From assembly GCF_036346105.1 (NCBI RefSeq), contig NZ_CP107811.1, positions 1,488,001-1,552,000 of the forward strand: 64,000 nt of DNA, written 5' to 3'. The position numbers and the translations under genes were made by a program. The notes beneath the pieces were generated by a model. It did not search any database. It was not told where the DNA came from and saw only the letters and a program-made list of their open reading frames with translations. The DNA is from Streptomyces sp. NBC_00539. Lineage in GTDB: Bacteria; Actinomycetota; Actinomycetes; Streptomycetales; Streptomycetaceae. This document shows positions 1 to 64,000 of this stretch, in pieces. Positions within the stretch are counted from its first letter, which is position 1. Every line of letters begins with the position of its first letter.

Positions 1-127
1 ACCCGGAGGGCCCGATCACGGCCGTCAGGGTGCCGCCGGGCACCTCCAGGCAGACGCCGTCCAGCGCGGTGAGCCGGCTGTCGCCGTCGGGGTAGGTGAG
101 GGTGACGTCGTGGACGAGCAGGGTCAT
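1..127 (-). CDS. ABC transporter ATP-binding protein (N-terminal part)
   Basis: Only the first 42 codons lie in the window; the gene runs off the left edge. The translation starts MTLLVHDVTLTYPDGDSR and reaches the beginning of a Walker A loop (AVIGPSG), as in LolD/MacB-type ATPases. The ATG at 125-127 overlaps the TGA of the upstream permease gene as ATGA, so the two are translationally coupled and form an ATPase/FtsX-type permease exporter. Substrate is not evident. Confidence 0.85.
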   Translation of the reverse strand, partial: MTLLVHDVTLTYPDGDSRLTALDGVCLEVPGGTLTAVIGPSG

Positions 128-1218
128 CGGGCGCTCCCGAGGGCGGTCAGCGGGTCGACGGCGGTGATCCGCCGGATGGACAGGGCCGCGCCCAGGGCGC
201 CGAGCGCGATCATCACGGCGGCGGGGACGAGGACGGTCGCCGCGTCGAGTACGAAGGGCACCTCGCCGCCGCTGATCAGCAGGCCGAGCCCGGCCGCGAG
301 CGCCGTGCCGAGCCCGGTGCCGGCCGCCAGCATGACGACGGCCTGCCCGAGGGCGTCCCGAAGCAGGTACCCGGTGGAGGCCCCCAGCGCTTTCAGCACC
401 GCGATGTCGCCGCTGCGCTGGATCGTCCACACCGTGAAGAAGGCCCCGATGACGAGCGCGGAGATGGCGAAGAGGAAGCCGCGCATCAGCTGGAGCGAGC
501 CGTTCTCGGAGGTGTAGGAGCCGATGGCGCCCAGTGCCCCGTCGAGGGTCTCGGTCCTGGTACCGGCGGCCCGGTCACCGGCGGCGATGTCGGCGCCGGG
601 GGCGTCCAGGGCGACGACGGTGGCCACGGTCTCCGCGCCCCCGCCCGCGTTCCCGACGCGTTGCCAGTCGCCCAGGTCCGTCCACACCACGGGGGTGTGG
701 CTGAACGCGGCGGTGCCGGACACGGCGGCCACGGTCAGTTCGAGCGGGCCGACCCTCAGCCGCGCTCCCGCGCCCAGCCCGCCGAGTTCCCGCGCGGCCT
801 TCTCGGTCAGGACCACCCGGCCCGGCCCCAGACCGGCGCCGCGGGGCGCGAGCCGGCCGGCCGGGTCGACGCCGAAGACCGAGACGGCGGCGGTGCGCTC
901 ACCGGCGGCGGCGTTGGCCGTACGGACGGCGAGCGGCTCCGCCGAGCGGACCCCCGGCCGTGCCCGCCAGGTCCGCCAGGCGCTCTCGGGCAGCTGCGAG
1001 TGGGTGAAGGACGCCTTCTGGCCGCCGGCGGGGGCGGCGAAGGACAGGTGGGTTGCGGGCAGGGCGGTGACGGCCGAGACGTTCTCCCGGGCCAGTCCGG
1101 ACGTGAGTCCGGACAACAGGCCGACGAGCAGCGTGATCAGCAGGACGACCGCGCCCATCAGGGCGAAGCGGCCCTTGGCGAACCGTAGGTCTCTCCAGGC
1201 GACGAACATGGTCCCCAC
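124..1218 (-). CDS. FtsX/MacB-type ABC transporter permease
   Basis: A 364-residue membrane protein. The N-terminus (MGTMFVAWRDLRFAKGRF, then a hydrophobic helix at about 18-38) is followed by a large extracytoplasmic region of roughly 200 residues and three C-terminal hydrophobic segments. This is the layout of the FtsX/MacB permease family. It forms an exporter with the downstream ATPase, with which it shares an ATGA overlap. It diverges from a sensor kinase/response regulator pair, a common arrangement for stress-responsive exporters of envelope-active compounds. That regulatory link is inferred from position only. Confidence 0.85.
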   Translation of the reverse strand: MGTMFVAWRDLRFAKGRFALMGAVVLLITLLVGLLSGLTSGLARENVSAVTALPATHLSFAAPAGGQKASFTHSQLPESAWRTWRARPGVRSAEPLAVRTANAAAGERTAAVSVFGVDPAGRLAPRGAGLGPGRVVLTEKAARELGGLGAGARLRVGPLELTVAAVSGTAAFSHTPVVWTDLGDWQRVGNAGGGAETVATVVALDAPGADIAAGDRAAGTRTETLDGALGAIGSYTSENGSLQLMRGFLFAISALVIGAFFTVWTIQRSGDIAVLKALGASTGYLLRDALGQAVVMLAAGTGLGTALAAGLGLLISGGEVPFVLDAATVLVPAAVMIALGALGAALSIRRITAVDPLTALGSAR

Positions 1219-1265
1219 CCTGGTGCGGGCAGGGGGTGCGGGGCATCGAGCCGGAGTGCGGTTCC

Positions 1266-1295
1266 CGGTATCGAAGGACGGAGCCCGGAATCGAA
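1266..1295. promoter_or_regulatory. Direct repeats in the exporter/two-component intergenic region
   Basis: Two copies of CGGWATCGAA lie exactly 20 bp apart (1266-1275 and 1286-1295), between the divergent permease and kinase genes and just upstream of a TTGACC box at 1313-1318. Two helical turns of spacing suits a dimeric LuxR/NarL-type response regulator such as the one encoded at 2558. Function is inferred. Confidence 0.35.
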
Positions 1296-1343
1296 CTTTC
1301 GGTTGACCGGAGGGCGCCGGGCCGCGCTTACGCTGGTCAGGCG

Positions 1344-2558
1344 ATGTCTGCTCCCCCCTCCCCCGCCTCCCGTCCGCTGACTCCCGTCTCCCGCGTACTG
1401 CGGCTGTGCCTGCACGCCCTGTTCGCCGGGCTGCTCGCGCTGGCCGCCGGGCGGGCCGTCACGGACGCCGCGCCCCGCGCCGGGTGGGTGGTGGCCGTCT
1501 GCGCGGTGCTCGCCGCGCTCTACGCGGGCGGGGTGCTGACCCCCGCGGTGCACCGCTCGCCGCGGGCCGGGGCGGTGTGGCTGGCGGCGCTGGGCTGCGC
1601 GTGGGCTGCGCTGCTCGTGGTCTCCCCCGACGGGCTGTGGATCGCCTTCCCCCTGTACTTCCTCGAACTGCACCTGCTGCGGCTGCGCTGGGGCGTCGCG
1701 GCCGTCGCGGTGACGGCCTGCGCGGCGATCGGCGGTTACCTCGGGCAGAGCGGCCTGACCCACGGCACGGTGACTCCGGGGGCGTTCCTGGGTCCTTTGC
1801 TGGGCGGCGCCGTGGCGGTGGCGACCGTACTGGGCTACCAGGCGCTGTACCGCGAGAGCGAGCGACGGCGGCAGCTGATCGAGGAGCTCATCGCGACGCG
1901 GGCCGAGCTGGCCGCCGCCGAGCGGAGTGCGGGGACCCTCGCCGAGCGGGAGCGGCTCGCCCGGGAGATCCACGACACCCTGGCCCAGGGGCTGTCGTCC
2001 ATCCAGCTGCTGCTGCGGGCGGCGGAGCGCTCCCTTCCGCAGGACGGGGCGGGGCACGCGGTGGCGCTGGAGCACATCGGCCGGGCCCGCGAGGCCGCCC
2101 AGGAGAACCTCGCCGAGGCGCGCCGGTTCGTACGGGCCCTGACACCGCCCGACCTGGAGCACGGGTCACTCGCCGCCGCGCTGGAGCGGCTGTGCTCGGC
2201 CGCTCCCGGACCGCGGGTGCGGTTCTCGCTGAGCGGCGCGCCCCGGGCGCTGCCCACCCCGTACGAGGTGGCGCTGCTGCGGATCGCCCAGTCGGCGCTG
2301 GCCAATGTGGTGCGGCACGCCCGGGCCGGGCGCGCCGAGATCACCCTCACCTTCATGGACGCCTCGGTCACGCTGGACGTCGTCGACGACGGCCACGGCT
2401 TCGACGTCTGCTCTGCCGCTTCGGGCGAGGGCGGCTTCGGCCTTCCCGCGATGCGCTCGCGCGCCGAGACGCTGGGCGGGCTGTTCACCGTGGAGTCCGC
2501 CCCCGGCCAGGGCACCGCCGTGGCCGTCACCCTGCCGCTGCCCCTGGAGGTGCCCTGA
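1344..2558 (+). CDS. Sensor histidine kinase (HisKA_3/NarX type)
   Basis: 404 residues from the ATG at 1344. The N-terminal ~165 residues contain several hydrophobic membrane segments and no large extracellular loop, suggesting a membrane-embedded or small-ligand sensor. The HisKA_3 dimerisation region follows, with the phospho-acceptor histidine at about residue 210 in LAREIHDTLAQGLSS. A HATPase domain follows with an N box (QSALANVVRHARA) and a G1 box (VVDDGHGFD). The last bases overlap the response regulator start (TGATG), so the pair is co-translated. A longer in-frame extension upstream to 1236 is less likely because it covers the promoter region. Confidence 0.9.
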   Translation: MSAPPSPASRPLTPVSRVLRLCLHALFAGLLALAAGRAVTDAAPRAGWVVAVCAVLAALYAGGVLTPAVHRSPRAGAVWLAALGCAWAALLVVSPDGLWIAFPLYFLELHLLRLRWGVAAVAVTACAAIGGYLGQSGLTHGTVTPGAFLGPLLGGAVAVATVLGYQALYRESERRRQLIEELIATRAELAAAERSAGTLAERERLAREIHDTLAQGLSSIQLLLRAAERSLPQDGAGHAVALEHIGRAREAAQENLAEARRFVRALTPPDLEHGSLAAALERLCSAAPGPRVRFSLSGAPRALPTPYEVALLRIAQSALANVVRHARAGRAEITLTFMDASVTLDVVDDGHGFDVCSAASGEGGFGLPAMRSRAETLGGLFTVESAPGQGTAVAVTLPLPLEVP

Positions 2559-3187
2559 TGACGATCCGGCTGCTGCTGGCCGATGACCACCCGGTGGTGC
2601 GGGCCGGGCTGCGGGCCGTGCTGGAGGCCGAGCCGGACTTCGCGGTGGCCGCGGAGGCGGCCACCGCGGAGCGGGCGGTGGAGCTGGCCGCCTCGGCGGG
2701 GGTGGACGTGGTGCTGATGGACCTCCAGTTCGGGTCCGGCATGCACGGCTCGGCGGCGACGGCCCTGATCACGGCCCGCCCGACGGCGCCGCGGGTCCTG
2801 GTACTGACCACGTACGACACGGACGCGGACATCCTGGCGGCGGTGGAGGCGGGCGCCTCGGGCTACCTCCTCAAAGACGCCCCGCCGGAGGAGCTGGCGG
2901 CGGCGGTCCGCACGGCGGCGGCCGGCCAGTCGGCGCTGGCGCCGGCGGTGGCACTGCGGCTGATGGACCGGATGCGCACGCCCGCGCAGGCCCTCACGAA
3001 GCGGGAGCTGGAGGTGCTCCAGCTGGTCGCGGACGGGCTGTCGAACCAGCAGATCTCCAAGAGGCTCTTCCTCAGCCAGGCCACGGTCAAGTCCCACCTC
3101 GTCCACGTCTACGCGAAGCTCGGCGTCGACTCCCGTACGGCGGCGGTGGCCGCGGCCGCCGGGCGCCGCCTGATCCGCAGCCGGTAG
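2558..3187 (+). CDS. NarL/FixJ-family response regulator
   Basis: 209 residues: a receiver domain with acidic pocket (ADDH, residues 8-11), phospho-acceptor Asp55 in LMDLQ, and the conserved Lys in YLLKDA, followed by a LuxR-type helix-turn-helix (LTKRELEVLQLVADGLSN and SQATVKSHLVHVYAKLG). The ATG overlaps the kinase stop codon. It likely controls the divergent ABC exporter and its own operon; this is inferred from gene order and from the direct repeats at 1266-1295. Confidence 0.92.
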   Translation: MTIRLLLADDHPVVRAGLRAVLEAEPDFAVAAEAATAERAVELAASAGVDVVLMDLQFGSGMHGSAATALITARPTAPRVLVLTTYDTDADILAAVEAGASGYLLKDAPPEELAAAVRTAAAGQSALAPAVALRLMDRMRTPAQALTKRELEVLQLVADGLSNQQISKRLFLSQATVKSHLVHVYAKLGVDSRTAAVAAAAGRRLIRSR

Positions 3188-3200
3188 GCCCCGGCGGCGC

Positions 3201-4688
3201 CTACGCCACCCAGTGCGGCCGCTGCACCGCCGGGGTCAGCGGGACGCCCTCGTGGAAGGCGGTCGCGAGACGCCGGACGGCCTCGTCCAGGCGGTCCGCG
3301 GGCAGCGTGTACGGGATCCGCAGCCGGTGCTCGAAGGTGCCCGGGTCGACCCCGAAGCGGGCACCACGCCCGATGTGCACGCCGGCGGCCGCGGCCCGCT
3401 CCGACAGCGCGGAGCTGACCGGCTCCCCCAGGTCCACCCACAGGGAGAGCCCGCCCGGCGGCAGCTGCCACGACCATTCGGGGGTGTGCCGCTGGAGCGC
3501 GCGCACCAGGGCCCCGCGCCGTACGCGCAGCTCGGCGAGCCGCTCCGGCAGGGACCTGTCCAGCCCCTCCAGCAGGGGGAGCGCGACCAGCTGGTCCAGT
3601 ACGGAACCGGTCATGTCGGCGGCGACCCGGACGGTGGTCAGCTCGGTGATCATCTTGGCGGTGGCGCGGATCCAGCCGACCCGCAGGCCGCCCCAGTGGG
3701 TCTTGCTCAGGGAGCCGATGGTCACCACGTGGCCGTCTCCCCCGGCCGGCGCCAGCGAGGCCAGTGGCGCGGGGGCCGGTACGTCCAGGGCGATGTCGGC
3801 GATGGTCTCGTCGACCACCAGCCACGTGCCGGTCCGCCGGGCGGCCGACAGCAGGCGCAGCCGCTGCTCCGGCGGCATCAGCGCGCCGGTGGGGTTGTGG
3901 AAGTCCGGGATGACGTAGGCCAGTCTCGGGACGGTCTGGCGCAGGGTGGACTCCGCTATCTCCATGTCCCAGCCCGCGTCGGAGACGGCGATCGACCCGG
4001 TGCGCACCCGGGCGTGCCGCAGCGCGTCGAGCGCGTTGGCGTAGGTCGGGCTCTCGGTGACGACCCGGTCCCCGGCCCGGCACAGCAGGCTCACCACCAG
4101 CGCGAAGGCCTGCTGGGCGCCGGCCGTCACCAGGATCTGCTCGGGGCGGGTCGGCAGGCCGCGCCGGGTGAACCGCTCCGCGACGGCCGTCCGCAGGGCG
4201 TGCAGCCCGAACGGGTGGTAGCCCGGGGTGCGGGCCGCCTCGGGCAGCTTGGTCGCGGCCCACGCCAGCGCCTCGGTCAGGGCCCCTTCCGGAGCGCCCA
4301 TCGCGGCGATGGCGAGGTCCGTGCCGGGGTCCGCGTCGGCGCTGTAGCCCCCGGCGCCGAGGAGGGCGTGGGCGCCGACGGGGTGGTGCCCCTCGGGGAG
4401 GTCGGTCCAGGTGCCGGAGCCGCGGCGGCTGTGGGCGTAGCCGCTCTCGCGCAGCAGGTCGTAGGCGCCGGTGACGGTGGCCCGGCTGGCACCGACCGCC
4501 TCGGCCAGTTCGCGCTCGGCGGGCAGCCGCACGTGCAGGGCGATCCGGCCGTCGAGGATCAGGGTGCGCAACGCGTCGGCGAGCGCCCGGTAGCCGGGTC
4601 GGGCCAGCAGCCGTGGGGGCAGGAGCGCCGCGAGCTGGCGGCTGCCGATGGTCCTGTCCGCGGTCTGGACGATTCGCCCGTTCGCCAT
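3201..4688 (-). CDS. MocR/PdxR-type GntR regulator with aminotransferase domain
   Basis: 495 residues. An N-terminal GntR winged helix (about 25-95; LPAERELAEAVGASRATV) is linked to a fold-type I PLP-dependent aminotransferase-like domain with the PLP lysine in SLSKTHWGG. This is the MocR architecture, in which the aminotransferase fold senses PLP or an amino compound. The ATG at 4686-4688 is chosen because it follows a strong GGGGAGG site and because the longer upstream frame would run through the promoter and the neighbouring gene. Four copies of an ATTGGC element lie in the divergent promoter. The target is probably the divergent ORF at 4777 or the gene itself. Confidence 0.9.
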   Translation of the reverse strand: MANGRIVQTADRTIGSRQLAALLPPRLLARPGYRALADALRTLILDGRIALHVRLPAERELAEAVGASRATVTGAYDLLRESGYAHSRRGSGTWTDLPEGHHPVGAHALLGAGGYSADADPGTDLAIAAMGAPEGALTEALAWAATKLPEAARTPGYHPFGLHALRTAVAERFTRRGLPTRPEQILVTAGAQQAFALVVSLLCRAGDRVVTESPTYANALDALRHARVRTGSIAVSDAGWDMEIAESTLRQTVPRLAYVIPDFHNPTGALMPPEQRLRLLSAARRTGTWLVVDETIADIALDVPAPAPLASLAPAGGDGHVVTIGSLSKTHWGGLRVGWIRATAKMITELTTVRVAADMTGSVLDQLVALPLLEGLDRSLPERLAELRVRRGALVRALQRHTPEWSWQLPPGGLSLWVDLGEPVSSALSERAAAAGVHIGRGARFGVDPGTFEHRLRIPYTLPADRLDEAVRRLATAFHEGVPLTPAVQRPHWVA

Positions 4689-4701
4689 GCCAACCTCCCC
4701 T

Positions 4702-4762
4702 GATTGGCTCTGCCTGCCAGGCCAATCGAGGACCACACTCGCCGTATTGGCCACCGATTGGC
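4702..4762. promoter_or_regulatory. ATTGGC operator array for the MocR regulator
   Basis: GATTGGC (4702-4708) and its inverted copy GCCAATC (4721-4727) form an interrupted palindrome. They are followed by two direct copies, TATTGGC (4745-4751) and GATTGGC (4756-4762). MocR/PdxR regulators characteristically bind a mix of direct and inverted short repeats in the intergenic region with a divergent gene, which matches this layout. The assignment to the MocR gene at 3201-4688 is inference. Confidence 0.6.
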
Positions 4763-4776
4763 AAGGAGATGCCGCT

Positions 4777-5061
4777 ATGTCGATCCACCGTGACGCCGGG
4801 CTGTTGACCGACCGTGACGAGCGCGCCCTGCTGGCCGCCGCCGAGCAGCGGATCTCCGAGCCCCTGCGGTTCGCGGCCGCCGTGCGGGCGCTGCGCCGGT
4901 TCGCGCGGGGCGGGAAGGGGCCGCGCCGGATCGCGCAGGGCACGAAGGAGCCACGCCGGTTCGCGCCGGGCCGCCCGCGCGGCTCCGCCGAGGGGCGACA
5001 ATCGCTGTCATGCCGGCCTACACCCCGCACGCCACCCGAACCGGCGCCGACCGCCCGGTGA
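4777..5061 (+). CDS. Small ORF divergent from mocR, unknown function
   Basis: The ATG at 4777 has a good AGGAG site 8 bp upstream and lies next to the MocR operator array, so the 5' end looks like a genuine gene. The first ~45 residues (MSIHRDAGLLTDRDERAL and on) look like a normal soluble protein. The rest is made of three degenerate 10-residue units of the RRFARGGKGP type, encoded by a 30-bp tandem repeat, and then overlaps the next gene by 52 bp in another frame. This suggests a gene whose 3' part was replaced by repeat expansion. No family recognised. Confidence 0.4.
   Translation: MSIHRDAGLLTDRDERALLAAAEQRISEPLRFAAAVRALRRFARGGKGPRRIAQGTKEPRRFAPGRPRGSAEGRQSLSCRPTPRTPPEPAPTAR
4901..4990 (+). 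repeat. 30-bp tandem repeat, about three copies
   Basis: Three adjacent degenerate units share a core CGCCGGWTCGCGCNGGG and repeat at a 30-bp period. They encode RRFARGGKGP, RRIAQGTKEP and RRFAPGRPRG at the end of the small ORF starting at 4777, just before the nucleotidyltransferase gene. Confidence 0.6.
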
Positions 5062-5639
5062 TCGCCGGCCTGCTCCTCGCGGCGGGCGGCGGCCGCCGCC
5101 TGGGCGGGCGCCCCAAGGCGCTGCTGCCCTACCGCGGCCGCCCGCTCGTCGAGAACGCGGTGCGGGTACTGCGCGAGGCGGGCTGCGGCCCGGTGCACGT
5201 GGTGCTCGGCGCGTCGGCGGCGGAGGTGCGGGAGCGCGCCGGCCTGACGGGCTGTGTGGTCGTGGACAACCCGGACTGGACCGAGGGCATGGGCTCCTCC
5301 CTGCGGCTCGGGCTGCACTCGCTGGCCGGTACGGACGCGGCCGCCGCGCTGGTGTCGCTCGTGGACCAGCCGGGGATCGGGCCGGCGGCGGTGACCCGGG
5401 TGCTGGCGGCGTACCGCTCCCCCACCAGCCTCGTGGCGGCGGCCTACGACGGGAAGCGCGGCCATCCGGTGCTGTTCGGGGCCGCCCGCTGGAGCGACAT
5501 CGCGAAGAGCGCGACCGGCGACCAGGGCGCACGGGTGTACCTGCGGGAACACGCGGAGGAACTCACGCTGGTGGAGTGCGCGGACGTCGCGGAGGCGTTC
5601 GACATCGACACCCCGCCCGATCTGGCGCGCCTCGCGTGA
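5010..5639 (+). CDS. MobA/MocA-like nucleotidyltransferase
   Basis: 209 residues with the NTP-binding signature GLLLAAGGGRRLGGRPKALL near the N-terminus and later acidic metal-binding positions (LVDQPGIG, VVVDNPDWTEGMGSS). The fold is that of MocA-type CTP:molybdopterin cytidylyltransferases, which make the MCD cofactor of xanthine dehydrogenase-type enzymes. The nearby purine-degradation genes need a xanthine dehydrogenase, which is not in this window, so a MocA role is attractive but inferred. A different sugar or lipid nucleotidyltransferase role is possible. Confidence 0.75.
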   Translation: MPAYTPHATRTGADRPVIAGLLLAAGGGRRLGGRPKALLPYRGRPLVENAVRVLREAGCGPVHVVLGASAAEVRERAGLTGCVVVDNPDWTEGMGSSLRLGLHSLAGTDAAAALVSLVDQPGIGPAAVTRVLAAYRSPTSLVAAAYDGKRGHPVLFGAARWSDIAKSATGDQGARVYLREHAEELTLVECADVAEAFDIDTPPDLARLA

Positions 5640-5727
5640 CGCTTGTGCGGGCGGTAGTCGCCGTGGCACCCAGGGCCACCGGTCTGCGGAATATGTCGAC
5701 CCGGAGAATCTCGACATCAACAAACCA

Positions 5728-5756
5728 TTGAACTTCCACCATGAGGAAATTACTAT
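5728..5756 (+). promoter_or_regulatory. aceB promoter with operator-like palindrome in the spacer
   Basis: TTGAAC (5728-5733), a 17-bp spacer and TACTAT (5751-5756) make one of the best sigma-70-type promoters in the window. The spacer contains TTCCaccatgaGGAA (5734-5748), a degenerate member of the TTCC-N7-GGAA family found at hyi, katA and gcl. A repressor there would block RNA polymerase directly. The leader to the aceB ATG is about 135 nt. Confidence 0.6.
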
Positions 5757-5897
5757 CCACTGGTCAGAAGCGCCCTGAACCACAGACGGCGCCCGCGACC
5801 GTACAACGGAACTCTCCACACCCGACGGCACTGCGTGCCGTCTCGCGCGAGCATTCCCCCGCGGCCGCCAGGCACCGCCGCTGAAGGAGTGACAGAT

Positions 5898-7526
<1,629 letters not shown>

Positions 7527-7586
7527 CGTCCCCGCACTTCGACTGAAACGCACAGCAGTCGAAAGGCGCGCATTCGATCGTACCGA

Positions 7587-7622
7587 CTCCGCCCCCGTCG
7601 CCCCGAAGCGCCGGGGGCGGAG
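7587..7622 (+). terminator. Terminator after aceB
   Basis: Perfect 11-bp stem, CTCCGCCCCCG (7587-7597) with CGGGGGCGGAG (7612-7622), 14-nt loop, 61 bp after the aceB stop. No long T-run, as usual in Streptomyces. Confidence 0.6.
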
Positions 7623-7653
7623 CCGTGTCCGGCTCGTGGCGGACTCGACTCCC

Positions 7654-7669
7654 GACCGACTGGTCGGTC
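7654..7669. promoter_or_regulatory. Palindromic operator candidate upstream of the SGNH hydrolase
   Basis: GACCGACTGGTCGGTC has 7-bp perfect arms around a 2-bp centre, a form typical of TetR-family operators. It lies about 150 bp upstream of the secreted SGNH hydrolase gene. No TetR gene is adjacent, so the regulator would be encoded elsewhere. Confidence 0.4.
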
Positions 7670-7821
7670 GTTACGTCATCGTAATCTGCGTGTACCTAGC
7701 GGTAACATCCGGCCGCGTGTCACCTTTCCGATGCCACCGGCGCCGGCGGTAACCCCCACTTCCAAGCCACGTCACGCCAGTTGCCCCTGGCGTCCGCGTG
7801 GCCGACCGCAGGAGTTCCGCA

Positions 7822-9012
7822 GTGATCGGATTCCGCAACGTCAGCAAGGACCGGGCCCGCAGTCGCGTGCGACGACTGGCCGGTGCAGGGATGGCCCTGC
7901 CGCTCGCCGTCACGGCACTGCTGGGCGCCGGCGCCGGCCCGGCCGCGGCCAGCCCCGGGAACGGGCCCACCGCCGTGGTTTCCATGGGCGACAGCTACAT
8001 CTCCGGAGAGGCCGGCCGCTGGAAGGGCAACAGCCTGACCAACAGCGGCAGTCGTACCGGCACGGACCGGGCCTGGACCAGCGGCAGTACGTACGACCCC
8101 GCGAAGGTGTACGGAAGCACGGCCGGCGGTTGCGACCGATCGGATACGGCCGAGGTGCTGAGTGCGGGCGCGGTGGCCGACGTCGCCGTGAACCTCGCCT
8201 GCTCGGGGGCCGTTTCGGACAACGTGTTCCGGGCGTCCAACGGCGGCGTGTCCTTCAAGGGCGAGGCGCCACAGGCGGACCAGCTCGCGGCGGTGGCCGC
8301 GGCCGACGACGTCAAGGTGATCGCGCTGTCCATCGGCGGGAACGACCTCGGCTTCGCCGACATCATCAAGGAGTGCGCGTACGACTTCGTGCTCTGGAAC
8401 TCCTACTGCTACGACGACCAGCAGGCGGGCGTCGACCAGAAGATCAACGGGGTCATGGCCAAGGTCGGCAAGTCGGTCGACGAGATCCGGGCCGTGATGC
8501 GCGGCGCCGGCTACTCGGACTCCTCCTACCGGATCGTGCTCCAGTCCTACCCCTCCCCGATCCCCCGGGGCGCGGAGAACCGGTACACCCAGAGCGACTG
8601 GAGCCGGCTCAACACCGGCGGCTGCCCGTTCTGGAACCGGGACTCCGACTGGGCCCGGGACTCGCTCGTGCCCCAGATAGCGAACGGCATCAAGGCCGTC
8701 GCGGCGGCCAAGGGCGTCCAGTTCCTGGACCTGCGGGACATGCTCCAGGGGCGCGAGGTGTGCGCCGGGGCCAGCAAGCAGGTGACGTCGACGACGCCGG
8801 CGTCGGCGAAGACGAGCGAGTGGGCGCGCTGGATCGACAACAACGAGACGCAGGGCCTGGTCCAGGAGTCCATGCACCCGAACTACTTCGGCCAGCTGGC
8901 CGTCGGGCGCTGCCTCGCCCTGGCCGTGGCCCGGCCCGCGAACTCCGCGTCGGGCTGCAAGAACACCCCGGGCGGCGACCAGAGCGGCATGTACCTGACC
9001 GCCGCCTCCTGA
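7822..9012 (+). CDS. Secreted SGNH/GDSL-family hydrolase
   Basis: 396 residues from the GTG at 7822, which has AGGAG 7 bp upstream; an earlier in-frame GTG at 7798 has no site. A Sec-type signal peptide with arginine-rich n-region (RARSRVRRLAG) and hydrophobic core ends near GPAAASPG. The SGNH blocks are visible: catalytic Ser in VSMGDSYISGEAG, Asn in SIGGNDLGF, and His in ESMHPNYFGQ near the C-terminus. An extracellular esterase or lipase is expected. Paired cysteines suggest disulfides. Substrate unknown. Confidence 0.9.
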   Translation: MIGFRNVSKDRARSRVRRLAGAGMALPLAVTALLGAGAGPAAASPGNGPTAVVSMGDSYISGEAGRWKGNSLTNSGSRTGTDRAWTSGSTYDPAKVYGSTAGGCDRSDTAEVLSAGAVADVAVNLACSGAVSDNVFRASNGGVSFKGEAPQADQLAAVAAADDVKVIALSIGGNDLGFADIIKECAYDFVLWNSYCYDDQQAGVDQKINGVMAKVGKSVDEIRAVMRGAGYSDSSYRIVLQSYPSPIPRGAENRYTQSDWSRLNTGGCPFWNRDSDWARDSLVPQIANGIKAVAAAKGVQFLDLRDMLQGREVCAGASKQVTSTTPASAKTSEWARWIDNNETQGLVQESMHPNYFGQLAVGRCLALAVARPANSASGCKNTPGGDQSGMYLTAAS

Positions 9013-9058
9013 CCCCCGCCTCCTGACCGCCGTCTCCGGCCCCGTGTCCCCGGCCGGC

Positions 9059-9105
9059 ACGCAGCGGTCCGCCGCGCCCGCCCCGGGCGCGGCGGACCGC
9101 TGCGT
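9059..9105. terminator. Terminator after the SGNH hydrolase gene
   Basis: Perfect 21-bp stem (9059-9079 with 9085-9105) and a 5-nt loop (GCCCC), 47 bp after the stop codon. One of the strongest hairpins in the window. Confidence 0.8.
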
Positions 9106-9126
9106 CGGTGATCGGATACTGGTTCC

Positions 9127-9759
9127 ATGGACAGGACAACGGCTTCTTGGCGCAACACGACGCACGACTGGGCGAGCACCGTGGACACCGGTCACCTCGC
9201 CCTCATCCGCAGCGACCCGGCCGGTTTCGCGCCCGGCGGCCTGCGGCACCTGGTCCTCGAGGTCATCGCGTACGCGGCCGACGAAGCCGAGTCCGGTGGC
9301 GGCGGCGGGCGTTGCGCGGTCACCTTCCACGAGGACGGCTCGGTGTCCGTCGCCGATGACGGGCGGGGCACCGACACCCGGCTCGACGCCGACGGCCGGC
9401 CCGTGAAGAAGCCGGTCATGGCGACGAAGGACCTGCGGTTCTTCGACCACCCCGGGGCGCAGCTGCTGCCCGACGGTCAGCCGCGCCGGGGCATGTCGGT
9501 CGTCGCGGCCCTCAGCGAGTGGCTCGTGCACACCAATCGCCGGGCGGGCGGGGCCTGGACGCAGCGGTACGAGCACGGCGTTCCCGCCACCGGCCTGAAC
9601 CCGATCGCCGGCGACGGGACGACCGGGACGGCCGTCCACTTCCGCCCCGGCGAGCAGGACCTGCGGGTGTCGCACGAGGGGACGCCCACCGAGCTGGCCG
9701 GGCTCGTCACGGCATGGCCGTACCTGACCGTCGACTTCGCCGATCGGCGGAGCGGCTGA
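9127..9759 (+). CDS. Stand-alone GyrB-like GHKL domain protein
   Basis: 210 residues corresponding only to the ATP-binding domain of DNA gyrase B. The gyrase-like segments GLRHLVLEVIAYAADEAE and VSVADDGRGTDTRLD are clear. Compared with E. coli GyrB (EVVDNAIDEA), the catalytic-base Glu is kept but the Mg-binding Asn46 position is Tyr, and the glycine-rich lid before SVVAALSEWL is degenerate (QPRRGM). There are no transducer, toprim or tail domains. ATP turnover is doubtful; it may bind nucleotide or act as an interaction module. A GATACT box 8 bp before the ATG suggests a leaderless mRNA. Its 3' end overlaps the convergent gene at 9707 by 53 bp. Confidence 0.75.
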   Translation: MDRTTASWRNTTHDWASTVDTGHLALIRSDPAGFAPGGLRHLVLEVIAYAADEAESGGGGGRCAVTFHEDGSVSVADDGRGTDTRLDADGRPVKKPVMATKDLRFFDHPGAQLLPDGQPRRGMSVVAALSEWLVHTNRRAGGAWTQRYEHGVPATGLNPIAGDGTTGTAVHFRPGEQDLRVSHEGTPTELAGLVTAWPYLTVDFADRRSG

Positions 9760-10819
9760 CTCCCGCCAGCGCCCGGGCGAAGGCCGCCCGGCAGCGGAGC
9801 CAGTCCGGGTCGGGCGTGCCCGTACCCAGCGCCAGCAGCTTGGGCAGCAGGTCCGCCGAGAAGGACCGGGCCGCCTCCGCGGGGACCAGGGACGGCAGGT
9901 TGTCGATGGCGATCACGTCCAGCGGGCGGGGTCCGGCGCCCAGCCTGCGCACCGGGACCGCCCAGTCGGTGAGCCGGTCGTAGACGGGCAGCAGGTGCAG
10001 CGGGGAGCCGGTGTCACAGGTGATGTCGGCGATGACCGTGAGCCGCCGTTCCCGGTCCGGGTCCAGGTCGGCCGGGGTGAGGAAGGGCGGTACCGGGCGG
10101 GTGGTGAGCACCGCGTTGACCAGGATGTCGTGTCCGAGCAGGGCGGCCCGGTCCAGCCGTGCGGTGTCGTTCCGGTCCCACCGGGTCACTCGTACCCCGG
10201 CGGTCGTCAGGGCGTCACAGGCGCCGCGGGCGCTGCGGCCGTACCCCCCGATGACGAGGGCCCGTAACTCCCCTGCCGCGGTGGGGGCGTCCCGCGAGGT
10301 CCGTAATCGCGCGTCGAGTTCCTCGCGCGGGAGCGGGACCAGCGGGGCGACGAGCCGGCCGCGGGCGTGCAGGACGGCCAGGGCCGCGCCCGCGTACCCC
10401 GCCCAGTAGCCGAAGGCCGCGAGCCTGCGGCCCTGCGCATCGGCCAGGTATTCCAGGTCGAGCAGGGTGCCGCCGCCCGCGGCGAACCGCGCCAGCAGCG
10501 CCGGGGCGTCCTCCTGGCCCTTGTAGGCGTGCCCGAAGTAGACGTGCCTGTGCCGTAAACGCTCCGGGACGGGCGGCAGTTCCTTCAAGCCGAGGACGAA
10601 GGCGGATCCGGGCGCGGAGACGGCCCAGGCTCCGGCGGGCGCGGTCCGGCAGCCCGCCTCCTCGTAGTCGGCGAGCGGGAAGACCCGGTGTGGGGACTCC
10701 TCCACGGTGATCCGTACACCCTGCCGCACGAGCTGTCCGGCGTCCTGCGGGGTGAGGGGGGCGCGACGTTCGGTGGGCCGTGTCTCGGTGCGCATCCACA
10801 ACTGCGGTGACTGTGCCAT
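9707..10819 (-). CDS. Saccharopine dehydrogenase-like (alanine dehydrogenase/PNT family)
   Basis: 370 residues from the ATG at 10817-10819, close to the length of fungal NAD-dependent saccharopine dehydrogenase (Lys1). The N-terminus (LWMRTETRPTERRAPL) matches the substrate-binding motif of the alanine dehydrogenase/PNT N-domain. HVYFGHAYKGQ and LEYLADAQGRRLAAFGYWAG are typical of the Lys1 branch, and a Rossmann region starts at LRALVIGGYGRSARGA. The reaction would be lysine plus 2-oxoglutarate to or from saccharopine. Bacterial members often have unproven substrates. It overlaps the convergent GyrB-like gene by 53 bp. Confidence 0.8.
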   Translation of the reverse strand: MAQSPQLWMRTETRPTERRAPLTPQDAGQLVRQGVRITVEESPHRVFPLADYEEAGCRTAPAGAWAVSAPGSAFVLGLKELPPVPERLRHRHVYFGHAYKGQEDAPALLARFAAGGGTLLDLEYLADAQGRRLAAFGYWAGYAGAALAVLHARGRLVAPLVPLPREELDARLRTSRDAPTAAGELRALVIGGYGRSARGACDALTTAGVRVTRWDRNDTARLDRAALLGHDILVNAVLTTRPVPPFLTPADLDPDRERRLTVIADITCDTGSPLHLLPVYDRLTDWAVPVRRLGAGPRPLDVIAIDNLPSLVPAEAARSFSADLLPKLLALGTGTPDPDWLRCRAAFARALAGVSRSADRRSRRSGTAMP

Positions 10820-10940
10820 CGGCGGTACCACCTGTCTGCTCAAGGACGCCCCGGGGGCGTCCGCGTGCACCATGTGACCGGGCCTCAGGATCAGTTCACC
10901 GACGGGGTTCGGCAAGGAGTACGACAGTGCGAACGGGGGC

Positions 10941-12926
10941 TCACGATTCGGGCAGCAGGGCGCGCAGAGCGGTCCGCGCGCCCTGGGCGTAGGCGGCCCG
11001 GAGGGCCCCCGGGGGCATGCGGTCGCGCAGGATCCCGAGGGCGCGCGGCGCACGTGCGACTGCCGGGCGGGCGCGGCGCACCGCGCCCAGCAGGAGCGCG
11101 GAGCGCTCGTAGCGGCCCCCGGCGGCCTCCAGTTCGGCCAGCAGCTCGGCCGAGAAGGACTGTCCCAGCCGGTCGTCCAGGGCGAGCTGGGTCTCCAGGG
11201 CGCGCAGCAGTTCGGTACGGGCCCGCACCGGCCGGCCCGCGCGGGACGCGGCGACGGCCCGGGCGTACCGCTCCCAGGAGCGGGCCCACGCGTCGGCGGC
11301 CGGGGCGGGCGGCGTGCCCGCCGCCTCCTCTTCCTCGGGCGGTGTGCCCGCGGGACCGGTACGGGCGAGGGCCAGCGTCCGGGCGGCCCGCAGCGCCTCC
11401 CGGCCGGGCCCGAAACCGGGCTCGGCGGGCAGCAGTTCCAGTGCCTCGGCGTACTCGGCGGCAGCGTCCTCGTACCGTTCCTCCCACAGCGCCACCGTGC
11501 CGCGCACGTGGGCGAGGTAGGCCAGGCAGGCGTCCTCGCCCTCCTGTACGGCGGTGCTCCAGGCCTCCACCAGCAGCGGGTCGCAGGTGTCCGCCTCCCC
11601 GAACCCCGCCACCAGCCAGGCCGCCAGCCACAGCGCCCGGGCCGGCCGGGGCGCGGGGTGCAGGGCCAGGGCCCGTTCCAGATGGCGTCGGCCCTCGGCC
11701 ACCAGCCCGCAGGCCGCCCACAGGAACCACAGGTCGACGGCGACCTCCAGCGCGGCCCCCGGACCCGCGGCGGACAGCGGGTTCATCGCGGCCCGCAGCT
11801 CCGCGAGTTCCCGCACGGCCAGCTCGCGCGCCTGTATCTGCGCCCCCTCGCGCCACAGCCCGGCGGCCCGCCGGGCGAGCCCGCGCCAGCGCTCGTGGTG
11901 GCGCAGGGCGGCGGTGTGCCCGTCGCCGTCCGGGCTGTGCGCGAGGCGCCGGGCGGCGTACACGCGCACCGAGAGCGGCAGCCGGTACCGGCCCGGGTGC
12001 TCACCGTCGGCCAGCAGGGCGGGGGCCAGCCGGGCGAGCGCCCCGGCGGCGGTGTCCGCGGTGAGCTCCCCGAAGCCGCAGACCTCGGCGACGGCGGCCG
12101 CGTCGAAGGGGCCGGCGAAGACGGAGAGCCGCTCCCACAGCAGCCGCTCGGCGGACGAGGAGAGCCGCAGGGAGCGCTCGGCGTCGACCAGGGTGGCCCG
12201 GCCGGCGCCGCCCGCGAGGAAGGCCAGGGGTTCGCCGGTCAGCCGTTGCAACGCCTGGAGGGGCGCGTACTGGTGCGCGCGGCCCGCCGCGAGCTCCAGC
12301 GCGCCGGGAATCCCGTCCAGCACCCGGCAAAGGGCGGCCACGGCGGCGGCGTTGCCCTCGGTCAGCTCGAAGAAGGGGTCGGCGCCGCGCGCCCGCTCCT
12401 CGTACAGCCGCACGGCATCGAACCCGGTGATCCGGTCGACCGGCAGGGGTGCGGCGGGATCGGGCGGGGCGGGCGGCAGCGGCAGCGGCCGCACGGCGAG
12501 TTCCGCCTCCGCGGGCAGCGCGAGCCGGCGCTGCGAGGTGACCAGCACGCGCACCCGGGGCAGCCACCGCAGCAGGTTCTCCACCAGGGGGGCGGCGGCC
12601 TCGCCGAGCTGTTCGCACCCGTCGAGCACCAGCAGTGCCTCGCGCCCCGCGAGCCCGTGGATCAGCCGGTGCTCCAGCACCACCCGGCGGAAGCCGGGCA
12701 GGGTGGAGACGTCTACCCAGACGGTGTCGAGGCCGTCTGCGCCCGTGACGGTGCGGACCGCGCGCACGGCGAGCCGGGTCTTGCCGACGCCCGCGGGGCC
12801 GGTGAGGGTGACCAGGCGTTCGGTGGCGAGCAGCGAGGCGGCGCGGGCCAGCTCCCGACGGCGGCCGACGAAGCTCGACAGCTCGACCGGCACCGCCTGA
12901 CCCACGTCCGCAACGGGATCCCCCAC
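10941..12926 (-). CDS. STAND-type (NB-ARC-like) ATPase with TPR-like C-terminus, no HTH
   Basis: 661 residues from the GTG at 12924-12926 (GGGAGG 4 bp upstream). It opens with SSFVGRRRELARAA and a Walker A loop LTGPAGVGKTRLA, then a Walker B-like LLVLDGCEQL and GIPGALELAAGRAHQY, as in AfsR/LAL-family regulators. The remaining ~350 residues are helical, TPR-like repeats. Unlike most relatives it has neither an N-terminal SARP nor a C-terminal LuxR helix-turn-helix; it ends LRALLPES. It is therefore either a signalling ATPase working through a partner or a regulator that lost its output domain. It is divergent from a two-domain Lrp gene. The very long open frame continuing to 14843 is a GC-bias artefact. 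Confidence 0.8.
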   Translation of the reverse strand: MGDPVADVGQAVPVELSSFVGRRRELARAASLLATERLVTLTGPAGVGKTRLAVRAVRTVTGADGLDTVWVDVSTLPGFRRVVLEHRLIHGLAGREALLVLDGCEQLGEAAAPLVENLLRWLPRVRVLVTSQRRLALPAEAELAVRPLPLPPAPPDPAAPLPVDRITGFDAVRLYEERARGADPFFELTEGNAAAVAALCRVLDGIPGALELAAGRAHQYAPLQALQRLTGEPLAFLAGGAGRATLVDAERSLRLSSSAERLLWERLSVFAGPFDAAAVAEVCGFGELTADTAAGALARLAPALLADGEHPGRYRLPLSVRVYAARRLAHSPDGDGHTAALRHHERWRGLARRAAGLWREGAQIQARELAVRELAELRAAMNPLSAAGPGAALEVAVDLWFLWAACGLVAEGRRHLERALALHPAPRPARALWLAAWLVAGFGEADTCDPLLVEAWSTAVQEGEDACLAYLAHVRGTVALWEERYEDAAAEYAEALELLPAEPGFGPGREALRAARTLALARTGPAGTPPEEEEAAGTPPAPAADAWARSWERYARAVAASRAGRPVRARTELLRALETQLALDDRLGQSFSAELLAELEAAGGRYERSALLLGAVRRARPAVARAPRALGILRDRMPPGALRAAYAQGARTALRALLPES

Positions 12927-13052
12927 ACGCCCTCCCGCGATGCCCGCGCTGCGCACGACCGGCTGGTTCACCGATTGGGAACACAAAGAGAGATGATCGG
13001 CCGAAAGCCCGGTTGACAGGCCGCTGACCGGGAGATCCACCAAGGGGAGGAC

Positions 13053-14114
13053 ATGGATTCGGCCGTTTCCGCCGTGGACGACACCGACCGGGCGCTCGTC
13101 CACGCACTCCAGCTCGCGCCCCGTGCGAGCTGGGAGCGACTGGCGCCGGTGCTCGGCACCCGCCCCGATACCCTCGCGCGCCGCTGGGAGCGGCTCACCG
13201 GCGCCGGTGAGGCCTGGATATCGGGGCTCGGACTGCGTACGGGCACCAAGGCGCCCTGCATGGCGTGGGTGGAGGTGATGTGCGAGGCGGGGCACTCGCC
13301 GGCCGTCGGCGCGACCTTGGTGTCCGATCCGTACTCCCTGGGGCTGGAGCACACCACCGGCGGCCGGGACCTGCTGGCCTTCGTGGCCGTGCCCGACCTC
13401 CACGCGCTGTACCGGTACCTGTCCTTCCGGGTGCAGCGGATCCCGGGCGTGACCGGCACCCGCTCGTCGATGGTGACGGCGGTGCACCACGCCCCCGACC
13501 GGTGGCGCCTGGACCAGCTGACGCCGGCGCAGATCGGTTCGCTGACCGGAGGGAGCCGGCGCTCCTCGCCGCCGGCAGTGGCGCCGGCCGTCACCGCCAT
13601 GACGGAGGAGGACCGGCCGCTGGCCCTGGCGCTGGCCGCGGACGCCCGGCGCAGCGTGGCCTCGCTGGCCCGGGAGTGCGGGATGAGCGAGTCGACCGTA
13701 CGGCGGCGGCTGGGCCGGCTGGAGACGGGACAGGGCCTGCGCTACAGCTGCGCGATGGCGTCGGGGTCGTCGGGGTGGCCGGTGGCGGCGACGCTGTGGG
13801 CGGAGGTACCGGAGTACGAGGTGGCCGAGTGTGCCGCGGCCGCCATGGGGCTGCGCGAGACGCGGACGTGCATGTCCGTCAGCGGACGCTGGAACTTCAT
13901 GATCACCGCGCGGCTGCGCACCGTCGAAGGGCTGTCCCGCTACACCTCGGAGCTGTCCCGGCGGCTGCCGGGGATGCGGATCACGGACTCGGCGGTGGCG
14001 CTGCACGTACGCAAGTCGGAGGCTCAGGTACTGGACGAGCGCGGCCGGCGCATCCGGACGGTCACGCCCGACATCTGGGCGGACCTGCTCCCACCGCCGG
14101 AGGGGCCGGCTTGA
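13053..14114 (+). CDS. Two-domain Lrp/AsnC-family regulator
   Basis: 353 residues made of two consecutive Lrp/AsnC units. Each begins with an HTH-like region (about 8-50: DDTDRALVHALQLAPRASWE; about 190-240: LARECGMSESTVRRRLGRLE) and is followed by a RAM/AsnC effector-binding domain. The start at 13053 has GGGGAGG directly upstream. Such duplicated Lrp proteins are common in Streptomyces and may act as pseudo-dimers. It diverges from the STAND ATPase gene across a 126-bp promoter region and converges on the nucleobase permease across a very large hairpin. Confidence 0.88.
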   Translation: MDSAVSAVDDTDRALVHALQLAPRASWERLAPVLGTRPDTLARRWERLTGAGEAWISGLGLRTGTKAPCMAWVEVMCEAGHSPAVGATLVSDPYSLGLEHTTGGRDLLAFVAVPDLHALYRYLSFRVQRIPGVTGTRSSMVTAVHHAPDRWRLDQLTPAQIGSLTGGSRRSSPPAVAPAVTAMTEEDRPLALALAADARRSVASLARECGMSESTVRRRLGRLETGQGLRYSCAMASGSSGWPVAATLWAEVPEYEVAECAAAAMGLRETRTCMSVSGRWNFMITARLRTVEGLSRYTSELSRRLPGMRITDSAVALHVRKSEAQVLDERGRRIRTVTPDIWADLLPPPEGPA

Positions 14115-14120
14115 ACCGCA

Positions 14121-14207
14121 CGGGCCGGGGTACCGGCCGTGCGGCGGTACGGACGCCACACCCGCAGTGGGTGACGTCCGCACCGCCGCACGCGGTACCC
14201 CGGCCCG
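14121..14207. terminator. Very long bidirectional hairpin
   Basis: An 87-nt inverted repeat fills the gap between the convergent Lrp and permease genes. The outer stem is a perfect 15 bp (14121-14135 with 14193-14207). The inner stem is 18 bp with one mismatch (14138-14155 with 14175-14192), separated from the outer by 2 unpaired bases on one side. The 19-nt loop itself holds a CCAC/GTGG pair. It should terminate transcription from both sides. Confidence 0.8.
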
Positions 14208-14233
14208 CGGCCCCGGCCGTGCCGGCCCTGCCG

Positions 14234-15625
14234 TCAGTGCACGAACGCCGGTTCCGCTGCCGCTTCCGCGGCCGGTTCCTTCTTGGCACCGAGGTGGTTG
14301 AAGGCCAGGTTCAGCACGATCGCCACCACACACCCCGTGCTGATGCCGGAGTCGAGGACGACCAGCATGTCCTTGGGGAAGGCGTGGTAGAAACCGGGCG
14401 CCGCGATGGGGATCAGGCCGATGCCCACCGAGGCCGCGACGATCAGGGCGTTCTCGCCCTTCTCCATGGCCGCGCCGGCGAGGGTCTGGATGCCGCTGGC
14501 GGCGACGGAGCCGAACAGGACGATGCCCGCACCGCCCAGCACCGGCAGCGGGACCACACCGATGACGGAGGCCGCCATCGGGCACAGGCCCAGGAGGATC
14601 AGGATCCCGCCGCCGGCCGCGACCACGAACCGGCTGCGTACCTTGGTCATCGCGACGAGGCCGATGTTCTGCGCGAAGGCGCTGCACATGAAGCCGTTGA
14701 ACAGCGGGCTGAGCGCGCTGCCGAGGGTGTCGGCGCGCAGCCCGCCCTCGATGGTCCTGGCGTCCGCGGGCCGGCCCACGATCCTGCCGAGGGCCAGGAT
14801 GTCGGCGGTGGACTCCGTCATGCAGACGAGCATCACGATGCACATCGAGATGATGGCGGCGACCTGGAACTGCGGGGCGCCGAAGTGGAACGGCGTGGGG
14901 AAGCCGACGATGTCGGCGTTGCGGACGGCGTCGAAGCTGGTCATGTGCAGCGGGATCGCGATCAGCGTGCCGGCGACGAGGCCGAGCAGGATGGATATCT
15001 GCTGGAGGAACCCGCGCAGGAACTTGCGCATCAACAGCACGATCACCAGGGTGAGGGCGGCCATGCCGATGTTCTTCATCGAGCCGTAGTCGGTGGCGGT
15101 GCGGTTGCCGCCCTGCGACCAGTTGAAGGCCACGGGGAGCAGCGAGACACCGATCAGGGTGATGACCGTACCGGTGACGACGGGTGGGAAGAAGCGGACG
15201 AGCTTGCCGAAGTAGGGCGCGGCGAGGAAGCCGACGAGTCCGGCGACGATGATCGCGCCGAAGATGACGGGGATGGCGTTCGCGCCTTCGCCCTTGCCGA
15301 TGGCGATCATCGGGGTGACTCCGGCGAAGGAGACCCCGTTGACGAAGGGGAGTTTGGCGCCGATCTTCCAGAAGCCGAGGGTCTGGAGGAGGGTGGCGAG
15401 TCCTGCGGTGAAGAGCGAGGCGCCCATCAGGAAGGCGGTCTCGGTGGCGGAGAGACCGACGGCGGGGCCGACGATCATCGGCGGCGCGACGACACCCGCG
15501 TACATGGCGGCCACGTGCTGCAGACCGCTCGTGAACATTTTCAGCGGGGGCAGGGTCTCGTCGACCGGGTGCTTCTCCTCCGGTACTACGACTGCATCTT
15601 TGCGAAACCTGGGCGTAGCTGCCAC
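14234..15625 (-). CDS. Xanthine/uracil (NCS2) permease
   Basis: 463 residues from the GTG at 15623-15625, preferred because a GGAGGAA site sits 3 bp upstream; an in-frame GTG at 15649 has none. The protein is strongly hydrophobic with about 12-14 membrane segments. NCS2 hallmarks include the QHVAAMYAG region in helix 1 and SALSPLFNGFMCSAFAQNIG with the NIG element. It imports xanthine, urate or another nucleobase by proton symport. It lies downstream of the guanine-deaminase and uricase genes on the same strand, supporting a purine substrate. It probably has its own promoter, because hairpins at 15969-16010 separate it from the deaminase gene. Confidence 0.92.
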   Translation of the reverse strand: MAATPRFRKDAVVVPEEKHPVDETLPPLKMFTSGLQHVAAMYAGVVAPPMIVGPAVGLSATETAFLMGASLFTAGLATLLQTLGFWKIGAKLPFVNGVSFAGVTPMIAIGKGEGANAIPVIFGAIIVAGLVGFLAAPYFGKLVRFFPPVVTGTVITLIGVSLLPVAFNWSQGGNRTATDYGSMKNIGMAALTLVIVLLMRKFLRGFLQQISILLGLVAGTLIAIPLHMTSFDAVRNADIVGFPTPFHFGAPQFQVAAIISMCIVMLVCMTESTADILALGRIVGRPADARTIEGGLRADTLGSALSPLFNGFMCSAFAQNIGLVAMTKVRSRFVVAAGGGILILLGLCPMAASVIGVVPLPVLGGAGIVLFGSVAASGIQTLAGAAMEKGENALIVAASVGIGLIPIAAPGFYHAFPKDMLVVLDSGISTGCVVAIVLNLAFNHLGAKKEPAAEAAAEPAFVH

Positions 15626-15712
15626 GGCTTCCTCCGGTCGGTTGAACACGTCGCCAGGGACATGGGTGTCAGGGAGGTGGTGCGAAAGCTGTGCGAGTCG
15701 AGCCTGTGTTCA

Positions 15713-15802
15713 GTTGTGGCGGTGCCGGGAGTTGTGGCGGTGCCAGGAGTCGGGGCGGTGCGGGGAGTGGTAGCGGTGCGGGGAGTGGTGGCGGTGCTGT
15801 CC
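15713..15802 (-). repeat. 18-bp tandem repeat, five copies, upstream of the permease gene
   Basis: Five contiguous 18-bp units, the first being GTTGTGGCGGTGCCGGGA (15713-15730), followed by units at 15731, 15749, 15767 and 15785 with increasing divergence. It lies 88-177 bp upstream of the permease start, within the probable leader or promoter. The open frames it creates encode hexapeptide repeats (VVAVPG on plus, PGTATT-like on minus), but no start site supports a gene. Confidence 0.8.
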
Positions 15803-16084
15803 TGCCCCTGACAGATGCGGAAACGATTCGCCCGAGTCGTTCCCGTGGAGGGTGGTGCTGTGGCGCGGGCGCGGAGGCGGGGTGGGTTCCGGCGCGGTGC
15901 GTCGTTACGGCTCACCGTGCCCGGGAGCGCCTTCGGAAGGTTCGTCGGGCGCTTCCCGGGAACGGCTGCCGCGGACCCCGCTCGGGTCCGCGGCCCCCGG
16001 CCGGGGGCCGTCCCCCCCGGCCGGACTCTGGGGGTACCTCCCGGCGGTGGCCGGGCGGGGTACCGGCGTGGGTGGCCGGGGGGA
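15803..16084. other. Non-coding segment with hairpins between deaminase and permease genes
   Basis: No credible gene is seen here. It contains a perfect 10-bp hairpin, CCGCGGACCC (15969-15978) with GGGTCCGCGG (15984-15993), and directly after it a perfect 20-nt palindrome CGGCCCCCGGCCGGGGGCCG (15991-16010). Both follow the deaminase stop on the minus strand and should terminate it, leaving the permease as a separate unit. Confidence 0.6.
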
Positions 16085-17488
16085 TCAGGCCCGTGCGCAG
16101 ATGCGCGCCAGGCGCTGGGCCTCCTCCCGCGTGGACACGGCGATCGCGTCCTCGTCGGCGAAGAGAAGTCGGTTGTCCTCGACGATCTGCTTGCCGTTGA
16201 CCAGCGAGAGCGTCACCGGGGCGGCCGCGCCGAAGACGAGCGCGATGACCGGGTCGGCGATGGAGGAGTGGGCCAGCGTGCCCAGGTTCCACATCACCAG
16301 GTCGGCGAGCTTGCCCGCCTCCAGCGAGCCGATGCTGTCGGCGCGGCCGAGGACCTGGGCGCCGCCGTACGTACCCAGGCGCAGGGCCTGGCGGGCGTTC
16401 AGGGCGCGCTCGCGGTGGACCGGGTTGAGGCGGTTGATGAGCAGCGCGTTGCGCAGCTCGGTGTGCAGTTCGCCGGACTCGTTCGAGGCGGTGCCGTCCA
16501 CTCCGAGGCCGACGGGTACGCCGGCGGCGAGCATGTCCGGGACGCGGGCGATGCCGGCGGCCAGGCGGGCGTTGGAGGACGGGCAGTGCGCGACACCGGT
16601 CTTGGTGCGGGCGAACGCGGCGATGTCGGAGTCGTTCATGTGGACGCTGTGCGCCATCCACACGTCCTCGCCGAGCCAGCCCGTCGACTCGAAGTAGTCG
16701 GTCGGGCCCATGCCGAACAGTTCCTTGCAGAACTGCTCTTCCTCGACGGTCTCGCTGCCGTGGGTGTGCATGCGCACGCCCAGACGGCGGGCCAGCTCGG
16801 CGCCCTGCTTGAGCAGTTCGGTGGAGACCGAGAAGGGGGAGCACGGCGCGACGGCGACCTGGGTCATCGCGTCGAAGGAGTGGTCGTGGTGCTTCTTGAC
16901 GGTCGCCTCGGTGTCGGCGAGCGCGCCTTCGAGGGTCTCGACGGCGTGGTCCGGGGGCAGGCCGCCGTCCTTCTCGCTGCGGTCCATCGAGCCGCGGGCG
17001 AGGGTGAAGCGCACGCCCATCTCGGACGCGGCGCGGATGATCGCGCCGGAGAGGTCGCCGGAGCCCTTGGGGAAGACGTAGTGGTGGTCCATGGCGGTGG
17101 TGACGCCGCCCTTGGCCATCATCGCCAGGGAGCCCTGGGCAGCCGTGTAGGCCATCTGCTCGTCGATGCGCGCCCAGGTCGGGTACAGCGCGACGAGCCA
17201 GTTGAAGAGGTTGTGGTCGGTGGCCAGACCACGCGTGATCCACTGGTAGAAGTGGTGGTGCGTGTTGACCAGACCGGGGGTCACGAGGTGCCCGGTGCCA
17301 TCGATCCGGCGGACGACGTTCTCGAGGTTCTCGGGGGCCTTGCCCGCGCCGATGGACTCGATCCTGTTGCCGGCGACGACGATGTGACCCGAGGCGTACT
17401 CGGTGTCGTGGGCGTCGACGGTCGCGATCGCACAGTTCTCGATGACGATGCGCGTGGCGGCGCTGTCAGGGGCTGCCGATGCTGCCAT
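16085..17488 (-). CDS. 8-oxoguanine/guanine deaminase (amidohydrolase)
   Basis: 467 residues from the ATG at 17486-17488, which follows GAGGAAGCCC. An amidohydrolase-superfamily TIM barrel with metal ligands in GLVNTHHHFYQ, a second His in RMHTHGSETVEEE, HCPSSN, and the catalytic Asp in GLGVDGTASNESG. This set, and the match to actinobacterial proteins named 8-oxoguanine deaminase, indicate deamination of 8-oxoguanine to urate and possibly guanine to xanthine. Position between uricase and a purine permease fits. Guanine versus 8-oxoguanine preference cannot be decided from sequence. Confidence 0.88.
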   Translation of the reverse strand: MAASAAPDSAATRIVIENCAIATVDAHDTEYASGHIVVAGNRIESIGAGKAPENLENVVRRIDGTGHLVTPGLVNTHHHFYQWITRGLATDHNLFNWLVALYPTWARIDEQMAYTAAQGSLAMMAKGGVTTAMDHHYVFPKGSGDLSGAIIRAASEMGVRFTLARGSMDRSEKDGGLPPDHAVETLEGALADTEATVKKHHDHSFDAMTQVAVAPCSPFSVSTELLKQGAELARRLGVRMHTHGSETVEEEQFCKELFGMGPTDYFESTGWLGEDVWMAHSVHMNDSDIAAFARTKTGVAHCPSSNARLAAGIARVPDMLAAGVPVGLGVDGTASNESGELHTELRNALLINRLNPVHRERALNARQALRLGTYGGAQVLGRADSIGSLEAGKLADLVMWNLGTLAHSSIADPVIALVFGAAAPVTLSLVNGKQIVEDNRLLFADEDAIAVSTREEAQRLARICARA

Positions 17489-17636
17489 GGGCTTCCTCGT
17501 GCTTTCAGTGGCGGTGCGGGCCGGCAAAGCCCAGGTGGTTTGAGTGCCGGAGCCGGGGGCCGTGACAGCTGACAGTACTGCCGCCCCCTGGGGCGCGTCC
17601 GGGTGCCGTTTCGGGAAGTCGTGGAGCTGTCGCGAC

Positions 17637-17665
17637 GTCCCGGGGCCACTGCGGAGCCCCGGGAC
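17637..17665 (-). terminator. Terminator after the uricase operon
   Basis: Perfect 10-bp stem GTCCCGGGGC (17637-17646) with GCCCCGGGAC (17656-17665), just after the uricase stop on the minus strand. It separates uraD-uraH-uricase from the deaminase gene. Confidence 0.7.
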
Positions 17666-17677
17666 GCGCGTCCCGCA

Positions 17678-18601
17678 TCAGAGGTTGGTCATGTCCACGG
17701 GGATACGGGCGTCGACGCCGTCCCGCAGGACCGTCGCCTCGATCAGGCCGTACGGCCGGTCCGCGGCGAAGTAGACCTCGTTGTCGTTCTTGAGGCCGAA
17801 GGGCTCCAGGTCGACGAGGAAGTGGTGCTTGTTCGGGAGCGAGAAGCGGACCTCGTCGATCTCCGAACGGTGGTTGATGATGCGCGAACCCATCTGGTAC
17901 AGGGTCTGCTGGAGCGACAGGGAGTAGGTCTCCGCGAAGGCCTCGAGCATGTGCTTGCGGGTCTCGGCGTAGGACTTCTCCCAGTTCGGCATCCGCTGCT
18001 CGTCGTCCGACCAGTTGAAGCGCCAGCGGGCCGACACCTGGGTGGCCAGGATGCGGTCGTAGGCCTCCTTCAGGGTCGTGTACTTGTCCTTCACGTAACC
18101 CCAGAACTCGGAGTTCGTGGAGTTCATGACGACGAGGTCCTTGAGGCCGGAGATGACCTCCCAGTTGGTGCCGTCGTAGGTGACCTGAGTGACCCGGGTC
18201 TCCTGGCCCTGGCGCACGAAGGAGTGCTTCACCTCGTCCGACCCGATGAACTTCGAGTTGGCGTCGGAGGTGGGGATCCGGTCCCAGGCGTACTCCTCGA
18301 TCCGGATGCGCGCACGCTGGATCGGCTCCTGGCTGTTGACGAACCAGCGCGCCAGGTGGATGCCGAACTGCTCGGCGGACTCGATGCCGTGCTCCTTGGC
18401 GAACGCGTACACCGTGTTCTTGGTGGTGTCCGTCGGGAGGCAGTTGGCGTTCGAGCCGGAGTAGTGGACGTCGTCCATGTCGCCCGAGAGGGCGACCGAG
18501 ACGTTCAGGTCCTTGATGTGGTGGGTGTCGCCGTCCCGCGTGATCTTGACTACGCGGTTCTCTGCTTTGCCGTACTGGTTCTGGCCGAGAATCGTGGGCA
18601 T
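17678..18601 (-). CDS. uox: Urate oxidase (uricase)
   Basis: 307 residues, the normal length for cofactor-free uricase. It oxidises urate to 5-hydroxyisourate with release of H2O2. Two T-fold halves are visible, with the N-terminal Lys region (NQYGKAENRVVKI), the conserved Thr in LPTDTTKNTVYAFA, and the C-terminal NKHHFLVDLEPFGL with the active-site His. GGGAG lies 9 bp before the ATG. It is third in the uraD-uraH-uricase operon, 5 bp after uraH. The peroxide produced explains the linked catalase gene at 22517. Confidence 0.97.
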   Translation of the reverse strand: MPTILGQNQYGKAENRVVKITRDGDTHHIKDLNVSVALSGDMDDVHYSGSNANCLPTDTTKNTVYAFAKEHGIESAEQFGIHLARWFVNSQEPIQRARIRIEEYAWDRIPTSDANSKFIGSDEVKHSFVRQGQETRVTQVTYDGTNWEVISGLKDLVVMNSTNSEFWGYVKDKYTTLKEAYDRILATQVSARWRFNWSDDEQRMPNWEKSYAETRKHMLEAFAETYSLSLQQTLYQMGSRIINHRSEIDEVRFSLPNKHHFLVDLEPFGLKNDNEVYFAADRPYGLIEATVLRDGVDARIPVDMTNL

Positions 18602-18606
18602 GTCTG

Positions 18607-19011
18607 CTAGCTCCCTCGGTAAACGGAGTAGCCGAACGGGTTGAGCAGCAGCGGTACGTGGTAATGCTCGCCCGGGTTCACCGCGAAGGTGATGGTGACC
18701 TCGGGGAAGAACGCACCGCTGTCCCTTACGCGGGGGGCGTCCTGCTGCGCCTCGGCTTGCTTGTTGGAACGGTCTTTTTCAGCGAAGTACGTCTCGGTCT
18801 CGAAGTCGAGACGTACGTGGGTGGTGCCCTCCGGCAGGGCCGGGAGGTCCTTGCAGCGGCCGTCCGCGTCGGTGGCGGAGCCGCCCAGGGCCGCCCAGTC
18901 CCCGTCGAGGCCCGTACGGGCCGACAGGGAGATGGCGACGCCCTCGGCGGGGCGGCCGATGCTGGTGTCCAGGATGTGCGTGGACACCGAAGCAGTCGTG
19001 TCAGTGCTCAT
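18607..19011 (-). CDS. uraH: 5-hydroxyisourate hydrolase (transthyretin-like)
   Basis: 134 residues ending with the diagnostic YRGS C-terminal tetrapeptide. The N-terminal SVSTHILDTSIGRPA carries the catalytic His12. It hydrolyses 5-hydroxyisourate to OHCU. A charged insert (AEKDRSNKQAEAQQD, around residues 77-91) is slightly longer than in many relatives. The ATG overlaps the uraD stop as ATGA. The enzyme acts between uricase and UraD in the same operon. Confidence 0.97.
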   Translation of the reverse strand: MSTDTTASVSTHILDTSIGRPAEGVAISLSARTGLDGDWAALGGSATDADGRCKDLPALPEGTTHVRLDFETETYFAEKDRSNKQAEAQQDAPRVRDSGAFFPEVTITFAVNPGEHYHVPLLLNPFGYSVYRGS

Positions 19012-19520
19012 GCGCTCTCTTCCTCCACGAGCCGGGTCAGACGGATCCGGTTGATCTTCACGAGCTCGCCGCGGGCGGTCTCCCGCTCCTGCTCCGGCGA
19101 GTTCTCGATCCGTACCTTGACCGCGTCCCGCATGAACTCACCGGTGGCACCGGTGGCGCAGATGAGGAAGACGTGGCCGAACTTCTCCTGGTACGCCAGG
19201 TTCAGTTCGAGGAGCTCGCTCCGGAGCTCCTCCGAGGCGCCGGCCATGCCGCGCTGTTCGCGGGCGGAGGTCGGGTCTCCCGGCTTCGGGCGGCCGATCG
19301 GCGCGTGTCCCGCCATCGCCTCGGCCAGGTCCTCGGCGGTGAGCTCCGCCATGGCGGACTCGTTGGCCGAGAAGAGTGCCTCGACGGTGGGGAAAGGGCG
19401 CTGGGCGAGCAGCTTGCTCCCCCATGCCGAACTGGCGCACACCTCGTGCAGCACGGCCGTGGCCGCGCTGTCGTCCAAGGCGTTGAACCGGGTGAGACCC
19501 GGGGTCGGACTCGAAGTCAC
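19008..19520 (-). CDS. uraD: OHCU decarboxylase
   Basis: 170 residues, standard for 2-oxo-4-hydroxy-4-carboxy-5-ureidoimidazoline decarboxylase, the last step from urate to (S)-allantoin. The catalytic His72 in GHAPIGRP and Glu88 in AREQRGM are present, as is the LELNLAYQEKFGHVFLI core. First gene of the operon; a clear promoter lies at 19564-19606 and gives a short leader of about 37 nt. Confidence 0.96.
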   Translation of the reverse strand: MTSSPTPGLTRFNALDDSAATAVLHEVCASSAWGSKLLAQRPFPTVEALFSANESAMAELTAEDLAEAMAGHAPIGRPKPGDPTSAREQRGMAGASEELRSELLELNLAYQEKFGHVFLICATGATGEFMRDAVKVRIENSPEQERETARGELVKINRIRLTRLVEEESA

Positions 19521-19563
19521 GGTAGGCCTCCGTGGCCTGTTGTTGCTTTTGACGGGCTGCGCA

Positions 19564-19606
19564 TAGCTAACGCCCTCGACAACACGCCGTCAACACTTTG
19601 TTGAAA
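19564..19606 (-). promoter_or_regulatory. uraD operon promoter with TTTCAACAAA-type element
   Basis: Read on the minus strand: TTTCAACAAAGTGTTGAC (19589-19606) with the -35 box TTGACG at 19588-19593, an 18-bp spacer, and the -10 box TAGCTA (19564-19569). The element contains the inverted repeat TCAACA-N3-TGTTGA overlapping the -35 box. The same arrangement, one base different in the element, precedes katA. Confidence 0.75.
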
Positions 19607-19622
19607 CTTCCCGTACACAAAA

Positions 19623-19652
19623 GCCGCCGCCCGGGTGAATCGGGGCGGCGGC
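19623..19652 (-). terminator. Terminator of the HTH regulator operon
   Basis: Perfect 10-bp stem GCCGCCGCCC (19623-19632) with GGGCGGCGGC (19643-19652), followed on the minus strand by CTTTTGTG. It ends the transcript of the HTH gene at 19677-20111, directly upstream of the uraD promoter. Confidence 0.75.
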
Positions 19653-19676
19653 TCGTCACGGCGGGTCAGCGGTCGT

Positions 19677-20111
19677 TCACGATTGGCTGTTCTTCTCCGC
19701 CCCCTCGGGGAGGCCGGACCCCTTGGGAGGGGTGGACCCCTTGGCGGGGCTGGAGTCCCGGTTCAAGTAGTTGTAGACGGTGAAGCGGCTCACGCCCAGG
19801 GCGCTCGCGACCGTCTCCACGCCGTGCCGCACGGAGAACGCGCCGCGCGCCTCCAGTATGCGCACCACGTCCTGCTTGGACTTCCGGTCGAGCTGGGCCA
19901 ACGGTACGCCGTGCCGGCGCTCCAGCGCGGCCAGGATGTGGTCCAGCGAGTCGGAGAGCTGGGGCAGGCGCACGGCGAGCAGCTCCTGGCCCTCCCAGCT
20001 GAGCACGACGTCGTCGGGCTGCGCCTGGGCCGGGTCCATCAGCTCTCCGCCCATCGCGTCCACCAGCGGCTTGACGGCGGTGACGAAGGGGTGGTCACGG
20101 GGCTCGGTCAT
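19677..20111 (-). CDS. YheO/DauR-like HTH regulator of the purine/glyoxylate locus
   Basis: 144 residues. The C-terminal part (KQDVVRILEARGAFSVRH and ALGVSRFTVYNYLNR) is the helix-turn-helix found at the end of YheO/DauR-type regulators. The preceding ~90 residues are a short sensor-like region. The last ~25 residues are low-complexity (KGSTPPKGSGLPEG). Its ATG overlaps the stop of the small gene upstream (ATGA). Position between the uraD operon and hyi makes it a candidate for the factor recognising the TTTCAACAAA element or the TTCCG palindrome. That is inference; an IclR-type AllR encoded elsewhere is the main alternative. Confidence 0.8.
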   Translation of the reverse strand: MTEPRDHPFVTAVKPLVDAMGGELMDPAQAQPDDVVLSWEGQELLAVRLPQLSDSLDHILAALERRHGVPLAQLDRKSKQDVVRILEARGAFSVRHGVETVASALGVSRFTVYNYLNRDSSPAKGSTPPKGSGLPEGAEKNSQS

Positions 20112-20362
20112 GGGGTGGTGTCCTCCGCGATCACATTGACCTGGAGCGACACGCGCGTGGCCCCGGCCTCCAGCGCATTGCGCAGCAGCGCGGCCACGGC
20201 GCCCAGCACCTCGTCGGACTCCCCTTCGGCGGTGTTGCCGAACGGGCCGACGTCCACCGCGTCGAGGCGGGCCTTCTGGATGACCTCGCGCGCGGCCACG
20301 GCGTGGTCGGGGGCCTCTTCGAGATCGAAGGGCTCGGTCGTGAACTCCACTCTCAATCGCAC
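20108..20362 (-). CDS. Small conserved protein coupled to the HTH regulator
   Basis: 84 residues from the GTG at 20360-20362. The protein (VRLRVEFTTEPFDLEEAPDH start, RVSLQVNVIAED end) has the alternating beta/alpha look of a ferredoxin-like small domain and resembles MTH1187/YqgV-type proteins, though I am not sure of that assignment. Its stop overlaps the regulator start as ATGA. A TAGCTT -10 box 7 bp before the GTG implies a leaderless transcript. It may modulate the co-transcribed regulator. Confidence 0.6.
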   Translation of the reverse strand: MRLRVEFTTEPFDLEEAPDHAVAAREVIQKARLDAVDVGPFGNTAEGESDEVLGAVAALLRNALEAGATRVSLQVNVIAEDTTP

Positions 20363-20407
20363 GCGGGCCAAGCTACCCCGCAGCTGGGACTTTTCGGCAG
20401 TGCGCAC

Positions 20408-20472
20408 TTGACAGCCACGCAAACCTCGATGCAGTCTTCCATCAAGCAGAAACTAACTTCCGCAATACGGAA
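20408..20472 (+). promoter_or_regulatory. hyi-glxR promoter and TTCCG palindromic operator
   Basis: A TTGACA box (20408-20413) with a weak CAGTCT (20432-20437) 18 bp downstream is the likely promoter. The operator TTCCGCAATACGGAA (20458-20472), with 5-bp arms, lies just after the start point and abuts the AAGGAG ribosome-binding site. A bound repressor would block initiation or early elongation. Confidence 0.65.
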
Positions 20473-20488
20473 GGAGCGCACACCCCTC

Positions 20489-21322
20489 ATGGGATACACG
20501 GACCAGCGCTTCGATGTGAACCTTTCGATCCTCTTCACGGAACTCCCGCTCCTGGAGCGTCCCGCGGCTGCCGCCGCGGCGGGCTTCACGGCGGTCGAGC
20601 TGTGGTGGCCCTGGATCGAGACCCCCACTCCCGCCCAGGCGGAGCTCGACGCCCTCAAGAAGGCTCTTGAGGACGCGGGCACCCAGCTGGTGGGCCTGAA
20701 CTTCTACGCCGGCCAGTTGCCGGGTCCGGACCGCGGCGCGGTCTCCGTGCCCGGCGAGGAGTCCGACCGCTTCAACGCCAACATCAACGTGGCCGCCGAC
20801 TTCGCGGCCTCGGTCGGCTGCAAGGCACTGAACGCCCTCTACGGCAACCGGGTCGAGGGCGTGGACCCCGCGGTCCAGGACGAGCTGGCGCTCAAGAACC
20901 TCGTCACGGCCGCCAAGGCCGCGGACCGGGTGGGCGCCATCCTGCTGATCGAGACCCTCAACAAGCCCGAGTCGCCGCTCTACCCACTGGTGAGCGCCCC
21001 GGCCGGCATCGCGGTCGTGGACAAGGTCAACGAGGCCACCGGCCTCGGGAACGCCAAGTTCCTGCTCGACCTGTACCACCTGGCGATGAACGACGAGGAC
21101 CTCGGCGAGGTCATCGAAAAGTACGCCGCCAAGACCGGGCACGTCCAGATCGCCGACAAGCCGGGCCGCGGCGCCCCGGGCACCGGCGAGCTGCCCCTCG
21201 AAGAGCTGCTCGACCAGCTCAAGAAGGCCGGGTACGAGGGCTACGTAGGCCTGGAGTACAAGGCCGCGGACGCCGCCGCGTCCTTCGCGTGGCTGCCGGC
21301 CGAGGCCCGCGCCGCCAAGTAG
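20489..21322 (+). CDS. hyi: Hydroxypyruvate isomerase
   Basis: 277 residues from the ATG at 20489. A xylose-isomerase-like TIM barrel of the Hyi family, seen in FTAVELWWPWIE, LVGLNFYAGQLPGPDRG, ILLIETLNKPESPLYPL (metal-binding Glu) and VGLEYKAAD. It interconverts hydroxypyruvate and tartronate semialdehyde in the glycerate pathway from glyoxylate. It is followed after 77 bp, without a terminator, by glxR, so the two form an operon. The longer open frame back to 20303 covers the promoter and is not used. Confidence 0.95.
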   Translation: MGYTDQRFDVNLSILFTELPLLERPAAAAAAGFTAVELWWPWIETPTPAQAELDALKKALEDAGTQLVGLNFYAGQLPGPDRGAVSVPGEESDRFNANINVAADFAASVGCKALNALYGNRVEGVDPAVQDELALKNLVTAAKAADRVGAILLIETLNKPESPLYPLVSAPAGIAVVDKVNEATGLGNAKFLLDLYHLAMNDEDLGEVIEKYAAKTGHVQIADKPGRGAPGTGELPLEELLDQLKKAGYEGYVGLEYKAADAAASFAWLPAEARAAK

Positions 21323-21399
21323 GCGGACGAAGTCCGGGCGATCAGCCAGGCACCTCCCGCACTTTTCGTACGAAGCATTGAAGAGAAGGACCCCCCATC

Positions 21400-22299
21400 A
21401 TGAGCACCTCCACCGCGCTTCCGTCGATCGCCTGGATCGGCCTCGGCATCATGGGCTCGCCCATGTCCGAGAACCTCATCAAGGCCGGATACCCGGTCAC
21501 CGGCTTCACACTGGAGCAGGACAAGCTGGAGCGCCTGGCCGCCGCCGGTGGCACCGCCGCCGGCTCGATCGCCGAGGCCGTCAAGGACGCCGACGTGATC
21601 ATCACGATGGTGCCCGCCTCCCCGCAGGTCGAGGCCATCAACTACGGCCCCGAGGGCATCCTCGCGAACGCCAAGTCCGGTGCGCTGATCATCGACATGT
21701 CGTCGATCACCCCGCAGACCTCGGTCGACCTCGCGAAGAACGCCGCCGAGAAGGGCATCCGCGTCATCGACGCCCCGGTGTCCGGCGGCGAGGCCGGCGC
21801 CATCGAGGCCGTCCTGTCGATCATGGTGGGTGGCGAGCAGGCCGACTTCGACGCGGCCCTGCCGATCCTGGAGACGCTCGGCAAGACCATCGTCCTGTGC
21901 GGCCCGCACGGCTCCGGCCAGACGGTCAAGGCCGCCAACCAGCTCATCGTCGCGGTGAACATCCAGGCGTGCGCCGAGGCCGTCGTCTTCCTCGAGAAGT
22001 CGGGCGTGAACCTCCAGGCCGCCCTGGACGTCCTCAACGGCGGTCTGGCCGGCTCCACGGTCCTGACCCGCAAGAAGGACAACTTCCTCAACCGCGACTT
22101 CAAGCCCGGTTTCCGGATCGACCTGCACCACAAGGACATGGGCATCGTCACCGACGCCGCCCGCAACGTCGGTGCTGCCCTCCCGGTCGGCGCGGTCGTC
22201 GCCCAGCTGGTCGCCTCGCTGCGCGCCCAGGGTGACGGCGGGCTGGACCACTCGGCCCTGCTCCGCGCGGTCGAGCGCCTCTCCGGCGCCCAGGTCTGA
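21400..22299 (+). CDS. glxR: 2-hydroxy-3-oxopropionate (tartronate semialdehyde) reductase
   Basis: 299 residues, a beta-hydroxyacid dehydrogenase. The NAD(P) motif is IGLGIMGSPM, the substrate motif DAPVSGGEAGA, and the catalytic Lys is in GQTVKAANQ. It reduces tartronate semialdehyde from Gcl to glycerate. AAGGA lies about 10 bp before the ATG. Second gene of the hyi-glxR operon, ended by the 13-bp hairpin at 22341-22396. Confidence 0.95.
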   Translation: MSTSTALPSIAWIGLGIMGSPMSENLIKAGYPVTGFTLEQDKLERLAAAGGTAAGSIAEAVKDADVIITMVPASPQVEAINYGPEGILANAKSGALIIDMSSITPQTSVDLAKNAAEKGIRVIDAPVSGGEAGAIEAVLSIMVGGEQADFDAALPILETLGKTIVLCGPHGSGQTVKAANQLIVAVNIQACAEAVVFLEKSGVNLQAALDVLNGGLAGSTVLTRKKDNFLNRDFKPGFRIDLHHKDMGIVTDAARNVGAALPVGAVVAQLVASLRAQGDGGLDHSALLRAVERLSGAQV

Positions 22300-22340
22300 T
22301 CCCCGGACCTGCCCCCCTCCCTCCGGGGAGACACGAGTTT

Positions 22341-22396
22341 CGGACGGTGCCGGTGCTGACACCTGTCCTGTCGCGCCCAGGCGCCGGCACCGTCCG
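22341..22396 (+). terminator. Terminator after glxR
   Basis: Perfect 13-bp stem CGGACGGTGCCGG (22341-22353) with CCGGCACCGTCCG (22384-22396) and a 30-nt loop. It isolates the hyi-glxR operon from the catalase promoter that begins about 20 bp later. Confidence 0.6.
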
Positions 22397-22416
22397 GATC
22401 ACCTCCACACTCTTTC

Positions 22417-22475
22417 TTTCAACAAACTGTTGACGTCGTGTTCACGCCGAAATTAGGCTGTTCCGCATGACGGAA
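22417..22475 (+). promoter_or_regulatory. katA promoter with both shared elements
   Basis: TTTCAACAAACTGTTGAC (22417-22434) overlaps the -35 box TTGACG (22430-22435). After an 18-bp spacer comes TAGGCT (22454-22459). Directly on the expected start point lies TTCCGCATGACGGAA (22461-22475). Extra half-sites TTCCG (22482) and CGGAA (22505) follow. This promoter combines the uraD-type element and the hyi/gcl-type palindrome. Confidence 0.75.
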
Positions 22476-22516
22476 GACGCCTTCCGTCTCAGCAGTTACC
22501 CGTACGGAAGGTCACC

Positions 22517-23974
22517 ATGTCGAAGCGCACGCTGACGACCGAGTCCGGCGCCCCGGTCGCCGACAACCAGAACTCCGCCACCGCCGGCGTCGGTGGCCCG
22601 CTCCTGATCCAGGACCAGCAGCTCCTCGAGAAGCTCGCCCGCTTCAACCGTGAGCGCATCCCGGAGCGCGTGGTGCACGCCCGCGGCTCGGCCGCGTACG
22701 GCTACTTCGAGGTGACCGACGACGTCACCGCGTACACCAGCGCCGCCTTCCTGAACACGGTCGGCAAGAAGACCGAGACCTTCCTGCGGTTCTCCACCGT
22801 CGCCGACTCCCTCGGTGGCGCGGACGCCGTCCGCGACCCGCGTGGCTTCGCGCTCAAGTTCTACACCGAAGAGGGCAACTACGACCTCGTCGGCAACAAC
22901 ACCCCGGTGTTCTTCATCAAGGACCCGATCAAGTTCCCCGACTTCATCCACTCCCAGAAGCGCGACCCCTTCACGGGCAAGCAGGAGCCGGACAACGTCT
23001 GGGACTTCTGGGCGCACGCCCCCGAGGCGACGCACCAGATCACCTGGCTGATGGGTGACCGCGGCATCCCCGCGTCGTACCGCCACATGAACGGTTACGG
23101 CTCCCACACCTACCAGTGGACGAACGAGAACGGCGAGGCCTTCTTCGTCAAGTACCACTTCAAGACGAACCAGGGCATCCGCTGCCTGTCCTCCGAGCAG
23201 GCCGCCGAGCTCGTCGGCAAGGACGCCAACTCGCACCAGACCGACCTGCTCCAGGCCATCGAGCGCGGTGTGAACCCGAGCTGGACCCTCTACGTCCAGA
23301 TCATGCCCGCCGCCGAGGCCGCGGACTACCGCTTCAACCCGTTCGACCTCACCAAGGTGTGGCCGCACGCCGACTACCCGCTCCAGCGAGTGGGCCGTCT
23401 GGTCCTCGACCGCAACCCGGACAACGTCTTCGCCGAGGTCGAGCAGTCCGCGTTCTCCCCGAACAACTTCGTCCCGGGCATCACCGCCTCGCCGGACAAG
23501 ATGCTCCAGGGCCGCCTGTTCGCGTACGCCGACGCCCAGCGCTACCGCCTCGGTGTGAACCACACCGTGCTGCCGGTCAACGCCCCGAAGGCGACGAAGG
23601 CCGACAACTACGGCCGCGACGGCGTCATGGCGCTGCGCAACGGCTCGCGCCACGACAAGAACTACGAGCCCAACTCGTACCAGGGCCCGGCCGAGACCGG
23701 TCTCGCGCTCGGCGCCCCGAAGGCCGTCTCCGGCTACACGGGCACCCACGAGGCCCCGGCCCACACCAAGGACGACGACTTCTTCCAGGCCGGTGAGCTC
23801 TACCGCCTGATGTCGGAGGCCGAGAAGCAGCGTCTGGTGGCGAACATCGCCGGCGGCCTGTCGCAGGTCACCCTCGAAGACGTCATCGAGAAGAACCTGG
23901 CTCACTTCCACGCCGCGGACGCCGACTACGGCCGCCGCGTCGAGGAGGCCGTCCGCGCCCTGCGCGACGCCTGA
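22517..23974 (+). CDS. katA: Monofunctional heme catalase
   Basis: 485 residues, a small-subunit clade 3-type catalase. The distal His lies in RVVHARGSAAYGYFE, the distal Asn region is DPRGFALKFYTEEGNYDLVGNNTP, and the proximal Tyr is in RLFAYADAQRYRLGVNH. It dismutates H2O2. An ACGGAAGG site precedes the ATG. Its promoter shares elements with uraD and with hyi and gcl, so it most likely protects against uricase-derived peroxide during purine catabolism rather than being the general OxyR/CatR-controlled enzyme. Confidence 0.97.
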   Translation: MSKRTLTTESGAPVADNQNSATAGVGGPLLIQDQQLLEKLARFNRERIPERVVHARGSAAYGYFEVTDDVTAYTSAAFLNTVGKKTETFLRFSTVADSLGGADAVRDPRGFALKFYTEEGNYDLVGNNTPVFFIKDPIKFPDFIHSQKRDPFTGKQEPDNVWDFWAHAPEATHQITWLMGDRGIPASYRHMNGYGSHTYQWTNENGEAFFVKYHFKTNQGIRCLSSEQAAELVGKDANSHQTDLLQAIERGVNPSWTLYVQIMPAAEAADYRFNPFDLTKVWPHADYPLQRVGRLVLDRNPDNVFAEVEQSAFSPNNFVPGITASPDKMLQGRLFAYADAQRYRLGVNHTVLPVNAPKATKADNYGRDGVMALRNGSRHDKNYEPNSYQGPAETGLALGAPKAVSGYTGTHEAPAHTKDDDFFQAGELYRLMSEAEKQRLVANIAGGLSQVTLEDVIEKNLAHFHAADADYGRRVEEAVRALRDA

Positions 23975-23988
23975 GCCACCCAGTTGTA

Positions 23989-24018
23989 CCGGGGGCCTGA
24001 CGGGAGGTCAGGCTCCGG
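23989..24018 (+). terminator. Terminator after katA
   Basis: Hairpin with arms at 23989-24001 (CCGGGGGCCTGAC) and 24007-24018 (GGTCAGGCTCCG region, one mismatch), 15 bp after the katA stop. Confidence 0.6.
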
Positions 24019-24327
24019 GTGCTGAGCCCGAACCGCGTACCCGGATGAGGGGTGGTGCGCGGTGAGGGCGGACAGCGCCGGCCCTTGTGGCCGGCGCCGC
24101 GTGAGGACCGTGGCGAGCGTGCGAGCCAGTGCGGTGGTAATGGGTTCCGAGGCTCGTCTCTTGACCTGAGGGAGACGATGCCGGAGTTCTCGTCGCCCGC
24201 CCGCCACGGTCCCGGCAACTCGTGTACGGGGGCTACGCACAGAGCCCCCCGTACACGGGCCCCGACTCCGCCCGGCGGCGCGAACGTCCTGTCGCGCCAG
24301 CCTCGCACCGTCGGGCGGTCACCACCC
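24019..24327. other. Hairpin-rich non-coding segment
   Basis: No supported gene. Two further hairpins are present: a perfect 9-bp stem GCGCCGGCC (24075-24083) with GGCCGGCGC (24089-24097), and a ~13-bp stem with one bulge (24221-24234 with 24243-24257). A GGGAG site before an ATG at 24178 opens a frame of poor composition that I do not call. A small RNA is possible but unproven. Confidence 0.4.
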
Positions 24328-24367
24328 AAAGCGCCGAGTCACGGACGGTCCCGTGACTCGGCGCTTT
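24328..24367. terminator. Strong bidirectional terminator
   Basis: Perfect 17-bp stem (24328-24344 with 24351-24367) and a 6-nt loop, with AAA and TTT at the stem base in both directions. It lies 42 bp after the exporter stop on the minus strand. Confidence 0.85.
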
Positions 24368-24368
24368 G

Positions 24369-24428
24369 TCATGCGCGGGCGCGGTTGCTCATGCCCGGGC
24401 GCGGTTGCTCATGCGCGGACGTACCGGG
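24369..24428 (-). repeat. 20-bp tandem duplication of the exporter gene end
   Basis: TCATGCGCGGGCGCGGTTGC occurs at 24369-24388 and, with one change, at 24389-24408. A third partial copy at 24409 contains the actual TGA and last codons of the exporter gene. The duplicated unit carries the stop codon with it. Confidence 0.7.
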
Positions 24429-25818
24429 GAAGGCGGGCGGAGACGGCAAGGGCGCCCACGAGGAGGACCAGGGTCACGAGCGCCGTGGCGGACAGGGCGG
24501 TGGACGGGGTACTGCCGTGGTCGGTGAAGGCCGTCCATACGGTGACCAGCAGCGCGACGCCCACCGCACCGGCCAACTGCTGTACCGCGTCCAGGACTCC
24601 GGAGGCCGACCCCACCTCGGACGGGGACACCCCGGCCAGGATGACGTCGAACAGCGGCGGGACCACCAGTCCCATGCCGAGGCCGGTGACCAGCGTGCCC
24701 GGCACCAGCCTCCACCCGTCCACCGCCCCGTCGGCGCAGCCGGCGAGCACCAGGAGCCCGAGGGCGGTGACGACGATCCCGCCCTGGATCACCACCCGTC
24801 CGTGCCGCTGCGCGAGGGACCCGGCAGGGCCGGCCGACAGGGCGATCCCGAGGGCCATGGGGGCGAGGGCGTACCCCGCTCCCTGCGGCGAAAGGCCGAG
24901 CGGACCCTGGAGGAAGAGGGAGAGCACCAGCATGAGGCCGGTGAACGAGGCGAAGAAAACGAGGGCGACGACGATCCCGCAGGTGTAGCCGCGGTTGGCC
25001 AGCAGGCCGGGCGCCATGAGCGGCGAGGGACGACGCCGCTGCATCCGTGCGAAGACCACGCACCCGGCGGGTCCCGCGGCCGGCAGGAGGAGGGACCACA
25101 AGCGCCACCCCAGCTCCGGTCCCTGGACGAGCGGGAACACCACGGCCGCGGAGGCCGCGCCGGCCAGCAGCACGCTCGGTACGTCGAGCCGCAGCCCGGC
25201 GTCGGGCTTGCCCCGCGGGACCCAGCGCACGGCACCGGCCAGGGCGAGGAGGCCGAGCGGCAGGTTGACCAGGAACACCAGGCGCCAGCCGGAGCCGAAC
25301 AGGTCCGCTCCGGCGAGCAGCCCGCCCACCACGGGGCCGGCGACGGCGCACAGACCCATGACCGGCCCGAACAGGCCGAAGGCCTTGGGAAGTTCGGCTT
25401 CGGGGAAGGTCTCCTTGATGATGCCGAAGCCCTGCGGCAGCAGCAGGGCCCCGAAGGCGCCCTGGACGGCCCGGGCGGTGATCAGCGTGCCGGGGTCGGG
25501 GGCGAGGGCGCACAGGGCGGAGGCGGCCGTGAAACCGGCGGCGCCGATCAGGAAGAGCCGCCGCCGCCCGTACCGGTCCCCCAGCCGCCCGGCGGTGATC
25601 AGCAGGGCGGCGAAGGGCAGCGTGTAGCCGGCTTGCAGCCACTGGGTCACGGCCCGGCCGCCGCCGAGGTCGGCGGCGATGACGGGGGCGGCGACGCCGG
25701 TGACGGTGGCGTCCAGAAGGTCCATCACTTCCGCGAGGAGGACGACGCAGAGGACCGCCCAGCGGCGCGGGTGCGGGTGCGGGTGCGGGTGCGGAAAAGG
25801 GTGGTGTGCGTAGGACAA
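24409..25818 (-). CDS. DHA2-family MFS drug exporter
   Basis: 469 residues with 14 predicted membrane helices (EmrB/QacA type). MFS motifs are GRLGDRYGRRRLFLIG (motif A) and the motif C-like GPVMGLCAVAGPVVGG in helix 5. The N-terminus carries a short His-Pro run (HPFPHPHPHPHP) encoded by hexanucleotide repeats, prone to slippage and a conceivable metal-binding tail. It is divergent from, and surely repressed by, the TetR gene at 25943, with a 29-bp operator between them. Confidence 0.92.
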   Translation of the reverse strand: MSYAHHPFPHPHPHPHPRRWAVLCVVLLAEVMDLLDATVTGVAAPVIAADLGGGRAVTQWLQAGYTLPFAALLITAGRLGDRYGRRRLFLIGAAGFTAASALCALAPDPGTLITARAVQGAFGALLLPQGFGIIKETFPEAELPKAFGLFGPVMGLCAVAGPVVGGLLAGADLFGSGWRLVFLVNLPLGLLALAGAVRWVPRGKPDAGLRLDVPSVLLAGAASAAVVFPLVQGPELGWRLWSLLLPAAGPAGCVVFARMQRRRPSPLMAPGLLANRGYTCGIVVALVFFASFTGLMLVLSLFLQGPLGLSPQGAGYALAPMALGIALSAGPAGSLAQRHGRVVIQGGIVVTALGLLVLAGCADGAVDGWRLVPGTLVTGLGMGLVVPPLFDVILAGVSPSEVGSASGVLDAVQQLAGAVGVALLVTVWTAFTDHGSTPSTALSATALVTLVLLVGALAVSARLPRYVRA

Positions 25819-25874
25819 GGCAGGTCTCCCCCGGAGCGTGGAATCAGCGGCGATGAACGCCGGGCACAGCAGAA

Positions 25875-25918
25875 CGAACGTTGTTCGTCACGAACAACGT
25901 TCGCAACGAACGGCGTTC
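25875..25918. promoter_or_regulatory. TetR operator between exporter and regulator
   Basis: Perfect 13-bp inverted repeat CGAACGTTGTTCG (25875-25887) and CGAACAACGTTCG (25891-25903) with a 3-bp centre, followed by a smaller palindrome GAACGGCGTTC (25908-25918). Placement between the divergent genes is classical for TetR autoregulation. Confidence 0.85.
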
Positions 25919-25930
25919 GCTGTCAACTGC

Positions 25931-25936
25931 TAGCCT
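25931..25936 (+). promoter_or_regulatory. -10 box implying a leaderless tetR mRNA
   Basis: TAGCCT lies 6 bp before the ATG at 25943, so transcription should start at or next to the start codon; there is no ribosome-binding site. Confidence 0.5.
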
Positions 25937-25942
25937 GTCGCC

Positions 25943-26674
25943 ATGGAGACGCCACCCCGCCGCAAGAGCACCCGCTCGCGCCCCGCCAAACCCCCGCTGA
26001 GCATGGCCGCCGTGATCGACGCGGGCCTGGGCGTGCTGCGCCGCGAGGGCCTGGACGCGGTGACGATGCGGAAGGTGGCGGCCGCACTCGACACCGGCCC
26101 CGCGTCCTTGTACGTCTACGTCTCGCAGCGCGAGGAACTGCTGCGGCTGATGCACGACGCGGTGATCGCGACCGTGCCGCTGCCCGAGCTCCCGGCGGAT
26201 CCCCCGGGGGACTGGCGCACCCGGCTGACCACCCTCATCACCGACGTGGTGCACGCCCTCAACGCCCACCCCGGCATCGGGCGCGTCTCGCTCGGCTCCA
26301 TCCCCGCCACGCCCGCCTGGCTCGGCCTCTTCGACCGCATCCTCGGTCTGCTGCTGGTCGGGGGCGTGGAACGCCAACGGGCCGCCTGGGGCTGCGACCT
26401 GATCGCCCTGTACATCGGAGCGGTCACCTACGAGGTCGCCGTCGCCGCTCCCCCGGCGGGCGGCGGACCGGACGCTTTGCAGGAGGCCCTGGAACACCGG
26501 CACGCCCGTGTCTCCCTCGAGGAGCGGCTCGCCGGCCTCGACCCGGCCCGCCATCCGCATCTCGCTGCGAGCGCCGCGGAGTTGGCCGCCGGTCCGGCCG
26601 CGGCACGGCTCGCGCTCGGCGTGGAGGTACTGATCGACGGTCTCGCCCTCGGCCGAGCCGGGGCCGGGAACTGA
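25943..26674 (+). CDS. TetR-family repressor of the adjacent exporter
   Basis: 243 residues. The N-terminal HTH (about 20-65; VTMRKVAAALDTGPASLYVYV) is followed by a TetR_C-type ligand-binding domain. The divergent DHA2 exporter and the strong palindrome at 25875-25903 make it the local repressor, probably released by the exporter's substrate. The mRNA appears leaderless. Its stop codon lies inside the first unit of an 18-bp tandem repeat. Confidence 0.92.
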   Translation: METPPRRKSTRSRPAKPPLSMAAVIDAGLGVLRREGLDAVTMRKVAAALDTGPASLYVYVSQREELLRLMHDAVIATVPLPELPADPPGDWRTRLTTLITDVVHALNAHPGIGRVSLGSIPATPAWLGLFDRILGLLLVGGVERQRAAWGCDLIALYIGAVTYEVAVAAPPAGGGPDALQEALEHRHARVSLEERLAGLDPARHPHLAASAAELAAGPAAARLALGVEVLIDGLALGRAGAGN

Positions 26675-26721
26675 ACCGGGACGGCGAACTGAACCGGGAC
26701 GGCGAACTGAACCGGGACGGC
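26668..26721 (+). repeat. 18-bp tandem repeat across the tetR stop codon, three perfect copies
   Basis: GAACTGAACCGGGACGGC is repeated exactly three times (26668, 26686, 26704). The first copy contains the last codon and TGA of the tetR gene, so the stop codon has been copied with the unit. A terminator follows immediately. Confidence 0.9.
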
Positions 26722-26760
26722 GAACGGCCCCTGGAAACCGGTGGTTTCCAGGGGCCGTTC
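26722..26760. terminator. Bidirectional terminator between tetR and gcl
   Basis: Perfect 18-bp stem (26722-26739 with 26743-26760) and a 3-nt loop, between convergent genes. Confidence 0.85.
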
Positions 26761-26792
26761 GTTCGTGCGCGGGTGCGTCAGGGGCTGCGGGA

Positions 26793-28580
26793 TCAGACCG
26801 TGATCGGGCGGATCGCGGTCGGGGCGTGGCCCGGCTCGGTCGCCAGCTCCTCGAACTCGGTGACGTCGCTCATGTCGACCGTCTTGCTCATCGAGATGTT
26901 GGTGACGCGCTCCAGGATCGCCTCGACGACGACCGGGACGCTGTACTCGGCGGCCAGCTTCTTGGCCTCCTCGAAGGCGGCGCCCAGCTCGTTCGGGTCG
27001 GTGACGCGGATCGCCTTGCAGCCGAGGCCCTCGACGACCTTGACGTGGTCGACGCCGTAGACGCCCAGCTCGGGCGCGTTGATGTTCTCGAACTCCAGGT
27101 TGACCTCGAAGTTGATGCCGAGACCACCCTGCGCCTGGCGGATCAGGCCCAGGTAGGCGTTGTTCACCAGGACGTGGACGTACGGGATCTTGTGCTGCGC
27201 GCCGACGGCCAGCTCCTCCAGCATGAACTGGAAGTCGTAGTCACCGGAGAGCGCGACGACCGGGTTCTCCGGGTCGGCGGAGGCGACGCCCAGCGCGGCC
27301 GGGATGGTCCAGCCGAGCGGGCCGGCCTGGCCGCAGTTGATCCAGTGGCGCGGCTTGAAGACGTGCAGCATCTGCGCACCGGCGATCTGGGACAGACCGA
27401 TGGTGGTGACGTAGCGGGTCTCCGGGCCGAACGCCTTGTTCATCTCCTCGTAGACGCGCTGCGGCTTCATGGGGATGTTGTCGAAGTGCGTGCGGCGCTG
27501 CAGCGAGCCCTTGCGCTCCAGGTGCGAGGCGACCCAGGCGCTGTAGTCCGGGAGCTTGCCCTCGGCCTTGAGCTCCTTGGCGATCTCGATGAAGAGCTCC
27601 AGCGCGGCCTTGGCGTCGGAGGCGATGCCGAAGTCCGGGGCGAAGATCTTGCCGATCTGGGTGGGCTCGATGTCGACGTGGACGAACTTGCGGTCGCCGA
27701 GGTACGCGTCCAGGTTGTAGCCGGTGTGACGGTTGGCCCAGCGGTTGCCGATGCCGAGGACGAAGTCCGACTCCAGGAAGGTCGCGTTGCCGTAGCGGTG
27801 CGAGGTCTGGACGCCGACCATGCCGGCGCTCAGCTCGTGGTCGTCGGGGATGACGCCCCAGCCCATCAGGGTGGAGATGACCGGGACGTTGGTCAGCTCG
27901 GCGAACTCGACCAGCAGGTCGGCGGCGTCGGCGTTGATGATGCCGCCACCGGCGACGATCAGCGGGCGCTCGGACTCCAGCAGGAACCGGACGGCCTTTT
28001 CCGCCTGGGCACGGGTGGCGCGCGGCTTGTAGACCGGCAGCGGCTCGTAGGTCTCGGGGTCGAACTCGATCTCGGTCAGCTGGACGTCGATCGGCAGGTC
28101 GATCAGGACCGGGCCGGGACGGCCGGAGCGCATCAGGTGGAAGGCCTCCTGGAACACGCCCGGGACCTGCGCGGCCTCCAGGACGGTCGTGGCCTTCTTG
28201 GTGACCGGCTTGGCGATCGAGGCGATGTCGACGGCCTGGAAGTCTTCCTTGTGGAGCTTGGAGACCGGGGCCTGGCCGGTGATGCACAGGATCGGGATGG
28301 AGTCCGCGATCGCCGAGTACAGGCCGGTGATCATGTCGGTGCCGGCCGGGCCGGAGGTGCCGATGCAGACGCCGATGTTGCCGGGCGCGGTGCGGGTGTA
28401 GCCCTCCGCCATGTGCGAGGCGCCCTCGACGTGGCGGGCGAGGGTGTGCTTGATGCCACCGACGTTCTTGAGCTCCCGGTAGAACGGGTTGATCGCAGCG
28501 CCGGGGACGCCGAACGCGTGCGCGACACCCTCGCGCTTGAGGATCTCCACTGCAGCGGCGGCGGCTGTCATACGAGGCAT
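26793..28580 (-). CDS. gcl: Glyoxylate carboligase
   Basis: 595 residues, a ThDP-dependent enzyme of the acetolactate-synthase fold. It condenses two glyoxylates to tartronate semialdehyde and CO2. Diagnostic is Val51 in [15 protein letters not shown], where nearly all other ThDP enzymes have the catalytic Glu; E. coli Gcl has the same Val51. The ThDP-binding region [13 protein letters not shown] with downstream N is present. AGGAG lies 8 bp before the ATG. Two TTCCG-type operators sit in its leader. It feeds GlxR and Hyi encoded at 20489-22299. Confidence 0.96.
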
Positions 28581-28612
28581 CGAGGTCTCCTGCGGTGTGG
28601 CGGTCAGGCAGT

Positions 28613-28679
28613 TTCCGTCATACGGAAGTTTTGTTCTGCTATACGGAACAAGCTAAGCGGCGAGTTCTGCGCACGTCAA
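28613..28679 (-). promoter_or_regulatory. gcl promoter with two TTCCG-type operators
   Basis: On the minus strand: -35 TTGACG (28674-28679), 18-bp spacer, -10 TAGCTT (28650-28655). Downstream of the -10 box lie two 15-bp sites, TTCTGCTATACGGAA (28634-28648) and TTCCGTCATACGGAA (28613-28627), centred 21 bp apart, about two helical turns. This suits cooperative binding of a repressor over the start point. Confidence 0.75.
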
Positions 28680-28838
28680 GGCGCTTCAGCACCCCGGAAC
28701 CCACCAAATGCCGCGTCTCGCTCGGTCTGTCGCACAAAAACGCCACCTCGGTGGCGGAATTCGGGGCGACGCCGCCCCGGCCGGTCGCGCGTCGTGGACC
28801 ATGGACGTACGCACAGCGACGGAGGGGGTACGTGTCCC

Positions 28839-29651
28839 ATGGCGGAAGCGGTACCGGTGCGGTGTCCGGCGTGCCAGCGCGAGAACGCCTATGCGGCGCC
28901 GGTCTACCCGTGCGCCTGCGGGAGCCCGATCACCCCGCCGCTGGACCTCGCGGCGCCCCCGCTGCCGCTGACGCACCGGACGTGGACGGACAGCTGGGTG
29001 ACCGTGCGGTGCGCGGCCTGCGGGCGGGAGAGCGAGTGGCCGCACCCGGAGGTGGGGTGCGCCTCGTGCGGGACGGTGGTGCTGATCCCCGTCCACGCGC
29101 CGGAGCCGCCCGGGGCGGCCGCCGGTACGCGGGGCGCCGCGGGCGCGGGCGCGGGTGAGGACGCGGGACCGGGCGGTGGCGGGACCCGCGGGCCGGGGCC
29201 CGGACCGGCGGCTCCGCGCCGGGCGGGACCGGGGCCGGTACCGCTCCCGGGTGCGCCGGCGTCGCGTCCGCCCTTCCGGCCCGTGACCATCCGTACGGCC
29301 CGGGACGCGGTGGCGACGGCCGCGCTGTACCTGCGCTGGCTCGGCTTCCAGGACGTACGGCAGCCCGACGGGCCGCCGATACCGTCGGCGGCGGTGGACC
29401 TGCGGGCTCCCGGGGTGGTCGCCCAGGTGGACCCGAGCACCGCGCCGGCCGGGCTGCGGGCGGTGGAGTGCGTGTGGCTGAACGGGCTGACCGCCTCCGC
29501 GACCAGCGTCTACTTCTCCCTCGCCGGGTACACCTCGGACGCCCGGGCGCGCGCCGACGATCTGGGGATACCGCTGTTCGTCATGGACCTCACGGGCATG
29601 CCGCAGCCCGTCAACGACCCGGCGGACGCACTCGTCGGTGCGGGGCCATAG
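28839..29651 (+). CDS. Zinc-ribbon protein with restriction-endonuclease-like C-terminal domain
   Basis: 270 residues. The N-terminus has four Cys pairs (CPAC, CAC, CAAC, CASC) forming two probable zinc ribbons within the first ~80 residues. A Gly/Pro/Ala-rich linker of about 60 residues follows. The C-terminal ~120 residues (VVAQVDPSTAPAG, VYFSLAGYTSDARARADDLG, LFVMDLTGMPQPVN) recall the Mrr/PD-(D/E)XK fold, where QVK-like and GYT-A motifs recur, but the catalytic Lys is not obvious. GGAGGGGG precedes the ATG. Divergent from gcl. DNA or RNA interaction is plausible but unproven. Confidence 0.65.
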   Translation: MAEAVPVRCPACQRENAYAAPVYPCACGSPITPPLDLAAPPLPLTHRTWTDSWVTVRCAACGRESEWPHPEVGCASCGTVVLIPVHAPEPPGAAAGTRGAAGAGAGEDAGPGGGGTRGPGPGPAAPRRAGPGPVPLPGAPASRPPFRPVTIRTARDAVATAALYLRWLGFQDVRQPDGPPIPSAAVDLRAPGVVAQVDPSTAPAGLRAVECVWLNGLTASATSVYFSLAGYTSDARARADDLGIPLFVMDLTGMPQPVNDPADALVGAGP

Positions 29652-29696
29652 GCTCGGGACATTGCGTAGTCGCGTCCGCTGAGGAGAACGAGCCCG

Positions 29697-30185
29697 ATGA
29701 GCCTGTACGACATCCCGCTGACCACCCTGTCCGACGAGCCCACCAGCCTGGCCGCCTACAAGGGCAAGGCGATCCTGCTGGTGAACACCGCCTCCCAGTG
29801 CGGCCTCACCCCGCAGTACTCGGGGCTGGCCCGGCTGCAGTTCGCGTACGAGGAGAAGGGCTTCACCGTCATCGGCGTGCCCTGCAACCAGTTCGGCGGC
29901 CAGGAGCCGGGCTCCGCGGACGACATCCAGACGTTCTGCGCGGCGGGCTTCGGCGTGACCTTCCCGATGCTGGAGAAGTCCGAGGTCAACGGCGAGAACC
30001 GGCACCCGCTGTACCAGGAGCTGGTGAAGACCCCGGACGCGGACGGGGAGGCGGGGGACATCCAGTGGAACTTCGAGAAGTTCCTGATCTCCCCCGCCGG
30101 TGAGGTCGTGGCGCGCTTCCGTCCGCGCACCGAGCCCGAGGCGCCCGAGGTGATCGCGGCGATCGAGGCGCAGCTGCCGGCCTGA
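29697..30185 (+). CDS. Glutathione peroxidase-family thiol peroxidase
   Basis: 162 residues. The peroxidatic Cys35 in NTASQCGLTP replaces selenocysteine, with Gln in CNQFGGQEPG and the WNFEKFLI triad segment. Cysteine-type members in glutathione-lacking actinomycetes generally use thioredoxin, so the reductant here is probably thioredoxin or mycothiol-linked. It reduces organic or hydrogen peroxide in the cytoplasm. The start at 29697 has GAGGAG-like sequence (GAGGAGAACG) upstream. Confidence 0.93.
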   Translation: MSLYDIPLTTLSDEPTSLAAYKGKAILLVNTASQCGLTPQYSGLARLQFAYEEKGFTVIGVPCNQFGGQEPGSADDIQTFCAAGFGVTFPMLEKSEVNGENRHPLYQELVKTPDADGEAGDIQWNFEKFLISPAGEVVARFRPRTEPEAPEVIAAIEAQLPA

Positions 30186-30189
30186 TCAC

Positions 30190-30252
30190 CTCGGCGGTCC
30201 CGGCCCTGGCCCCGGCCGGGCCGTGGCCCGGGCCGGGGTCGGGTCGGGGCCG
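30190..30252. terminator. GC-rich hairpin between convergent genes
   Basis: The 70-bp gap holds a CCCCGGCC ... GGGCCGGGG inverted repeat around 30210-30240 with several alternative pairings. Probably terminates both flanking genes. Confidence 0.45.
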
Positions 30253-30255
30253 GGC

Positions 30256-31935
30256 TCAGCGGAGGTCGGCCTCGTCGTACTCCGCCGTCGAGCCGGCCTC
30301 GGTGAGCTCCCGCAGCTCCACCCGGCGGATCTTGCCGGACACGGTCTTCGGGAGCGGGCCGAACTCGATCCGGCGGATCCGCTTGTACGGGGACAGCACC
30401 GCCCGGGAGTGCGCGAACAGCACCCGGGCCGTCTCCTCCCCCGGCTCCCAGCCGGCGGCGAGCGTGACGTACGCCTTGGGGACGGCGAGCCGCACCGCGT
30501 CCGGGGCCGGGACGACGGCCGCCTCGGCGACGGCCTCGTGCTCCAGCAGGGCGCTCTCCAGCTCGAACGGGCTGATCTTGTAGTCGGAGGCCTTGAAGAC
30601 GTCGTCCGAGCGGCCCACGTAGGTGAGGTGGCCCTCGGCGTCGCGCGAGGCGATGTCGCCGGTGCGGTAGAGACCGCCCGCCATCGCCTCGGCCGTCCGC
30701 TCGGGGTCGTCGCGGTAGCCCGTCATGACCCCGGCGGGCCGGGTGCGCAGGTCCACGCAGACCTCCCCCTCGTCGGGGGACTCCTTGCCGGTGACCGGGT
30801 CCAGGAGCACGATCTCGTAGCCGGGCGCCGGACGGCCCATCGAGCCGGGCCTGACCGGGGCGCCCGGGAAGTTCCCGATCTGCAGGGTGGTCTCGGTCTG
30901 GCCGAATCCGTCGCGGACGGTCACGCCCCAGGCCTGGCGGACCTTCTCGATGACCTCCGGGTTCAGCGGCTCTCCGGCGGCGACGGCCTCGCGCGGCGGG
31001 TTGCGCAGCAGGCCGAGGTCGGACTGGATCAGCATCCGCCACACGGTCGGCGGGGCGCAGAAGGTGGTGACGCCGCCGCGGTCCATCTCCGCCATCAGCC
31101 GCTCGGCGTCGAAGCGGGTGTAGTTGTACACGAACACGGTCGCGCCCGCGTTCCAGGGCGTGAAGAGGTTGGACCAGGCGTGCTTGGCCCAGCCGGGCGA
31201 GGCGATGTTGAGGTGGACGTCGTCGGGGCGCAGTCCGACCCAGTACATGGTGGACAGGTGCCCGATCGGGTACGACGCGTGCGTGTGCTCGACCAGCTTG
31301 GGACGGGCGGTGGTGCCGGAGGTGAAGTAGAGCATCAGGGGGTCGTCGGCCAGGGTCTCGCCGTCGGGCGTGAACCCGCTGTCCGCCTGGTACATGTCCT
31401 CCAGGCGGCGCCACCCGGTGGGCACCTCGGGTCCGGCGGCGATACGGGTGTAGGTGCCGGGCACCTCGTCGAACTTGCCGGTGTCCTCGGCGCGCACGAT
31501 GACGTGGCGCACCTGCCCGCGCTCGACGCGGTCGCGCAGGTCTGCCGCGCCGAGCAGCGGGGTGGCGGGGATGACGACCGCGCGCAGTTTCATCGCGGCG
31601 AGCATCACCTCCCACAGCTCGCGCTGGTTGCCGAGCATCAGCAGGATCCGGTCGCCGGCGCCGACGCCCTGGTCGCGCAGCCAGTTCGCGGCCGAGTCCG
31701 AGCGCACGGCCAGCTCCCCGAAGGAGACCCCCCGGCTCGTGCCGTCCTCCTCGACGATCCGCAGGGCGTCGGCGCCGTTCCCGGTGGCGATGTGGTCGAA
31801 CCAGTCCAGGGCCCAGTTGAAGCGCTCGGGGCGGGGCCAGGTGAAGCCGGCCCGGGCGGCTTCGTAGTCCCCGCGGCGGTCGAGCAGGAAGTCGCGGGCG
31901 GCCAGGAACTGTGCGGTGGCGCTGTTCTCCGTCAT
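30256..31935 (-). CDS. AMP-forming acyl-CoA synthetase
   Basis: 559 residues from the ATG at 31933-31935. Adenylate-forming motifs are LMLYFTSGTTARPKLVEH (phosphate loop), GFGQTETT, YRTGD and the C-terminal catalytic Lys in KTVSGKIRRVELR. The sequence is closest to the medium-chain acyl/benzoate-CoA ligase group (ACSM-like). It activates a carboxylic acid as acyl-AMP and transfers it to CoA. No ribosome-binding site is obvious. An in-frame GTG at 31968 is an alternative start. No pathway partner is adjacent. Confidence 0.88.
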   Translation of the reverse strand: MTENSATAQFLAARDFLLDRRGDYEAARAGFTWPRPERFNWALDWFDHIATGNGADALRIVEEDGTSRGVSFGELAVRSDSAANWLRDQGVGAGDRILLMLGNQRELWEVMLAAMKLRAVVIPATPLLGAADLRDRVERGQVRHVIVRAEDTGKFDEVPGTYTRIAAGPEVPTGWRRLEDMYQADSGFTPDGETLADDPLMLYFTSGTTARPKLVEHTHASYPIGHLSTMYWVGLRPDDVHLNIASPGWAKHAWSNLFTPWNAGATVFVYNYTRFDAERLMAEMDRGGVTTFCAPPTVWRMLIQSDLGLLRNPPREAVAAGEPLNPEVIEKVRQAWGVTVRDGFGQTETTLQIGNFPGAPVRPGSMGRPAPGYEIVLLDPVTGKESPDEGEVCVDLRTRPAGVMTGYRDDPERTAEAMAGGLYRTGDIASRDAEGHLTYVGRSDDVFKASDYKISPFELESALLEHEAVAEAAVVPAPDAVRLAVPKAYVTLAAGWEPGEETARVLFAHSRAVLSPYKRIRRIEFGPLPKTVSGKIRRVELRELTEAGSTAEYDEADLR

Positions 31936-31978
31936 GGGGGAATCGTGCCGCGTGGCGCTGTGGATCACTAGGCCGACG

Positions 31979-33103
31979 TCAGCCCCGGATTGACCCGAAG
32001 CGGATGCGGCCGGCTCCGGCGGGGACCTCCTGCGTTCCCGGACCCGTCCCCATCTGCGCGAGGAGCCGCTCCCCCTCGGCGGCGATCTCCTCCTCGGCCG
32101 CCTGCGGCACCGGGTCGAACAGCTCGACGGTGAGCACCCCCGCCTCCGCTGTCCAGAGCCCGGCGAGGAATCCGTCGAGGAGGAGGGTGCGGTGGGCCTG
32201 GTTGCCCGACCAGCTGCGCCCCTTGAGCCGCGGGGGGACGACGCGGGCGCGGTCGGCGTGCGAGAGCAGGAGGTTGTCGAACTCGGGGAGGAAGCGGGGC
32301 GGGGCGGGGGTGTCGGGGGCGGGGCGGGGTGCGTCGGGAAGGTCGAACAGCTCGACGCCGTTCTCGTCCCGGAAGACGACCAGGCGCGGCCGCAACCGCT
32401 CGAAGGCCTCCCGCAGCCGGGTCAGGCCCGCCCAGGTCTGCATGTCGTTCACGGAGGCGGGTCCGAAGGCGCCGAGGTAGCGCAGCACCACGTCGTCCAG
32501 GCGCTGGGGCTCCCCGGCCGGTCGGCCGAGCCAGTGCTCGGCGGTGGTGAGCCGGACCTGGCCGCTGCGGCCCCACACGCCGCGGGGCGTGACCTGTACG
32601 AGCGGGAGCCGGCAGCGGGCGGCCACGGACAGGGCCTGCGGGTCGGCGCCCGGCCAGTGGGTGAGGAGTTCCTCCCGGATCTCCCCCATGGTGCGCGGCT
32701 CGGCTTCCACGAAGTCCCGCGCGGTCCGCGCCAGCCGGTCCAGGTCGACTCCGGTGAGCCCGGCGCGGAAGTTGCCGAGCTCCCGGTCGCGGGCCTCCTG
32801 GACGAGCGGCCGGAGGGTGAGGGCGTCGTGCGCGGTGTGGGTGTGGAGGGTGGAGCGCATGGTGACCATGCGGACCACTTCCCGGGACTCCATCAGTGCG
32901 GCGAGCTCCGCGGGGCGGAAGCCGGCGAGACGGGCGTGCAGCTGGAAGTAGGGCGGCCGGACGTTCTGCGCCTGGAGCCCGACGAGGTGCGAGACGGCGT
33001 CGGCCGCGGGCATCGGCGTGCGGTGCAGCAGCAGCTGGCGCGCGAGCGTGGCACGGCTCAGTGCGCGGGCGCCGAGGACCGGGTGGGTGGTCGATGAGGC
33101 CAT
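31979..33103 (-). CDS. AlkZ-like DNA glycosylase (HTH_42 family)
   Basis: 374 residues, a triple winged-helix protein of the HTH_42/DUF1006 family. The glutamine pair Q44-A-Q46 in HLVGLQAQNVRPPY matches the catalytic QxQ motif of Streptomyces AlkZ, which unhooks interstrand crosslinks (azinomycin); the YcaQ branch has QxD. A conserved VRMVTMRSTLHTHT segment follows. It should act in the cytoplasm on alkylated DNA. It is not next to a recognisable biosynthetic cluster here, so it may be a housekeeping AZL paralogue. Confidence 0.82.
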   Translation of the reverse strand: MASSTTHPVLGARALSRATLARQLLLHRTPMPAADAVSHLVGLQAQNVRPPYFQLHARLAGFRPAELAALMESREVVRMVTMRSTLHTHTAHDALTLRPLVQEARDRELGNFRAGLTGVDLDRLARTARDFVEAEPRTMGEIREELLTHWPGADPQALSVAARCRLPLVQVTPRGVWGRSGQVRLTTAEHWLGRPAGEPQRLDDVVLRYLGAFGPASVNDMQTWAGLTRLREAFERLRPRLVVFRDENGVELFDLPDAPRPAPDTPAPPRFLPEFDNLLLSHADRARVVPPRLKGRSWSGNQAHRTLLLDGFLAGLWTAEAGVLTVELFDPVPQAAEEEIAAEGERLLAQMGTGPGTQEVPAGAGRIRFGSIRG

Positions 33104-33122
33104 GACCGCACGCTAACGCGGC

Positions 33123-33145
33123 TCGCGGACACCCTCTGTCCGCGA
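33123..33145. promoter_or_regulatory. Hairpin in the alkZ-like/corA divergent promoter region
   Basis: Perfect 9-bp inverted repeat TCGCGGACA (33123-33131) and TGTCCGCGA (33137-33145) with a 5-bp centre, between divergent genes. It could be an operator or a 5'-UTR stem of either gene. It does not resemble an M-box riboswitch. Confidence 0.35.
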
Positions 33146-33225
33146 CTTCCACGGCGTCCACCCCCTTTGCCCGTATATCGTGCTCTTGGCCCATGGAAAA
33201 TCGCTCACCTCGGGAGCTGACTGCG

Positions 33226-34323
33226 ATGCCGGAGCGCCCAGACCGCCGCCCCACGCCGCGCACGGGCCGACCGCGGCCCTCCGCGCCGACGCCGTCGGAC
33301 CACCGCAGCGTGGTCGACTCCGCGGTCTACCGCGACGGCCGCCGCGTGGCCTCCCCCGCCACCCTGGCCGACACCTTCCGGCAACTGCGCGAACAGCCCG
33401 ACGGCATGGCCTGGATCGGCCTGCACCGCCCGACCGAGTCCGAACTCCACTCCCTGGCCGCCGAGTTCAACCTCCACCCGCTGTCCGTCGAGGACGCCCT
33501 GGAGGCCCATCAGCGCCCCAAGCTGGAACGTTACGGCGACACCCTCTTCGTCGTCCTGCGCGCCGCCCGTTACCTGGACGCGCCGGAGGAGGTGGAATTC
33601 GGCGAGCTCCACGTCTTCGTCGGCCAGGACTTCCTCATCACGGTCCGCCACGGCGCGGCCCCCGACCTGTCCGCGGTCCGCCGCCGCATGGAGGCCGCCC
33701 CGGAACTGCTCTCCCTGGGCCCCGAGGCCGCCCTCTACGCCATCCTCGACGCGGTGGTCGACGGCTACGCCCCGGTGGTGGCCGGAGTCCAGAACGACAT
33801 CGACGAGATCGAGACCGAGGTCTTCCGCGGCGACCCCGAAGTCTCCCGCCGCATCTACGAACTCTCCCGCGAGATGGTCGAGTTCCAGCGCGCCACCCGC
33901 CCGCTGGTCGGCATGCTCCACGGCCTGATGGCCGGCTTCGCCAAGTACGGCACGGACGAGGAACTCCAGCGCTACCTCCGCGACGTCGCCGACCACGTCA
34001 CCCACACCAGCGAACGCGTGGACGGCTTCCGCCAGGCCCTGACCGAGATCCTGACGGTCAACGCCACCCTGGTCTCCCAGCAACAGAACGCGGAAATGCG
34101 CGCCCTGGCCGAAGCCGGCTTCGAACAGAACGAGGAGATCAAGAAGATCTCCGCCTGGGCCGCCATCCTCTTCGCCCCCACCCTGGTCGGCACCATCTAC
34201 GGCATGAACTTCGAGACCATGCCGGAGCTCCACTGGGCGGCGGGCTACCCCTTCGCCCTCCTGCTGATGGCAGTCGTCTGCGTCAGCCTCTACGTCATCT
34301 TCAAGAAGCGCGACTGGCTGTAA
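33226..34323 (+). CDS. corA: CorA-family magnesium/divalent cation transporter
   Basis: 365 residues from the ATG at 33226 (CGGGAG 9 bp upstream); an in-frame ATG at 33193 has no site. A large cytoplasmic alpha/beta N-domain is followed by a long helix (around VDGFRQALTEILTVNATLVS) and two C-terminal membrane helices. The signature YGMN is in TLVGTIYGMNFETMPEL, and the protein ends with the usual basic tail KKRDWL. The last 143 bp of the gene (34181-34323) are duplicated at 39060-39202. Confidence 0.95.
   Translation: MPERPDRRPTPRTGRPRPSAPTPSDHRSVVDSAVYRDGRRVASPATLADTFRQLREQPDGMAWIGLHRPTESELHSLAAEFNLHPLSVEDALEAHQRPKLERYGDTLFVVLRAARYLDAPEEVEFGELHVFVGQDFLITVRHGAAPDLSAVRRRMEAAPELLSLGPEAALYAILDAVVDGYAPVVAGVQNDIDEIETEVFRGDPEVSRRIYELSREMVEFQRATRPLVGMLHGLMAGFAKYGTDEELQRYLRDVADHVTHTSERVDGFRQALTEILTVNATLVSQQQNAEMRALAEAGFEQNEEIKKISAWAAILFAPTLVGTIYGMNFETMPELHWAAGYPFALLLMAVVCVSLYVIFKKRDWL
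34181..34323 (+). repeat. Left copy of the duplicated corA 3' end
   Basis: 143 bp ending at the corA stop codon match 39060-39202 base for base without gaps except 7 substitutions by my hand alignment (136/143). The two copies are direct repeats bounding the cargo segment 34324-39059. Confidence 0.95.
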
Positions 34324-34696
34324 CGACCCACCTCACGCGCTTGATCGACTGAGCGCAAGCGAACCCCTTCGCGAGGGGGCTTCCACACCTCGTCGTGGCA
34401 GATGTCGGCGCGGATGGCGTTGCCGTTGGTCCTGGTCAGGGCCAGCGAAAAGGATCGCTTCTGCCGACCTGGTTCCGGACCACCCCACGGCAGCTCAACT
34501 TCGGCATTCCCGAGGCGGTCGGGGACGGCGGAGTGACCCTCCACCCCGACGACGTGGACGGCTGGGTGCAGGCGATCGAGTCGGCCGACCGGACCGGCCT
34601 CGGCGCGAGGGCCCGTGCCGGGGCAGCGCCGCTGGTCCGGCCGTGCCTGCCCGAGCTGGCTGCCGCCGGGCTCATCCCGACGGCAGCACCCGCCGC
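34324..34696 (+). other. Segment after corA with a weak ORF
   Basis: A short frame at 34395-34700 encodes LNFGIPEAVGDGGVTLHPDD and onward, resembling the C-terminal donor-site segment of GT4 glycosyltransferases (the EAVGDGG-x-L-x-P-D-D pattern). There is no start site or N-terminal domain. If real, it is a gene remnant; I see no other gene here. Confidence 0.3.
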
Positions 34697-34813
34697 CTAG
34701 CGGGCCGCGTAGGCGGCCTGGACCTCGTCGGAGCGGTCGGTCCACCAGTTCAGCAGAGCCTCGTCCGTCAGGAACATCTCGCCGAAGGTGGGGTCCTCAC
34801 GGTCGAGGTAGAA
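34697..34813 (-). pseudogene. 3' extension of the phosphotransferase gene beyond an in-frame TAG
   Basis: Reading on in the frame of the kinase gene at 34814-35728, past its TAG, gives 38 sensible codons (FYLDREDPTFGEMFLTDE and on to EVQAAYAAR) and then a second TAG at 34697-34699. The extension looks like the family's normal C-terminus, so the first TAG is probably a nonsense mutation (for example CAG to TAG). Confidence 0.65.
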
Positions 34814-35728
34814 CTACAGCTGCCAGAAGTCGGTCAGCCGCTTCCACCACAGGCGCTTCACCGCGTCGGCGAGGTCGCCCTCGGGCAGATCGATCACGGA
34901 CCGGTATCCGGAGCAGAACGCGGCAACGCGGTCGAGGTCGAAGGCACCACCGACCCCGAACTGCACCTGCGCGGTCCGCGCGACCTCCTCCCCGTACGAA
35001 CGGACACCGAGCCGGTCCCAGTCCAGGACCGCCACCACCCGGCCATCGCGGCGCAGCAGGTTGCGGTACTGGAAGTCGCCGTGCGTCCACCCGTACGGCC
35101 CGGCCGGCACCTCGCCGTCCGGCCGGGCACCGGCGTACCGCGCGAGGAGGCGGCGCCGGTCGTGTAGGGCCTCGGCGGCGGCCTTGTCGAAGTCCGTCAC
35201 CGGAGCGGACGGCAAGCGGCTCAGTAGGGCAGCAGCCGCACGGTCGGCCTCGGTCACATCGCGGACCTTGGCCACCGGCGCCTGCTCGGGGACCGGGCCG
35301 GGACCATGCCGCCGCAAACCCTCGTGGAGGCGGCCCAGCAGAGCACCGAGATCGCGCACCTGGTCGAGCGGGAGATCCGTCCCTTGGAGGTGCTCGCCGT
35401 CCACCCACGGCAGGACGCAGTAGCCGTGACCACCGACTTCCGCCACGAGGTCACCGTTGGCCGCGCTCAGCGGCGCCGGCACGGGGATGCCCTCGCGAGC
35501 CAGGTCCACGAGGACCGCAAGGTTCCTGCGGACCTTTGGTAGGGGAACGTCGGCGATCTCCTTGAGCGCGTACACCCCGGTAGCCGTCACGAGCCGCCAG
35601 TTCCGGTTCATCAGGCCGTGGGCAAGGAAACGCCGATCACTTACCGCGCCCAGCCCGAACGCGTCGGACAGGCCAGGCAGTACTGCCGTCAGAGCATCTT
35701 CTCGAGTCGTATCCGTCACCCCCAGCAC
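34814..35728 (-). CDS. Aminoglycoside phosphotransferase-family kinase, prematurely stopped
   Basis: 304 residues of an APH/choline-kinase fold. The catalytic loop THGDFQYRNLL (His-Gly-Asp-x5-Asn) and the metal-binding Asp in AVLDWDRLG are intact. The N-lobe has YALKEI with the ATP-binding Lys. It phosphorylates a small hydroxyl or amine substrate that cannot be predicted. The frame stops at a TAG (34814-34816) directly followed by 38 in-frame codons, so the protein lacks its natural C-terminal helix region unless the TAG is read through. Start codon uncertain: two GTGs (35728 or 35719 region), neither with a good site. Lies inside the corA-bounded segment. Confidence 0.75.
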   Translation of the reverse strand: MLGVTDTTREDALTAVLPGLSDAFGLGAVSDRRFLAHGLMNRNWRLVTATGVYALKEIADVPLPKVRRNLAVLVDLAREGIPVPAPLSAANGDLVAEVGGHGYCVLPWVDGEHLQGTDLPLDQVRDLGALLGRLHEGLRRHGPGPVPEQAPVAKVRDVTEADRAAAALLSRLPSAPVTDFDKAAAEALHDRRRLLARYAGARPDGEVPAGPYGWTHGDFQYRNLLRRDGRVVAVLDWDRLGVRSYGEEVARTAQVQFGVGGAFDLDRVAAFCSGYRSVIDLPEGDLADAVKRLWWKRLTDFWQL

Positions 35729-35914
35729 GGTACGCCGACGCCGAATCGCGCACCCGAATTCGTCACCGGGATCCCCACTGAGAGTCGGAGGGTGAGGCCA
35801 GCCGCGATCGCCACCGGCTCACCCAACTCCGCTCGTGGCGGAGCCGGAACCGTCCCGGCGGCCTCACTACCCTGACCGCCGGACCACCCGCGGCCGTACG
35901 ACGATCGGGAGACC

Positions 35915-36973
35915 ATGACGACGCCCTCCACCGCCCGAATCGAAGACCTCCTGCAGACCGGGGTTCGCGAGGAGGTCTACCCCGGCGCGGTGTGGGCGGT
36001 CGGGGACGCCGACGGCGTCCGCGCGAGCGGAGCCGTCGGCGTCCTCGACCCCGACCAGCCCGACGAACCGATGCGGCTGGACATCGTCTTCGACGTGGCC
36101 AGCCTCACCAAGATCCTCGCCGTCTGGTCCACCATCGGCACGCTCACCGAAGAGGGCAAGCTCGACCTCCACGCCCCTCTGGGCACCTTCTGGGACCAGG
36201 TCGCCGGCCACGCCCTGGCCCGGGCCACGGCCCACCACCTCCTGACCCACACCGCGGGCCTGCCCCTACGCGCCAACCTGAAGAACCTTTACGGCACCGA
36301 CCCCCAGGACATCCGTGACGGCGTCCTCCACGAGACCCTCCACCGCCCACCGGGCGAGGCCGTCGAGTACACCGACCGGGCCGCCCTCGTCCTCGGCTAC
36401 CTCGCCGAGCACCTGTCGGGCCAGCCCCTGGACCGGCTCGCCACCGACCGCGTCTGGGACCCCCTGGGCATGACCCGCACCCGCTTCGGCCCCCTCCCCA
36501 CCACCGAAGCTGCCCGCTGCGCCCCCACCGAGTACGACGACACCACCGGCACCCACCTCAAGGGCACCGCCCACGACTTCTCCGCCCGCCTCTTGGGCGG
36601 CGTCTGCGGCATCGCCGGCACCTTCTCCGTCCTCGACGACCTCGCCCTCTTCCTCCGCCACATGCTCGCCCCCACCCAGGCAGCCTTCGGCCCCACCTGG
36701 ATCAAGGACTCCCTCCGCATCCACACCGGCGCCCTCACCCCCGCCCGCGGCCTCTTCTGGCACCCCGCCCCCGGCACCGACCCCGCCGAGGACGTCTGGG
36801 TCCACTACGGCTTCACCGGCACGGGCATGTGGATCAGCCCCATCCAGGGGCGCTGGGCCGTCCTCCTCACGAACAAACTCCGCTTCAACCGCGACCGCGA
36901 ACCCCTGACGGAGATCCGCAACGCCTACCGTCTCAGCGCATTCCCGGTGAATGTTCCGAGGATCCAAGCCTGA
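35915..36973 (+). CDS. Class C beta-lactamase-like serine hydrolase
   Basis: 352 residues with the SxxK nucleophile motif Ser63-Leu-Thr-Lys66 (FDVASLTKILAV), the second motif YTD (VEYTDRAALVLGYL) replacing YxN, and HYGFTGTG in the place of the KTG/HxG motif. No signal peptide is visible, so it is probably cytoplasmic and more likely an esterase or D-aminopeptidase relative than a true beta-lactamase. It lies in the corA-bounded segment, in convergent orientation to nothing recognisable. Confidence 0.85.
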   Translation: MTTPSTARIEDLLQTGVREEVYPGAVWAVGDADGVRASGAVGVLDPDQPDEPMRLDIVFDVASLTKILAVWSTIGTLTEEGKLDLHAPLGTFWDQVAGHALARATAHHLLTHTAGLPLRANLKNLYGTDPQDIRDGVLHETLHRPPGEAVEYTDRAALVLGYLAEHLSGQPLDRLATDRVWDPLGMTRTRFGPLPTTEAARCAPTEYDDTTGTHLKGTAHDFSARLLGGVCGIAGTFSVLDDLALFLRHMLAPTQAAFGPTWIKDSLRIHTGALTPARGLFWHPAPGTDPAEDVWVHYGFTGTGMWISPIQGRWAVLLTNKLRFNRDREPLTEIRNAYRLSAFPVNVPRIQA

Positions 36974-37162
36974 CTGCAGCTGCGTCCGCGTGGTGGCTTA
37001 CGCAGGCGTCAACTCCCTGAGTGCCCTTTGTAGCGCGTCGCTCATGTTGCATTGGCTCGAATTGTCACGTCACGGCAGCGGTGCGGCGGCCGCCACCCCG
37101 ACCAGGTCCGGGAGCGCGACCCTGCGGGGTTACCGAATGAACGCTGAGCAAGTTGTCCGGAG

Positions 37163-37642
37163 GTGGAAACAAGAGGCAGTCGTAGGGGCGTGCCAGCGCC
37201 GCGGGACGCCAACGTCCGGAAGGTGATGACCGCCCAACGCAACCGGGACACTGCGCCAGAGCTGGCGCTGCGCCGCGCCCTTCACGCGTTGGGCTTCCGT
37301 TACCGCGTGGACTTGCCGATCCCAGGAATGCGGCGTCGGCGCGCTGACGTCACCTTCACACGCTGGCGGACGGCGGTGTTCGTCCAAGGGTGCTTCTGGC
37401 ACGCCTGCCCGACACATCAGCACGCTCCGAAGCACAACTCCGAGTGGTGGCGCAGGAAGTTCGACACCAACGTTCACCGGGACGAGGAGACCGATGCGCA
37501 CCTCGCGCTCCTGGGCTGGCTACCACTCCGCATCTGGGAGCACGAAAGCGTGGACGGTGCTGTTCGGCGCGTGACGGCGGCCCTCGCCACCCGGGGTCAT
37601 CCCCTGGCCCTGCGGCTGGACGCCCGGGACGTCGACACGTGA
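37163..37642 (+). CDS. vsr: Very short patch repair (Vsr-type) endonuclease
   Basis: 159 residues. Vsr hallmarks are QRNRDTAPELALRRALHALG, catalytic Asp62 in RRRADVTF, GCFWHACP with His80, and EWWRRKFDTNVHRDEETD. Vsr nicks 5' of the T in T:G mismatches that arise from deamination of 5-methylcytosine. The family normally accompanies a cytosine-5 methyltransferase (Dcm-like), but none is seen here. The N-terminus is uncertain: GTG at 37163 is taken because PRDANVRKVM before the core is typical of the family. An ATG at 37226 would remove it. Base composition of this part looks lower in GC than the chromosome around it. Confidence 0.88.
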   Translation: METRGSRRGVPAPRDANVRKVMTAQRNRDTAPELALRRALHALGFRYRVDLPIPGMRRRRADVTFTRWRTAVFVQGCFWHACPTHQHAPKHNSEWWRRKFDTNVHRDEETDAHLALLGWLPLRIWEHESVDGAVRRVTAALATRGHPLALRLDARDVDT

Positions 37643-37690
37643 CGTCAGGCCGGAACAGCACCGCCACGTACGACGGCGTCATCGCCCTGA

Positions 37691-38839
37691 CTAGGACGGT
37701 ACGGCTCCCGCTGAAGCACCCGGTTCGTCTGCCGCTGACGGGTGCACGTACCTGCCCTCATTGAACGGGGTGAACCAAGCATCGAACGACATGGGCACCA
37801 CCCCCAGGGTGGAGCCGACCACGCTCTCATCGATGCCGTCCATCGAATCGTCGTACAGCCACTCGTGGTCCATGTCCTCGTACACGCTGTCGGCGAAGGT
37901 CGCGAGGGCAGCCGAAACGCCCTCTTCGAGGAGTCCGAACAGATCGAGGTTCGCATTCGCCTGACGCAGCAGCAGTCTCAGGGCCAGCTCTTCGGCGATG
38001 CAGCTCAGCTGGCCGAAGTTCCCCGCCGTGAACCGGGTGGTCATGGCGATCACTGTTACCAGGAAGCGGCGGGCGAATCGGGTGTCGTACTGCAGGGCGT
38101 ACCTCTCTGGCAGGTCCTCCAGGTGCCACAGGGAGCCGTCGCACTCTCCGACTGTGCTCTCCTCCCCTTCCAGGGTGTGCACGTCATCGAACAACTCGTC
38201 GATCAGGACATCGATGGCGTAGACCAGGGCGCCGGCAGCCAAGCGAGCGTCCTCGGGCGATACGACGGAGTCCCAATCGTTGCCGTCCTCGCCCTCGAGG
38301 TCATCGGGTCCACCAAACATGACGGGCGGGAAGGAACGCAGCTCGTCTGCCAATACGAGCATCCGGGCACGCACTTCCTCGGCCTTCGACTGAGCGTCGT
38401 ATTCGCTTCCCTCGACAGCCGGGGGTGGTTCGGAATGACGTGCTTTCCGGGCCGCGGGATCGTCTGGCGGAACGTCGGGGCCGTCAGCCCCAGTGAGGCT
38501 CTCCTGGGCGAGCTCCGGATGCAGGTCGACCTCGCACCGTTTCACCTCCCAGTCCGCGAGCAGTTCGGACCGCATCAGCACCTCGCCCACCACTTCCCGG
38601 ACCACGTCCTCCGCGAACTCGAGCGCCTCGGCGTCGACGAACACCTTGAGCACTGCCCCGCTCGGGTGTACGGCAACGATCGTGTCGAGGAGGTCCACCT
38701 CCATGCCGTCTGGTCCCTCGATGCCGTCGATCGAAGCTAAGCCGTTCTCGATCAGCGCCACGGCTCCGGCACGCTGCAGCGGATCCATCGCCGACGCGCC
38801 TTCCGGGCTACAGATGTCTGCCGTCACTACGTACGTCAC
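37691..38839 (-). CDS. Acidic conserved protein of unknown function
   Basis: 382 residues from a GTG at 38837-38839. The N-terminal ~115 residues (MTYVVTADICSPEG, LIENGLASIDGIEGPDGMEV, WEVKRCEVDLHPELAQESL) form a module I recall from other Streptomyces proteins of unknown role. A variable charged linker and a helical C-terminal half rich in Asp/Glu follow (DELFDDVHTLEGEEST). No membrane segment, signal peptide or catalytic motif is seen. Convergent with vsr, gap 48 bp. Part of the corA-bounded segment. Confidence 0.65.
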   Translation of the reverse strand: MTYVVTADICSPEGASAMDPLQRAGAVALIENGLASIDGIEGPDGMEVDLLDTIVAVHPSGAVLKVFVDAEALEFAEDVVREVVGEVLMRSELLADWEVKRCEVDLHPELAQESLTGADGPDVPPDDPAARKARHSEPPPAVEGSEYDAQSKAEEVRARMLVLADELRSFPPVMFGGPDDLEGEDGNDWDSVVSPEDARLAAGALVYAIDVLIDELFDDVHTLEGEESTVGECDGSLWHLEDLPERYALQYDTRFARRFLVTVIAMTTRFTAGNFGQLSCIAEELALRLLLRQANANLDLFGLLEEGVSAALATFADSVYEDMDHEWLYDDSMDGIDESVVGSTLGVVPMSFDAWFTPFNEGRYVHPSAADEPGASAGAVPS

Positions 38840-39059
38840 GCCTCCGAGCCTGGCAGACGGAACTGAGGTACGGGGCCAGAACCGGCTCGATCGTGGACCC
38901 TCGCTTCGGCCAGAATCTCCCGTCGCACACCGCCAGCACCCTAGACATCATCGGCCCTCAGCACCGAAGGGGGTTCCCGGACCTCCAATTTGTTCGAGCG
39001 GTGGTGACCATGCATCGCGTCAAGCGCCTACTTATCGCTCCCCTGGACCCACACCCTTG

Positions 39060-39202
39060 CCCTGGTCGGCACCATCTACGGCATGAACTTCGAGACCATG
39101 CCGGAGCTCAAGTGGACGGCGGGCTACCCCTTCGCCCTCCTCCTGATGGCAGTCGTCTGCGTCAGCCTCTACGTCATCTTCAAGAAGCGAGACTGGATGT
39201 AG
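39060..39202 (+). pseudogene. Right copy of the corA 3' end (truncated corA fragment)
   Basis: Encodes only the last 47 residues of a CorA protein, including TIYGMNFETMPEL, both partial membrane segments and KKRDWM, then TAG. The 5' part of the gene is absent. It matches 34181-34323 at 136/143 positions without gaps. Homology starts abruptly at CCCTGGTCGG. Confidence 0.95.
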
Positions 39203-39256
39203 GAGTCAGCCGACTCCTCACGCACCAACGGGAGGGGCACCGGCAGCGGTAGCCCG

Positions 39257-39380
39257 TCAGGCATGCACAAGGCCATCCGCCATCACCAGCCGAACGCGGC
39301 GCAGCGCCTGGAGATCGCTCAGGGGATCACCCTCGACGACCAGGAGGTCCGCGCGGAGGCCGGGAGCAGGCGCCCCGCTC
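39257..39380 (-). pseudogene. Amidohydrolase C-terminal remnant
   Basis: On the minus strand the sequence encodes APGLRADLLVVEGDPLSDLQ followed by RRVRLVMADGLVHA and a stop at 39257-39259. This is the standard C-terminus of metal-dependent amidohydrolases (GxxADLxxxxGDPxxD). Upstream the frame soon loses similarity, and there is no barrel domain. A decayed gene end. Confidence 0.6.
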
Positions 39381-39528
39381 GGTGTGCTCCGGCCGGCGCC
39401 CGCGCGGGCAGCGGGCCGGGCGTCGGACGCGGCGATCAGCTGGACGACCCCGCCCGGCTACGTCCGCGACACCCCTGCTGCCCGCCATGGCGTAGGGCGC
39501 GGCAGAGTCGGGCCGACCGGTGCCCCGC

Positions 39529-39881
39529 ATGGTCACCGTCCTGCACGCCGCCGTCGACCGCCCCGGACGCCACGCCTACCGGCTCGCCTTCGCAGCGGCC
39601 CACATCCATATCGCCGGTCCGCACTACTGCGACATGCTGCGCCGCGCCGGCCTGCGCGTCCACCACGCCGCCCGGGCCTCGGCGCCCGCGCCCTAGTCGA
39701 CTCGGGAGTCTTCCTCTACGGCACGCCCGGGAACGTCGCCGCACAGCCGGCCGAATTCGATCGGGCGGGGGTGGACGAAGTTGTCGTCAACGTCTCGGGA
39801 GTGTATTCCGAGCATAGCCGACCGGACGCGGTACGGGACCTCCAGGAGATCCTCGCGGCCTTCCCGGAGGCGACGAACTGA
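39529..39881 (+). pseudogene. Luciferase-like (LLM class) monooxygenase remnant
   Basis: The 3' part encodes LVDSGVFLYGTPGNVAAQ, then EFDRAGVDEVVVNVSGVYSE and DLQEILAAFPEATN, typical of the C-terminus of F420-dependent LLM enzymes. The preceding stretch (HIHIAGPHYCDMLRRAG) is in another frame, with the switch near 39680, so the gene is frameshifted and lacks most of its N-terminal barrel. Confidence 0.55.
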
Positions 39882-39955
39882 ACCATGAACGGGTACGAGA
39901 GGCAGAGGCATCACCGCGTGCCGCCCTCCCGCACGCGGTGAGGAGAGGCAGGACG

Positions 39956-41197
39956 GTGCCCGACGACATCGCCCGATGGCTGAACGAGCACGCCAACCCG
40001 TTGAGCACCCTGACCCCCGGCGCGCCGGTGGAGGACCTGAAACCCCTGGGCGAGGCACTGCGGGGGACACGGATCGTCGGTCTGGGGGAATCCACCCACG
40101 GCACGGGCGAGTTCTTCCGCCTGAAGCACCGCATCGTGGAGTTCCTGGTCTGTGAGGAGGGGTTCACCACCCTCGCCATGGAGGCCAGCCAGTCCGCCGC
40201 CCGCGCGCTCGACGCGTACGTCCGTTACGGCACGGGCTCCCCCGAACGGCTCGTCACCAGGCTGGGCTTCTGGACCTGGCGCACCCGCGAGATGGTCGAC
40301 CTCGTCGAGTGGCTGCGCGCCCACAACCGCGACCTGCCCGAAGGACGCCGGATCCGCTTCATGGGAACCGACCCCCAGCTCTGCGCCGACTCGGTCGAGG
40401 CCGTCGCCGCCTTTCTGCGCCGGACGGTGCCCGATCAGGCCGGGCGCATGGGCGCCTTGGACGTGCTGGCGCAGGCCCGCCCGGGCTCGCGTCCAGACCC
40501 GGGCAAGGCCCTGTTGCGGCGCGCCGAGGAGATCGCCCGCCTCGTCGCGGACCACGTCGAGCGGTCGGGTCCCGGCGACGACGCCGACGAGGCTCTGGAA
40601 CACGCGCAGATCCTGGTCCGCGCCGCCGACCTGGTGACCCGACCCTTGGGGCCCTCGGCCGGCGAGTACGGCGTGTACGCCGCGCGTGACCGCTACATGG
40701 CCGAGGCCGTCGCACGGCTCGTGGACGACGACCCCCAGGCTCGCGTCATGGTCTGGGCACACAACGGGCACATCGCGAAGGGCACGTACGGGCAACAGGT
40801 GCCTGCCCTCGGCAGCAGACTCCGCGAACGGTACGGCAACGCCTACTACGCGTTGGCCCTCCTCTTCGGCAAGGGCTCCTTCCTGGCCCGCCGCGGCAAC
40901 GACCTCCAGCGCCCACCGGCCCGCCACCGCATCGGCACCGGCCTCCGCTCCCTGGAGGCCAGGCTCACGCACGCCGTACCCGGCGACTACTACGCGGACC
41001 TCCGCGGCGCGGGTTCCCCCGCCGACGCCGCGCCCTGGCTGCACGCCCCGCACGCGCAGCGCAGCTTCGGCGCCAACGTCCAACGGTTCCTCTACCGCTT
41101 GAACACCGCCCCGCTCGTCCCGGCCGAGGACTACGACGGCATCGCGTTCGTGGCACGCTCGACCTGCTCCCACCTGCTGCCCCCGGCGGAGGACTGA
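39956..41197 (+). CDS. Erythromycin esterase-family protein
   Basis: 413 residues from the GTG at 39956, which has AGGAGAGG 7 bp upstream; an earlier GTG at 39938 overlaps that site. The Ere active-site segment IVGLGESTHGTGEFF gives Glu45 and catalytic-base His48. FRLKHRIVEFLV and the downstream VMVWAHNGHIAKG with two His match EreA/EreB/succinoglycan-biosynthesis-related esterases. It would hydrolyse an ester or lactone in the cytoplasm. True macrolide esterase activity is not implied, since most chromosomal family members have unknown substrates. Confidence 0.85.
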   Translation: MPDDIARWLNEHANPLSTLTPGAPVEDLKPLGEALRGTRIVGLGESTHGTGEFFRLKHRIVEFLVCEEGFTTLAMEASQSAARALDAYVRYGTGSPERLVTRLGFWTWRTREMVDLVEWLRAHNRDLPEGRRIRFMGTDPQLCADSVEAVAAFLRRTVPDQAGRMGALDVLAQARPGSRPDPGKALLRRAEEIARLVADHVERSGPGDDADEALEHAQILVRAADLVTRPLGPSAGEYGVYAARDRYMAEAVARLVDDDPQARVMVWAHNGHIAKGTYGQQVPALGSRLRERYGNAYYALALLFGKGSFLARRGNDLQRPPARHRIGTGLRSLEARLTHAVPGDYYADLRGAGSPADAAPWLHAPHAQRSFGANVQRFLYRLNTAPLVPAEDYDGIAFVARSTCSHLLPPAED

Positions 41198-41351
41198 GGT
41201 TCTCTCACGGCACAGGTCGAGCGCGGCGTTCAGAGTGAGCTGCCACATCGGTTCGGCCCCGGTGCCCAATGCCGCAGGGCAGAGCCAGTCCGGCAGCTGT
41301 GCCGGCGCCGGTGCTGGGGTTCAGGGATTGCGGAGCCTCACGGCGCAGAGC

Positions 41352-41762
41352 TCAGGCGGACGGGGACGGGGCGATCTCGGCGATCAGGGCCTCGATCAGC
41401 TGCTTGATCTTGTCGCGGATCGGGCGGACGGCCTCGACGCCCTGGCCGGCCGGGTCCTCCAGCTTCCAGTCCAGGTAGCGCTTGCCGGGGAAGACCGGGC
41501 AGGTGTCCCCGCACCCCATGGTGATGCACACGTCGGACGCCTGCACGGCCTCGACGGTGAGGATCTTCGGGGTCTCGGCGGACATGTCGATGCCGACCTC
41601 GCGCATGGCCTCGACCGCGGCCGGGTTGACGGAGTCAGCGGGGGCGGACCCGGCCGAGCGGACCTCGACGCGGTCGCCGGCCAGGTGGGTCAGCCAGGCA
41701 GCGGCCATCTGGGAGCGGCCTGCGTTGTGGACACAGACGAACAGCACGGAGGGCTTGGACAC
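41352..41762 (-). CDS. arsC: Arsenate reductase (LMW-phosphatase type)
   Basis: 136 residues. The CX5R phosphatase loop is Cys10-VHNAG-Arg16 (FVCVHNAGRSQ). Further Cys at 79, 84 and 88 (MGCGDTCPVFPGK) provide the redox relay, as in thioredoxin- or mycothiol/mycoredoxin-coupled actinobacterial arsenate reductases. It reduces As(V) to As(III). Divergent from arsR1-aqpS, so controlled from the same 80-bp region. Confidence 0.94.
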   Translation of the reverse strand: MSKPSVLFVCVHNAGRSQMAAAWLTHLAGDRVEVRSAGSAPADSVNPAAVEAMREVGIDMSAETPKILTVEAVQASDVCITMGCGDTCPVFPGKRYLDWKLEDPAGQGVEAVRPIRDKIKQLIEALIAEIAPSPSA

Positions 41763-41844
41763 AGCGGGTCTCTTCTCGCGGGCGGGGCGGGCGCGTACCG
41801 GCGGACGATGGCGTCAGCCGTCGCCGATGTGAAAGTATCAGCCC

Positions 41845-42159
41845 ATGATGACGTCAGTCGACACTGATCTGATGAAGGTTCTCGCCGACCCGCTCAGGCT
41901 GCAGATCGTGACCCTGCTCGCGCGGGAGACGCTCTGCACGACCCACCTCGTGGAAGAGACGGGTGCCAAGCAGACCAACCTCTCCAACCACCTGAAGGTG
42001 CTGCGCGAGGCCGGGGTCGTGGACACGGAGCCGTGCGGGAGGTTCACCTACTACCGCCTGCGCCCGGAAGTCATCGAATCGCTCGCCGGTCGGTTCGCCG
42101 ACCTCGCCCGGACCGCGCGCGCCACCGCAGGGGCGAACCTCAAGCGGTCCTGCCCCTGA
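41845..42159 (+). CDS. arsR: ArsR/SmtB-family repressor 1
   Basis: 104 residues with a winged helix (GAKQTNLSNHLKVLREAGVV). A single Cys31 sits where ArsR proteins have their ELCVCDL metal motif (RETLCTTHLVEE), and another Cys lies at the extreme C-terminus (RSCP). As(III) sensing could use this pair or a third Cys from a partner. ATG at 41845 with a second ATG one codon on. First gene of arsR1-aqpS; its stop codon abuts a four-copy 18-bp tandem repeat. Confidence 0.88.
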   Translation: MMTSVDTDLMKVLADPLRLQIVTLLARETLCTTHLVEETGAKQTNLSNHLKVLREAGVVDTEPCGRFTYYRLRPEVIESLAGRFADLARTARATAGANLKRSCP

Positions 42160-42230
42160 CAGGTCGTCCCTTCCGGACAGGTCGTCCCTTCCGGACAGGT
42201 CGTCCCCGCCGGACAGGGCGTCCCTTCCGG
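42159..42230 (+). repeat. 18-bp tandem repeat after arsR1, four copies
   Basis: ACAGGTCGTCCCTTCCGG at 42159 and 42177 (identical), then 42195 (two changes) and 42213 (one change). The first base of unit 1 is the last base of the arsR1 TGA. Located between arsR1 and aqpS, within the presumed operon. Confidence 0.9.
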
Positions 42231-42313
42231 GTCTTGCCCGACCCGCGCCGCCCGGCAAGATCCGCGTGGGACGGCCCGGCCCGCTCAGCCCCCCTGCCCG
42301 AGGAGAACCTGCC

Positions 42314-43090
42314 TTGACTGCCACCGAGCCCCAGGCCGCCCCGATACCGGCCGACGCTCCCCCACCCGCGCCCGGCGCGGTCCCGCCCCGCAGCCCACTG
42401 GTCGCGCGTGCGTCCGCCGAACTGGTCGGCACCGCCGCCCTGGTCGCGATCGTCGTCGGCTCCGGCATCCAGGCCACCGAGCTGACCCAGGACGTGGCCC
42501 TGCAGCTGTTGGCGAACTCCACCGCAACGGTCTTCGGCCTCGGAGTACTGATCACCCTCCTCGGCCCGGTCTCGGGCGCCCACTTCAATCCGGCGGTGAC
42601 CTTGGCGCAGTGGTGGACCGCCCGGCGCGGGGGCGCGGCAGTCACCGCGCGCGAGCCGGCTGCGTACGTGTCCTCCCAGATCGCCGGCGCCGTTGCCGGT
42701 GCGGTCCTCGCGGACGCCATGTTCGGCGAGCCCCTGGTGAAGTGGTCCACGCACGACCGCTCGGGCGGCGGCCTGCTGCTCGGCGAGGTGGTCGCCACGG
42801 CCGGGCTGATCCTGCTGGTCTTCGGCCTGGCCGAGACCGACAGGCTGCGCTTCGCGCCCGCCGCCGTGGCCTCGTACATCGGGGCCGCCTACTGGTTCAC
42901 CTCCTCCACGTCCTTCGCGAACCCCGCCGTGACCATCGGCCGCGCCTTCACCGACACCTTCGCGGGCATCGCGCCGTCGTCGGTGGCCGGTTTCATCGGG
43001 ATGCAGCTGATCGGTGCGGTCGTGGGGCTGGCGCTGGTCGCGCTGATCTTCCAAAAGGCCAAGGACACCGAGGAGTCGTCCGTGGCGTGA
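42314..43090 (+). CDS. Aquaporin/MIP channel of the ars cluster
   Basis: 258 residues from the TTG at 42314, chosen because GAGGAGA lies 7 bp upstream. Six membrane helices and two half-helix NPA motifs, HFNPAVT and FANPAVT. Located directly after arsR1 and opposite arsC. In Sinorhizobium meliloti AqpS replaces an ArsB pump: arsenate is reduced inside and As(OH)3 leaves by the channel. The same logic fits here, since no ArsB or Acr3 is in the window. A pump elsewhere cannot be excluded. Confidence 0.88.
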   Translation: MTATEPQAAPIPADAPPPAPGAVPPRSPLVARASAELVGTAALVAIVVGSGIQATELTQDVALQLLANSTATVFGLGVLITLLGPVSGAHFNPAVTLAQWWTARRGGAAVTAREPAAYVSSQIAGAVAGAVLADAMFGEPLVKWSTHDRSGGGLLLGEVVATAGLILLVFGLAETDRLRFAPAAVASYIGAAYWFTSSTSFANPAVTIGRAFTDTFAGIAPSSVAGFIGMQLIGAVVGLALVALIFQKAKDTEESSVA

Positions 43091-43127
43091 CGCCGTGCAG
43101 GGACGGGGTGAGGGCCGGCTGCGCGGC

Positions 43128-43628
43128 TCACCCGATCGCGGGGCTCCGGCGTTCCAGCAGGACGACGTCCCGCCACACGCCGTGGTGCCGGCCGATGCGC
43201 TCGCGGGTGCCGATGGTCCGGAAGCCGGCGCGCCCGTGGAGGGCGAGGCTCGCGGTGTTCTCCGGGAAGATCCCGCAGTGGATCGTCCAGATCCCGGCCG
43301 CCTCCGTGGAGACGATCAGGGCGTCCAGCAGGGCTCGGGCCACGCCCCGGCCGCGGGCGTCGGGGTGGACGTAGACCGAATGCTCGACCACCCCGGCGTA
43401 CGCGCAGCGGTCCGAGACCGCGCTCGCCGCGACCCACCCCAGCACGGCCCCCGTGTCGTCCAGGGCCACGAAGCGGTGGTCGCCGAGCTTCGCTCCGTCG
43501 AACGCCGCCCACTCCGGAGCCCGGGTTTCGAAGGTGGCGTTGCCCTCGTCGATACCGCGTTGGTAGATCGCCAGGACCTCGTCCCCGCGCTCGGCCGTCA
43601 TGGGTACGAGCCTGAACTCAGCTGCCAT
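43128..43628 (-). CDS. GNAT acetyltransferase, ArsN/Pat-like
   Basis: 166 residues. The acetyl-CoA motif is VYVHPDARGRGVARALL, and the ENTASLALHGRAGFRTIG segment is typical of phosphinothricin acetyltransferases. Members in ars operons (ArsN1) acetylate the antibiotic arsinothricin. Because it sits between aqpS and arsO, an ArsN1 role is reasonable; bialaphos/phosphinothricin detoxification is the alternative. GGAAGGAGG precedes the ATG. Follows arsO by 89 bp on the same strand. Confidence 0.8.
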   Translation of the reverse strand: MAAEFRLVPMTAERGDEVLAIYQRGIDEGNATFETRAPEWAAFDGAKLGDHRFVALDDTGAVLGWVAASAVSDRCAYAGVVEHSVYVHPDARGRGVARALLDALIVSTEAAGIWTIHCGIFPENTASLALHGRAGFRTIGTRERIGRHHGVWRDVVLLERRSPAIG

Positions 43629-43717
43629 GGCCGCCTCCTTCCCCCAGGATGGCCCGGACGGCGTCCGGATGGACCGTCAAGCAGGCGTGGTTGACCTCGT
43701 GGCGGTGGGTCACGGTG

Positions 43718-45079
43718 TCAGCAGCCGCCGGAGGAGGCGGGCGCGGCGCCGATGGCGAGGGTGGCCGGTGCCGCGCAGCAGCCGCCGCCCTGCCCGGCGG
43801 GCTCGGGCTGATCGAAGAGGCCCGCGCCACCGCACACACCCGTCTCGGGAAGGGTGAGTTCGACCCGCTCGGCCGCTTCGCGGTCGCCGGCCAACGCGGC
43901 GGCGAGGGAGCGGACCTGCTCGTAGCCGGTGAGGGCGAGGAAGGTCGGGGCGCGGCCGTAGGACTTCATGCCGACGAGGTACACGCCCTCCTCCGGGTGT
44001 GACAACTCCTTGGCCCCGTGCGGGTAGACGGTGCCGCAGGAATGGACGTTGGGGTCGATCAGGGGGGCGAGCGCGGTCGGTGCCTGCAGTCGCTCGTCCA
44101 GCCCGAGGCGGAGCTCGCCGAGGAAGGAGAGGTCGGGGCGGAAGCCGGTCAGAGCGATGACCTCGTCGACCGGGTCGAGACGCCGCCCGTCCTCGGCGAC
44201 GAGCACCGGCCGCTGCCCGTCGGCGGCACGCTCGACGGCGGCGGTGCGGAAGCCGGTGACCGCGGTCGCGTACCCGTCCTCCACCGCGGCCTTGGCCGCA
44301 AGACCGAGGGCGCCGCGCGCCGGGAGCTGGTCCGCCGCGCCGCCCCCGTAGGTCGAGCCGGTGATCCCGCGCCGCAGGATCCACACCGCATGCGTGCCCG
44401 GCGCCTCCCTCGCCAGCTCCGCCAGGTAGGCGAGCGCGGTGAAGGCGGACGCCCCGGAGCCGACGACCGCCACGCGCTTGCCGGCGTAACGTGCCCGCAC
44501 TGCGGGGTTCTTGAGGTCCGGCACCCGGTAGGCGATCCGGCCGGCGGCCGTGCGCTCGCCGAGCGCGGGCAGCCCGTCGGCACCCAGCGGGCCCGGCACG
44601 GACCACGTACCGGAGGCGTCGATCACCGCGCGGGCCACGATCCGCTCCTCGCCGCCGTCCGCGCGGCGTACGTGGACGGTGAAGGGCTGAGCCTCGCGAT
44701 CGGCATCGACGATCCGGTCCCGACCGGCCCGCGCCACCCCGGTCACCTCCACCCCGAACCGCACCCGGTCGCCCAGCGCGGCGGCGAGCGGCTCGAGGTA
44801 CCGCTCCGCCCAGTCGCCGCCCGTCGGGTAGGCCGTGCCCTCGGGCCGGACCCACCCCGTGGGCGCGAGGAGCCTCTCCGCTGCCGGGTCCACCACCTCC
44901 GACCAGGGCGAGAAGAGCCGCACGTGCGCCCACTCCCGGGCGGCGGCGCCTGCCTGGCGCCCCTTCTCCAGGACCAGCGGGGAGATGCCCCGTTCGGTCA
45001 GGTGCGCGGCGGCAGCCAGGCCCACCGGCCCGGCGCCGATGACCACGACGGGTGGGTGGCCGCTCTCGGTGGCGTTCAC
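43718..45079 (-). CDS. FAD-dependent ArsO-like monooxygenase
   Basis: 453 residues. An N-terminal FAD motif VVVIGAGPVGLAAAAHL and a second dinucleotide motif RVAVVGSGASAFTALAYL give the flavin-monooxygenase layout; ALTGFRPDLSF and YPHGAKELSHPEEGVYLVGMK are conserved in the group. The C-terminal ~35 residues are Cys-rich (CGGAG, GGGCCAAP, terminal GGC), which suggests metalloid binding. Such proteins occur in Streptomyces ars clusters as ArsO; the reaction is unproven. Divergent from arsR2, with paired operators between. Confidence 0.82.
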   Translation of the reverse strand: MNATESGHPPVVVIGAGPVGLAAAAHLTERGISPLVLEKGRQAGAAAREWAHVRLFSPWSEVVDPAAERLLAPTGWVRPEGTAYPTGGDWAERYLEPLAAALGDRVRFGVEVTGVARAGRDRIVDADREAQPFTVHVRRADGGEERIVARAVIDASGTWSVPGPLGADGLPALGERTAAGRIAYRVPDLKNPAVRARYAGKRVAVVGSGASAFTALAYLAELAREAPGTHAVWILRRGITGSTYGGGAADQLPARGALGLAAKAAVEDGYATAVTGFRTAAVERAADGQRPVLVAEDGRRLDPVDEVIALTGFRPDLSFLGELRLGLDERLQAPTALAPLIDPNVHSCGTVYPHGAKELSHPEEGVYLVGMKSYGRAPTFLALTGYEQVRSLAAALAGDREAAERVELTLPETGVCGGAGLFDQPEPAGQGGGCCAAPATLAIGAAPASSGGC

Positions 45080-45135
45080 GACGAGCCCCTCTGTTTCGAT
45101 ATGTGTCGATGTCTTGGGTCAGCATGGCACCGCAC

Positions 45136-45167
45136 TTCGACGAATGTCAACATAGACAGATATCGAA
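45136..45167. promoter_or_regulatory. ArsR operator candidate 1
   Basis: A 32-bp imperfect palindrome TTCGACG-N2-TGTCAACATAGA-N3-AT-N-TCGAA between arsO and arsR2. On the minus strand it includes a TTGACA box (45145-45150) pointing to arsO. Site 2 lies exactly 60 bp downstream with the same conserved bases. Confidence 0.65.
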
Positions 45168-45195
45168 ACAACTCCCCGTGGAGCCCCCCTTCCGA

Positions 45196-45227
45196 TTCGA
45201 CGCGTGTCAACATAGATGCATGTCGAA
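45196..45227. promoter_or_regulatory. ArsR operator candidate 2, over the arsR2 start codon
   Basis: Second copy of the 32-bp palindrome, differing from copy 1 mainly at the central variable positions. It covers a CATAGAT -10-like box and the arsR2 ATG at 45220, implying tight autoregulation and a leaderless transcript. A related half-site TTTCGATATGTGTCGAT lies at 45094-45110 near the arsO start. Confidence 0.65.
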
Positions 45228-45594
45228 CACCAAGGTGCTGACGCTCCTGGAGCCGGATCCGGCGGACGGAGCATGCTGCCCGCCGCTCACCGAGCGCCCC
45301 TTCAGCGCCGAGGAGGCCGAGCGGACCGCGAAGATGTTCAAGGCCCTGGGCGATCCGGTGCGCCTGCGCCTGTTCTCCGCCGTCGCCTCCCACCGGGACG
45401 GCGAGGCGTGCGTGTGCGACATCTCCGACGTGGGCGTCTCCCAGCCGACGGTCTCCCACCACCTGAAGAAGCTCAAGGAAGCGGGCCTGCTCACCTCCGA
45501 GCGCCGCGGCACCTGGGTCTACTACCGCGTCGAACCGTCGGTCGTGGCCGCCATGGGCCGCCTTCTCATCAAGGCCGCCGACCGGTCGGAGTGA
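45220..45594 (+). CDS. arsR: ArsR/SmtB-family repressor 2
   Basis: 124 residues from the ATG at 45220. The DNA-binding region GVSQPTVSHHLKKLKEAGLL is preceded by ACVCDISDVG with Cys64 and Cys66, close to the classical ELCVCDL As(III) motif. An N-terminal Cys19-Cys20 pair (DGACCPPLTE) could supply a third ligand, as in the CgArsR-like type. It differs clearly from ArsR1, so the cluster has two regulators. It is expected to control arsO-arsN and itself through the two 32-bp palindromes. Confidence 0.92.
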   Translation: MSNTKVLTLLEPDPADGACCPPLTERPFSAEEAERTAKMFKALGDPVRLRLFSAVASHRDGEACVCDISDVGVSQPTVSHHLKKLKEAGLLTSERRGTWVYYRVEPSVVAAMGRLLIKAADRSE

Positions 45595-45661
45595 AGTGGG
45601 GCCGGGTCCCCGGAAGGCCCGGACCGGGCGGCGCTTCGGCGGCGCCCCGCAGCGTGCGGGG

Positions 45662-46291
45662 CTAGGCCGTGGGCGTCGCGAGGCCGCGCAGGATGAGGTG
45701 GACGCCGAGGGTGAAGCCGCGGGTGTCCAGCGCGGGGAGGCCGTCGGGATGGGCGGCTGAGGCCCGGAGGGAAGCGGCCAGGGCGGGGTAGCGGGGGTCG
45801 TAGTCCGCCGGGGGGAGGTTGAAGCCGGCGGTGAAGGTCTCCAGCGCCGAGCCGAGGACGAGGTTGTCGATCGCGGCGGCGGCTTCGGCGGCGGCGGCCG
45901 GTGTGCACCCGGTGCCCATCAGGGCGTCGAGCAGGGCGTCGTAGCCGCGCAGGGCCTTGTCGGAGGCGACCCGGCGGCGGGCGACCAGCGGGATCATGTG
46001 CGGGTAGCGGAGGTAGACGCCCCGGTAGCCGTGGGCGTACGCGGCGATGCCCGCAACTCCGCCCGGGTCCGTCAGCGGGCCGAGGTCGATCTCGTCGTTG
46101 ATCAGCTCCGCCACGGCGTCGAGCAGGTCTTCCTTGGACGCCACGTGGTGGTACAGGGACGCGCCGCGCACTCCGAGCCGGTCGGCGATGGTGCGCATCT
46201 TCAGGGCTTCCACGCCCTGTTCGTCCAACAGCTCCAGAGCCGCGCGGGCGATGAGCGCACGGCTGAGGAGGTTCTGGCTCGGCCGTGCCAT
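45662..46291 (-). CDS. TetR-family regulator of the permease/agmatine deiminase pair
   Basis: 209 residues from the ATG at 46289-46291 (GGGAG 7 bp upstream). The HTH is at about 25-50 (MRTIADRLGVRGASLYHHV) with a TetR_C-type effector domain. It is divergent from an amino-acid permease and a secreted agmatine deiminase. A short palindrome CTAACGCGGTTAG lies between. It likely responds to a polyamine or amino acid, by inference from the neighbours. Confidence 0.88.
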   Translation of the reverse strand: MARPSQNLLSRALIARAALELLDEQGVEALKMRTIADRLGVRGASLYHHVASKEDLLDAVAELINDEIDLGPLTDPGGVAGIAAYAHGYRGVYLRYPHMIPLVARRRVASDKALRGYDALLDALMGTGCTPAAAAEAAAAIDNLVLGSALETFTAGFNLPPADYDPRYPALAASLRASAAHPDGLPALDTRGFTLGVHLILRGLATPTA

Positions 46292-46383
46292 CGGGGGCTC
46301 CCTCGTCTCGGGTTGCAGATTACCCGCCGGGAACGCTTCACAAGCCGTCGGGAGCACCGCTACATTCACGCCACCTCGTTTTC

Positions 46384-46396
46384 CTAACGCGGTTAG
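46384..46396. promoter_or_regulatory. TetR operator candidate
   Basis: CTAAC-GCG-GTTAG, a perfect 5-bp inverted repeat with 3-bp centre, in the divergent promoter 50 bp upstream of the permease start. Confidence 0.55.
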
Positions 46397-46446
46397 ATTT
46401 AGCGCGCCGGCGCCGCCAACGGCTGCCCGCGCCCGGTGAGGTGAGC

Positions 46447-47982
46447 ATGAACGACACGTCGAACCCCGATTCGGACGCCGAGCGGCTGCAGGCGCTCGGC
46501 TACCGCCAGGAGCTGCGGCGCAGCCTGGGCATCCTCGGAAACATCTCGATGGGGTTCGCGGTGGTCTCCCCCGTCGTGGCCCTGTACGCCGTCTCCATGG
46601 TGGGGACCACGGTGGCCGGCCCGATGTGGGTGTGGGCACTGCCGCTGGTACTCGTCGGCCAGTGCCTGGTCGTCAACGTCTACGCGGAACTGACCTCCCA
46701 GTGGCCCCTGGCCGGCGGCCCCTACCAGTGGGGCCGCCGGCTGCTGGGCCCGGCGTTCGGCTGGCTGGGCGGCTGGGTCTGGCAGTTCGCCGTCATGTTC
46801 GGCAACACCACGGTGGCGTACCTCGCGGCGCCCTGGGTGTACGCGCTCTTCGGGGCCGTCCCGACGCCCGGCGGGCTGGTCGCGGTGGCCGTCGCCATCC
46901 TGCTCGTGTGCATGGTGGTCAACGCCTACGGGATCACCATCCTGCGCTGGTTCGTGTCGCTCGGCATCGCCGCCGAAGCGGTCGCCTCCGTACTGGTGGG
47001 CCTGGTCCTCCTGTTGTTCTTCCGCGAACACGGCTTCCCGCTGTTCACGCAGACGCTCGGCGCCGAGGCGCTGTCCGGGGGATCCGCCGTCGCCGGGTTC
47101 CTCGCGGCCGTGGCCGTCGCGGGCTGGGCGTTCATCGGGTTCGACGCCTGCGTGTCGACCGCGGAGGAGACCAAGGACGCCGGCCGTCAGGTACCGCGTG
47201 CCATGTGGTGGGCGCTGCTGAGCGTGGGCGCCGTGGTCATCCTCAACGCGATGGCCGTCGCGCTCGCGCACCCGCACCCCGAGGCGGTGGTGGCCGGTCA
47301 GGACATCGACCCCGTCACGACCGCCGTGGTGCACGCGTTCGGCGGCTGGTCGGACAAGCCGTTCGTGGTGGTGGTGCTGACCGGGTTCCTGGCCTGCGCG
47401 ATGGCGTCCCAGGGCGGCGCGGCCCGCGGGCTGTTCTCGCTCGCCCGCGACGGGGTCTTCCCGTTCTCCCGGCACGTGCGCAAGGTCAACGGGCGCAAGG
47501 CCCCGATCGGCGGGCTCGTCGCCTCGACCCTCATCAGCGGGAGCGCGCTCGCCCTCGGGCTCAACGCCACCGCCATCGGCAGCCTCATCTCCTTCGGGAC
47601 CGCCGCGACGTACCTGCCCTTCTTCCTCGTCTCGCTCGCCGCGCTCCTCGCCCGGCTGCGCGGGAGCTGGGTGCCCTCCGGCCACATCCGGCTGGGCGCC
47701 AAGGGCACCTTCCTGAACGTGCTCGCCGTGGCCTGGACGGCCTTCGAGGTGGTGAACGTCTGCTGGCCGCGCACGGTCCTGGCGCCGCCGGACGCCCCCT
47801 GGTACCAGGTGTGGGCCGCCCTGCTCGGCACGGGCGTGGTGCTGGTCACGGGCCTGGTCTACCTGGCCGTCCGCCGCCCGCACGACCGGCTCCGCGACGC
47901 GGACGGCGACGGCAACGGCAACGGCGCGGCCGCCGTACCACCCCTCGCCGAAGGGCTGGAAGCCGCCGTCGAGGGCCCCTGA
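46447..47982 (+). CDS. APC-family amino acid/amine permease
   Basis: 511 residues with about 12 membrane helices. The N-terminal RSLGILGNISMGFAVVSP is the APC signature in helix 1, and the FIGFDACVSTAEETKDAGRQ loop after helix 6 is typical of the GABA/amine permease branch. It probably imports an amino acid, choline-like compound or polyamine precursor. The adjacent agmatine deiminase, 71 bp downstream on the same strand, suggests agmatine or putrescine. The 3' end carries a GDGNGNGAAA low-complexity tail. Confidence 0.9.
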   Translation: MNDTSNPDSDAERLQALGYRQELRRSLGILGNISMGFAVVSPVVALYAVSMVGTTVAGPMWVWALPLVLVGQCLVVNVYAELTSQWPLAGGPYQWGRRLLGPAFGWLGGWVWQFAVMFGNTTVAYLAAPWVYALFGAVPTPGGLVAVAVAILLVCMVVNAYGITILRWFVSLGIAAEAVASVLVGLVLLLFFREHGFPLFTQTLGAEALSGGSAVAGFLAAVAVAGWAFIGFDACVSTAEETKDAGRQVPRAMWWALLSVGAVVILNAMAVALAHPHPEAVVAGQDIDPVTTAVVHAFGGWSDKPFVVVVLTGFLACAMASQGGAARGLFSLARDGVFPFSRHVRKVNGRKAPIGGLVASTLISGSALALGLNATAIGSLISFGTAATYLPFFLVSLAALLARLRGSWVPSGHIRLGAKGTFLNVLAVAWTAFEVVNVCWPRTVLAPPDAPWYQVWAALLGTGVVLVTGLVYLAVRRPHDRLRDADGDGNGNGAAAVPPLAEGLEAAVEGP

Positions 47983-48053
47983 TACGCGGGGGCGGCCCAG
48001 CGCTCGGCCGCCGCCCCGCACCACCCGCCGCAACCCTCCGAAGGGACACCGCC

Positions 48054-49175
48054 ATGGAACAGCCCCGCCCCACCCGCCGCGCGTTCTGTACGACCGCACT
48101 CACCGCAGCCGCGACCGTCATGCTCACCTCCCGCGGCGCCGGCCCGGCCGCGGCCCTGCCGTCCACCGGTACCTGGACGGTCCCCGCCGAGTGGGAGGCC
48201 CACTCCGGCTGCGTCATGTCCTGGCCCTGGGACCGCACCGACGGCTGGGGCGGGCTGCTCCCCCAGGTGCAGGCCGAGGTGGCCGCCGTCGCCAAGGCCA
48301 TCGCCCGCTTCGAGACGGTCCTGATGTTCGCCGAACCCGGCACGACCGCCGATGCCCGCCGCCTGTGCGGGCCCTCGGTGACCGTCGTCGAGTACCCGGT
48401 CAACGACTGCTGGACCCGCGACACCGGACCGGTCTTCGCGAGGGACGCCGGCCGCACCCAGCTCACCGGCCTGGACTTCCGGTTCAACGGCTGGGGCAAC
48501 AAGTACCCGTACGACAAGGACGACCTGCTGCCCGTCGGCGTCTGCTCCTACCTCTCCGTGCCGCGCCGGCCGGTGGACCTGGTACTGGAGGGCGGCTCCG
48601 TCATCACCGACGGCCAGGGCACCCTCATCACCACCGAGGAATGCCTGCTCAACCCGAACCGCAACCCCGGGATGACCCGCGCCCAGATCGAGGCGGCGCT
48701 GCTCGCGGCGTACGGGGCGACCAAGGTGATCTGGCTGCCGTACGGACTGGACAACGACCTCATCACCAACGGTCACGTCGACCTCGTCGCCTCCTACCTC
48801 GGCCCGGCCAGGGTCCTGCTGCACACCCAGCCCGACACCTCCAGCCCCAACCACGCCCGCATGGAGGCCAACCGGGCCGTGCTCCAGGCCGCCACCGACG
48901 CCTGCGGACGGCGTTTCCAGATCGAGGAGCTCCACCAGCAGCCGCACTTCCGGGTGAACGGCGCGCTCGTGGACACGTTCAGCTACACGAACTACTACCT
49001 GACCGGCGCCGCCGTCGTCGTCCCCACGGCGCAGGAGCCGGACGACGCAGCGGCACTGTCCCGGTACGCCGGGCTGTTCCCGGGCCGGGAGATCGTCGGC
49101 GTCCCGGCCCGCACCCTGGCCTGGGGCGGCGGCGGTATCCACTGCATCACCCAGCACGTCCCCGCGGTGTCCTGA
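48054..49175 (+). CDS. aguA: Agmatine deiminase with Tat-type signal
   Basis: 373 residues. Porphyromonas-type peptidyl-arginine deiminase/AguA fold: GCVMSWPWDR, NDCWTRDTGPVF, VLEGGSVITDGQGTLITTEE, NGHVDLVASY and the catalytic Cys in GGGGIHCITQH. It hydrolyses agmatine to N-carbamoylputrescine and ammonia. The N-terminus (PTRRAFCTTALTAAATVML, cleavage near AAALP) is a twin-arginine-like export signal, unusual for an enzyme that is cytoplasmic in most bacteria. Downstream of the amine permease under the same TetR. Confidence 0.92.
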   Translation: MEQPRPTRRAFCTTALTAAATVMLTSRGAGPAAALPSTGTWTVPAEWEAHSGCVMSWPWDRTDGWGGLLPQVQAEVAAVAKAIARFETVLMFAEPGTTADARRLCGPSVTVVEYPVNDCWTRDTGPVFARDAGRTQLTGLDFRFNGWGNKYPYDKDDLLPVGVCSYLSVPRRPVDLVLEGGSVITDGQGTLITTEECLLNPNRNPGMTRAQIEAALLAAYGATKVIWLPYGLDNDLITNGHVDLVASYLGPARVLLHTQPDTSSPNHARMEANRAVLQAATDACGRRFQIEELHQQPHFRVNGALVDTFSYTNYYLTGAAVVVPTAQEPDDAAALSRYAGLFPGREIVGVPARTLAWGGGGIHCITQHVPAVS

Positions 49176-49288
49176 TCACCCGGTCCCGACCATGACCGCT
49201 GCCCCGGCCCGGCCGCCGGGACGCGCGGCGGACGGCTACGCCCGGCTCCACGAGCCGGGCGCAGCACGGTACGGGCCACGGGCGGGGG

Positions 49289-50806
49289 CTATTCGACCTT
49301 CGCCCAGTCCAGCGTGCGTTCCACCGCCTTCTTCCAGCCCGCGTACCCTTCCTGGCGCTGGTCCTCCGACCACTGGGGCTCCCAGCGCTTGGACTCCTGC
49401 CAGTGCGTGCGCAGTTCGTCCGTGTCGCCCCAGAAGCCGGTGGCCAGGCCGGCCGCGTAGGCGGCGCCGAGAGCGGTCGTCTCGGCGACGACCGGGCGGC
49501 TGACGGGGACGCCGAGGACGTCCGCCTGGATCTGCATGCACAGGTCGTTGGCCGTGACGCCGCCGTCCACCTTGAGCACGTCGAGGTGGACCCCGGAGTC
49601 CTGCTCCATGGCCTCGACCACGTCGCGGCTCTGGTAGCAGATGGCTTCGAGGGTGGCCCGGGCCAGATGGCCGCTGTCGTTGTACCGGGCCAGGCCGACG
49701 ATCGCGCCGCGGGCGTCGGAGCGCCAGTACGGGGCGAACAGGCCCGAGAAGGCCGGCACGAAGTACATGCCGCCGTTGTCCTCGACGGTGCGGGCCAGCC
49801 GCTCGCTCTCGGCGGCATCCTTGATGATCTTCATCTGGTCGCGCAGCCACTGCACGGCGGAACCGGTGACCGCGATGGAACCCTCCAGGGCGTAGATCGC
49901 GGGGCTGTCACCGAACTGGTAGGCCACCGTGGTCAGCAGGCCGTGCTGCGAGCGGACCAGTTCCGTACCGGTGTTGAGCACCAGGAAGTTGCCGGTGCCG
50001 TAGGTGTTCTTGGCCTCGCCGGGCGCGTAGCAGACCTGCCCGACCGTCGCCGCCTGCTGGTCGCCAAGGACCCCGGTGATGGGGATCGCGGCGCGCAGGG
50101 GGCGGGAGGTGCGGGTCTCCCCGTAGGCCTCGCGGTGCGAGGAGGGGTTGATCTTGGGCAGCATGGCCCGGGGGACGCCGAAGAAGCCGAGCAGTTCCTC
50201 GTCCCAGTCCAGGGTTTCGAGGTTCATCAGCATCGTGCGGCTGGCGTTGGTGACGTCGGTCGCGTGGATCCCGCCGTCGGGTCCTCCGGTGAGGTTCCAC
50301 AGGACCCAGCAGTCCGTGTTGCCGAAGAGGGCATGGCCCTGCTCGGCCGCCTCGCGCACGCCGTCGACGTTCTCCAGGATCCACTGGATCTTGCCGCCGG
50401 AGAAGTACGTGGCCGGCGGGAGGCCGGCCTTGCGGCGGATGGTGTCGCCCTGACCCGAGCGGTCGAGGGCGGCGGCGATGGAGTCGGTGCGGGTGTCCTG
50501 CCAGACGATGGCGTTGTAGTACGGGCGGCCGTTGCGGGGGTCCCACACCACGGTCGTCTCGCGCTGGTTGGTGATGCCGATCGCCGCGAGGTCGGCGGGG
50601 GTGAGGTTGCCGTGCCGCAAGGCGTTCTGGATCACCGAGTTGGTGCGTTCCCAGATCTCGACGGGGTCGTGTTCGACCCACCCCGACCGCGGGAGGATCT
50701 GGGCGTGTTCCAGTTGGTGCTTCGCCACTTCGTTCCCGGCGTGGTCGAAGATCATGAAACGGGTGCTGGTGGTTCCCTGGTCCACCGCGCCGACGAAGTC
50801 CGCCAT
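49289..50806 (-). CDS. glpK: Glycerol kinase
   Basis: 505 residues from the ATG at 50804-50806, standard for GlpK. FGGY-family hallmarks: [16 protein letters not shown] (phosphate loop), [39 protein letters not shown], and the C-terminal [20 protein letters not shown]. It phosphorylates glycerol to sn-glycerol 3-phosphate. 53 bp downstream of glpF on the same strand; no glpD is seen in the window. Confidence 0.97.
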
Positions 50807-50859
50807 GGGGTGCCGCCTCTCCTGTGGGATGGCCTGCTCGCTGCCCTGGGCAGCCGTGG

Positions 50860-51711
50860 TCACGCCTCCGGTCCCTCCGGGGTCGGCACGCGTCCGGGGG
50901 GCTCCGGCTCGGCGGTCGGCAGGAACCGGCCGATGAAGACCTTGTAGAGGGCCGCTCCGACCAGGCCGCCGATGAACGGACCGATGATCGGGACCCAGAA
51001 GTAGATGTTGCCGTACTGATCTCGCCACGCGTTCCCGTAGCCCGTGATGAAGCTCGCCAGACGGGGCCCGAAGTCGCGGGCGGGGTTGATCGCGTAACCG
51101 GCGTCGGTACCCCAGGCCATGCCGATCGCCACGACGACCAGGCCGATGATGAACGGGGCCAGGTTGGCGCCGGGAGGCGTGCCCAACAGGTCCGTGATGG
51201 CCAGGATCAGGAACAGCAGGATCGCCGTGCCGATGATCTGGTCACGCAGCGCCCCCCATTCCGTCACCGGCAGATTGGGGTTGCCGTTGGCGGGGAGGGT
51301 GGAGAAGACGCCTTGCGTCTTCGTGTGCGTGGGGTCGATCGTCGAGAGCGCCTCGCTGTAGTTCCATCGCACCAGAAGCGCGGCCACGAAGGCGCCGGCC
51401 GTCTGCGCGAGGGCGTACGGGGCGACCTTGCTCCAGGGGAACCCCTTGAACGCCGCGAGCGCCACGGTGACCGCGGGGTTGAGGTGCGCGCCGCTGAGGC
51501 GTGCCGCGACGTAGACACCGAGGGTGACGCCGAGGCCCCATGCCCAGGCGATGCTGTCGTGGTTGCCGAGGCCGCCCGGGGGATCCGTGAGGCCTCCTCC
51601 TGCCACCACCTGGGCCACCACGCCGACCCCGAAAAGGATCAGGATCATGGTGCCCGCGAATTCGGCCGACAGTTCGCCGATCAAACCTGATTTCTTCAGC
51701 CGCTCAGCCAT
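50860..51711 (-). CDS. glpF: Glycerol uptake facilitator (aquaglyceroporin)
   Basis: 283 residues with six membrane helices and both NPA motifs: HLNPAVT and the aquaglyceroporin-type [10 protein letters not shown] with the diagnostic Asp. A long extracellular loop ([18 protein letters not shown]) and Pro-rich C-terminus are typical of GlpF. It admits glycerol for GlpK encoded just downstream. Distinct from the ars-linked MIP at 42314, which lacks the Asp after the second NPA. Confidence 0.96.
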
Positions 51712-51865
51712 CGAAGCCCGCTTCCCGCCGGCCCAGGACCGGCCGTGGACTGCCCGGGTCCCTCCCGCTTCTCACGATAGGACGATCACTCGAGAACCGC
51801 ACGGCGTCCCCGCGGGGGCGGGCGGTGAGCCGGGGCCGACCCGGTCACGACGGGGGCTCCGGCGG

Positions 51866-52303
51866 TCAGCCGACGCCCCAGGACCAGGTGTGGTCGGCGG
51901 CGACGAGGCAGGCGAGGACGACGAGGTCGGCGACCCCGAGGGCGAACCCGAGGCGGGCGCGGCCGGGGCGGCGCGTGCCGCGGCGCAGTGCGAGTACGGC
52001 CAGGACCATGGCGGCCGGGCCGAGGAGGAGGTTCATCGCGAGGAGTCCGACCAGGCCCAGGAGGAAGGAGGCGACGGCCATCCCGTCGGCCTCGCGGCCA
52101 CGGTTGCGGGCCGGCCGGGTGCGGGAGGTGTGCCCGGAGTCGGCGACGCGCCCGGAGTCGGCGGCGCGGTGGGAGTCGGGGGCGCGGCCGGCGCCGTCCG
52201 GGCGGCCGGCCGCGGCCGCGTGGTGGCCGCGGCCGGTCTCGTCGGCGTGGTCGCTGCCGCGGTCGGTGTCGAGGATGCGGTCGAGGGTGCTGCGGACGCT
52301 CAT
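51866..52303 (-). CDS. Small membrane protein with DUF4190-like helices
   Basis: 145 residues. The N-terminal ~75 residues are charged and repetitive, including three hexapeptide repeats of the ADSGR type encoded by an 18-bp tandem repeat. Two or three hydrophobic helices follow (MAVASFLLGLVGLLAMNLLL, AAMVLAVLALRRG), resembling DUF4190 proteins. It is translationally coupled (ATGA) to the upstream 60-residue membrane protein. Function unknown. Confidence 0.65.
   Translation of the reverse strand: MSVRSTLDRILDTDRGSDHADETGRGHHAAAAGRPDGAGRAPDSHRAADSGRVADSGHTSRTRPARNRGREADGMAVASFLLGLVGLLAMNLLLGPAAMVLAVLALRRGTRRPGRARLGFALGVADLVVLACLVAADHTWSWGVG
52130..52183 (-). repeat. 18-bp tandem repeat inside a coding sequence, three copies
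   Basis: GTGCCCGGAGTCGGCGAC at 52130, then related units at 52148 and 52166. In frame on the minus strand they encode the hexapeptides PDSHRA, ADSGRV, ADSGHT-like of the small membrane protein. Confidence 0.7.
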
Positions 52304-52482
52304 GACGAACCTTCCTGTCGTTCGGTCCGGCGGTGGTGACGACCGGAGCGTTCACGGATGGCGAAGACCAGCAGCCAGCAGGCGATCGCGGCCGTGACGG
52401 CGAGGGAGACGGGGGCCGACACGTGTGCCACGGTCCCCAGGAGGACCCCCATCAGCATCAGGGCCGCTACGAGGAAGAGCAT
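52300..52482 (-). CDS. Two-helix small membrane protein
   Basis: 60 residues from the ATG at 52480-52482, which follows a perfect GGAGGGAGC site. Two hydrophobic helices (MLFLVAALMLMGVLLGTVAH and LAVTAAIACWLLVFAI) and a basic tail. Its stop overlaps the next start (ATGA). Divergent from a TetR gene, so the two-gene unit may be its target. Confidence 0.65.
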   Translation of the reverse strand: MLFLVAALMLMGVLLGTVAHVSAPVSLAVTAAIACWLLVFAIRERSGRHHRRTERQEGSS

Positions 52483-52579
52483 CGTGCTCCCTCCGGAAAA
52501 TAGGTGACAGTTGTTCACTGACTACCCAGTCTAATAGCCCTCATGCGATCCCGTGTGGCGGGGGGGTTAACTTTCCGTC

Positions 52580-53248
52580 ATGAGTCAGACCGCCGGAGCC
52601 CGCCAACTGCAACGCCTCAAGACCCGCCGGGCCCTGCTCGACGCCGCCCTGGCCCTCCTGGAGGAGCAGAGCCTCGGCAGCCTCGGCCTGCGCGAGGTGG
52701 CCCGCGCGGCCGGTGTGGCGCCGACCGCCTTCTACCGCCACTTCCGCGACATCGAGGACCTCGGCATCGCGCTGGTGGACGAGGCGCTGGAGAACCTGCA
52801 CGCCACGGTCCGCTCCACCCTCGCCACCTCGGGCGACGCCGAGCAACGCATCGCCACGGCGGTGGAGTTGATGGCCGCCTTGGTGCGCTCCTACCCCGCG
52901 CACATCCGCTTCATCGTCCGGGAACGGCACGGGGGCGTACGCCGGGTCCGCGAGGCGGTGACGGGGCAGCTCGACGCGTTCACGGTCGAAGTGGCCGAAA
53001 GCCTCGGGTCCGACCCGCTCGGCGTCGGCTGGAGCCGTGACGACCTCCTGATGCTGGCCCGGCTCTACGTCGACCACATGGTGATGACGGCTTCCGCGTT
53101 CCTGGCGGCCTCCCTGGAGGACAGCGAGTGGGACGCGGTCAGCCGCACCGCCCTGCGCCAGCTGCGGCTCATCCACGCGGGCCGGGTGCACTGGGTTCCG
53201 GCGGCGCCGGCCGGGCCGCGTGACGGCGTACCGGACACAAGCGCCTGA
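52580..53248 (+). CDS. TetR-family regulator (FabR/DesT-like)
   Basis: 222 residues. HTH at about 30-52 (LREVARAAGVAPTAFYRHF) with the FabR/DesT-like EDLGIALVDEALENL continuation; the C-domain ends LRLIHAGRVHW. Members of this branch regulate fatty-acid desaturation or membrane composition. The divergent pair of small membrane proteins is the obvious local target. The intergenic region holds GTGAACAACTGTCAC-like and GACTACCCAGTC palindromes. Confidence 0.85.
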   Translation: MSQTAGARQLQRLKTRRALLDAALALLEEQSLGSLGLREVARAAGVAPTAFYRHFRDIEDLGIALVDEALENLHATVRSTLATSGDAEQRIATAVELMAALVRSYPAHIRFIVRERHGGVRRVREAVTGQLDAFTVEVAESLGSDPLGVGWSRDDLLMLARLYVDHMVMTASAFLAASLEDSEWDAVSRTALRQLRLIHAGRVHWVPAAPAGPRDGVPDTSA

Positions 53249-53275
53249 AACCACGCGCCCGCGCGGAGCCGGCCG

Positions 53276-53683
53276 TCACCGGGCGGGGCGCGGTGCGGGC
53301 GGTCGGGCCACCTCGTGGAGGGGCGGCCCCGGCTGGTCCGGCTGCGGGTGCGCGGAGGCTCCGAGCGGGCGCGCGCCGTGGCGTTCGGGGCGGTGTCCGA
53401 TCTGGCTGAGGATCTCCTCGCGGGGCGTGTCCGTCTCCCCCGGCGGGGGCGGGACGATCCTGCGGGCGAGGACCCTGCCCACCCAGCGCCGGCCGCAGCG
53501 CGGGCAGGGCGCGGCGCCGCGCGGGGTGTAGGGCGAGGCCACCGGGACGCCGTCGCAGGAGAAGTACTCCCAGTGGCGGCCCTCCGCGTCGCGCCAATGT
53601 TGGACGTCGTAGTCGGTGCTCCATTCGTTCCAGCACCCGCCGCAGGCGAACGCCACGCGTTCGACGGCCAGTTCGGTGATCAT
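53276..53683 (-). CDS. Putative zinc-binding small protein
   Basis: 135 residues from the ATG at 53681-53683 (GGAAGGAGG 8 bp upstream). Two Cys pairs, FACGGCWNEW and PCPRCGRRW, about 35 residues apart, form a probable rubredoxin-like zinc site around an aromatic-rich region (DVQHWRDAEGRHWEYF). The C-terminal half is Pro/His/Arg-rich and probably disordered. No family name recognised. Just upstream of the alcohol dehydrogenase in the same direction reading order is reversed, so it is the downstream gene of that unit (45-bp gap). Confidence 0.6.
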   Translation of the reverse strand: MITELAVERVAFACGGCWNEWSTDYDVQHWRDAEGRHWEYFSCDGVPVASPYTPRGAAPCPRCGRRWVGRVLARRIVPPPPGETDTPREEILSQIGHRPERHGARPLGASAHPQPDQPGPPLHEVARPPAPRPAR

Positions 53684-53728
53684 CGCAGCCACCTCCTTCC
53701 GGCACTCCGGTGGTCCCGGGGGCCCGGT

Positions 53729-54772
53729 TCAGCCCAGCGTCGCGATGTCGATCACGAAGCGGTAGCGGACGTCGGAGCCGAGGACGCGCTCGTACGCCTC
53801 GTTGATCTTCCCGGCGGGGATCGGTTCGATTTCCGCGGCGACGCCGTGCCCGGCGCAGAAGTTGAGCATCTCCTGGGTCTCGGCGATGCCGCCGATCATC
53901 GAGCCGGCGAAGGAGCGGCGCCTGGACATGAGGGTGAACGCGTGGACGGCCAGCGGTTCCGGCGGTGCGCCGACGTTGACCATCGCACCGTCGAGGGCGA
54001 GGAGCGAGAGGTAGGCGTCGAGGTCGAGCTGGGCGCTCACCGTGTTCAAGATGACGTCGAAGCGGCCCGCGAGGTGCTCGAAGGTGCCGGGGTCGCTGGT
54101 GGCGTAGTAGTCGTCGGCGCCCAGGCGCAGTCCGTCGGCCTGCTTCTTGAGGGACTGGGACAGCACGGTCACCTCGGCCCCCATGGCGTGGGCCAGCTTG
54201 ACGCCCATGTGACCGAGCCCGCCGAGGCCGACGACGGCCACCTTCTTGCCGCTGCCGGCGCCCCAGCGCTTGAGCGGCGAGTAGGTCGTGATGCCGGCGC
54301 ACATGAGGGGGGCGGCCTCGTCGAGGGCGAGCCCCTCGGGGAGCGAGAGGACGAAGTCCTCGGTGACGACGATGTGGGTGGTGTAGCCGCCGTTGGTGCT
54401 GGTGCCGTCCCGGTCGGTGGAGCCGTAGGTGAAGACGGTCCCGTTGAGGCAGTACTGCTCCTCGCCCGAGCGGCACGGCGGGCACTCGCGGCAGGAGTCG
54501 ACCATGCAGCCGACGCCGACCCGGTCCCCGACGGCGTGCCGGGTGACCTCCGGGCCGACCTCGGCCACGACCCCCGCGATCTCGTGGCCGGGGGCGACGG
54601 GGTAGGTCACCGGGCCCCACTCGCCGCGCACGTGGTGGATGTCGGAGTGGCAGATGCCGCAGTACTTGATGTCGATCAGGACGTCTCGCGGCCCGACACC
54701 GCGCCGTTCGACGGTGGCCGGGACGAGCGGTTCGCTCGCGGAGGTGGCGACGTAGGCCTTGGCGGTGCTCAT
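53729..54772 (-). CDS. Zinc alcohol dehydrogenase (cinnamyl alcohol dehydrogenase family)
   Basis: 347 residues from the ATG at 54770-54772 (TGGAGG upstream). Catalytic zinc ligands lie in [12 protein letters not shown] and APGHEIAG; the structural zinc has four Cys in [15 protein letters not shown]. The nucleotide motif is [12 protein letters not shown], and the family is the NADP-dependent YahK/AdhA-type aldehyde reductase. It interconverts alcohols and aldehydes in the cytoplasm. Physiological substrate unclear. Confidence 0.93.
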
Positions 54773-54953
54773 GACGTGCCTCCAGTGACTGGGGCGGCCG
54801 AGGAGCGCGGCCCGGGGGGCGGCGGGGCCGGACCCGCCGCAGGGGCCCGTCCGGGCCACGGGGCTCGGTCTTCACCGTACGTCCATGCTGCCGCGGACGC
54901 TGGCGCTGTGGCAGCCCCCGCAGGTCACGGCGCCGGCCGCGGTCGTCCGGGCT

Positions 54954-55922
54954 TCACAGGAGCCGCTGCGGGAGGGAGCCCGGCGCGACCGTGTGGGAGC
55001 GTACGGAGCCTTCCGGGGTGAGGTACTCGACCTCTCCCATCGGGTCGGCGGTGACCTCGCCGACCACCGCGGCCTGACTGCCGTACGGGTGCGCGCGCAC
55101 GGCCGCGAGGACCTCCCCGGCGCGCTCCGGCGGGACGAACAGGCACAGGCAGCCGGCGCAGGCCGCGTCCAGCGGCGCCAGCCCCCGGGCGGCGAGGGCG
55201 ACGCGCGCCTCGTACCGCACGGGCAGGGCGGCCTCGTCCACCCGCAGGGTCAGTCCGCGCCCGGCGGCGGTCCGGCGCAGTACCTCCGCCAGGCCTCCCG
55301 CGGTCACGGTCCGGGCGTGGTGGACGCCGGGGCGCGCCGCCCGCAGCAGGTCGGCCAGGGGCGCGCAGTCGCTCGGCACGTGGTGCTCGTAGCCGAGGCC
55401 GTCGCGGAGCGAGACGAGGTGGGCGGCGTGGCTGCCCAGCGGTCCCGTCACCAGGATGCGGTCGCCGGGCCGGACGAGACGGGCGCCCAGGGGCGGTCCG
55501 CCGGGGACGCCGAAGGCGGTCGCGGTGACGAAGACCCGGTCGGCCTCGCCGGCGCGGACGACCTGGGTGTCGACGGCGGCGATGGTGACCCCGGCCTCGG
55601 CGGCGGCGGCGCGTACGGAGGCGGTGAGGCGGCGGACGAGGTCCATGGGCAGGCCGGCCTCCAGCACGAGGGCGAGGGCGATGTGCCGGGGTTCTGCTCC
55701 GGTGGCGGCGAGTTCGTTGACGGCGCCGCACACGGCGACGCGGCCGATGTCGCCGTTGCCGAAGAAGGGCGGGTCGACCACGTACGTCCTGGTGACGGCC
55801 CGCGGAGCGGGCTCGGGGCCCGCGTGGCTCGGCGCGAGGGCCTCCTCGACCAGCGTCGGCGCGTGCGGGCCGAACCCGGCCTGGGCCGCGTCCCAGTCGT
55901 GTGTGTACGTCACGAAAGCCAT
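54954..55922 (-). CDS. AIR-synthase/HypE-like protein without the HypE C-terminal Cys
   Basis: 322 residues. The central FFGNGDIGRVAVCGAVNELAATGAEP region and GDRILVTGPLGSHAAHLVSL are close to HypE, an ATP-dependent dehydratase of [NiFe]-hydrogenase maturation. HypE ends in a carbamoylated Cys (PRIC/PRVC), but here the end is SLPQRLL, and the usual SHGSGG ATP-binding N-terminus is absent. It therefore cannot perform canonical thiocyanate chemistry. No other hyp gene is present. A PurM-like ATP-binding enzyme of unknown role. Confidence 0.75.
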   Translation of the reverse strand: MAFVTYTHDWDAAQAGFGPHAPTLVEEALAPSHAGPEPAPRAVTRTYVVDPPFFGNGDIGRVAVCGAVNELAATGAEPRHIALALVLEAGLPMDLVRRLTASVRAAAAEAGVTIAAVDTQVVRAGEADRVFVTATAFGVPGGPPLGARLVRPGDRILVTGPLGSHAAHLVSLRDGLGYEHHVPSDCAPLADLLRAARPGVHHARTVTAGGLAEVLRRTAAGRGLTLRVDEAALPVRYEARVALAARGLAPLDAACAGCLCLFVPPERAGEVLAAVRAHPYGSQAAVVGEVTADPMGEVEYLTPEGSVRSHTVAPGSLPQRLL

Positions 55923-56012
55923 CCCCCGATGCCCGCGAGCCCTGATGGGCCCATCATCCGGCGCGGGAGGCGTGCGGCATACCCGTGTCCGGTACCGGCC
56001 GCTGATGAGGGG

Positions 56013-57530
56013 TCAGTAGGGGCGCCGGGAGCGGCCGTCGTACCCGCGCAGCAGGACGACGGCCAGCGCGGTCGCCACGGCGGGCAGGACCGCGAAGCCG
56101 GCCAGCATGCCGAGTTCGGCGGTGGCGGTCTGAGGGGCGGCGCGGCCTGTGCCGGAGGAGACGTAGCCGCAGAACTGGAGGACCAGGCCGTACAGGAGGG
56201 GGCCGACGGCGACGCCCAAGCCCTCGCCGGTGCTGAACAGGCCTGACAGCACGCCCGCCTGACGGGACGTGGGCTCGGCCGGGTCCCGGGCGATGCAGTC
56301 GGGCAGCATGGCGTAGAGGAACAGGAGCTGGCCCGCGTGGCCGGTGCCGGCCAGGGCCATGGTGAGGAGCACCGCCCCTTCGGGCAGCGCGGGGGCCGCG
56401 AGGAAGAGCAGGCACCCGGTGGCGAAGAGTGCCGAGGCGAGCATGTGTCCGCGGCGGCCGCGCAGCCGTGACCACAGGGGCATGGTCAGCAGGTTGGGTG
56501 CGACGAACGCCGCGACCAGGGCGCCGACGCCGGTGGAGTCGTGCAGGACGTGCCCGGCGAAGTAGGGGGCGCCCGCCAGCAGGACGCCCGTGGCGACGGA
56601 CTGGACGACCACGCACCGCAGCAGGGCCATGAAGGCCGGGTTGCCGCGCGCCTCGGCGAACCGGCGGCGCAGGCCCGGCTCGCTCTCGCGGGACAACGGG
56701 ACTGCGTCCGCGATTGCTTGCGCGCCTGCTTCCGGGCCGACGTCCGGGCCTGCTTCCGGAGCCGCGCCGCGAACGCGGGGCGTCCCAGACGTGCCGGACG
56801 TGCCGGCCGTGCCGGCGAAGACGCAGAGCGTGCCGAGCGCGATGACCGCGCCGCCGAACACCCCGACCCAGCGGTGCCCTGCGAGGCCGCCACCACCGGC
56901 GTCGACGAGGGCGGGGCCGGCGGCGCCGGTGACCAGTGCGGCCACGCCGATGACGGCGACCCGGCCGCCGGCCAGCCGCATCCGCTCGCGGTGCACGGAG
57001 GTGAGCTCGGCGGGCATGGCGACGTACGGGACCAGGAAGAAGGCGAACGCGGTCGCGGTGAGCAGGTAGCCGGCGGCAGTGAACCAGGCGCCGGCGGTGC
57101 CCGCGGCCGGGCCGGCGAAAGTGAGCGCGAAGGCCAGGGCCATCACGAGGCCCCCGGCGAGTACGTACGGGCGGCGCGAGCCCCAGCGGGTGCGGGTGCG
57201 GTCGCTGGCCCGGCCGACGAACGGGTTGAGGAAGGCGTCCCAGGCCTTGGGGAGGAAGACGACCGCGCCGGCCAGCGCGGCGCCCACGCCCAGGGTGTCC
57301 GTGAGGTAGGGGAGCAGGAGCAGCCCGGGGAGGGTGGTGAAGGTCCCGGTGACCAGTGACCCCGACGCGTACCCGAGCCGGAGCCGGGCGGACAGGCCGA
57401 CGGCGGACGCGGCGGGCGCGGCGGATGCGGCCGGTACGGCGGGCGCGGCAGGTGCGGGGGACGGGGCCGGTACGGCGGGCGCGGCAGGTACGGGGGCGAC
57501 CCGGGTGCGCTCGGACCCTGTGGTGGCCAT
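56013..57530 (-). CDS. GPH-family (MelB-like) MFS transporter
   Basis: 505 residues from the ATG at 57528-57530. About 12 membrane helices; the FLPKAWDAFLNPFVGRASDR and RTRWGSRRPYVLAGG segments are the glycoside-pentoside-hexuronide symporter signature. The first ~45 residues are an Ala/Pro/Val repeat tail (APAVPAPSPAPAAPAVP), and the central loop also has repeats. Divergent from the AfsA-like gene and possibly part of the natural-product locus as importer or exporter. Confidence 0.82.
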   Translation of the reverse strand: MATTGSERTRVAPVPAAPAVPAPSPAPAAPAVPAASAAPAASAVGLSARLRLGYASGSLVTGTFTTLPGLLLLPYLTDTLGVGAALAGAVVFLPKAWDAFLNPFVGRASDRTRTRWGSRRPYVLAGGLVMALAFALTFAGPAAGTAGAWFTAAGYLLTATAFAFFLVPYVAMPAELTSVHRERMRLAGGRVAVIGVAALVTGAAGPALVDAGGGGLAGHRWVGVFGGAVIALGTLCVFAGTAGTSGTSGTPRVRGAAPEAGPDVGPEAGAQAIADAVPLSRESEPGLRRRFAEARGNPAFMALLRCVVVQSVATGVLLAGAPYFAGHVLHDSTGVGALVAAFVAPNLLTMPLWSRLRGRRGHMLASALFATGCLLFLAAPALPEGAVLLTMALAGTGHAGQLLFLYAMLPDCIARDPAEPTSRQAGVLSGLFSTGEGLGVAVGPLLYGLVLQFCGYVSSGTGRAAPQTATAELGMLAGFAVLPAVATALAVVLLRGYDGRSRRPY

Positions 57531-57773
57531 CGGGCGGTTCCTTCCGACACGTGGAGCGGAGCTGACTGCCCCGCCCCACGGGCTGGGGGGGCCTCGGGGG
57601 CGGGGCTCGCAACAGGGTGCGCCTCCCGTCATGGGCCCCGCTAAAGCCGGGACCGGCCGAGCGGCGCCGAGCCGAGGGGCACGAGTTCCTGCCATGCACC
57701 TTGCTGCCACCGTGACCGCCTGGCCCGCCCTTCGACCGGCGCTCCAGCATGGCTCCAGAGAATGGAGAGGGAC

Positions 57774-58766
57774 ATGACAGTCGACAATGGGACGGCCATA
57801 GACGGGTGGGTGCTCGCGGGCACCCGGCACCTGATCCACCGTCCGCCCTCGCGGGCCCACTACGGCCTCGACGTCCCCAGCCTGGGCGAGGAGAACTTCA
57901 CCCTGGTGGGCGCCACTCCCGTCGCCCATCCGCTCTTCAACGACGGCCCGGCCCACTTCCACGACATGCAGATCGCCACGGAGACGATGGGCGAGATCGG
58001 CGCGTTCGTCGGGCAGCGCTACTACGGCGTGCCCGAGGACCGGCCGGGCCTCTTCTACCGGTTCACCCTCAACCTCACGGACCTCGCCGCCTGGCGCTCC
58101 GAGGGCCCCGGCGCCGGCCCGGTGCCCATGGCGACCCGGATCAGGGCGAGGCCCGCGAACGTGGTCGCCGAAGTGCCGCGCGGGCTCGACTTCCACATCG
58201 AGGTCGCCCTCGGTGACCGGCCGTGCGCCACCGGGTCGGCCGGCCTGGTGTTCCTGATGCCGAGGCTCTACCGGCGGCACGTCGAGCACTCCCGGCAGGC
58301 CCTGCGGGCCGCGCCCGAGCTCGACGACGCCCCGGACGGGCCGCTGTGCCCGGCCGGCGCCCGCGAGGTGGGCCGCTACGCCACCGAGAACGTCGTCGTC
58401 AGCGAACCGGCCGACGCCTCGCGCGGGCGGATCAGCACCTGGTTGCTCGGCACGGGCCTGAGCCCGGTCTTCGCCGGTGAGGACGGCCGGCTGTCCGGTC
58501 TGCACGTACTGGAGGCGCTGCGCCAGGCGTCACTGCTGGCCGCGGGGCGCGCGCACGGTCTGGACGCGCGCCGGAGCACGCTCGGCGCCTTGCAGGTGCA
58601 CTTCCGCGGACAGGCGGAGCACGACATGCCGCTGCGCTGCGTGGCGGTGGCCGGGCCGCTCGCGCAGGGCGTCGACGGCCGGCCGGCCGTACCCGTCACC
58701 CTGACCCTCACCCAGCGGCGCCGAGCGGTGGCCGAGGCGCGCACCGCCGTGGTGCAGGACTACTGA
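57774..58766 (+). CDS. AfsA-like hotdog-domain protein
   Basis: 330 residues from the ATG at 57774 (GGAGAGG before it; an ATG at 57762 is the alternative). Two AfsA-type hotdog repeats are inferred: the first from GTRHLIHRPPSRAHYG to the ALGDRPCATGSAGLVFL region, the second from about 200 (GRYATENVVVSEPAD, LHVLEALRQASLLAAGR). AfsA/ScbA enzymes condense a beta-ketoacyl thioester with dihydroxyacetone phosphate to start gamma-butyrolactone synthesis. This member is divergent, with LIHRP in place of the usual VHK start, so it may act on a different acyl substrate. Followed 5 bp later by the SARP gene. Confidence 0.75.
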   Translation: MTVDNGTAIDGWVLAGTRHLIHRPPSRAHYGLDVPSLGEENFTLVGATPVAHPLFNDGPAHFHDMQIATETMGEIGAFVGQRYYGVPEDRPGLFYRFTLNLTDLAAWRSEGPGAGPVPMATRIRARPANVVAEVPRGLDFHIEVALGDRPCATGSAGLVFLMPRLYRRHVEHSRQALRAAPELDDAPDGPLCPAGAREVGRYATENVVVSEPADASRGRISTWLLGTGLSPVFAGEDGRLSGLHVLEALRQASLLAAGRAHGLDARRSTLGALQVHFRGQAEHDMPLRCVAVAGPLAQGVDGRPAVPVTLTLTQRRRAVAEARTAVVQDY

Positions 58767-58771
58767 GCGGC

Positions 58772-61297
58772 ATGCTCTTCCGGATTCTGGGACCCCTGGA
58801 GGTCTGCGCCGACGCCGATCCCGGGACCTCGCACGCCCCGCACGCCGCGAAGTTGCGGGTCGTGCTCGGGACCCTGCTGGTGCGCGCCGACGAGGTGGTG
58901 TCGGTCGGCACCCTCATCGACGAGCTCTGGCCGGACGCACCGCCGCGCACCGCGACGACCACCCTCCAGGTGTACGTGTCCCACTTGCGCAAAGTGCTCC
59001 GTGGCGCCGACCCGGACCACGGCGGGGCGGCGCTCGTCACCCGCCGCCCCGGTTACGTGCTGCGGGTCGGGGCGCGGGCGCTGGACACCATGGCCTTCGA
59101 GGAGCTGACCCGGCGCGGCCACCGGGCCCTGCGGGAGGGCGACTTCGCGGGCGCCGCGGAGTCCCACCGGCAGGCCCTCGCCCTGTGGCGGGGGCCCGTG
59201 CTGTCGGACACCCCGCACGGGCCGGTGCTGGACGGCGCCGCCGTACGGCTGAACGAGGCCCGGGTGACGGCGCTGGACGAGCGGATCCGGGCCGAGCTGC
59301 ACCTGGGGCGCCACCGCGACCTGCTCGCGGAGCTGCACGAGTTGGTGGCGGAGCACCGGCTGCACGAGGAGTTCCACGCGCATCTGATGGTGGCGCTGTA
59401 CCGGTGCGGGCGCCAGGCGGAGGCGTTGCGGGTGTTCACGCTGCTGCGGCAGACCCTGGTGGAGGAACTGGGCATCGAGCCCGGCCCCGCCTCCCGCGAG
59501 CTCCAGCGGCGCATCCTGGAGGGCGATCCGGCGCTGTCACGGCCGGGGGCGCGCGAGACGGCTGCCACCACCGGGTCGGGCCCGGCCGCGTGGTCCGCCG
59601 CGCCGGGGGCGGCGCTGCCCGGGAGCGATCCGTACTTCACCGGCCGGGCGGGCGAACTGGCCGAGCTGGAGCGGCTGCTGCGCACCGCGCCAGCCGGCGG
59701 CCGGGTCGCCGTGACGGGTCTGCCGGGCACGGGCAAGTCGGCCCTCGCGGTGGAGGCCGCGCACCGCGTGGCGGACGCGTTCCCCGACGGCCGCCTCTAC
59801 CTCGACCTGCGCGCGGACGCCGACGGACCGCCGCACCGGGCGGTGGACCGGCTGCCGCAGGCCGGTCCGCGAAGGCCGGCGGGTGACGGCCCGGCGGCCG
59901 GGCCGCGGCGGGTGCTGCTGGTGCTGGACCACGTCGCCTCCGAGACGCAGGTGCGGCCGCTGCTGGCCGCCGCGCCCGACGCGGTGGTGCTGCTCACCGC
60001 GGGCCGGGTGCCCGCCGGGCTGCCGGGCCTGCGCTCGGTGGTGCTCGGGCCGTGGAGCCGGGAGGAGGTCCCGCGGCTGGCGGGGCTGTTCGCGGTCCGG
60101 GGCGCCCCCGGCGGGGTGGACGCCGCGGATCCGGACGCCGTCGCGGAGACGGCCGAGCTGTGCGGGCGACTGCCCCTTGCCGTGCGTGCCGCGGCCGCGC
60201 AGCTCGCGGCCCGCCCGCACTGGACGATCGCCGCCCTGGCGGACCGGCTGCGCGAGGAGCGCGGGCGGCTGGACGCGCTGCGGACCGGCGATGTCGACGT
60301 ACGGGCCCGCCTGTGCGCGGCGTACGCGGCCTGCCCCGCACCCGCGCGGCGTGCCTTCCGGATGCTGGGCGCGCTGCCGCCCGGCCGGTTCGGGCCCCGG
60401 GAGGCGGCCGCCGCGCTGGACGTGGGCGAGCGGGAGGCGGCGGTGGCCCTGGAAGCCCTGGCCGACGAGCGGCTGGTGGCGCTGGAGCGGGACGGCTGCC
60501 GGCTGCCGGAGCTGCTGCGGCTGCTGGCGGCGGAACTGCTGGCGCGGGAGGAGCCGCCCGAAGTGGCGCGGGCGGCGGCGGAGCGCGTGTGCCGGGCGTA
60601 CGCCGATGCCGCGGCGGAGCCGGGCCGGGCGCCGGACGCCGCGGCGCGCGGGCTCGTACACCTGGCGCGGACCGCGTACGAAGCGGGGCTGTGGGAGCTG
60701 ACCGTACGGCTGACGGACGCGCTGGGCGGCTGGGTACGGGAAGACCTGGAGGCCGCCTACGGCCTGGCGCTGGACGCCGCCGAGCGGTGCTCGGACCGGG
60801 CGGCGCAGGCGCGGATGCTGCGTGCGCTGGCGGACCTCGCCTGGCAGCACCGGCGCATGGAGCGGGCCCGCGAACTGTACGGCTCGGCCCTGGACCTGGC
60901 CCGCGGGGCCGACGACGGGGAGGAGGCCGGGCGGGCCCTGGTGGGGCTGGCGGAGCTGCGGCTGGACGCCGGGGCGGCGACGGACGCCGCGGCCCTGCTG
61001 GAGCCCGCGCTGGCCGCCCTGACGGGGCCCGGCCGGGCCCGGGGGCGGTACGAGGCCAGCCGTACGCGGGCGTTGCTGGCCCTGGCGCAGGAGGAGCCGG
61101 AGACCGCCCGGGCGTGGTTCAGGGAGTGCCTGGAGCTGGCGGGCGCCCTGCGCGACCACCGCCTGGAGGGGTACGCGCGGCGCTCGCTGCGGGCCCTGGG
61201 CACCGGTCCCGCGGCGGGCCCCGGGGGTGCCGTGGAGGTCCGGCCGGGCCTGTGGCGGCTGTGCCCGCGGCCGCACGCAGCCCCGGTCCGCGCATGA
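58772..61297 (+). CDS. SARP-family regulator with NB-ARC ATPase (AfsR type)
   Basis: 841 residues. An OmpR-like winged helix at about 1-95 (LFRILGPLEV, LIDELWPDAPPRTATTTLQV, LVTRRPGYVL) and a bacterial transcriptional-activation domain to ~250 (ALWRGPVLSD, ALYRCGRQAEALRVF, EELGIEPGPASRELQRRIL). An NB-ARC ATPase follows, with Walker A VTGLPGTGKSALAVEAA at about 310, and then a helical TPR-like end. Large SARPs activate pathway-specific biosynthetic genes, often under gamma-butyrolactone control. Tight spacing to the AfsA-like gene suggests one operon. Confidence 0.93.
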   Translation: MLFRILGPLEVCADADPGTSHAPHAAKLRVVLGTLLVRADEVVSVGTLIDELWPDAPPRTATTTLQVYVSHLRKVLRGADPDHGGAALVTRRPGYVLRVGARALDTMAFEELTRRGHRALREGDFAGAAESHRQALALWRGPVLSDTPHGPVLDGAAVRLNEARVTALDERIRAELHLGRHRDLLAELHELVAEHRLHEEFHAHLMVALYRCGRQAEALRVFTLLRQTLVEELGIEPGPASRELQRRILEGDPALSRPGARETAATTGSGPAAWSAAPGAALPGSDPYFTGRAGELAELERLLRTAPAGGRVAVTGLPGTGKSALAVEAAHRVADAFPDGRLYLDLRADADGPPHRAVDRLPQAGPRRPAGDGPAAGPRRVLLVLDHVASETQVRPLLAAAPDAVVLLTAGRVPAGLPGLRSVVLGPWSREEVPRLAGLFAVRGAPGGVDAADPDAVAETAELCGRLPLAVRAAAAQLAARPHWTIAALADRLREERGRLDALRTGDVDVRARLCAAYAACPAPARRAFRMLGALPPGRFGPREAAAALDVGEREAAVALEALADERLVALERDGCRLPELLRLLAAELLAREEPPEVARAAAERVCRAYADAAAEPGRAPDAAARGLVHLARTAYEAGLWELTVRLTDALGGWVREDLEAAYGLALDAAERCSDRAAQARMLRALADLAWQHRRMERARELYGSALDLARGADDGEEAGRALVGLAELRLDAGAATDAAALLEPALAALTGPGRARGRYEASRTRALLALAQEEPETARAWFRECLELAGALRDHRLEGYARRSLRALGTGPAAGPGGAVEVRPGLWRLCPRPHAAPVRA

Positions 61298-61365
61298 GCG
61301 GCCGCCCTGCCCGTCCACCGGGCACGCCCCCAACCGGGGCGCCCGCCCCTGACGTTCGGAGAACC

Positions 61366-63609
61366 ATGTCGGTATCGCTGGGCCCGCTCACGGAGCTGGT
61401 CGGCCGGGAAGTCGAAGGCGCCGTGCTGCGCGAGCGGTTGCGGGATCCGGCGGCGCGGCTGGTGACGTTGACCGGCCGGGCCGGCGTGGGCAAGAGCGTG
61501 CTGGCGGCCGAGGCCGTGCGGGCCGTCGGCGCCGCGTTCGACGTGGTCGGCGTGGTGGACGCGGTCGCTGTGGTGGACGCGGTCGCGGACGGCGAGGCGG
61601 CGTTGCTCGAAGCCGCCGGTCCGCTGCCGGACGGAGCCGGGCGGGTGCTCGTCGTACTGGACGGCTGCGACCATGCGGCGCGCCCGGCTGCGTCCGGGGC
61701 CGCGGCGGCGCTCCTGGCCGACCCGCGGGTGGTGGTGCTGGCCACCGCGCTGGAGCCGCTCGGCGTCTACGGGGAACAGCTGCTGCCGCTGGCTCCGTTG
61801 CCCGTCGCGGCACCCGGTCCGCGCGGGGCGGCCGACCCCGAGGAACTGCAGGAGGTGCCCGGCGTCGCCCTGTTCGTGCGGCGCGCCCGGGACGCGGATC
61901 CGTCCTTCGCGCTGACCCTGGAGAACGCCGGGGCCGTGGCCGAGCTGTGCGCCCTGCTCGGCGGCCTGCCGCTGGCGGTGGAACTCGCGGCGCGCCGGCT
62001 GCGGCTGTTCCCGCCCCATCTGCTGCTCTCCCGCCTGCGCGGCCGTATGACGGCGCTGGGCGGAGGACCGCAGCAGGCGCCCGAGCGGCACCGTTCGCTC
62101 GCCGCCCTCGCCGAGTGGAGCTGCCGCGGCCTGGACCCGGCGGCGGCCGACGCACTGCGGCAACTGAGCGTCTACGAACCGGGGTTCGGGATGCCGGCGG
62201 CAGGGGTGGCGGCCGAGGACGCCTTCGAGGCGCTGCTGGAGCGCGGCGTGGTGTCGGTGGTGGGCGAGGAGCGGGGGGAGCTGCGCCTGGCCGTGCCCGA
62301 GCCGGTGCGTTCGTACTGCCGGGACGCGCTGGTGGAGTCGGGCGGCGAGGCCGCCGCCCTGGACGCGCACGCGGAGCACTACCGGCTGCTGGTCGGCTCC
62401 GCGCAGCCCGCCCTCGCGGGGACGGAACAGGCGCTGCGCCTGCGCGAGTTGGCTGCCGAGGCGGACAACGTGGCGGCGGCGCTGCGGTGGCTGCGGGAGC
62501 GGGGCGACGGCGAGGTCGTCGCCGCGGTGGTGCTGGGCTGCCGGCTGCCCTGGCTGGCGCAGGGGCGGCTGCGGGAGGGCCTGGAGTGGTGCGACGCGGC
62601 CGCCGAGCCGGCCGGGCCGGCGCTCGCGGACGCCCTGCGGGCCCGGCTGGCCGACATGTCCGGCGTCTTCGCACTGGCCCTGGGTGACCCGCAGGAGGCG
62701 GTGCGCCGCCACCGGCGCGCCCTCGCCCTGGGCAAGGGGGTCGGTGACCGGCGGCAGAACGCGCTGGCCTCCGCCCACCTGGGGGCGGCCCTGCTGGGAG
62801 CGGGGGACGTCCCCGGCGCCCGGGCGGTGCTGGTGACCTCGCTGAGCGCGCTCGAATCGATGGGCGTCACCCGGGGCGCGGCGGCGGCGGCCGCCTCCCT
62901 CGCCGCCGTCCTGCGGGCCGACGGGGACCGGCGCAAGGCGCTGGAGCTGCTGGAGCGGGCCGAGGAGGCGTTCCGCCGGATCCGGGACGGGCGGGGCCTG
63001 GCGGGTGCGCTGCGGATCTCGGCGGCGATGGCACTGGAGGGAGAGGAGCCGCAGCGCGCCGACCGGGCCCTGCGGGAGGGCCTGCGACTGTACGGGGACG
63101 TCGGGGAGCTGACGGAACTGCCGGGCCTGCTGGAGGAGTTCGCGCTCCTGCTGCTGCGCACGTCGCCCGCGCAGCGGCCCCGGTGCGTACGGCTGCTCGC
63201 GGCGGCGGACACCCTGCGCGGCCGGACGGGGGCGCGGGTGCCCGACGAGTGGCGTTCGGAGGCCGAGCGGGCCCGTACGGAGCTCAGTGCCCGGCTGGAC
63301 TGGACGGACTTCGCCGTGGCCTGGGCGGAGGGGGTGCGGATGACCGCGCCGACGGCCGTGGCGGAGGCGCTTTCGGCGCCCGGGCCCTCACGGCGTCCAG
63401 TGGTGTCGGCCGCCGCGGAGGCGCAGTCCCTCACCCCCCGCCAGGTCCAGGTGGCGCTGCTGGTCGCGGAGGGTCTGACGAACCGGCACATCGCGGCCCG
63501 TCTGGACATCTCGGAGTGGACCGTCGTCAACCACGTCCGCCAGGTGATGCGGCGCCTGGGCTGCACGTCTCGGGTGCAGGTCGCCGGGGCGGTGGGCCGA
63601 TGGGCATGA
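61366..63609 (+). CDS. STAND ATPase with C-terminal LuxR HTH (LAL-like regulator)
   Basis: 747 residues from the ATG at 61366. N-terminal LTELVGREVEGAVLRERL and Walker A LTGRAGVGKSVLAAEA, then a winged-helix/TPR-like middle and a C-terminal LuxR helix-turn-helix (SLTPRQVQVALLVAEGLTN, ISEWTVVNHVRQVMRRLG). The stop overlaps the next ATG (ATGA), so it is co-translated with the acyl-CoA ligase. It probably co-regulates the cluster with the SARP. A VVDAVAVVDAVADG repeat lies near residue 62. Confidence 0.9.
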   Translation: MSVSLGPLTELVGREVEGAVLRERLRDPAARLVTLTGRAGVGKSVLAAEAVRAVGAAFDVVGVVDAVAVVDAVADGEAALLEAAGPLPDGAGRVLVVLDGCDHAARPAASGAAAALLADPRVVVLATALEPLGVYGEQLLPLAPLPVAAPGPRGAADPEELQEVPGVALFVRRARDADPSFALTLENAGAVAELCALLGGLPLAVELAARRLRLFPPHLLLSRLRGRMTALGGGPQQAPERHRSLAALAEWSCRGLDPAAADALRQLSVYEPGFGMPAAGVAAEDAFEALLERGVVSVVGEERGELRLAVPEPVRSYCRDALVESGGEAAALDAHAEHYRLLVGSAQPALAGTEQALRLRELAAEADNVAAALRWLRERGDGEVVAAVVLGCRLPWLAQGRLREGLEWCDAAAEPAGPALADALRARLADMSGVFALALGDPQEAVRRHRRALALGKGVGDRRQNALASAHLGAALLGAGDVPGARAVLVTSLSALESMGVTRGAAAAAASLAAVLRADGDRRKALELLERAEEAFRRIRDGRGLAGALRISAAMALEGEEPQRADRALREGLRLYGDVGELTELPGLLEEFALLLLRTSPAQRPRCVRLLAAADTLRGRTGARVPDEWRSEAERARTELSARLDWTDFAVAWAEGVRMTAPTAVAEALSAPGPSRRPVVSAAAEAQSLTPRQVQVALLVAEGLTNRHIAARLDISEWTVVNHVRQVMRRLGCTSRVQVAGAVGRWA

Positions 63610-64000
63610 CCGGTCCCACCGTGTACGGCGCCTTGGACCGTCCGGGTCCCACCCCGGCCCGTCCCATGGACATCAGCCCGCCCGACGAGGTCGCCGCCCG
63701 GTTCCGCGCGGCCGGCTGGTGGCGGCCACAGACCTTCCTGGACGACTTGTACCGTACGGCGGCCGTGGCTCCGCAGCGCCCGGCGATCGTCTCGGAGCGC
63801 GCCCACCGGCCCGCGGAGCGGCGCCGGGTCACGATCGGCTACGGGCGGCTCGCCGCGTACGTCGACCGGTTCGCCGCCGCCCTGCAGTCGCTCGGGGTCG
63901 TACCGGGCGACCCGGTGGCCTACCAGCTGCCCAACTGGTGGGAGACGGCGGCGCTGACCCTGGCCTGCCTGCGGGCCGGGGCCGTCGCGGTGCCGGTGCT
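63606..64000 (+). CDS. AMP-dependent acyl-CoA ligase (N-terminal part)
   Basis: 131 codons are present before the right edge. The start ATG (63606-63608) overlaps the LuxR stop. RAAGWWRPQTFLDDLYRTAA, VTIGYGRLAAYVDRFAAALQ, YQLPNWWETAALTLACLRAG and AVAVPVL are typical of the N-terminal subdomain of the cyclohexanecarboxylate/benzoate-CoA ligase branch. As first enzyme after two regulators, it may activate a starter or substituent acid. Confidence 0.85.
   Translation, partial: MTGPTVYGALDRPGPTPARPMDISPPDEVAARFRAAGWWRPQTFLDDLYRTAAVAPQRPAIVSERAHRPAERRRVTIGYGRLAAYVDRFAAALQSLGVVPGDPVAYQLPNWWETAALTLACLRAGAVAVPV

Follow-up and report, generated by a model that had tools for sequence, protein, structure and literature searches.

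The repeated corA 3′ end of Streptomyces sp. NBC_00539 as a probable scar of a decayed corA-targeting integrative element

corA, its displaced 3′ end and the genes between and beyond

The window analyzed here is a 64-kb stretch of the Streptomyces sp. NBC_00539 genome (G000:C1:1488001-1552000, G000 being the window's own genome). It contains an intact corA gene (33193-34323, plus strand) encoding a protein of 376 aa (PF01544, E = 6e-62). The earlier note had pointed out a second copy of the 143 nt that end corA (34181-34323), situated at 39060-39202 in direct orientation, gap-free and with seven mismatches, and our recomputation gave the same count; the alignment of 34181-34322 with 39060-39201 is gap-free with 96% identity over 142 nt. 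Within its own genome, only corA itself matches the corA end better than this displaced tail, on the plus strand, does (E = 9e-61); the three remaining matches there reach no more than 71-75% identity. Since it is the best such match and the same arrangement is found in 12 other genomes, the repeat is not a chance similarity.

A Pfam search agreed with the gene list that had been read from the interval between the two copies: a kinase-fold gene of the APH type (PF01636), a serine hydrolase (PF00144), a Vsr endonuclease (PF03852) and an acidic protein. The kinase-fold gene (34697-35728, minus strand; E = 3e-27) does carry the nonsense codon ascribed to it, its frame ending at a TAG at 34814-34816 that is followed by 38 further in-frame codons up to the next stop at 34697-34699. 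The other three genes, which we regard as element cargo, are the serine hydrolase of beta-lactamase fold (35796-36973, plus strand), the Vsr-type endonuclease (37151-37642, plus strand; above the cut-off for TIGR00632) and the acidic protein (37691-38839, minus strand), which had no match in Pfam, PADLOC or NCBIfam. Of five window proteins, Vsr alone matches PADLOC, and we rejected a defense-system reading. Beyond the displaced tail lie its flank and a C-terminal amidohydrolase fragment (39203-39377, minus strand; amidohydrolase residues 361-395 at 94%), and then a fragment of an LLM-type oxidoreductase and a gene of the erythromycin esterase family (39377-41277, plus strand; PF05139).

The GC profile, which the earlier note had proposed as a check, deviates in the vsr-acidic segment: its GC content is 65.7%, compared to 72.6% for the window, and a value this low is found in just three of 620 overlapping windows, counting the segment itself. 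Patchy presence, flanking direct repeats, the relic of a mobility gene and deviant composition, the criteria for a genomic island, are all found at the locus. There is no tRNA or tmRNA in the 64-kb window, and a tRNA-linked island was discarded as a candidate.

The attachment site and fuller elements in related genomes

We searched 150 related genomes with a 203-nt corA end, and 59 of them matched at E = 1e-25 or better. In this first search, 12 Streptomyces genomes besides that of the window (G039, G071, G083, G074, G006, G085, G079, G048, G032, G007, G054 and G068) had a truncated second corA end that lay downstream of corA in the same orientation, at a distance of 3-57 kb. Together with G046 and G012 they made up a boundary set of 16 truncated copies in 14 genomes. 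For 13 of the 16, the start falls no more than 1 nt from corA nt 947 (window position 34139), and the other three start at nt 935-940; the sequence upstream of the displaced tails is not corA and is mostly a conserved element end. Aligning full and truncated copies placed the left copy of the attachment core, TCAAGAAGATCTCC, at 34139-34152 (plus strand), starting at the first position common to most displaced tails. G012 also has two right-end/tail units more than 1 Mb away from its full-length corA match.

In most of the copies, the right element end has TGGGGAGAAT-type repeats and a pair of GCAGGTCAG-type repeats separated by about 30 nt, and then GACRACT, abutting the core; no arm repeats were recognizable at L035 and L043. 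Many left ends carry the TGGGGAGAAT pair, in the form CTGGGGAGAATCTGGGGAGAAT, mostly 70/81 or 78/89 nt past the corA stop codon. Judged by this architecture, the repeats flanking the core look like arm-type sites of a tyrosine integrase. A strict right-end pattern, composed after the tails had been seen, occurs at 49 sites in 39 of 393 Streptomyces genomes, compared to none for the reversed-pattern control. Forty-five of the 49 coincide with a corA tail from separate corA searches, and the remaining four (G364:C7, G334:C31, G313:C1:8921550 and G429:C11) lack a corA-tail match at E = 1e-12.

In the comparison with an empty site, also suggested in the earlier note, no genome turned up in which the window's own right flank directly follows a full corA, and a perfect pair of occupied and empty sites is therefore lacking. 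Among 19 single-copy corA control loci (L063, likely a paralogue, was set aside), L057, L065, L066, L072 and L074 have at least one left-arm repeat and L061 has an integrase relic; the controls are therefore not all empty sites. Which copy is foreign cannot be read from the tails alone: the two tails of the window differ at 7 of 143 positions, and its full one is as similar to the G039 full tail (135/142). For this reason, gene conversion between the two was likewise unsupported. Full and displaced tails show 5.2 and 6.0 amino acid differences, respectively, from the full-tail consensus, GMNF is retained in 52/52 full and 24/24 displaced tails, and single-base indels occur in 2/28 displaced vs. 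0/57 full tails. These differences are small and hence weak evidence, and a reading based on protein-level constraint of the tails was not adopted.

Fuller elements at the same site carry integrase genes. G068 encodes a 361-aa tyrosine integrase (PF00589, E = 2.5e-14) whose 3′ end faces the corA stop codon; next come an excisionase-like HTH_17 protein, a relaxase (PF03432, E = 3e-10) and a mobilization protein whose NikA-like match falls under the curated cut-off. The orientation of the integrase near corA is constant. Searching 296 genomes of the genus with the integrase retrieved 30 loci, seven of which have corA in their short flank; these are the seven with 83.9-99.7% identity to the query. 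Two of the next four (82-83%), G316 and G337, likewise belong to corA islands, their integrases being 1.6 and 4.6 kb away from the gene. Among 37 integrase loci of the named genome collection, 28 include corA or a tail of it, the others being L143, L144, L146, L150, L151, L155, L159, L160 and L162, some of which are short contigs or distant integrases. The gene order integrase, HTH_17, rep-like, MobC-like, relaxase is common to six elements, those of G068, G316 (L145), G337 (L147), G046 (L146), L148 and L149, in a comparison that covered 6 kb of flank at most other integrase loci. Because this order recurs, the more complete elements are best described as integrative mobilizable elements (IMEs), and from their sequences they look like IMEs that replace the last ~61 codons of corA; they may instead be actinomycete integrative and conjugative elements (AICEs). 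A serine recombinase was considered and dropped: 15 genomes were searched for PF00239, and of the matches just one, G012:C1:6257469, is close to a displaced tail (the one at 6267998, 10 kb away), the other islands having none.

Several of these loci contain more than one element. G316, which is Streptomyces sp. AP-93, has three displaced tails in a tandem array that runs from corA through an arm and the integrase to an arm, right end and tail and then continues with two more right-end/tail units, 19.5 and 7.5 kb farther along. In both G068 and G046, a new left arm immediately follows a tail. Homologues of the window's cargo also turn up in other genomes. Those of the serine hydrolase are located within the G221 corA island and on the contig that carries the G046 integrase. 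G015 and G025 have a left arm after corA and, 38-45 kb downstream, a gene for a 48% identical acidic protein in the same orientation as in the window. The acidic gene was matched in 14 of 150 genomes, its own included.

Element relics in the window and collinearity with Streptomyces sp. AP-93

Directly after corA, the window retains the relic of a left element end (34324-34365, plus strand), beyond which the arm repeats are deleted. It is identical in register at 35 of 42 positions to the left end of L141, from Streptomyces sp. Isolate_45. Left ends are variable; in the class of the same length (n = 17), L142 and L138 score 32, L037 31, L065 26 and the other 12 between 7 and 23, so that just 5/17 reach 26/42 or more. 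None of 20,000 shuffles reached 35/42 (maximum, 25), the best other place in the 64-kb window scored 28/42, and neither the 18 ends of the longer class nor the flanks of 21 loci without a recognized arm pair exceeded 20. A hidden Markov model (HMM) of the 88-nt end class, a class that was split off after the data had been seen, matched 34333-34375 at E = 0.004 (next match, E = 1.6), and a left-end HMM pooling the two end classes gave no significant match.

The earlier note had seen no integrase here. We found the relic of one, about 42 aa long, at 34371-34502 on the minus strand, with 75% DNA identity to G316 5910-6043 (E = 2e-19); tblastn aligned 34502-34377 (minus strand) to integrase residues 232-273 with 64% identity over 42 aa (E = 3e-12). 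At the other side, 38868-39059 corresponds to an eroded right end, from which the arm repeats, the core and the first 42 nt of the displaced tail are gone and where the right-end HMM is blank; the right end is intact in G316 at about 33760-33963. The window thus keeps the tail repeat but has no arm repeats, right end or right-hand core, and it fails the strict right-end (attR) pattern because the right end is gone. It also gave no match to the relaxase module, although a relaxase is present in G068, G316, G337, G046, L148 and L149. Lacking the relaxase and mobilization genes, the window copy is a remnant and not a functional IME.

Five DNA blocks are common to the window and G316, in one order and orientation and with 75-94% identity. 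They comprise the integrase relic already described; the serine hydrolase (35796-36947 vs. 20544-21695 in G316, 87%); vsr and the acidic gene (37151-38867 vs. 31866-33606, 79%); the corA tail with the amidohydrolase end (39060-39377 vs. 33964-34279, 92%); and the LLM and esterase segment (39377-41277 vs. 50583-52484, 94%). In G316, the first three blocks lie inside an element of ~30 kb with integrase and relaxase, and the last lies inside a second, tandem element. Relative to G316, about 30 kb is compressed to 4.7 kb in the window and, across a junction at 39377, about 18.5 kb to 2.2 kb. The collinear blocks therefore indicate that the window is a deletion-compressed version of such an array, and 39377-41277 is probably the remnant of its next element. 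For the kinase segment (34503-35795), blastn gave no match in the G316 stretch, and the relatives of the kinase, found in 53 of 150 genomes (own included), are at most 58% identical over most of the length or 81% over a part. Since it lacks a counterpart and its relatives are distant, we regard this segment as a separate acquisition or a cargo variant.

The earlier note had held that the same genes in the same order, with both corA copies, in a relative would speak against an island. Streptomyces sp. AP-93 literally has this arrangement, which nevertheless does not refute the island: its copies are the ends of an element bearing integrase and relaxase, and AP-93 therefore supports it.

Origin of the island, rival readings and known systems

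With conserved boundaries and element ends in relatives, an integrase and relaxase in the fuller elements, an integrase relic in the window and collinearity with a fuller array, we are highly confident that the repeat is the scar of a decayed, IME-like element that targeted corA through a tyrosine integrase, swapped the gene's tail and was then shrunk by deletions. The proposal of a small genomic island by which corA was restored while its former end stayed behind at the far side thus holds up; that the island is natively small does not, as it corresponds to about 30 kb in G316. In the sequence of events that we infer, the attP of the element would have recombined with the attB core TCAAGAAGATCTCC (codons about 316-320) inside corA, presumably by the action of its own tyrosine integrase. 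The element would bring a functional corA 3′ end, shifting the host's original tail to the far end, and corA would have stayed intact because of that 3′ end. To judge from the boundary at nt 947 in relatives, the 5′ part of corA would be the host's and the last ~61 codons supplied by the element, as the probable result of a tail swap in this lineage. A second element of the same kind probably left its remains beyond the first by tandem accretion. The transfer genes, the bulk of the integrase, the arm repeats on the left and the entire right end may then have been lost in later deletions, presumably along with mobility, so that two corA tails now enclose a cargo of serine hydrolase, vsr and acidic-protein genes.

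A repeat of 95% identity could in principle also arise if diverged alleles or paralogues of corA had undergone homologous recombination or segmental duplication and so enclosed unrelated genes, and other corA-like loci do exist in the genome. Yet those are just 71-75% identical, the integrase relic sits at its expected place, and in relatives the breakpoints hardly vary and mostly border on conserved non-corA ends that have arm repeats; with 13 of 16 tails starting within 1 nt of one position, this origin, also raised in the earlier note, is extremely improbable. We think it very unlikely, too, that the window holds a small integrase-less cassette mobilized in trans by a relative's integrase and not a deleted IME. 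Small islands with both ends and no integrase match exist (L039, 4.4 kb; L046, 2.9 kb), but the window keeps an integrase relic, and its blocks are collinear with a ~30-kb element from which the missing segments fall between the blocks. A prophage remnant seems just as doubtful: related tyrosine integrases occur in 1094 phage records, but all at <60% identity, six members of the family encode a relaxase together with a MobC-like protein, and no capsid or terminase gene appeared on reading the G068 ORF list.

Returning to the decayed IME-like element, integration at gene 3′ ends with restoration of the tail, tandem accretion and decay are already known, and the window copy is an ordinary decayed example; the interest is in the family rather than the single locus. 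We tentatively suggest, with somewhat less than even confidence, that an undescribed corA-specific IME family makes this gene a recurrent hotspot in Streptomyces, exchanging the final ~61 codons of the CorA Mg2+ channel, and with them the GMN motif, for an element-borne version and stacking in tandem, and that its small two-ended derivatives without an integrase may move in trans as cargo cassettes. We found no publication that names corA as a Streptomyces integration site in a search that covered mainly titles and the starts of abstracts. The word "cora" does not occur in the main text of a survey of actinobacterial AICE integration sites, as far as that text was available (PMC3218068), neither "cora" nor "magnesium" occurs in the main text of a study of AICEs in a Streptomyces population (PMC9513070), and the sole "cora" in PMC12884075 is the name of a town.

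An odd repeat thus becomes a defined integration site with core, arms, integrase and tandem arrays. A new chromosomal integration vector might be built on the integrase/corA pair, and the repeated replacement of the tail of a magnesium transporter is a natural test case for how a gene entered by elements is kept functional. Comparing one site across the genus can lead from integrase-poor "cargo" islands back to their parent elements.

Phage 21 and e14 at icd of Escherichia coli offer a precedent in which the crossover lies well inside the gene and the element supplies the last codons; unlike the corA elements, they are phage-derived and differ in host and target. IMEs carry an integrase and a relaxase and are moved by the conjugation machinery of another element, whereas the window copy is without relaxase and right end. 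Closer in taxonomy is PAISt of Streptomyces turgidiscabies, described in the accessible part of its report as a tyrosine recombinase island at the 3′ end of the protein-coding gene bacA, with internal repeats that permit modular excision (PMC4057263). It differs in its 8-bp palindromic site, its target and its cargo, which includes virulence genes, and it is termed an integrative conjugative element; like the corA island, it has relatives that became fixed by erosion of the integrase and recombination sites (PMC4057263). In the Streptomyces population, according to the part of that study available, AICEs occupy 36 tRNA, 14 protein-coding and one intergenic site, unlike the corA elements (PMC9513070). 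Their decay resembles that of the window, with a partial integrase, cargo and two direct repeats left over, and, as in the corA arrays, several elements have accreted at one site (PMC9513070).

Size range of islands at corA

The distance between the full corA gene and its displaced tail reached 172 kb in one Streptomyces genome (G152:C1:6707617-6880039) and 105 kb in another (G349:C1:2876637-2981913), indicating that islands or arrays at the corA site can become very large. Two small islands, of 2.9 kb (L046 in genome G007) and 4.4 kb (L039 in G074), kept both element ends and had no integrase match; these are possibly non-autonomous cassettes.

Displaced tails

Single-base indels were present in the displaced corA tails of loci L040 and L053, as expected if such tails are no longer translated. 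In genome G012, the right ends of elements at L053 and L054, each followed by a corA tail, lie >1 Mb from the apparent full corA, which may reflect either a rearrangement or use of another site.

Other features of the window

The integrase relic is separated from the kinase gene by an open frame (34503-34700) that appears to resemble a glycosyltransferase C-terminus; family searches (Pfam, NCBIfam) returned no match to it. Position 39377 is a deletion junction, where the end of an amidohydrolase gene runs directly into the interior of an LLM-type gene, and the blocks matching either side are separated by ~16 kb in Streptomyces sp. AP-93.

An integrase beside a possible other target

Streptomyces sp. 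CB02923 (L155) has an integrase of 66% identity, accompanied by arm-like repeats, that neighbors a different sequence, not corA, an arrangement that suggests a target switch.
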